Below, one piece after another: positions 1 through 23,727 of a stretch of 23,727 nucleotides of DNA. The DNA is from a virus, in the IMG/VR virus record IMGVR_UViG_3300025483_000076, positions 1 through 23,727 of that record; one strand, given 5' to 3'. The notes under the pieces were generated by a model. The model made no database searches and had not been told where the DNA came from. It saw only the letters and a program-made list of their open reading frames with translations. How positions within the stretch are numbered: the stretch's first letter is position 1; every line of letters begins with the position of its first letter. A program made the position numbers and the translations under genes.

Positions 1-109
1 GATTGGTAATGTTATAAACAAAACCATAGTTGTCCCGAATAAGACTACCATCAAAGGGAGTACCCAAGTAGATCCATGGGTTTTCATAATCAGTATCTAT
101 ATTCTTCAA
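1..109 (-). CDS. GIY-YIG-like nuclease, N-terminal fragment (runs off left edge)
   Basis: An open frame starts at a TTG at position 109 and runs off the window after 36 codons. It contains ENPWIYLGTPFDGS followed by DNYGFVYNITN. The pattern NPW-hydrophobic-GxPF...GFVYxITN is how many T4-like phage GIY-YIG-type endonucleases begin, with GFVY as the GIY half-motif; the YIG half would lie beyond the window. No in-frame ATG exists before the upstream TGA, so TTG is the only reasonable start; it has no clear Shine-Dalgarno. The start overlaps the last 20 bases of the preceding gene. A CATAAATA late-promoter box lies 23 bases upstream, inside that gene. The family assignment rests on the N-terminus only. 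Confidence 0.65.
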   Translation of the reverse strand, partial: MKNIDTDYENPWIYLGTPFDGSLIRDNYGFVYNITN

Positions 110-455
110 TGATGTTCAATACTTTGTCGAGATATTTATGTGCCATATCTCGATCCCCTTGCCACACTGTGTCAGGTTCTTCGTATACATCATTTTTTAA
201 TTGAAGTACACGATTTTTCAATTCATCTTTTTTAATTTGATTCTTAGGCATATCATAAATCTCAAATGTGTTGTATTCACCAAATAAAAAAGCATCCATG
301 TCGGCTGCTTCTTTATAAGCTTCAATAGAAAGTTTAGTTAATTTTTCTTTTTTTGAAAGGGGAGTTAATGGTTCTATGTTGTCCATTTCCTCCCAAACTT
401 CAAATGCATCCTTTTCTTCAGAGTTGGAACCCTGCGAATGTGTTCTTTGTGACAT
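90..455 (-). CDS. Hypothetical protein downstream of nrdB (121 aa)
   Basis: A soluble, acidic and charged protein of 121 residues with no signal peptide or membrane segment. The N-terminal 20 residues are polar and probably disordered, and the C-terminus (KYLDKVLNIIEEYRY) looks helical. I do not recognise a family. The ATG at 455 lies 38 bases inside the end of nrdB, and a strong GGAGG sits 11 bases upstream of it, still within nrdB, which supports this start and translational coupling. An internal Met at residue 24 is an alternative start but lacks that ribosome site. It is the last gene of the gp61-nrdA-nrdB run. Confidence 0.75.
   Translation of the reverse strand: MSQRTHSQGSNSEEKDAFEVWEEMDNIEPLTPLSKKEKLTKLSIEAYKEAADMDAFLFGEYNTFEIYDMPKNQIKKDELKNRVLQLKNDVYEEPDTVWQGDRDMAHKYLDKVLNIIEEYRY
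133..140 (-). promoter_or_regulatory. T4-type late promoter box (CATAAATA)
   Basis: CATAAATA on the minus strand matches the T4-like late box NATAAATA and ends 23 bases before the TTG start at 109. It sits inside the coding sequence of the 121-residue gene, so the downstream gene may be transcribed late independently of nrdB. Confidence 0.5.
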
Positions 456-1608
456 CTTGCTTGATACCTCCTACAACATAGGACTCAACTTCTGTTTCTT
501 GAGGAGCAACTTGAAGACCCTTAGAAGAGATCCAGTGTTGCGTCCAGGGAAGAGGATTGTTCTTAGCAGCAACATCATATACAGGTTTCAGACCAATAGC
601 CTTCATACGGCGATTGGCAATCCACTCAACATATCTTTGAAGAAGAACATCATTCAGACCAATCATTGATCCATCACGGAACAGATAGTCTGCCCATCTC
701 TTCTCTTCATTTACAGCACGGTCAAACATTGCGTAGACCCACTCTTCTTCTTCCTTGGCAATCTGCTTCATTTCAGGGTCATCACCCTGCTTCCACTTGT
801 TCAGAATGTTCTGGGTAATAGCCAGGTGTTGGTTCTCGTCTCTTGCAATCAATGAGATAATTTTAGAAGATCCTTCCATGAGTTTAAGTTCACCAAAGGC
901 AAAAGAACAAGCAAAACTAACGTAGAACCTGATACCCTCAAGGATATTTACGTTTGCAACTGCCCTATAGAGTTTTCTTTTGACGTTTTTGATATCTTCT
1001 TTGGATGTATATGTGTCACGGAAATCTTCCTTCCACAAATTACCATTACCCCATTGTTGAGCAGTGTTAATAAAGTCATCATAGGACTCGGTAACACTTG
1101 AAGCCCTTTCAAGGATACGTGGATCATTAATAATATGATCAAAGATAACACTAGGATCAGAATATACATTCTTGATAATGTAGGTGTAGGAACGACTATG
1201 GATCATCTCCATAAATCCCCATACCTCCATACAAGCTTCCAGTTCGGGTAAGGAACAGTAAGGAATGAATGCCATACCAGGACCACGACCCTGAACAGAG
1301 TCCAACATAATCTGATACTTCAGGTTAGAAGTATAGATATGCTTTTGTTCTGGACGAAGTAACTGATAGTCTGCCCTATCTTTCTGGAGAGAAACTTCCT
1401 CTGGTCTCCAGAAATACCCCAGTTGTTGAGTTGTTAGTTTCTCAAAAACTGGATACTTATATGAATCGTATCTTTGTATTCCTAATGGTTTACCAAAGAA
1501 CATTGGTTGTTTTTTAGTATCAACCTGTTCAGTATTAAAAACTGTCATTCCCTGAATAGTCTTATCATCATTATTATACTTTTTACTTGCTACGAAATCG
1601 TACTGCAT
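418..1608 (-). CDS. nrdB: Ribonucleoside-diphosphate reductase beta subunit (class Ia)
   Basis: This is the small, radical-generating subunit of aerobic ribonucleotide reductase, which pairs with NrdA to reduce NDPs to dNDPs. All expected metal ligands are present with the spacing of the E. coli enzyme: Asp103 (LDSVQGR), Glu134 and His137 (MEMIHSRSY), Glu224 (LEGIRFY), Glu258 and His261 (ARDENQHLA). The radical tyrosine is Tyr141, four residues after His137. The C-terminus ends FAGFQL; a terminal FQL-type tail is the part of NrdB that docks on NrdA. At 396 residues it is about normal length. It starts 13 bases after the nrdA stop, with GAGG just upstream of the ATG. A phage copy keeps dNTP supply going while host DNA is degraded. 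Confidence 0.97.
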   Translation of the reverse strand: MQYDFVASKKYNNDDKTIQGMTVFNTEQVDTKKQPMFFGKPLGIQRYDSYKYPVFEKLTTQQLGYFWRPEEVSLQKDRADYQLLRPEQKHIYTSNLKYQIMLDSVQGRGPGMAFIPYCSLPELEACMEVWGFMEMIHSRSYTYIIKNVYSDPSVIFDHIINDPRILERASSVTESYDDFINTAQQWGNGNLWKEDFRDTYTSKEDIKNVKRKLYRAVANVNILEGIRFYVSFACSFAFGELKLMEGSSKIISLIARDENQHLAITQNILNKWKQGDDPEMKQIAKEEEEWVYAMFDRAVNEEKRWADYLFRDGSMIGLNDVLLQRYVEWIANRRMKAIGLKPVYDVAAKNNPLPWTQHWISSKGLQVAPQETEVESYVVGGIKQDVTKNTFAGFQL

Positions 1609-1621
1609 TTACGCCTCTAGT

Positions 1622-3919
1622 CTAAATTTTACAGCTTTCACAATCGTCCTCGTCGGACTCCATAATATCATTTAGGAGATTTTGAAGTTCGGGAGGTTCT
1701 TCTGACGCATCATCAGTTTTACTGTCATATGTATTCTGATAATAAGAAGTCTTCCATCCATATTTGTATGTAGTCAAAAAGTCTTGTGCCATCACAGAAA
1801 CTGGAACCTCATTATTGGGATAGTTCTCAGGATTATAAGACCAGTTACCACTGATTGCTTGATCAAAGAACTTCTGCATCACTGCTACAACATTGATATA
1901 CCCACGATTAGAAGGCATGTTCCAAAGAAGAGTATAGTTGTTTTTAAGAGAACCATACTGCGGGACAATCTGCTTGAGTGGACCCTTTTTACTTTTCTTA
2001 ATGGACAGATAGTCTCTAGGTGGCTCAATTCCATTTGTTGCGTTTGACACAACGGAACTGCTTTCTGAAGGCATCTGTGCGGACAATGTTGAGTGCCTAA
2101 GGCCATGGGTGGCGATAGATTCTCTAAGACTTTCCCAATCATGCTGCAAAGGTACGTTTGAAATTTCGTCTACTTCTTTTTTATATGTATCAATTGGTAG
2201 AATACCATCAGAATACTTAGTGCGACCAAAGTTTTCACACCAACCTTTCTCTTTAGCAATCTCATTAGAAGACTTTAAAAGATAATATTGAAAAGATTCT
2301 GAGAGACTATGTGACGCATCCCACGCTTCCTGACTGTCATAATTATACCCCAGTTTAGCCAAGTAGTGGGCAAGACCAATAAAACCTACTCCAAGGGATC
2401 TCCGCGCCTTTGTAGAGCGTTCTGCAGCAACTACAGGATAGTCCTGATAGTCAATCAATTCTTCCAATCCACGAACTGAGAGATCACAAAGTTCTTCCAA
2501 TTCTTCATCAGATTTAATCTTTCCAACATTAACTGCTGAAAGAATACAGAGAGCAATCTCACCATTTGCATCATCAATATGCTGAAGGGGATATGTGGGA
2601 AGAGTAATCTCTTGACACAAGTTACTCATTTCAACTTTATCTTTGAAAGATGAGTGAGAATTGCAATGGTCAATATTCATGATGTAAATACGACCAGTCT
2701 CTGCCCTCTCCTTCAGAATGTTTAGAATGAGTTCCTGTGCTCCGACAGTCTTTCTTGGAACATCTTGAGCTCGTTCGTAATGAACATATAAGTCGTCAAA
2801 TGAATCAGTACCAAAAGCATCATACAAACCTGGTACGTCATGCGGTGAGAAGAGGCTAATCTCCCCATCTGCAATGAAACGTTCGTAGAAAAGTTTTGAA
2901 ATTTGGATTGAGTAGTCAAGTTTCCTCACTCGATTGTCTTCTGTACCTTTATTATTCTTAAGAACAATAATATCTTCTATCTCTTGGTGCCAGATTGGGA
3001 AGTGGACAGTCGCTGAGCCACCTCGTATTCCATTTTGTGTACAGCATCGGACAGTTGATTCAAACTTTTTAAGGAATGGAATAACACCTGTGTGTTGAAC
3101 TTCTCCGCCTCGGATTTTACTGTTGATGCTACGGATTCTGCCTGCGTTGATACCGATTCCCGCACGTTGAGCAACATACCTGCCGATAGCCATATCAGAA
3201 CTAAAGATGCTATCGAGGGTGTCATCAACATCAACAAGAACACAGCTAGCAAATTGTCGAAGCTGAGTTCTAACTCCCGCCATGATAGGCGTGGGAATGT
3301 TGATTTTGTGTCTGCTGATTGCGTCATAATACTTCTTAACGTAAGTGAGACGTTTTTCTTTGGGATACTCGGCAAAGATAGTCAAAGCGATCATCATATA
3401 CATGAATTGTGGAGTCTCATAGACTTTGCCACTAGATCTATCTTGCACAAGATACTTATCAACTACTTGACGCAAACCTGCATAAGTGAATAGCAGATCA
3501 CGTTCATGATCAATGTAACTATTTACACGTACAATCTCTTCTTGACTATATTTACCGAAGATTTCGGGATCATATACTTCAAAATTCACACAATTGCAAA
3601 TGTGATCTGCAAGATTGGGCAATTCGCGCATCTTACCATACAGTTGTTTACGAACTGCAAACAAAAGAAGACGAGCAGCAACATATTGATAATTTGGATG
3701 ATCAAGATCAATTAGATCACTTGCGCTACGAATAAGAATATCTTGAATCTCATCAGTAGTGATACCATCATAAAACTGAATACCAGATGTCATCTCAACT
3801 TGCGATGCAGACACTCCAGCAAGGTCTGTACACGCCTCATCAACCATGAGATGCATCTTATCTAGATCAAGAGGTTCAATTCTCCCATCTCTCTTTTTAA
3901 CTTTAGTGCCGTTGCTCAT
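1622..3919 (-). CDS. nrdA: Ribonucleoside-diphosphate reductase alpha subunit (class Ia)
   Basis: The catalytic subunit of class Ia ribonucleotide reductase, 765 residues. An ATP-cone opens the protein (VKKRDGRIEPLDLDK, roughly residues 7-95). Active-site residues are visible: the reducing Cys pair near residues 226 (SCVLVD) and 458 (ALCILSA), the thiyl-radical Cys near 435 with its Asn and Glu partners (SNLCQEI), and the radical-path Tyr pair (SYYQNT). The C-terminus ends DDCESCKI. E. coli NrdA ends with a redox pair spaced CxxxxC (CESGACKI); here it is CxxC. I chose ATG 3919, which forms an ATGA overlap with the gp61 stop and has GGA upstream; a TTG four codons earlier is less likely. Confidence 0.96.
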   Translation of the reverse strand: MSNGTKVKKRDGRIEPLDLDKMHLMVDEACTDLAGVSASQVEMTSGIQFYDGITTDEIQDILIRSASDLIDLDHPNYQYVAARLLLFAVRKQLYGKMRELPNLADHICNCVNFEVYDPEIFGKYSQEEIVRVNSYIDHERDLLFTYAGLRQVVDKYLVQDRSSGKVYETPQFMYMMIALTIFAEYPKEKRLTYVKKYYDAISRHKINIPTPIMAGVRTQLRQFASCVLVDVDDTLDSIFSSDMAIGRYVAQRAGIGINAGRIRSINSKIRGGEVQHTGVIPFLKKFESTVRCCTQNGIRGGSATVHFPIWHQEIEDIIVLKNNKGTEDNRVRKLDYSIQISKLFYERFIADGEISLFSPHDVPGLYDAFGTDSFDDLYVHYERAQDVPRKTVGAQELILNILKERAETGRIYIMNIDHCNSHSSFKDKVEMSNLCQEITLPTYPLQHIDDANGEIALCILSAVNVGKIKSDEELEELCDLSVRGLEELIDYQDYPVVAAERSTKARRSLGVGFIGLAHYLAKLGYNYDSQEAWDASHSLSESFQYYLLKSSNEIAKEKGWCENFGRTKYSDGILPIDTYKKEVDEISNVPLQHDWESLRESIATHGLRHSTLSAQMPSESSSVVSNATNGIEPPRDYLSIKKSKKGPLKQIVPQYGSLKNNYTLLWNMPSNRGYINVVAVMQKFFDQAISGNWSYNPENYPNNEVPVSVMAQDFLTTYKYGWKTSYYQNTYDSKTDDASEEPPELQNLLNDIMESDEDDCESCKI

Positions 3920-4884
3920 ATTTTTTTCCAAGTAATAAACTTAAGTTTTGCTTCTAAGCCAGAATATGTATTTGATTCTATCACAGACTGAGCATCTAGT
4001 CCAGAAAGAATCATATCATTTATATCCTTTTCACCTATACCATTTGGCCAAATAACTACAGATTCTCCTTTGTCAATTGTTTCTCCAATCCTCCTAAGGA
4101 TTTCTCTATTTCGTGGTTCGTTATCATAGATCCAAACAGGATTGCTAATCCCCCACTTACTAATATCAGCGTCAGCTCCACACATAGCACACGCATTATG
4201 AATGAACGTGCTGTCGAATGGACCTTCTGTGATGTATACTGGCTCATCATTTTTTACCTCATCAAGTCCATAAATTTTTGGCGCATCTTCGTCAAGCATA
4301 ATAGTTATATACTTAACTTTACTTAGTCCAATTGCTCTACCTTGAAATCCAACTAACTCCTTTTTATAGTAAAGGGGAATGATAATTCTAGGTTCGTCAT
4401 TGCCAACACTATCAAAGGTTGGTTTCAAACTATTGACCCAAGTTTTAAATTTAGAGGTGTAATAAAATTTATTCGGGTTTAAATTTCTACTTTTTAGATA
4501 CTTCTCTGCGTCAGGATTCTCTGATGCTTTTGGTAGTTGTATCTTTGCTTTAAACTTTGGTTTTTCAAATTTAAATTTTGGATTTTCAATAGTAGTCGAT
4601 TTACCAGACTTATTATTTTTAAACTTCTCAAAAATATAGTTCTTATGTGTAGGTGGATCAAGATCCTTCAGAAAACTATTGAGAGTCATATTGACACCAC
4701 AATTATGACACTTATAGTTTGTATCATTCTTAATCCTGTAAAGATATCCTCTTGCTCTACTCTTATTCTTCTGAGAATCTCCGCAAATTGGACATCTAAA
4801 ATTATAAAGATTATTTTTTATTTTTTTAAATTTTTGGAGTTTATGTGAGACTAGTCCAATATACTTTACGTCAATAAAATCCAT
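3916..4884 (-). CDS. 61: T4 gp61-like DNA primase
   Basis: Primase that makes RNA primers for lagging-strand synthesis together with the gp41 helicase. An N-terminal zinc ribbon has Cys31/Cys34 (CPICGDS) and Cys59/Cys62 (CHNCG). A linker rich in Lys and Phe (about residues 85-120) precedes a TOPRIM core with Glu220 (YITEGPFDS), Asp254 (IYDNEPRN) and the KDIND segment near 287. Its 322 residues fit T4 gp61. The stop overlaps the nrdA start (ATGA), so priming and dNTP synthesis are translationally coupled. No clear Shine-Dalgarno precedes ATG 4884, which lies 21 bases after the preceding stop. It is separated from its partner gp41 by about 10 kb of mostly late genes. Confidence 0.92.
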   Translation of the reverse strand: MDFIDVKYIGLVSHKLQKFKKIKNNLYNFRCPICGDSQKNKSRARGYLYRIKNDTNYKCHNCGVNMTLNSFLKDLDPPTHKNYIFEKFKNNKSGKSTTIENPKFKFEKPKFKAKIQLPKASENPDAEKYLKSRNLNPNKFYYTSKFKTWVNSLKPTFDSVGNDEPRIIIPLYYKKELVGFQGRAIGLSKVKYITIMLDEDAPKIYGLDEVKNDEPVYITEGPFDSTFIHNACAMCGADADISKWGISNPVWIYDNEPRNREILRRIGETIDKGESVVIWPNGIGEKDINDMILSGLDAQSVIESNTYSGLEAKLKFITWKKI

Positions 4885-4905
4885 GAAAAAATATTTGGTA
4901 CTTTA

Positions 4906-5322
4906 CTAGGGATTCGCTGGTCCTACAGTAGCAGCGTTTACTTGGGGTGTCAACAGTTTGAAGACAGGAGGGAACACTTGTAGTACTGTCACAAGGGTAG
5001 TCAGTACAGCTGTAGTAGCAATGACAAACCTAGCATTGCTTTCTGTTTTCTTCTGAATCCTATCCATTCTACTAGTAACTAGTAGAAAATCCTTATCATG
5101 TTTTTCCTTCATATCCTCAAGCATACCGATGATGAGTTTATCGGCACGTTCGGATTCATCCAAACGATTTTCATGGCGCTCCAAGATTACAGCAACTCTG
5201 TTGCTGTTTTCAGAGATTGTACCTACTGCTCTTTCGAGTTTGTCAAGCATCTCTTTGGAGAGATCTTCATAAATGTCAAGTTTTGATTCTAAAACTGCTA
5301 ATCTACCAAGACCAAATGCCAT
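4906..5322 (-). CDS. Coiled-coil protein with C-terminal membrane anchor (138 aa)
   Basis: Residues about 10-95 form a long charged helix with heptad-like spacing (LESKLDIYEDLSKEMLDKLE and onward). This is followed by one hydrophobic segment at about 99-120 (ARFVIATTAVLTTLVTVLQV) and a short tail rich in Ala, Pro and Asn. No signal peptide is seen, so the topology would be a cytoplasmic coiled coil anchored near the C-terminus. I do not recognise the family with confidence; a role at the host membrane is inference. It follows the 73-residue gene by 4 bases, with AGGG about 10 bases upstream of the ATG. Confidence 0.8.
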   Translation of the reverse strand: MAFGLGRLAVLESKLDIYEDLSKEMLDKLERAVGTISENSNRVAVILERHENRLDESERADKLIIGMLEDMKEKHDKDFLLVTSRMDRIQKKTESNARFVIATTAVLTTLVTVLQVFPPVFKLLTPQVNAATVGPANP

Positions 5323-5326
5323 CTAG

Positions 5327-5548
5327 TTATCCCTTTTTGGTTTTACTTTTATCCAAGTTTTTTACCCAATCTTTATATTTTTTTGGAACTCTTCGATAAT
5401 CAACATTTCCACGCTTTCCAAGAAAACCATCATAACCTGCTACTGGACCAGAAGCATTTGCAGATGAACTAAGTCCACCTCCAGTTCCAGGTGCATTTGC
5501 AACCATGGTTTCTTTTATAATTTGAATAACTTTTTCAATCTTGCTCAT
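5327..5548 (-). CDS. Small conserved phage protein, Gly-rich centre (73 aa)
   Basis: It has an N-terminal amphipathic helix (KIEKVIQIIKETMVA), then a Gly/Ser/Ala-rich turn segment (APGTGGGLSSSANASGPVAG) and a basic C-terminus ending in KTKKG. Short proteins with this helix plus GTGGG layout are common in T4-like marine phages, usually beside structural genes, but I know of no proven function. The ATG overlaps the end of the 130-residue upstream gene by 14 bases, so the two are likely coupled. Confidence 0.8.
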   Translation of the reverse strand: MSKIEKVIQIIKETMVANAPGTGGGLSSSANASGPVAGYDGFLGKRGNVDYRRVPKKYKDWVKNLDKSKTKKG

Positions 5549-5927
5549 CTTTACTATAGATGGTTTGGAGTTCTTTTAAGCAGATTAAATCTACTGGTAT
5601 ATCATGAATATAAGTTTTAGGAAATTCAGGTAAACGATTCAAAAATATAATGAACGTTTTTATCTGAGACCACATATCCTTTTCAATCTTGAAGAATAAC
5701 ATTGGTGTTGTTGCTTCCCCAAAAATATTATAAAGAATGATAAAATGATTTATAAGAAGGTGTGTCCTAAGAACACCTTCCTTTTTATATTTCCGTAGAA
5801 GTCTTTTAATATATCTAAAATGATTTAGATCTCTATCAAAGTCTTCTTTAGAAACTGCTTGTGGATTTTGATAATTTTTAATAGCAAATAATTGAAAATT
5901 ATCTTCATTCAGTTCATTAAATTTCAT
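5535..5927 (-). CDS. Conserved T4-like phage protein of unknown function (130 aa)
   Basis: An all-helical, soluble protein of 130 residues. The pattern FAIKNYxNP...EDFDRDLNHFRYIKRLL...LLINHFIILYNIFGEA...LFF resembles a widely shared family of unknown function in myoviruses (from memory DUF7207; the number should be checked). It starts at ATG 5927, 23 bases after the stop of the 166-residue gene, with no strong Shine-Dalgarno and no exact late box upstream. It overlaps the next gene by 14 bases. Confidence 0.85.
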   Translation of the reverse strand: MKFNELNEDNFQLFAIKNYQNPQAVSKEDFDRDLNHFRYIKRLLRKYKKEGVLRTHLLINHFIILYNIFGEATTPMLFFKIEKDMWSQIKTFIIFLNRLPEFPKTYIHDIPVDLICLKELQTIYSKDEQD

Positions 5928-5950
5928 AAATTAGTAAAGTTATTTTATTA

Positions 5951-6451
5951 TCAGCTTTCTGGGAAGAATGTATCATCTGAAGCATCGGCAGTGGTAGAAA
6001 TTCCACCAGCAACTAGTACTTCATGCTTAACTCTAAGATTTCCATGAGCATCAGTGTATGTAGTCACTCCAACCCATCCCTCATGAGTTACTGCATATGC
6101 AGTTGTTGCTGCAACTCCAACTTCAATTTCATCAATACCATAAATCTCAGCAGATCCATAGTTAGAATCGCCAAGAGTATAAATTGGTTTTTGTGAAATA
6201 TTATAAGTTGCACCACTAATAACAGATCCACTTAAGAAACTGGTGGAAGCAATTGATAATTGAGTATTTGAATCTACTGCAGCAACAACTGCTTCACCAA
6301 AGGTATAACCAACACCGATGGAAATAACATCACCTGCTGAGATACCAGCGGTAGTGAAAGTAGTTGCTGTCCCCGTTACAGTCAAAGCAGAATAATCAAC
6401 ACCAACAGTACCGTCAGCGTAAACTGAATCCTTATTTCCCCAGAGTGCCAT
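5951..6451 (-). CDS. Probable virion structural protein (MALWGN family, 166 aa)
   Basis: The protein begins MALWGNKDSVYADG and continues as alternating short beta strands rich in Thr, Ser, Val, Gly and Ala (VTGTATTFTTAGISAGDVIS, GWVGVTTYTDAHGNLRVKHE), ending DDTFFPES. The composition and lack of charged helices suit a beta-rich capsid or tail component; I recall similar MALWG proteins from cyanophage virions but cannot verify that here. There are no Cys residues or membrane segments. It has its own late promoter (TATAAATA, 34 bases upstream) placed directly after an intrinsic terminator, so it is probably a separately and strongly expressed late gene. Confidence 0.85.
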   Translation of the reverse strand: MALWGNKDSVYADGTVGVDYSALTVTGTATTFTTAGISAGDVISIGVGYTFGEAVVAAVDSNTQLSIASTSFLSGSVISGATYNISQKPIYTLGDSNYGSAEIYGIDEIEVGVAATTAYAVTHEGWVGVTTYTDAHGNLRVKHEVLVAGGISTTADASDDTFFPES

Positions 6452-6485
6452 TCTCTTTACCTATAGAAATTGTTTTACGTAGAAA

Positions 6486-6493
6486 TATTTATA
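6486..6493 (-). promoter_or_regulatory. T4-type late promoter (TATAAATA)
   Basis: An exact TATAAATA on the minus strand, 34 bases upstream of ATG 6451. Its first T is the last base of the U-tract of the terminator at 6493-6517, so the two signals are contiguous. Confidence 0.75.
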
Positions 6494-6517
6494 AAAACTA
6501 GAGAGACTGTATCTCTC
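6493..6517 (-). terminator. Intrinsic terminator after the 66-aa gene
   Basis: On the minus strand GAGAGA-TACAG-TCTCTC (6517-6501) forms a perfect 6-bp stem with a 5-base loop, followed by TAG and TTTTT. It lies 8 bases past the stop of the gene at 6525-6725 and ends inside the late promoter of the next gene. Confidence 0.65.
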
Positions 6518-6524
6518 CAAATTT

Positions 6525-6725
6525 TTACTCTTCTCTGTTCTTAATTGCCTTGGTTACAACTTCAAGAAGTTGATCATCCATGTCAGTCTTGGTCAGCTTA
6601 ACTGCTTTAGCAAGAATAATAAGACAGATCTCAACCATCTTCTCACCAAGTTCTTCATTCTCTGGAATTTTATTAACGGCATCGGAAATAATTTTAGATG
6701 CTAGTGGAAGTAAAAATGCAAGCAT
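6525..6725 (-). CDS. Small protein with hydrophobic N-terminus (66 aa)
   Basis: It begins MLAFLLPLASKIISDAVNKI, a hydrophobic stretch too short and polar for a confident membrane call, and continues as charged amphipathic helices (ELGEKMVEICLIILAKAVKL). The family is not recognised. ATG 6725 is preferred over the upstream TTG at 6737 because GAGG lies 6 bases before it. It is preceded by a TATAAATA box held in the loop of a small inverted repeat and followed by an intrinsic terminator, so it looks like a one-gene late transcription unit. Confidence 0.75.
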   Translation of the reverse strand: MLAFLLPLASKIISDAVNKIPENEELGEKMVEICLIILAKAVKLTKTDMDDQLLEVVTKAIKNREE

Positions 6726-6745
6726 AATAAACCTCAAAACTTAAG

Positions 6746-6762
6746 TGCTATTATTTATAGCA
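6746..6762 (-). promoter_or_regulatory. Late promoter TATAAATA inside an inverted repeat
   Basis: On the minus strand the sequence reads TGCTATAAATAATAGCA: arms TGCTAT and ATAGCA flank the loop. The TATAAATA box (6752-6759) ends 26 bases upstream of ATG 6725. It sits in the 40-base gap after the 178-residue gene, so the repeat may also act as a weak 3' end hairpin. Confidence 0.65.
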
Positions 6763-6765
6763 AAC

Positions 6766-7302
6766 TTAATCTTTATTTGACTCCCATTTACCAGATTTTT
6801 TATTAAATTTTTTAACTTCTCCTGGACGCAAACGGTTCTTTGCTGCTTCAGTATCACTGGTAAACTCTTTCCAGCGTTTACCATACTTCATACGAGCATC
6901 TTGCTCACTATTTTTTCTATCATCATCAGAAATTCTATTCATTGCCTTTCTATCACTTAAGACAGAAGAACGTAATCCTTCAGTCTTAAGACCAGCAGCA
7001 CGATCTAGCAATTTACCAAGTGCTTTACCAACCTTATCACGCTTACGCTCTTTAGGTTTAATATTGGCACCCAACTTATTTAATCTACTAGCAGCAGTAC
7101 CAGACTTTGCTGCCTTCTGACGCTTGGAATAGTCCATGTAGGACTCACCCTTTCTCAGTTTCTTAGGATCTTCCTTAGGTTTGGATGCTGCGGCACGATC
7201 TTCCTTGGCACGTTGATTAGGACCAGGACCACCCAGTTTCTTATCCTGCTCAGGATCTGGATGCCAGAAATCACCCCTCTCTATAATAGTTGCTTCAGAC
7301 AT
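6766..7302 (-). CDS. Highly basic late protein, probable virion or DNA-associated (178 aa)
   Basis: A strongly Lys/Arg-rich, low-hydrophobicity protein of 178 residues. It opens MSEATIIERGDFWHPDPEQD, then runs through basic segments such as PKKLRKGESYMDYSKRQKAA and IKPKERKRDKVGKALGKL, and ends KKSGKWESNKD. There are no Cys residues and no membrane segments. Its composition suits nucleic-acid contact or an extended virion protein; the function is unknown. The ATG overlaps the stop of the 808-residue gene (TAATG), so the two are coupled and probably co-expressed late. Confidence 0.75.
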   Translation of the reverse strand: MSEATIIERGDFWHPDPEQDKKLGGPGPNQRAKEDRAAASKPKEDPKKLRKGESYMDYSKRQKAAKSGTAASRLNKLGANIKPKERKRDKVGKALGKLLDRAAGLKTEGLRSSVLSDRKAMNRISDDDRKNSEQDARMKYGKRWKEFTSDTEAAKNRLRPGEVKKFNKKSGKWESNKD

Positions 7303-9728
7303 TACTTCTTCTCAGTATCGATAATTGCACCTTTACCATGCTTGGCACGAATGCTTGCCTTTACTTTCTCAAGTGCTGACATGCCATCAGCAGCAGGTTT
7401 TTTCTTACCAAATGTATTTGGTGTGTTACTAACTGGTTTGTTGTAACGTTGATTACCACCAACACCACCACGCTCCATGCGACGATCCTTTAGTGAATCT
7501 GCACCTTCTTCATTAACAACTTCTTCATACTTTACATGATCTTTGGGTTTCTTGTAGTAAGCGGGACCAGCATCAGGCATGATCTTCTTGCTTTTATCAG
7601 AACCCTTTACCTTGATTCTCTTCTCTGCTTCTTCTACACCTTTTGCTTTACGTTTTGCTGCTGCCTTAGCAAGAATACGTGCCTTAGCATCGTCCTGATC
7701 CTTTTTGGGAATAGCAGTTACGGCACCAACCTTCTGGTCAACATCACCAGGAGCATAACCCTCAGCATGACCCATTGGGAGTTTTCCCTGTTGCTGCATC
7801 TGAAGTCTTTGCTTTTGAAGCATTTGTTGCTTCATCATTACCTTTTTCTTATTTGCCAACATTTGCTTCTGCTGGGTATCATCTTGCTTCTGCTGGGTAT
7901 CATCTTTCTTCTCAGGCATTCCAGATTCTATAATTTCTACACTCTCACCCATTTTTGTTGCTACTTTATCAGCACCTTTTGATAATAATCTAGATGTTTT
8001 ACCAACTGCTTTCTTAAGACCTCTCTTCAGTTTAGAGAACATTCCTTCTTTTCCTTTTGCAGTCTTATGCTTAATTCTATAAGAACCAGATGAAGAAGAT
8101 GATCCAGATGAAGAAGATCCAGATGAAGAAGATTTGTCATCCGAATCTGAAGATGATGAAGATCCTTTAGATCCCCTTTCATATCCTTTATTGAATTCAG
8201 ACTTAGCAGTATCTGATGCTCTCTTTACAGTACCTGCAGCATATCCAGCAGCTCTATTAGCACCCTTATATGCTGCTTTAGCGCCAGATTTAACAGCAGC
8301 ACCAGATCTATATGCAGTTCCTTTGATTGCTTTTTTAGCACCAGAAGCAAAATCTTTTGCAACTTTTTTAACAGATGCTTTTACCTTTTCAACTTTCTCT
8401 GCTCTCTTTTTATTAGAAATTTTCTTTGCAGCTGCTTTTGATGATGAAACTGCAGAATCATAGTAATCTTCACTAAGTTCAACAGAGTAATCATCAAGAG
8501 CAGAAAGAATTGACTTTTCAACTTCTTGATAAGTATACCCTTCTTGAATTGACTCGAAGAATACTTCTGATACAACTTCTTCAATTAGATCTTCATCCAT
8601 GAAGAAGAACTCTTCAGGTTCAATACCTTCAAAAATGCTAAAAGTTTCTTCTTTGGATTCTTCAGAAATATTTTCAGTAACTTCTAAAATCTCACCACCA
8701 ATTTCTTGCATAGATTCTGCAAGTTCAGGTTCAATTTTTACACACTTTCCTTTACCACTATAATTATTAACCTTTTTATCTTTTACTTCATTCTTTTGCT
8801 TAGAAGCAATATCATCATCAATTACTTCAGAAAGATCAAGTCTCCAGTCAGAGTAAGATTCTCCAATCTTAGTAACAACTTTCTTTTTACCATCAGAAGA
8901 AGGAAAGAACTCACCAAAGTTACCCATAGACTTATCATTCTTATCGACATCACCACTAACATTATGATCAATTCTCTTTGCAGCTCTCTTTGCAAGTTTA
9001 CTAAGATTCTTTGATGGAACTTCAACATCCGCACTAGTTCCTTCTTTTACGGAAGAAGTATCTTGACCATCTGCTTTTTTACCCATCTTTTTCCGAATGG
9101 CGTTATGAACAGCACCTCGGTATTCCTTTGCACCACTTTCAACTTTTCCATCACCATCATAGTCTTTCTTACTAAGACCCTTACCAGAAGTTACTTCTGC
9201 AGTTTGCTTACCCTTTTTCCTTTCACCCTCATATGGAGATCCATATTTGGTCATCTCAACGGATCCAATATTTGTATTTGCTCTCAGTTGATTAATTTTT
9301 TCTCTGGTTGCCATACGAACGTATGACTTTTTAGTCAGTTTATCAGTTACTCTGACCTGAAATTTCTGAGCACCTGATTTTTCCCTATCTTCTTCAGAAA
9401 CAATATCAACTTCCTCATTTGTAGATTTACCACCAGGACCAATTCCAAGTTTTTCTTTGACAGATTTTTTCTCAACAGCGTTCATAGAAGTATTTCCCAT
9501 GTACTGACTAAACGCTTGCTCAAGAGGAACATCTTCTCTTCTTGCCCTATATCTAATATCATATACTGCTTGACGGACTCTCTTCGCACTACCATCTTCC
9601 CCAGAATCAGAATTTCCACCAGACTCTGGTTTCTTTGGTGCAGAGGCTCCAGATTTACCCAATTGAGGTTTTAAAATCTCTTTAATATATGTTGAAGAGA
9701 GATCATTAAAAATATTATTGGATGTCAT
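7302..9728 (-). CDS. Large low-complexity late protein with EF-hand-like and histone H1-like segments (808 aa)
   Basis: A modular, mostly disordered protein of 808 residues. Seen in order: a Lys/Gly/Ser-rich N-terminus; an EF-hand-like calcium loop DYDGDGKVES at about 189-198 (the usual last Glu of the loop is Ala); an acidic stretch at about 340-430 (EPEEFFFMDEDLIEEVVSEV); a Lys/Ala-rich stretch at about 435-520 (KKAIKGTAYRSGAAVKSGAK) like histone H1 tails; a poly-Ser tract at about 522-549; a DDTQQKQ tandem repeat; a Gln/Met-rich segment; and a basic C-terminus. I recognise no enzyme. The late promoter and neighbours suggest a virion or DNA-packaging-associated role, by inference only. Confidence 0.8.
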   Translation of the reverse strand: MTSNNIFNDLSSTYIKEILKPQLGKSGASAPKKPESGGNSDSGEDGSAKRVRQAVYDIRYRARREDVPLEQAFSQYMGNTSMNAVEKKSVKEKLGIGPGGKSTNEEVDIVSEEDREKSGAQKFQVRVTDKLTKKSYVRMATREKINQLRANTNIGSVEMTKYGSPYEGERKKGKQTAEVTSGKGLSKKDYDGDGKVESGAKEYRGAVHNAIRKKMGKKADGQDTSSVKEGTSADVEVPSKNLSKLAKRAAKRIDHNVSGDVDKNDKSMGNFGEFFPSSDGKKKVVTKIGESYSDWRLDLSEVIDDDIASKQKNEVKDKKVNNYSGKGKCVKIEPELAESMQEIGGEILEVTENISEESKEETFSIFEGIEPEEFFFMDEDLIEEVVSEVFFESIQEGYTYQEVEKSILSALDDYSVELSEDYYDSAVSSSKAAAKKISNKKRAEKVEKVKASVKKVAKDFASGAKKAIKGTAYRSGAAVKSGAKAAYKGANRAAGYAAGTVKRASDTAKSEFNKGYERGSKGSSSSSDSDDKSSSSGSSSSGSSSSSGSYRIKHKTAKGKEGMFSKLKRGLKKAVGKTSRLLSKGADKVATKMGESVEIIESGMPEKKDDTQQKQDDTQQKQMLANKKKVMMKQQMLQKQRLQMQQQGKLPMGHAEGYAPGDVDQKVGAVTAIPKKDQDDAKARILAKAAAKRKAKGVEEAEKRIKVKGSDKSKKIMPDAGPAYYKKPKDHVKYEEVVNEEGADSLKDRRMERGGVGGNQRYNKPVSNTPNTFGKKKPAADGMSALEKVKASIRAKHGKGAIIDTEKK
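8090..8165 (-). repeat. Poly-Ser coding microsatellite
   Basis: Tandem short units (GATGAAGAA / GATCCAGAT on the plus strand) encode a run of Ser with Gly and Asp in the 808-residue protein. The unit copies are imperfect. It probably acts as a flexible linker between the basic stretch and the C-terminal part, and is a likely site of length variation. Confidence 0.6.
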
Positions 9729-9741
9729 TTTAGTAACTGAA

Positions 9742-10929
9742 CTATTTCTTCTTATACTTATTTATGAAATTTTTAATCTCCTTTGTACCTGTCATTCTCA
9801 TTACATATTTTCTATGAGCATCTGTTCCGACAAGTCTTTCATCAGCAGAGACTCCAGAAGGTCCAGAATAATTTTCAACTTTTTCATTTACATCATGAAT
9901 CCAAGATTTAAACATAATATTATCCTCAGTTACACAAATCAAATAATTAGTACCTCTACGAATAACTTCACCAACTAAACCACTATTAAGGTTTTCAACA
10001 ATATCACCAACTTTAAAAATTGCTTTTGAAATATAATTTTCTCTTAAATTTTTCCAGTCAAATTTTGGAGCAATCTCCCAAACGTTAAATCCTTCCTCAA
10101 CTTTCATTTTCTTTCTTAAAGTCATATAGAGTTTCCTCGCAGACTTATCATCCAAAGTTTTAGGAACACCTACACGGAAAGATGCAAAGTCACCTTCTGC
10201 TGCAGATTTTCTCAATTTTGAAGCAGACATTCCACTAACATCATCAGCATCTGGATCTCTCTCACCCGCAGAAACTACATTCAAATCTGCAAAATCATAC
10301 AGTTCTCCATTATATTTCCCTGCAAGTTTTTCAAACTCTGATTGTCGATCAGAACCAACAACAATATTAACACCTGAATACCCATCAGCATGTGCTTGCT
10401 TTAGAACATCAAAGATGGTTCTTGATCCTGCATCATTTACAATTCGCTCACTGTGCTTTGGATACATCTGACGCATGACAGAAATTTTAGTATCAGGATC
10501 TAAAGGATTCTTCTTAGGATCTTCAGATCTTGATGGATAAATTTTATACTCACCTTTACCAGCAACATTGGATACTGCATCTAATAATTTTTCATGTCCT
10601 GTTGTTGGTGGATTAAATCTACCAAATGCAATAGTAAGTGTTCCCTTATCTTCTACCTTATCTTCTTCAGGTGGTTCTTTCGTTGGAGGATTAACCTGAG
10701 TAGCAACTGGTTGCTGATCTGCCTGGGTTCTATCCTGAGGAGGATCTTGCTTTCCAATTCTCTGATTCTTATTATAAAATTTTAACTTACCACCTTCAGT
10801 CTTTGCTACAAACTCGCCATTTTTATCGTACCATCCACCATGCCCATCTCCAGTCAAACCAAGACGGGTAGCTTGCATAACAGCAAGAGATGTACTTACT
10901 TCTGAAAGGAATTTCGAAAAACTTTTCAT
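9742..10929 (-). CDS. Nucleotidyltransferase-like late protein with extra N- and C-terminal domains (395 aa)
   Basis: The central domain (about 97-250) has the cytidylyltransferase/NMNAT-type fold signature: TIAFGRFNPPTTGH at 99-112 (the TTGH stands where HxGH is usual), VGSDRQ at 191-196 and GMSASKLR at 233-240 in place of ISSTxxR. These enzymes join a nucleotide to a phosphorylated partner; the substrate cannot be read from sequence. The N-terminus (DGHGGWYDKNGEF then GKLKFYNKNQ) and a Pro/Gln-rich linker precede it. After it comes a small SH3/KOW-like piece (VGDIVENLNSGLVGEVIRRG, about 306-325). It lies among late, virion-type genes with a late box upstream, so it may be a virion component rather than a metabolic enzyme. 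Confidence 0.88.
   Translation of the reverse strand: MKSFSKFLSEVSTSLAVMQATRLGLTGDGHGGWYDKNGEFVAKTEGGKLKFYNKNQRIGKQDPPQDRTQADQQPVATQVNPPTKEPPEEDKVEDKGTLTIAFGRFNPPTTGHEKLLDAVSNVAGKGEYKIYPSRSEDPKKNPLDPDTKISVMRQMYPKHSERIVNDAGSRTIFDVLKQAHADGYSGVNIVVGSDRQSEFEKLAGKYNGELYDFADLNVVSAGERDPDADDVSGMSASKLRKSAAEGDFASFRVGVPKTLDDKSARKLYMTLRKKMKVEEGFNVWEIAPKFDWKNLRENYISKAIFKVGDIVENLNSGLVGEVIRRGTNYLICVTEDNIMFKSWIHDVNEKVENYSGPSGVSADERLVGTDAHRKYVMRMTGTKEIKNFINKYKKK
9759..9766 (-). promoter_or_regulatory. T4-type late promoter box (CATAAATA)
   Basis: CATAAATA on the minus strand lies 30 bases upstream of ATG 9728, inside the last codons of the nucleotidyltransferase gene. Confidence 0.6.
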
Positions 10930-10952
10930 TTATGTTGATAATCCTTATACAT

Positions 10953-10960
10953 TATTTAGT
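10953..10960 (-). promoter_or_regulatory. Late promoter-like box (ACTAAATA)
   Basis: ACTAAATA on the minus strand, 23 bases upstream of ATG 10929. It differs from TATAAATA in its first two bases, so it is weaker evidence than the others, but the position matches the rest of the series. Confidence 0.4.
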
Positions 10961-10963
10961 GTT

Positions 10964-12643
10964 TTACTTCCAACGGTCTGGTCCAAATGTTTTTTTCTTT
11001 GCCTCTTCCTTATAAAGATTAGCAAAACTATTCTTCTTGACTGACATAAAAACTTGGAATTGAGGTTCCCCTGTAAGAGCACCTTTATATCTCACTTCAA
11101 GTAAAACTACACTAATTTGTTTTCCAGGTTTTCCAATCAACATTTCATAAAACAATTTAGCAGCAGTAGCAGTAGATTCAAATGCATGTGGTTTATCTTT
11201 TTGCTTAACAAGTCTATAAGAACTTTGATCTGGATCCGAAAATATTTTTCTAAAAATTTCAGATGTCAATCTACCTTCCTTCTCTAATGGCGCTTTAACT
11301 TGGAATATTTGGCCATTTTTATAGTCACCCTCTCCAGTTAAAAGACTAAAATGAAATGCCGCATCTGATAGATAAGTGTCAAGATTTATCTTAAAGATAG
11401 TATCTAAGAACTCTTTGAAGAACTCCTCATTATTATCAAAGTATTTAATGAACACCCTATCCATTTCCTGGAAATAGATATTCGGATTAGATCTATACTT
11501 TCCCTGACCACGAAGCATTTCACTCTTTTCAGTTCTGTTTGTGAATTCATTATTACACGCTTTCAATACCTCCTTTACGGGCATCTTATTAATATCCTTA
11601 CCATTATAAGAAGTATTGCCAACTTTTACTTTGAGTGCTCCTCTAAAGAATTTAAGTTTTGCTGCTTCAATCTTTTGATGTTCCCCCGTACTTTCAATAG
11701 TTTTTGTAAGAAATCCTTTAGAACCATATGCTGGTTTGTTCAAAAGAGTTGGTTCTGGTTCTCCAATACCTCTTTTTTTCAAACTCAAACCCCAATAATG
11801 AGTTGCCTCACGACTTCCTTTGGTTTGAAATTTAACAATAATATCCGAAGAATTATAGTTCTGAATTGTCTTTGGTCCAACATTGAATTTCTTAATTTCA
11901 GATGCCCACTTTGTGCCAGTCTGCCAGACTGTTTGAACATTTGCAGATCCAATTTCAGCAATAACATAATTTGAAACAGACACTGCTTTAGCTAAATTTA
12001 CCAAGTCTGGTTCGTTATTATCACTGTCAGTATAGAAACCATTAAGACCTGCAGCACCTTCAATCTTACTAGCTTTCTTGTACAAAGCATCTACTATTGA
12101 TTTATATTGCTCTATAGCATTATCTTTCTTGTTTATCTTATTATAATCGACATAAATTTTTTCTTGTATAAGAACTGCTGTCATCAACTCATGAGGATCC
12201 TCTCTCTTTCCAGCAGATCCATTAGACATACCCTTAGATTGAAGGAGAATAGTAACAGCAGCTCTATTCTTCCCTTCTTCAGTTGCCTTAATTATGTAAG
12301 ACTTAATTCCAGTTCCTGCAACGACTTGCTCATCATATGTGAAGGTATATGCGACTTTTGGCGGAACTGCCTCTATTATTGCTTTCTCTAATTCAGATTG
12401 TCTTTCCTCAATATAAGATTTAAATTTTTCCCTTAACCAATCGCGTTCTGTTTTTGATCTTATTCTAGGTCTTAATACAACTGTCGATCCACTTCCCTTC
12501 TTGGCAAAGATCATATCTTTAGGATTATTATTCCACTCATCAATTTCCCTATCACCACCATTTACAGATGTGCTAGAAAAGAATTTGCTAAGATCTCCAA
12601 AGATTTTTTTGGAATTATCTACTACAGTCTGTGCGGCGGACAT
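10964..12643 (-). CDS. Late protein of unknown function, possible PD-(D/E)XK-like core (559 aa)
   Basis: A soluble mixed alpha/beta protein of 559 residues, with no signal peptide or membrane segment. The first 40 residues look disordered. In the middle, DPHELMTAVLI (about 148-158) is followed by SDIIVKF and, after a short gap, YWGLSLKKRG. The order Glu ... Asp ... x-LK is that of PD-(D/E)XK nucleases, where an ISLK-like strand carries the catalytic Lys. I offer this only as a hint. The C-terminal part includes FHFSLLTGEGDYKNGQIFQV and ends FGPDRWK. It lies between two late-promoter boxes and next to virion-type genes, so a structural role is equally likely. Confidence 0.8.
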   Translation of the reverse strand: MSAAQTVVDNSKKIFGDLSKFFSSTSVNGGDREIDEWNNNPKDMIFAKKGSGSTVVLRPRIRSKTERDWLREKFKSYIEERQSELEKAIIEAVPPKVAYTFTYDEQVVAGTGIKSYIIKATEEGKNRAAVTILLQSKGMSNGSAGKREDPHELMTAVLIQEKIYVDYNKINKKDNAIEQYKSIVDALYKKASKIEGAAGLNGFYTDSDNNEPDLVNLAKAVSVSNYVIAEIGSANVQTVWQTGTKWASEIKKFNVGPKTIQNYNSSDIIVKFQTKGSREATHYWGLSLKKRGIGEPEPTLLNKPAYGSKGFLTKTIESTGEHQKIEAAKLKFFRGALKVKVGNTSYNGKDINKMPVKEVLKACNNEFTNRTEKSEMLRGQGKYRSNPNIYFQEMDRVFIKYFDNNEEFFKEFLDTIFKINLDTYLSDAAFHFSLLTGEGDYKNGQIFQVKAPLEKEGRLTSEIFRKIFSDPDQSSYRLVKQKDKPHAFESTATAAKLFYEMLIGKPGKQISVVLLEVRYKGALTGEPQFQVFMSVKKNSFANLYKEEAKKKTFGPDRWK

Positions 12644-12662
12644 GTATTATAACTTTTTTAAA

Positions 12663-12670
12663 TATTTATG
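12663..12670 (-). promoter_or_regulatory. T4-type late promoter box (CATAAATA)
   Basis: CATAAATA on the minus strand, 19 bases upstream of ATG 12643. Its first two bases are also the last two of the CCA at the end of the tRNA-like fragment. Confidence 0.6.
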
Positions 12671-12693
12671 GAGTTATGAGGACTCGAACCTCC
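12669..12693 (-). pseudogene. tRNA 3'-half remnant (T-arm plus acceptor 3' strand)
   Basis: Minus strand: GGAGG-TTCGAGT-CCTC is a T-stem, 7-base T-loop and closing strand that fit the tRNA consensus GGTTCRANYCC. It is followed by ATAACTCCA, the right length for the end of the T-stem, the 7-base acceptor strand and the discriminator base. A matching 5' acceptor strand (GGAGTTA) is not found in the 75-90 bases upstream, where an unrelated GC-rich hairpin sits instead. So only the 3' half is present. It could be a decayed phage tRNA or a piece of host tRNA gene; chance is not excluded. Confidence 0.5.
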
Positions 12694-12709
12694 GTGCAAA
12701 GACATTATA

Positions 12710-12739
12710 AAACCCCTCAACTGGAAAGTCAAGGGGTTT
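12710..12739 (-). terminator. Stem-loop, probable intrinsic terminator after the 250-aa gene
   Basis: On the minus strand AAACCCCT (12739-12732) pairs perfectly with AGGGGTTT (12717-12710). The inner bases TGAC/GTTG extend the stem through wobble pairs around a TTTCCA loop. The U-tract is short (GGGGTTTTATAAT), so termination may be partial. It lies 17 bases after the stop of the gene at 12757. Confidence 0.6.
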
Positions 12740-12756
12740 AGATCAAATATTGAACA

Positions 12757-13509
12757 TTACTTATTATGCTTTCCTGTATCAGGAACGTTTGGATTACGAA
12801 CCTGACCAGCAGTTCTAGTTACTGCCTGTAAAAATGCTTTCTCTTTCTTGCCTACTGGAGTTCTTCCACCTGCTTTATTTCTTGCAGAAGATCTTCTCTC
12901 CCTTCCCATCTCGTTAGCACGTCTCTTCAACTTAGAGTGGAGCATTGATCTCTGAGAAACATCTCCATGTGGAATATCATTTCTTTTTGGATTTTCTTTA
13001 GACCCTTTTTCATACCCTTCTTTATCAGATCTACGTGCTTCATCAAGAATAGAATCAACATCCCCTTCCTCAAGAACATTAACCATCATCCATTCTGCAT
13101 CTTCTACTGTTTCCACAATACCTTCTACCTGAAGATACTCAAGGACTGTATCAAAGACATTGAGTTCTTCATTCTTTACTGCTTCTTTCTTCTTAAGTGC
13201 TGCCTTACGGAACTGAAGATCAATGCGTGATCCTCTGTCCATCTTACCTTGACTTTCTGGTTTCTTAGAACCACCAGCAGGTTGAGCACCAGCATCACTA
13301 CTAGTTCTCCTACCCTGAGCATACTTGGATCCACTGGACTTAGAGTCACCAGAGATCATCTTGCCTGCATCAGATCTACCGTCCTGATACTGCTTCTCAG
13401 TCTGACCATGCTTGCCCTTGTAGAGTTCTTCTACATTCTCAACTTCTTTTTGAGGAGCATAAACTTTTTGATATGCCGCCATCAAATCTTTAAGTTCTTT
13501 AACGTCCAT
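12757..13509 (-). CDS. Charged late protein of unknown function (250 aa)
   Basis: A polar, low-complexity protein of 250 residues. It begins with a helix (VKELKDLMAAYQKVYAPQKE), then a Gly/Ser/Lys-rich region (KSSGSKYAQGRRTSSDAGAQ). A compact helical segment at about 115-160 (FDTVLEYLQVEGIVETVEDA, DVDSILDEA) is followed by a basic tail (RRSDKEGYEKGSKENPKR, KLKRRANEMGRERRSSARNK). The segment EGYEKGSK recurs as KGYERGSK in the 808-residue protein. An exact TATAAATA late box lies 28 bases upstream and a stem-loop follows, so it looks like the first gene of the late block. Probably virion-associated, by inference. Confidence 0.78.
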   Translation of the reverse strand: MDVKELKDLMAAYQKVYAPQKEVENVEELYKGKHGQTEKQYQDGRSDAGKMISGDSKSSGSKYAQGRRTSSDAGAQPAGGSKKPESQGKMDRGSRIDLQFRKAALKKKEAVKNEELNVFDTVLEYLQVEGIVETVEDAEWMMVNVLEEGDVDSILDEARRSDKEGYEKGSKENPKRNDIPHGDVSQRSMLHSKLKRRANEMGRERRSSARNKAGGRTPVGKKEKAFLQAVTRTAGQVRNPNVPDTGKHNK

Positions 13510-13537
13510 CTTTATTAGGTTTTAACCAACATAAAGG

Positions 13538-13545
13538 TATTTATA
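13538..13545 (-). promoter_or_regulatory. T4-type late promoter (TATAAATA)
   Basis: An exact TATAAATA on the minus strand, 28 bases upstream of ATG 13509, immediately preceded by a run of T after the stop of the preceding gene. It marks the switch from the replication block to the late block. Confidence 0.7.
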
Positions 13546-13558
13546 AAAAAATTAATAT

Positions 13559-13774
13559 TTAAAGTGTCTCGTCTTCTTTCTTTTTATTAAAACCGAAAGG
13601 ACTAGATTTATCTTCTTCCAATTTCAATTTCAGTGCTACACCACCAACAGCTTCCATAACTTTTAGGATGTCTTCTGGTTTAGAACCCTCACCAAGTTCT
13701 TTCGCGACATAGAAGTATTTTGGCCAAAAAGTTTCTCCTGCTTTTTGATAATCTTCAAGTGTAAGTAGTTTCAT
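13559..13774 (-). CDS. Hypothetical protein (71 aa)
   Basis: A soluble protein of 71 residues: a helical N-terminal part (LTLEDYQKAGETFWPKYFYV), a second helix (PEDILKVMEAVGGVALKLKL) and a charged tail ending KKKEDETL. The family is not recognised. ATG 13774 is chosen because GGAG lies 9 bases upstream; a TTG five codons earlier lacks support. The start overlaps the end of the preceding gene by 20 bases. It is the last gene of the replication block. Confidence 0.75.
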   Translation of the reverse strand: MKLLTLEDYQKAGETFWPKYFYVAKELGEGSKPEDILKVMEAVGGVALKLKLEEDKSSPFGFNKKKEDETL

Positions 13775-13949
13775 TTTTATAATCTCCAAATTGGTATTTT
13801 TTCATATGTTCAGTCAACATTGTTTGAATACGAACAAGTGACTCATAATTTAAATTATCGTCATCTTTTCTAAGATGATCAAACCTTTGCAGTTCTTTGA
13901 CCATCCTTTTAGAAAGATTATAATTAAGTTCAACTTCAATCGTTTCCAT
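13755..13949 (-). CDS. Hypothetical protein (64 aa)
   Basis: A small charged helical protein (VELNYNLSKRMVKELQRFDH, then NYESLVRIQTMLTEHMKKYQ). No membrane segment and no known family. It begins at ATG 13949 after a 55-base AT-rich gap; the Shine-Dalgarno is weak. It overlaps the next gene by 20 bases. Confidence 0.7.
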   Translation of the reverse strand: METIEVELNYNLSKRMVKELQRFDHLRKDDDNLNYESLVRIQTMLTEHMKKYQFGDYKNETTYT

Positions 13950-14004
13950 AATAAATCAGGGGTTAATGGATTTTTTTAATATAATAAAATTGAGAATCAA
14001 TAGT

Positions 14005-14163
14005 TTATTTTCCAACGCCATAATCTGGCGCTTTTGATTCGAGTTCAGAAATTTCTCTTTGACGAGTAATTTTTTGCAACTTTGCTATAGATTCAGATAC
14101 TTCAGGACTTTCTTCCCACTCCCAAGTATCCCCTTTAGAATTATTGAATTTTTTCTTAGTCAT
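14005..14163 (-). CDS. Hypothetical protein (52 aa)
   Basis: A 52-codon gene read from ATG 14163 to TAA at 14005. It starts MTKKKFNNSKGDTWEWEESP, continues as a charged helix (SESIAKLQKITRQREISELE) and ends APDYGVGK. It fills the otherwise empty gap between its neighbours and overlaps the preceding stop by 8 bases, as other genes here do. No family recognised. Confidence 0.65.
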   Translation of the reverse strand: MTKKKFNNSKGDTWEWEESPEVSESIAKLQKITRQREISELESKAPDYGVGK

Positions 14164-14341
14164 TAGTACTCATCTCTTCAAGTTTTTTTTCAATTTTACT
14201 ATCTAATGATACAATTACTTCGCGGATATTGGCAACCCTGACAGGACAACACTTTGGATCGTAAGTGTACTCTTTAGTATCAGTAAATAATAACGCACGT
14301 ATTGCCATTGCAGTTGCAATGTCCATCTCAATGTTTATCAA
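14156..14341 (-). CDS. Hypothetical protein with TTG start (61 aa)
   Basis: A small soluble protein of 61 residues (INIEMDIATAMAIRALLFTD ... EVIVSLDSKIEKKLEEMSTND) with two Cys at CCPV. The TTG at 14341 is chosen because a strong AGAGGGAG ribosome site lies just upstream and the TTGA overlaps the mazG stop. The ATG at 14326 is the alternative and would give 56 residues. No family recognised. Confidence 0.65.
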   Translation of the reverse strand: MINIEMDIATAMAIRALLFTDTKEYTYDPKCCPVRVANIREVIVSLDSKIEKKLEEMSTND

Positions 14342-14751
14342 AGGTCTCCCTCTACACGATTTTCAGATTTTGTAACATCAAACTCACCACCAGGATATCG
14401 TGCTTTGAGTTTCTCAACATTCATTTCAATGATTTCATCAAAGGTAGTGTCAAGTGCCATACATGCCTGTGCCAGATACCAACAGATATCACCCAGTTCA
14501 CGTTTCATGTGAAACACATTCTCTTCATTATAAGGTTTACCTTGTAAGAAGATCTTCTTTACCACTTCAGTAAATTCACCAGATTCTGCAGACAGTCCAA
14601 GAGCAGCAGTCAGAAGTTGAGTAACATTGCACTCATCAGTAATTTCAAGTTCACTTAGACGTGCAGCAAGGACTGGCCAGTTAAGACTTGCGTCACTAGT
14701 CACACCCTCTACAAATTCAAGATACTTTTTAGTGTCAACTTGATTAGTCAT
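14338..14751 (-). CDS. mazG: MazG-like nucleotide pyrophosphohydrolase
   Basis: An all-alpha NTP pyrophosphohydrolase that cleaves (d)NTPs to (d)NMP plus pyrophosphate. The metal-binding ExxE...ExxD pattern is visible: Glu56/Glu59 (LGLSAESGEF) and Glu85/Asp88 (RELGDICWYLAQ), followed by the conserved NVEKLKARYP near 111-120. At 137 residues it is the short single-domain form found in many cyanophages; published work on a cyanophage MazG, as I recall it, found dNTP hydrolysis but not magic-spot hydrolysis. ATG 14751 overlaps the gp41 stop by 8 bases, with GGAGG about 13 bases upstream inside gp41. Confidence 0.92.
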   Translation of the reverse strand: MTNQVDTKKYLEFVEGVTSDASLNWPVLAARLSELEITDECNVTQLLTAALGLSAESGEFTEVVKKIFLQGKPYNEENVFHMKRELGDICWYLAQACMALDTTFDEIIEMNVEKLKARYPGGEFDVTKSENRVEGDL

Positions 14752-16135
14752 GGTTAAAATTAAATCCTCCAAACTTTTCTTTAAGTCCTTTGTTTGTGTC
14801 CTTACCATCATACCCCGCATCCTGGCCAGAGTCAAGTATGTCTTTTTGCGCTGATTGCTCAACATCAAATAAACGCATTTTTGCCCTATCAATACCCACA
14901 ATAAATCTTTTGTTGATTGTAGGATCATTATATCGGTTCTTCAACTGCTTCACCATAATTTGTCCAAGTTCTTCGAGTTCATCTGTGCTAATAAGGGCAA
15001 ACATAAGATCAGCAGTAGCAGGGAGACCAAAGGACTCAGAAGTGTCAGTAAGGTCAACGTCAGAGCTACCAAAACCAGAACGAGTGGTCTGCGTGGCAGA
15101 AACGACAGGGACGTTTGCTTCAACAGCCAATCCTCTAAGTTCTTCAGCAATAGACTTAATATAGCTGTATGAATTGACAGAACTATTACCGCGATATCTT
15201 TCGGAAGAACATATATTAAGGTAATCAATGAAAATAATATCAGGTCTAAATGACTTTTTAAGTGCGAGTTCATTAAGAAGTGACTTAAAATGTCCAGCAT
15301 GAGCAGAAGCAGTAGGGTATTCTTTAATAATTAAGGTTCCTTGAGTCTTCTTTGAAAGATTTGCTACTTTACTCTCAAACATACTTTTTGGAAGGTCTGT
15401 AATATCCTTAATATTTACGTTGAGGAGGTTCGCGTCAATTCTTTCAGCAATGCGTTCTTCTGCCATCTCCATTGTAATATAGAGTACGTTCCTCCCCTGG
15501 AGCAAGACGGAGCTAGCCACATGGCACATGAATAGAGACTTGCCGACGCCCGTTCCAGCAAGCGCGATATTAAGAGTTTTATTAGGGATCCCACCTTTCG
15601 TAATTTTGTTAAAATATTCAAGATCAAATTCAATTCTTTCCTCCTTTCTATGATAGAGTTCGTATCTTTGTTCATAATCGTTTAAGTAATCGTGACCAAC
15701 ATGATTGTCAAAACTTACTGCAAGTGCATCAGAAAGAATTGATGGGATAGCATCCCTATTTTTATCTTCACTATTGCCATCAGCAAGTGCAATAGATTCC
15801 ATGAGTGCCAAATAAATTGCACGGTCACGACACCACTTCTCAGTAGTATTAATCAACCAGTCTTTTTCTGAGGGCACATCTTCAAGAACACTAATTAAAT
15901 GTGCAATTTTTTGGAACTGATCCTGATTAATATCAGTTCTCTTCTCAACTTCAATACAAAGAATTTCTTTAGTTGCTAGATTATTGTAATCCGCAACAAA
16001 CGTGGAGATTGTCTCATATACAATTCTTTGATTTTCATCTTCAAAATATTCAGATTTTATAAAAGGTAATACTTTTCTTACATATTCTTCATTAAATAAA
16101 AGGTTTCTAAGAATTAGAAACTCAACTTTCTCCAT
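14744..16135 (-). CDS. 41: T4 gp41-like replicative DNA helicase (DnaB family)
   Basis: A 5'-3' hexameric helicase that works with the gp61 primase at the replication fork. The N-terminal helical domain (1 to about 150) precedes a RecA-type motor. Walker A is AGTGVGKS (about 193-200), Walker B is PDIIFIDYLNICSS (Asp about 304), and the DnaB-type sensor region is VVSATQTTRSGF (about 344-355). It is 463 residues from ATG 16135, which overlaps the uvsX end by 14 bases and has AAGGA 8 bases upstream. The C-terminal GGFNFNHD is polar. Spatially paired with UvsX as in other T4-like phages. Confidence 0.95.
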   Translation of the reverse strand: MEKVEFLILRNLLFNEEYVRKVLPFIKSEYFEDENQRIVYETISTFVADYNNLATKEILCIEVEKRTDINQDQFQKIAHLISVLEDVPSEKDWLINTTEKWCRDRAIYLALMESIALADGNSEDKNRDAIPSILSDALAVSFDNHVGHDYLNDYEQRYELYHRKEERIEFDLEYFNKITKGGIPNKTLNIALAGTGVGKSLFMCHVASSVLLQGRNVLYITMEMAEERIAERIDANLLNVNIKDITDLPKSMFESKVANLSKKTQGTLIIKEYPTASAHAGHFKSLLNELALKKSFRPDIIFIDYLNICSSERYRGNSSVNSYSYIKSIAEELRGLAVEANVPVVSATQTTRSGFGSSDVDLTDTSESFGLPATADLMFALISTDELEELGQIMVKQLKNRYNDPTINKRFIVGIDRAKMRLFDVEQSAQKDILDSGQDAGYDGKDTNKGLKEKFGGFNFNHD

Positions 16136-17141
16136 AACTAAATTCCTTTTGTGCAATTTGGTCCAATTTTTCCATCACTTCTGAAGTGAAATATGTTTCT
16201 GGATCTTTTAAGATTGCTTTGGCATAGACTTTTTTAGTCTCACCATTAATAGTCATTTCATAACGACCTGCAACATTTTTCCAGAGACCTCCCAGTTCAC
16301 CAAGTTCTAACAGACCATAATACTTATCAAGACCACGTTCATCATAGAATAGACGAATAGTAACATCTTTATTCTCTTTACTTAGACGCGACTTAGCAGT
16401 CTTAGCCTTGATAAGATTCCCAACCACTTCTGTTCCATCCTTTTCTTTCTTCTTTGAGAGATAGATGATTGTAGACGCTGCATACTTGAGGCCACTACCT
16501 CCTCCCATTTCCTTAGTTGGTACATAAGATCCGATGACATCGTAGGTGTGATTAGTTACAATCATTGGAATTTTTGCTTGACCTAGTTTAAGAGTCAGCA
16601 TTCTGAATGCACCTTTGATCAATTGAGATTTTGTCATATCACGGACAAGTTTCTCATTGAGGGCATCAGTGATTTCTTTCTCTGTAGAAAGCATTCCCAA
16701 AGAGTCTAGCACAAACATGCAAGGTTTGCGTTCATCTTCAGGTTTTTTTGAATATAGATCTACTGCTTTGAGAGCCTTGCTCCTGAACTCCTCAATAGTA
16801 ACAACATTGACAACAACCAGTCGATTCAGATCAATACCACGACTTACTAGTAGTGACTTATTAACTGCTGCCTCAGTATCAAAATAAAGGCAATATGCAT
16901 CGGGATTAGTATCCAAGAAGTTCTTGACCACTGCGAGTGAAAAGAAAGTCTTTCCAGTAGAACTTTCCCCAGCAATTGCAGTGATTTTATTACCAGAAAC
17001 ACCACCACGGATAGACCCAGATACAAGAGCATTAAGGATGAACGAACCAGTGTCAACGTATGTTTCAGTGTCATCAATCTCGCTTGCAAGTTTGGTAAAG
17101 TCATCTCCAATCTCTTTTACAATCTCTTTTAGAAAATCCAT
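16122..17141 (-). CDS. uvsX: UvsX RecA-like recombinase
   Basis: The strand-exchange protein for recombination-dependent replication and repair. Walker A is GESSTGKT (58-65), the region around YFDTEAAVNK (86-95) is RecA-like, Walker B is CMFVLDSLGM (141-150), and MIVTNHTYD follows. The 339-residue length is slightly shorter than T4 UvsX. It lies 2 bases after the 47-residue ORF and directly before gp41, a T4-type arrangement. The start is ATG 17141. Confidence 0.95.
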   Translation of the reverse strand: MDFLKEIVKEIGDDFTKLASEIDDTETYVDTGSFILNALVSGSIRGGVSGNKITAIAGESSTGKTFFSLAVVKNFLDTNPDAYCLYFDTEAAVNKSLLVSRGIDLNRLVVVNVVTIEEFRSKALKAVDLYSKKPEDERKPCMFVLDSLGMLSTEKEITDALNEKLVRDMTKSQLIKGAFRMLTLKLGQAKIPMIVTNHTYDVIGSYVPTKEMGGGSGLKYAASTIIYLSKKKEKDGTEVVGNLIKAKTAKSRLSKENKDVTIRLFYDERGLDKYYGLLELGELGGLWKNVAGRYEMTINGETKKVYAKAILKDPETYFTSEVMEKLDQIAQKEFSYGES

Positions 17142-17143
17142 AA

Positions 17144-17287
17144 TTAATCAATATCCTTTGGCATGTAGTTGTAATAATAAACCCATAATTTGTCACAAAT
17201 ATATTTTGCTTGTGAGTCTCCATCTCTCTGCTTTTCCAACATTTTTATAATGTGGAGAAGATGTTTCTTAGTTAATGGCAGATCCAT
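17144..17287 (-). CDS. Small conserved-position ORF between gp43 and uvsX (47 aa)
   Basis: A 47-codon ORF from ATG 17287 to TAA 17144 that fills the gap between gp43 and uvsX. It reads MDLPLTKKHLLHIIKMLEKQ at the start and YICDKLWVYYYNYMPKDID at the end, with many aromatics. It begins 11 bases after the gp43 stop and ends 2 bases before uvsX. The position between two core genes and tight packing argue that it is real. Function unknown. Confidence 0.7.
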   Translation of the reverse strand: MDLPLTKKHLLHIIKMLEKQRDGDSQAKYICDKLWVYYYNYMPKDID

Positions 17288-17298
17288 ATATCATACCA

Positions 17299-19794
17299 CT
17301 AACTAAAAAACGAATCAAGAGTCACTTTCTTTTCAGATTCCCAACCAATCGCATTTAGAATAACTTTAACTGGTTCAAGAAACCCCTTTTCAAATTGAAG
17401 TTGATAGTCAACATACATCTCAATTCCGAGTTCCTTAGGAAATTCTTGAATGAAAGAAATTACATTCTCATAAATTAAGTTTGGTTTCTTAAGATAGCAA
17501 AACTTAATTTTTTCTCCATTCTGAATAAGTGAGTACTTGTTTGTCAATTTCTTTTCTTTTATGTAGTGATTAAAAAGAAGGGCACCACGGCAATGAATTG
17601 GAGTACCCTTTGCATAAATGCTAGAAGAAGATTGATACTTAGTGACATTAGATACTGATCTTGGAAAGGCAATTTCTTCTGGGGGAAGTTTTGAGAAATC
17701 ATCCCTACATTTATTAATGAAGTTGATAATATCATCCTCACTACCATTCATCATAAGTTTTAGAGCATCCTTAATCATTTTACGACAAGGTGCGGGTGTT
17801 GATGATTTAACTGCTTCAATACCCATGATCTTGAGTTTGGGTTCAGAATAACGAACACCTTCACTATCCCAAACATTCATGATGTAACGCTTCTTGGCAG
17901 TCCAAATACCACGATCAGCAATGTTCTCACGCTTCATGATCATCTTCTGATCATAAGCATTCATGTAGTCGGCCAATTCTTGGTAAGAACTTTCAATATA
18001 CTTTTCAAGTTCCACTTGAGAGACCTTATCAAGGAAATTGACAATGCTCTCAGTAGTTTTCTCTCTTCCTTCGTATACACGGTTAACAAGAGGACCCATA
18101 TGCAAATAGATAGAATCAGTATCAGAAGCAATAACATAATCAACACTCTCAGTTTTAAGAATCTTATTCATGTAAGAATTTAATTTTTCTTCAATCCAAC
18201 GGATTGCAACTTGACCAGAAAGCGTGATTGCCTCAGCGTTTTCTAGTTTGTAATAACGGAAATATTGATTACCAATAGCACCATAAGCAGAGTTGAGAGA
18301 AATCTTCTTCGCCATTTGAATGTTGTTGCATCTAGAAATCTCCTTTTCAAGTGCTTTAGTAGGCGTCTTCTGATACTCTTGCTTGGCAGCAATCATTTTT
18401 TTCTTGAAGATAACACGATCTCCATACATCTTCTCCATCAATTCTGGAAGAATTCCACGGATATCTTTACGGTACATTGCTCCGTTTGGACACACAGCAT
18501 AATCCTTATAATTTTCAAGAGAGATTTCTTTATTAAGGATCTTATCCACAGAAACATTAGGACATCTTTCATCAACCAATGTTTCAGGACTGATGTTTGA
18601 TTGCATAATCAAGTGTGGATATAGAGAGTTTAAGTCAAAGTTTACAATCCAATCATAAACTCCAGGAACTGGTTCTTTAACATATGCACCAGCATACTTG
18701 TCATTTTTTTCAGACCTATCCTTCTGAGGAATAACTACGTCCCTCTTCTTTAGATAATTGTAGATGATGTTATCCCACATCCGTACCTGATAGAAGACAT
18801 CGACAAAGTTGACTTTAGCATCAAACGCCATAGTAAGAGCCAACTCAATGAGTTTCATCTTATCCTCAAGACGATCAACAAGTTCTACGTCAACAATGTT
18901 ATATTCAACAAATTTTTGCCAACCTTTAGTATAGAAGTCTTTGAAAGTATCAAACTCAGAGTGATCTAACTTTTTTTGACCCAGTTCCACTGAGGCAATA
19001 TGATCCAATCTGTAAGATTCTTGGGCAGAATAAGTAAACTTTTTATACAGATCAAGATAATCAAGTTGAGTAAGTCCACCAACATCGAAACAAATTTGTT
19101 GGCGGTTATTAACCCACACTTCATCTTGAGTAACTAGACCCCAAGGAGAGAAACTTTTCATACGTTTCTCACCAAGAACTCTTGCCAATCTTCCACAAAT
19201 ATATGGAATATCATAAAACTGAATATTCCAACCAGTCACTACATCAGGAAGATTCTGTTCCCAGTAATAAAGAAATTTATTAAGAAGATCATACTCAGAA
19301 GAACACTCAATGAAAGTAACATTCTTCTGAGTATTATTAAATGGGCGGGTTCCCCAAGTAATAATATTCTTGGTAAAATAGTCTTGAATAGTAATCAACA
19401 AAATTTCCTGATCGCATGACTGTGGATCAGGGAATCCATTCTCAGAAGCAACCTCAATATCAAGAGTGGTCAGTCTAATCTTATTAACATCAAACTTAAT
19501 TTCATCTTCAGGATACTTATCAGAAATATATTGATAGACATATCTATCATTACCATAGATTTTAAATCCTTCTACGCCATCATATTTTTTATAAAATTCT
19601 CTACAATCTCTAACAGATCCAGGATTTATTGGTTCAACAGATTTACCCTCAAGAGTTTTATATTTTGAATTTTTATTTGACTTTACAAAAAGAGTAGGAG
19701 AATACTCTTCTTTAAACATTATATGCTTACCATTTTCATAACCACGAACGAGAAACTTGTTCCCGATCATTTGCACATTGGTATAAAATCTCAT
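17299..19794 (-). CDS. 43: T4 gp43-like family B DNA polymerase
   Basis: Replicative DNA polymerase with 3'-5' proofreading. Exo I carries Asp112/Glu114 (TLDIEVA), Exo II is WNIQFYD (Asp195), Exo III is YNIVD (298-302). Polymerase motif A is FDLNSLYP with Asp387, motif B is KKISLNSAYG (about 496-505), motif C is ASDTDS with Asp558 and Asp560. The extreme C-terminus VTLDSFFS resembles the clamp-binding tail of T4/RB69 gp43. At 831 residues it is shorter than RB69 gp43 (about 900), mainly in the N-terminal and linker parts. ATG 19794 overlaps the preceding stop (ATGA). Confidence 0.97.
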   Translation of the reverse strand: MRFYTNVQMIGNKFLVRGYENGKHIMFKEEYSPTLFVKSNKNSKYKTLEGKSVEPINPGSVRDCREFYKKYDGVEGFKIYGNDRYVYQYISDKYPEDEIKFDVNKIRLTTLDIEVASENGFPDPQSCDQEILLITIQDYFTKNIITWGTRPFNNTQKNVTFIECSSEYDLLNKFLYYWEQNLPDVVTGWNIQFYDIPYICGRLARVLGEKRMKSFSPWGLVTQDEVWVNNRQQICFDVGGLTQLDYLDLYKKFTYSAQESYRLDHIASVELGQKKLDHSEFDTFKDFYTKGWQKFVEYNIVDVELVDRLEDKMKLIELALTMAFDAKVNFVDVFYQVRMWDNIIYNYLKKRDVVIPQKDRSEKNDKYAGAYVKEPVPGVYDWIVNFDLNSLYPHLIMQSNISPETLVDERCPNVSVDKILNKEISLENYKDYAVCPNGAMYRKDIRGILPELMEKMYGDRVIFKKKMIAAKQEYQKTPTKALEKEISRCNNIQMAKKISLNSAYGAIGNQYFRYYKLENAEAITLSGQVAIRWIEEKLNSYMNKILKTESVDYVIASDTDSIYLHMGPLVNRVYEGREKTTESIVNFLDKVSQVELEKYIESSYQELADYMNAYDQKMIMKRENIADRGIWTAKKRYIMNVWDSEGVRYSEPKLKIMGIEAVKSSTPAPCRKMIKDALKLMMNGSEDDIINFINKCRDDFSKLPPEEIAFPRSVSNVTKYQSSSSIYAKGTPIHCRGALLFNHYIKEKKLTNKYSLIQNGEKIKFCYLKKPNLIYENVISFIQEFPKELGIEMYVDYQLQFEKGFLEPVKVILNAIGWESEKKVTLDSFFS

Positions 19795-20060
19795 TTAATT
19801 AATGTTTGATATTTTTCAAGCAGTGTTGGTTTTGGGTCAATAATAGTCAGAATTTTATCGGAGTGGATCATAAACTCATCTTGCATAGTTTCATCCATTA
19901 ACCAGGGTTCTAACTCATGACCAATACCTTCACTATAAGATTTGAGAAGAAATGGACTTTTCATTTTGCAATCGGGCTCACCCAATTCAGAAGTTACTTC
20001 TTCTATATTTGAAATAATTTTACTTCCGTCAGGAAGGAGTAAGACTTTAATATTATCCAT
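19791..20060 (-). CDS. Sm-like candidate protein, second of a pair (89 aa)
   Basis: A small beta-rich protein with the layout: first strand pair (IKVLLLPDGSKIISNIEEVT), a short strand ending in Pro (KMKSPFLLKSY), then PWLMDETMQDEFMIHSDKIL and a final DPKPTLLEKYQ helix. This matches an Sm/LSm-type fold in order and spacing. I recall a structural-genomics report of a Sm-like protein of putative cyanophage origin, so the call is plausible, but it is not proven. It is linked to both neighbours by stop/start overlaps and lies directly before the polymerase. Confidence 0.7.
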   Translation of the reverse strand: MDNIKVLLLPDGSKIISNIEEVTSELGEPDCKMKSPFLLKSYSEGIGHELEPWLMDETMQDEFMIHSDKILTIIDPKPTLLEKYQTLIK

Positions 20061-20488
20061 TAGTTTCTACAATCCTTACATTCATAATCATCTTCCGAAT
20101 CCGTAGATTGAACAGCGTCATCATATTCTTCCAATGGACGGTTCATTCCTTCATTCCAATCACGGGTCGAATTAATAACGTCATTCTCATACATTTCCCG
20201 TAGCATGTCAACGGGATCTGTAAATGTCACAACCCAATCAGATACAACTGGAACCTTTGTCCCCTTTGCAAGTGGAATCCATGGATATAGACTAATATTA
20301 AAGGAGGTTGTTCCTGGAGCCATTTGAGTTGGACCTTGTGAAGGTCCACCCTCACCCTCTGGATTAATAATGTTAACCAAACATGGTTTATAAAAATAAT
20401 ATCCAGCAAGTTGATTATCAACAACCATTTCCTGGATATCAGCAATAACAAACTGTCCAGTTTTGATCAATGCAATCTTAATCGACAT
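20060..20488 (-). CDS. Sm-like candidate protein, first of a pair (142 aa)
   Basis: The first gene of the replication transcript. The N-terminal part (IKIALIKTGQFVIADIQEMV, YYFYKPCLVNI) and the core (FNISLYPWIPLAKGTKVPVV, WVVTFTDPVDMLREMYEND) repeat the layout of the 89-residue neighbour: strand pair with xxGxxhhxxIxE, a Pro-centred strand, a PW strand, and a DP-helix. An extra loop (EGEGGPSQGPTQ) and an acidic tail ending YECKDCRN, with two Cys, are added. Sm-like RNA binding is an inference. GGAG lies 5 bases before ATG 20488, and a strong sigma70 promoter is 22 bases further upstream. Confidence 0.75.
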   Translation of the reverse strand: MSIKIALIKTGQFVIADIQEMVVDNQLAGYYFYKPCLVNIINPEGEGGPSQGPTQMAPGTTSFNISLYPWIPLAKGTKVPVVSDWVVTFTDPVDMLREMYENDVINSTRDWNEGMNRPLEEYDDAVQSTDSEDDYECKDCRN

Positions 20489-20509
20489 AGTTTCTCCAAT
20501 CGTAAAAAT

Positions 20510-20538
20510 AGTATACCAACAAAAAAGAGGGGTGTCAA
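20510..20538 (-). promoter_or_regulatory. Sigma70-type promoter of the replication block
   Basis: On the minus strand a perfect TTGACA (20538-20533), 17-base spacer and TATACT (20515-20510), matching the host sigma70 consensus at 11 of 12 positions. The predicted start is near 20503, about 15 bases before ATG 20488. It is the only near-consensus early promoter I found in the window. Confidence 0.8.
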
Positions 20539-20561
20539 CTGGATTTTGCCAGTTCCCCCTC
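20521..20561 (-). terminator. Intrinsic terminator overlapping the early promoter
   Basis: Minus strand: GAGGGG (20561-20556) pairs with CCCCTC (20532-20527), and AACTGG (20554-20549) with CCAGTT (20542-20537), around a CAAAAT loop, followed by TTTTTT (20526-20521). The 3' arm contains part of the TTGACA -35 box, and the U-tract lies in the promoter spacer. It would end transcription coming from purM. Confidence 0.7.
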
Positions 20562-20589
20562 CGTCTGCGACGACGATATTCAGTTGTAT

Positions 20590-20667
20590 TTATTCAGTTT
20601 TAGGTGTCATCCAATATGCTCCGAATGATGTTGCTGAGATTGCTGCGATGATTGCTAGAATTTCCAT
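20590..20667 (-). CDS. Candidate tiny hydrophobic ORF (25 aa)
   Basis: ATG 20667 to TAA 20590. It starts MEILAIIAAISATS, passes through FGAYW and ends MTPKTE, which is one short hydrophobic segment with a charged tail. No good Shine-Dalgarno is visible. It is inside the 360-base gap between purM and the replication promoter. Real only if conserved in related phages. Confidence 0.4.
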   Translation of the reverse strand: MEILAIIAAISATSFGAYWMTPKTE

Positions 20668-20680
20668 GGTTCAGAATGTA

Positions 20681-20752
20681 TTAGGACAGAACAGGGTGCA
20701 ACACTCCCCAACTAAAAAGAGATGTTGCTGTACCAAAAAGTATGGTAGTCAT
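20681..20752 (-). CDS. Candidate tiny hydrophobic ORF (23 aa)
   Basis: ATG 20752 to TAA 20681. It reads MTTILFGTATSLFSW then GVLHPVLS. Like the 25-residue ORF it contains ATS followed by an aromatic, a Trp and a Pro near the end. No clear ribosome site. Low certainty. Confidence 0.3.
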   Translation of the reverse strand: MTTILFGTATSLFSWGVLHPVLS

Positions 20753-20797
20753 GGTGAAGTTCATAATGGTCTTCATCAGATTACATAATTATATAGA

Positions 20798-20832
20798 TTA
20801 TACTGTATCACTATGATACACTTCTGTATCAA
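20798..20832 (-). promoter_or_regulatory. TGATAC/GTATCA repeat cluster with TATAAT
   Basis: Minus strand: TGATAC, AGAAGT, GTATCA, TAG, TGATAC, AG, TATAAT. Three copies of one hexamer in alternating orientation form two overlapping palindromes directly upstream of a perfect -10 box, 16 bases after the purM stop. No good -35 is present at 17 bases, so it may need an activator, be an operator, or be a 3' hairpin of purM. Confidence 0.45.
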
Positions 20833-20848
20833 CCGCAGCAAAAACATG

Positions 20849-21784
20849 TCACTGTTCGCAAACATTTCCAATAGCCCATGATCTCATACCAAATGGAGTA
20901 TCAGCAATCAAACTCTGAGTTAATGTTGCTACCTCTTGTGGCACTACCAAACAGAATCCAATCCCACAGTTGAATACATTACGCATCTCCTCCTCAGCAA
21001 TGTCTCCTGCCTGCTGGATCTTGTTAAAGAGTTCTGGTCGTTCCCAAGCAGACCAATCAACATCAACTGTAAGACCCATTGGAAGGCATCGTGGGAGGTT
21101 CTCAGGCAGTCCTCCTCCAGTAATATGAGCCATGCCTAGGATAGGAACTTCATCCAACAGGTGCTGGATCAGACGAGCATAGATGGTAGTTGGAACCAAC
21201 AGCTCAGGCATCTCCTTATAGTAAATATAATTCCTCCAGAGCATATCATTGATCAATGTGTATCCATTACTATGAACACCACTACTTTCAATACCGATGA
21301 CTACATCACCTGCTCGGATGTTACTACCATCAACAATCTGATTCTTCTCTACGACACCAGTACAGAAACCAGCAAGATCATAATCAGTTGCTCTAAAATG
21401 TTCGGCAGTTTCTCCACCTAGCAATTCCATTCCAGCCATTGCACAACCAGTGGCAACTCCACGCACAATATCACTGACATTATCATCAAGTGATTTAGTA
21501 GAGATATAATCTAGAAAATATAATGGTTTAGCACCAGAACATATAACGTCATTGACGCACATAGCAACAAGGTCCTGGCCAATAGTGGTGTAATCATGAG
21601 CAATCCTACAAATATTAATTTTAGTTCCGACACCATCGGCACCAGATACCAGCACGGGTTTCTCATATCCTGAAGGAATTTCCATCATTCCATTAAAACC
21701 ACCAACATTAGGTGCCAGTGCTTTGATATAATCTACAAAGGATCTACCCTTGATAATGTCAACGCCAGAAGTTTTGTAGTCCAT
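20849..21784 (-). CDS. purM: Phosphoribosylformylglycinamidine cyclo-ligase (AIR synthetase)
   Basis: It catalyses ATP-dependent ring closure of FGAM to AIR, step five of purine synthesis. Family hallmarks in order: the N-terminal GVDIIKG, the ATP/substrate loop GADGVGTK (about 48-55), LVAMCVNDVICSGAKPLYFL, GGETAE, VVIGIESSGVHSNGY, and HITGGGLPENLPR. It has 311 residues, against about 345 in E. coli; the difference lies in loops and the C-terminus, so the enzyme still looks complete. Start ATG 21784 forms TAATG with the preceding stop. Phage purM is a typical cyanophage auxiliary gene. Confidence 0.96.
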   Translation of the reverse strand: MDYKTSGVDIIKGRSFVDYIKALAPNVGGFNGMMEIPSGYEKPVLVSGADGVGTKINICRIAHDYTTIGQDLVAMCVNDVICSGAKPLYFLDYISTKSLDDNVSDIVRGVATGCAMAGMELLGGETAEHFRATDYDLAGFCTGVVEKNQIVDGSNIRAGDVVIGIESSGVHSNGYTLINDMLWRNYIYYKEMPELLVPTTIYARLIQHLLDEVPILGMAHITGGGLPENLPRCLPMGLTVDVDWSAWERPELFNKIQQAGDIAEEEMRNVFNCGIGFCLVVPQEVATLTQSLIADTPFGMRSWAIGNVCEQ

Positions 21785-21954
21785 TAGTCTCTACCTAAGC
21801 GAATGTATAATGTAATGAGTGATTGTGAGATTAGATCACAAGAATATGTGAATCCAATTTGGTCTTCTTTGTCCCAGTGTTCTCTTTGACTTCTAAGAAG
21901 TGCAGAGAACTCTTTGATCTTAGATCTCATCTCTTCTTTAGATAACTTATCCAA
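21784..21954 (-). CDS. Hypothetical protein (56 aa, TTG start preferred)
   Basis: A small soluble, helical, charged protein (DKLSKEEMRSKIKEFSALLR ... SQSLITLYIRLGRD). I prefer TTG 21954: AAGGTG lies 6 bases upstream and the start overlaps the preceding stop by 8 bases. GTG 21981 (65 residues) and ATG 21930 (48 residues) are alternatives. It ends in a TAATG overlap with purM. Family not recognised. Confidence 0.6.
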   Translation of the reverse strand: MDKLSKEEMRSKIKEFSALLRSQREHWDKEDQIGFTYSCDLISQSLITLYIRLGRD

Positions 21955-22219
21955 TGATTTCACCTTTAGCAATTTGTTCACGACGTTTTAGTTTCCATAC
22001 TATGTAATCCATTGTAGGGATACACATGGGGTTCCAACCAACAAAGGTAGTTGATTCTCCACTAGGTATCTTCCAACACTCAGCATCATCATTGTCAAGG
22101 TCTAATGACTTACGATACTCATCCTCACCAAACATAACAACAGCACGTTCTGCTTGGTTCAAACTTCTAAAGCAATCGAAACCAAGTTTTCTAATCTCAT
22201 CAGGGACGTGGTGTTTCAT
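21947..22219 (-). CDS. Hypothetical protein (90 aa)
   Basis: A soluble protein of 90 residues (HHVPDEIRKLGFDCFRSLNQ, then WKIPSGESTTFVGWNPMCIP and a basic C-terminal helix WKLKRREQIAKGEIIG). It is coupled to the membrane-protein gene by an ATGA overlap. No family recognised. Confidence 0.75.
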   Translation of the reverse strand: MKHHVPDEIRKLGFDCFRSLNQAERAVVMFGEDEYRKSLDLDNDDAECWKIPSGESTTFVGWNPMCIPTMDYIVWKLKRREQIAKGEIIG

Positions 22220-22389
22220 GATTTAAATAATAAACTACAAACTAGATACAATCCCATTGCAGACCAGTATCCCAAAGTTGGTAATCCAAAAATACTTGGT
22301 ATGACAGCATTCCATATCAGCATAAGCATCAAAGGTAATACAAGGACAATTATACCTGCACCTATAAGAGTTCGTGATGATTTTTTCAT
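22216..22389 (-). CDS. Small two-segment membrane protein (57 aa)
   Basis: Start ATG 22389 forms TAATG with the preceding gene, which makes it more likely than an upstream start. It begins MKKSSRT, then has one hydrophobic stretch (GAGIIVLVLPLMLMLIWNAV) and a second (GYWSAMGLYLVCSLLF) separated by IPSIFGLPTL. Small phage membrane proteins with a W-N-x-hydrophobic-P...GLPxh pattern are widespread; their role is unknown. Confidence 0.8.
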   Translation of the reverse strand: MKKSSRTLIGAGIIVLVLPLMLMLIWNAVIPSIFGLPTLGYWSAMGLYLVCSLLFKS

Positions 22390-23276
22390 TATGAAACACA
22401 CTTACGGTAGAAGCCCATAAGAGTTTTTGGATCTAGTTTACTGGGAGTAATGTTAAAAGCAATTGATCCATCAGATTTTTTAGTGATCCTATCTGTAGCA
22501 ACACAAAGCATCAAGAATAAAATTTTAAGTTTACCTTCATTACTTTCATTCCAAGTATGATCTTTCCAATAAGTTACAAAGTCAGCAGTCAAACGGCAAG
22601 TAGAATCTCCCAAGAGTTCTGATTTCAACAGATCTAAAAATGCCTCTGCTTCATCACCAAGTTTAGAATTCACACAAAGAGTTGCCCATGCACCAATGGT
22701 TTTAGTTTGTGTAGAAAAATCTTCGGTCTCGGATAAGAATAAATTACAGATACTCTCTGCCTTTTTAATATCATCCTTCCAATCATACCATTGCTTCACA
22801 GCATTATTGATATTCAAACTTGGTTTATTTCCTTTACGCTTCAACAAGTCTCCAAGGATAGCAGTCTGGGAAGGGAGGGCAGTATTATCTTTACGAAAAA
22901 TCTCATCATGAGGACGACGTGGTTTCGATATCGCAGCATTAGAAAAGGCATCTGGTTGTGCTCCAATAACAACTACAGTTTCATATTGCGCCTCTGGATC
23001 TGGATCATTGGCAATGTATGTCAACCTGTGCTGACTTTCATTGATGTTTCCATCAGTATTAAAGACAATTGCATTGCCGTCAAACAACCAACCAAAAGTA
23101 TCAACAGATTGGCCAATCTTTACTACTTGAGATGAACACAACTTACGGTTATCTGAATTGTGATATGTAAGAATATACTCTGCCATCTGGGGTGTGACTT
23201 TAACTACCATTGAATCTTTAACTTGCGAATTTGGGTCAAAGGGTAGGGGAGTTATTTGATTAATAATTTCGTTCAT
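22389..23276 (-). CDS. ParB-like domain phage protein (295 aa)
   Basis: Residues about 23-125 follow the layout of a ParB/Srx-related family found in many phages: NRKLCSSQVVKIGQSVDTFGW (43-63), DGNAIVFNTDGNINESQHRL (66-85), a VVVIGAQPDAF strand-turn, and RRPHDEIF (120-127). The usual DGQHR is ESQHR here. A C-terminal helical domain (NINNAVKQWYDWK onward) has no known function. ParB-like folds include nucleases, kinases and nucleotide-binding proteins, so activity cannot be assigned. It starts 5 bases after the purC stop. Confidence 0.75.
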   Translation of the reverse strand: MNEIINQITPLPFDPNSQVKDSMVVKVTPQMAEYILTYHNSDNRKLCSSQVVKIGQSVDTFGWLFDGNAIVFNTDGNINESQHRLTYIANDPDPEAQYETVVVIGAQPDAFSNAAISKPRRPHDEIFRKDNTALPSQTAILGDLLKRKGNKPSLNINNAVKQWYDWKDDIKKAESICNLFLSETEDFSTQTKTIGAWATLCVNSKLGDEAEAFLDLLKSELLGDSTCRLTADFVTYWKDHTWNESNEGKLKILFLMLCVATDRITKKSDGSIAFNITPSKLDPKTLMGFYRKCVS

Positions 23277-23281
23277 TAAAT

Positions 23282-23727
23282 TTATTGGATTGCAAGGGGT
23301 TGTAGTCGGTCAAGAATTTCACGATAAGCAGGGACAATATCACCTTCATCGTTTCTGAATAGATCTTTATCAAATCTCTCCTCACCACCAATCTTCCATA
23401 GTCTCATACTGTCAGGACTGATCTCATCGGCAAGTAGCAACTCACCATGTGCAGTGTATCCATACTCAATCTTGAAGTCAACTAAATCAATACCAATGAT
23501 GTAAAACATCTGACGAAGATAATCATTGATTCGTAATGTCATCTCAATAAAAGGTTCAGGATCATATCCCATTAGTTTTACACGATCCTTCGTGAGTAAA
23601 GGGTCATGCTTACTATCATCCTTCAGAAAGAACTCAACAATAGGATGTGGTAGTGAGTAACCTTCTTGTAGAGTTGTCTCACGAACAATAGATCCAGCAG
23701 CACGGTTCCTACAAATAACTTCCAAAG
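23282..23727 (-). CDS. purC: SAICAR synthetase, C-terminal part (runs off right edge)
   Basis: It catalyses CAIR plus aspartate plus ATP to SAICAR, the step that adds aspartate in purine synthesis. Visible family motifs: EVICRNRAAGS, LVDFKIEYG (about where substrate binds), GELLLADEISPDSMRLW, and a terminal VPAYREILDRL. The frame is open to the window edge, and the first codons shown (TTG GAA GTT) are internal, so the true start lies outside. With purM it gives the phage two enzymes of the same pathway. Confidence 0.95.
   Translation of the reverse strand, partial: LEVICRNRAAGSIVRETTLQEGYSLPHPIVEFFLKDDSKHDPLLTKDRVKLMGYDPEPFIEMTLRINDYLRQMFYIIGIDLVDFKIEYGYTAHGELLLADEISPDSMRLWKIGGEERFDKDLFRNDEGDIVPAYREILDRLQPLAIQ

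Follow-up and report, generated by a model that had tools for sequence, protein, structure and literature searches.

A late small RNA predicted in hundreds of cyanobacterial viruses from oceans and lakes may act on the host ribosome

The window analysed here is the whole of a 23.7-kb virus record (23,727 nt), in which the relevant genes are encoded on the minus strand. Its purM, gp43, uvsX, helicase and mazG genes identify the source as a T4-like cyanophage. Two tiny ORFs separate purM from the junction considered here, and the ORF list includes a 25-aa reading frame (20590-20667, minus) whose stop codon lies inside a late promoter. On the other side of the junction, an early unit begins with a phrog_431 gene of unassigned function (20060-20488, minus), followed by the gene for a DUF6561/phrog_483 protein (19791-20060, minus) and by gp43, which encodes DNA polymerase (17299-19794, minus). 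The two adjacent genes just upstream of gp43 (19791-20488) are related, each matching both the phrog_431 and the phrog_483/DUF6561 profiles.

At the junction, a terminator hairpin and an early promoter occupy the same bases. The hairpin (20561-20527, minus) has a two-part stem with an internal loop, consisting of outer arms GAGGGG/CCCCTC, an inner stem AACTGG/CCAGTT and the loop CAAAAT. It is supported by RNA folding (-21.3 kcal/mol, z -2.3) and by compensatory changes in the outer stem of related sequences. A U-tract of six T residues follows (20526-20521, minus). The -35 element TTGACA (20538-20533, minus) is located in the 3' half of the hairpin, where its TT forms the closing-pair side of the inner stem and the remainder sits in the internal loop preceding the outer 3' arm. 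After a 17-nt spacer comes the extended -10 element TGGTATACT (20518-20510, minus), recognized by sequence and conservation, with TG at 20518-20517, TATACT at 20515-20510 and a predicted start near 20503. The original prediction that an intrinsic terminator shares bases with TTGACA-17-TATACT, with part of the -35 in the stem and the U-tract within the 17-base spacer, is thereby confirmed on the minus strand. At the DNA level the arrangement is compact, as the terminator of the predicted late RNA, the early -35 and the early spacer are three signals in the same bases. A generic terminator scan missed the hairpin because of its internal loop. Between positions 10000 and 23727, three promoters match at 11/12 positions and only the one at the junction has an extended -10, while at the loose 9-of-12 level the same scan returned 54 sites against 46.9 expected. 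When the whole window was shuffled 200 times with dinucleotides preserved, promoters of equal quality with TG and a 17-nt spacer arose at 0.025 per shuffle, and none of the shuffles placed a T5 run in a promoter spacer, let alone one with a preceding hairpin.

This junction is only the right half of a larger conserved unit. Upstream of the hairpin lies the late promoter AATAAATA (20594-20587, minus), which matches the gp55-type motif NATAAATA and stands 5 nt before a 15-nt box, GAATATCGTCGTCGC (20581-20567, minus). The box is nearly invariant, is antisense to host 5S rRNA, and constitutes the predicted 5' end of a late RNA (+1 = 20581). Box, hairpin and U-tract together form a predicted late small RNA of 61 nt (20581-20521, minus), supported by its anatomy and by a covariance model termed R1. 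A separate observation concerns the TAA stop codon of the upstream gene, which is embedded in the late promoter (..TAAATA) at 20590-20592 of the window and in most related loci. It recurs although the upstream families differ, comprising hsp20-like proteins, glycine-rich short proteins and others.

Across T4-like cyanophages the constant unit consists of the late promoter NATAAATA, 5 nt, the box GAATATCGTCG(G/C/T)CGC, a covarying hairpin and a U-tract. The 152 instances collected give predicted RNAs mostly of 53-67 nt with a median fold of -20.8 kcal/mol, and the region from the late start to the terminator is the most conserved part. The motif NATAAATA or NCTAAATA is found exactly 5 nt before the box in 130 of 146 instances, and in 37 of the 44 elements that were retrieved by means other than the box. 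From this spacing, the RNA would begin (+1) with the first box nucleotide. In T4, late TATA boxes precede the start by roughly one helical turn (PMC2988020); here, the T4-type motif NATAAATA and its fixed spacing to the box are present, and the start is a predicted one. Since many loci are related to one another and were retrieved with the exact box as query, its invariance is to be judged on the 44 other elements, 35 of which carry one of the three main box forms while nine differ. The distance from the box to the -35 (TTGAC) ranges from 37 to 50 nt over the 152 instances, a variability which ties the box to the late start and not to the early promoter. The U-tract is present in 150 of these 152; TTGAC is retained within the hairpin in 129, the 17-nt spacer in 126 and TG in 121. 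Compensatory changes in the outer stem were scored in 65 sequences, where one position pairs as G-C in 39 and as A-T in 26, and a second as G-C in 31, A-T in 28, G-T in 3 and C-G in 2, while the -35 bases in the hairpin hinge stay unchanged. The box itself is predicted to be unpaired in the RNA (median probability 0.89). A coding leader was rejected, as the stretch from box to hairpin has no start codon. Like a phage trans-acting sRNA, the unit has its own (late) promoter and an intrinsic terminator, and it contains no ORF. Taken together, the fixed late-promoter spacing, the terminator that follows directly, the unpaired 5' box and the covariation in the hairpin point to a late small RNA.

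The element is widely distributed. Using the junction as query, blastn matched 314 phage records, nearly all of them cyanophages, over about 85 bp and in differing gene neighbourhoods; with the element as query it matched 302 phage records, 4 of them with Prochlorococcus names (a lower bound). Related gp43 records comprised 376 named for Synechococcus, 61 for Cyanophage and 24 for Prochlorococcus, all as lower bounds. In one type of neighbourhood, the element precedes the phrog_431/DUF6561/gp43 unit and follows hsp20 or other genes, and in a second it precedes gp213 or gp214-psbA-psbD and follows hli/gp212 genes. The gene after the element is usually phrog_431-like, and about 50 IMG/VR contigs show the same architecture ahead of their phrog_431 gene. 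Scanning with the exact box recovered at least 120 stretches, most of them genuine elements with a late promoter before the box. The covariance model, whose calibration is rough, gave a single strong match in each of 16 genomes out of 21 records, namely Syn9 (DQ149023, 164132-164185), S-PM2 (AJ630128, 124971-125027), S-RSM4 and 13 others, and the exact box pattern gave one hit each in 17 of 19 genomes. Two simple accounts of this distribution were rejected, namely a cassette repeated within the genome, since each genome has one copy, and an orthologous position as the sole explanation, since the neighbours differ. No R1 match was obtained in the remaining five records (P-SSM2, P-SSM4, P-HM1, P-HM2 and T4). 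The element is absent from P-SSM2, P-SSM4, P-HM1 and P-HM2 by every search made, and is thus not universal in cyanomyoviruses. By contrast with these other Prochlorococcus phages, P-SSM7 has a blastn match to the element.

The relatives also bear on the function of the overlap. Stem and -35/-10 are conserved together at the junction of most related phages, but the early promoter is absent in three genomes. The S-PM2 unit comes after an hli gene and is convergent with the next gene; the Syn9 U-tract continues into the start codon of gp213; and S-RSM4 keeps the late promoter, box and terminator. By sequence comparison, the constant part is the predicted RNA unit, and the early promoter is optional. 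The original prediction further proposed that a polymerase arriving from purM would stop at this site and that the overlap could insulate the two units. The terminator is indeed genuine and conserved, but a late promoter lies about 60 bp upstream of its end, so an origin in purM is unnecessary. The overlap does separate the upstream unit from phrog_431-DUF6561-gp43, but this is not its common function, since S-PM2 has no same-strand gene after the unit. Simple insulation as the whole explanation was rejected, because the unit persists in S-PM2, Syn9 and S-RSM4, where no early promoter accompanies it. It is plausible, as a model, that a passing polymerase blocks early-promoter firing, with late transcription ending in the early spacer.

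The box is the reverse complement of picocyanobacterial 5S rRNA at GCG(G/C)CGACGATATT, over 14-15 contiguous bases. When eight picocyanobacterial genomes were searched for the box complement, seven hits were obtained. Six of these are in the 5S rRNA gene: four overlap an Rfam 5S call, and the other two, located where contigs end, show the same 5S sequence. In E. coli numbering, the target is approximately nt 67-80, which we take to be part of loop A, helix V and loop E of 5S rRNA. A complementary site is present in most of 91 5S sequences from the family of Synechococcus RCC307 and others. The corresponding stretch of these sequences has the forms GCGGCGACGATATTT (30), GCGGCGACGATAGTT (12), GCGCCGACGATATTT (8), GCGGCGAAGATATTT (8), GCGGCGAAAATATTT (7) and rarer ones; some genomes contributed several copies and the survey of the RCC307 family missed 28 of 101 genomes, which makes these host-variant frequencies rough. 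The box pairs with the commonest forms over 14-15 contiguous bases. At position 12 of the box the phages have G, C or T, opposite a C or G in the host. As T pairs with G by wobble, all three position-12 forms have a 5S partner. The G and C forms, when matched, give duplexes of -26.3 kcal/mol, and the T form of the window gives one of -23.6 kcal/mol; matched pairs overall fall between -22 and -26 kcal/mol, compared with -11.6 kcal/mol (sd 2.2) for shuffled boxes against 5S. The computed features thus include an unstructured, conserved seed complementary to its target, with matching variants on both sides. Anti-5S boxes directed at E. coli-type 5S were not found after late promoters in T4, where the best candidate had 3 mismatches, the same as a reversed control, nor after late promoters in IMG/VR.

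A prediction fixed before the scan stated that phages facing variant 5S would carry compensating boxes, and IMG/VR was searched for a late promoter followed by AATAT(C/T)TTCGNCG. The scan recovered genuine elements whose boxes are the complements of two variant 5S types, GCGGCGAAGATATT and GCGGCGAAAATATT. These compensating boxes are GAATATCTTCGCCGC, for example in loci L494, L497 and L516, and GAATATTTTCG(T/C)CGC, in L520 and L523. Control dinucleotides at the two varying positions behaved as follows. TG occurs in 8 elements and pairs through G-U, and AG occurs in 2 elements of one lineage (L530:2925 and L537:2290), whose box GAATATAGTCGGCGC mismatches all 5S types seen; this lineage represents either a host outside the 5S sample or an exception to the pairing model. 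AA, AC, AT, CA, CC, GC, GG, TA and TC gave 0 elements in 19 hits. The CA box, which is the complement of one rare 5S form, was accordingly absent from the IMG/VR scan, and P-SSM2, P-SSM4, P-HM1 and P-HM2 carry no compensating boxes. The match between box and 5S variants, which is one between populations rather than known phage-host pairs, suggests that the box changes in step with host 5S.

Anatomy, conservation, single copy number, stem covariation, 5S complementarity and matching phage and host variants were all computed, and the explanation that we consider probable on these grounds is a late antisense sRNA against host 5S rRNA, with a terminator that doubles as part of an early promoter. 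According to this model, T4-like cyanophages would have a conserved small-RNA gene, present once per genome, and the junction would be its 3' part. The late promoter would start an RNA of 53-67 nt (61 nt in the window), the first 15 nt of which would act as an unstructured anti-5S seed, and the intrinsic terminator would form its 3' end. Late in infection, the sRNA may form a duplex with 5S rRNA that is free or freshly synthesized, and so block the folding of this 5S, its maturation or its binding of proteins. A perfect duplex on 5S not yet in ribosomes could prevent native folding and protein binding or expose the molecule to nucleases, and the outcome would be less new 50S assembly or 5S marked for decay. 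Candidate benefits to the phage are reduced host ribosome building, nucleotide salvage or selective translation. We infer that the RNA is produced and pairs with 5S in cells, and the consequence for the ribosome is the least certain step. Access of the sRNA is uncertain too, given that 5S is highly structured and mostly within ribosomes. In most lineages, the terminator would also have acquired the -35 of an early promoter that serves the following unit (the replication genes in the window), and in lineages of the window type, late transcription ending in the early spacer could silence this promoter late in infection. The broader proposal leans only slightly towards acceptance; it describes a widespread viral RNA family that would act on the host ribosome through antisense 5S pairing and co-evolve with 5S, and whose terminator would also serve as an early promoter subject to shut-off by late transcription.

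Among the alternatives, the one that survives best, although unlikely, is an ordinary cassette of the PeSL (promoter-early stem-loop) type known from T4-type phages, which ends one unit and starts the next, with the box incidental or assisting. PeSLs are described in PMC4503421, in the text citing Arbiol 2010 and Comeau 2014, as dense in shuffled regions. The element resembles them, as seen through that citing paper, in fusing a stem-loop terminator to an early sigma-70-type promoter in a T4-like phage, both in the window and in 129 of 152 instances, and in its variable flanking genes, which would be expected of exchangeable cassettes and which gene order comparison confirms to vary between phages. 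It differs from the PeSLs of that account in several respects: there is one strong match per genome instead of many copies in hypervariable regions, the upstream late promoter and 5S-complementary box are obligatory, and an early promoter need not be present. S-PM2, Syn9 and S-RSM4, in which the late promoter, box and terminator persist but the early promoter does not, count against a PeSL origin, which also leaves the box and its match to 5S variants unexplained.

It is quite improbable that the unit acts in cis as a leader, with box and hairpin forming an attenuator in the late transcript whose readthrough is altered by 5S rRNA or another factor on the box. Such a leader would also use the 5S complementarity, and the box does immediately precede an intrinsic terminator, usually with a gene beyond it. 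The next gene in S-PM2 is convergent, however, which leaves nothing downstream to regulate; elsewhere the downstream genes belong to unrelated families, and the distance from box to hairpin is variable. Marginally more doubtful still is a DNA-level function, in which the box would be a protein-binding, replication or packaging site resembling 5S DNA by chance. Single copy number and the insertion of a NUMOD3-motif gene in some elements, which indicates that the sequence can serve as a DNA target, are in keeping with such a site, but the fixed 5-nt spacing to the late promoter, the terminator after it and the covarying RNA stem all favour RNA, and the box variants track those of host 5S. A switch based on transcriptional interference, close to the original proposal, in which late transcription through the -35 ends in the early spacer and shuts off the replication-gene promoter with the RNA as a by-product, fits the U-tract within the 17-nt spacer and is compatible with the antisense sRNA, but as the full account it is very improbable, as it needs neither the box nor its 5S match and is inapplicable where the early promoter is absent (S-PM2, Syn9, S-RSM4).

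The antisense sRNA explanation also has to be placed among known systems. Rfam release 15 gave no match in the window at gathering score and, in the region, one hit far below its gathering score, and a known RNA family was rejected on this ground. Phage base-pairing sRNAs such as lambda OOP, PreS and DicF, listed in PMC12197685, likewise are short RNAs with their own promoter, an intrinsic terminator and proposed base pairing; the targets noted from that review are mRNAs, whereas the predicted target here is host 5S rRNA. A precedent is chloroplast AS5, an antisense RNA to 5S rRNA in a cyanobacterium-derived system, whose overexpression lowers 5S stability and polysome association (PMC3017836). 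Unlike the element RNA, AS5 is cis-encoded in the rRNA operon, mostly longer (70-400 nt) and not viral (PMC3017836). CfrI of cyanophage S-PM2 (Millard 2010, as cited in PMC12197685 and PMC5931967) is also a non-coding RNA of a cyanomyovirus, but in these citing texts it is about 225 nt long and antisense to phage psbA, with a different locus and target. Passages retrieved by keyword from two S-PM2 RNA-seq papers make no mention of the predicted sRNA. Phage sRNAs are known, yet none directed at ribosomal RNA was found in the literature searched, and no report of a phage RNA antisense to 5S rRNA appeared in the searchable literature, which did not extend to the Syn9 transcriptome and the primary PeSL papers, so that earlier detection of the transcript is possible. 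If the antisense explanation is true, one of the most abundant groups of ocean viruses would carry an RNA that intervenes in ribosome assembly during late infection. The 15-nt seed of this RNA would then be a readable record of host 5S type, potentially linking uncultured phages to their hosts.

Several loci depart from the usual form of the element. A gene with a NUMOD3 motif, homing-endonuclease-like, lies inside the element in L015 (1285-2001) and also in L016-L019, L021 and L022 (compare L020). The upstream half retains the late promoter, box, hairpin and U-tract, the downstream half has a shorter hairpin and the early promoter, and each half is intact. The insertion splits the element so that its two functions are separated in nature. 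At L134:3654, a degenerate second element with the box GAATATCGTCACCAC and the inner hairpin, lacking a U-tract, is located about 1.1 kb from an intact copy. In L173, L216, L218 and L220, which are without the early promoter, the U-tract runs into an ATAAATA late-promoter motif before a different gene of about 240 aa.
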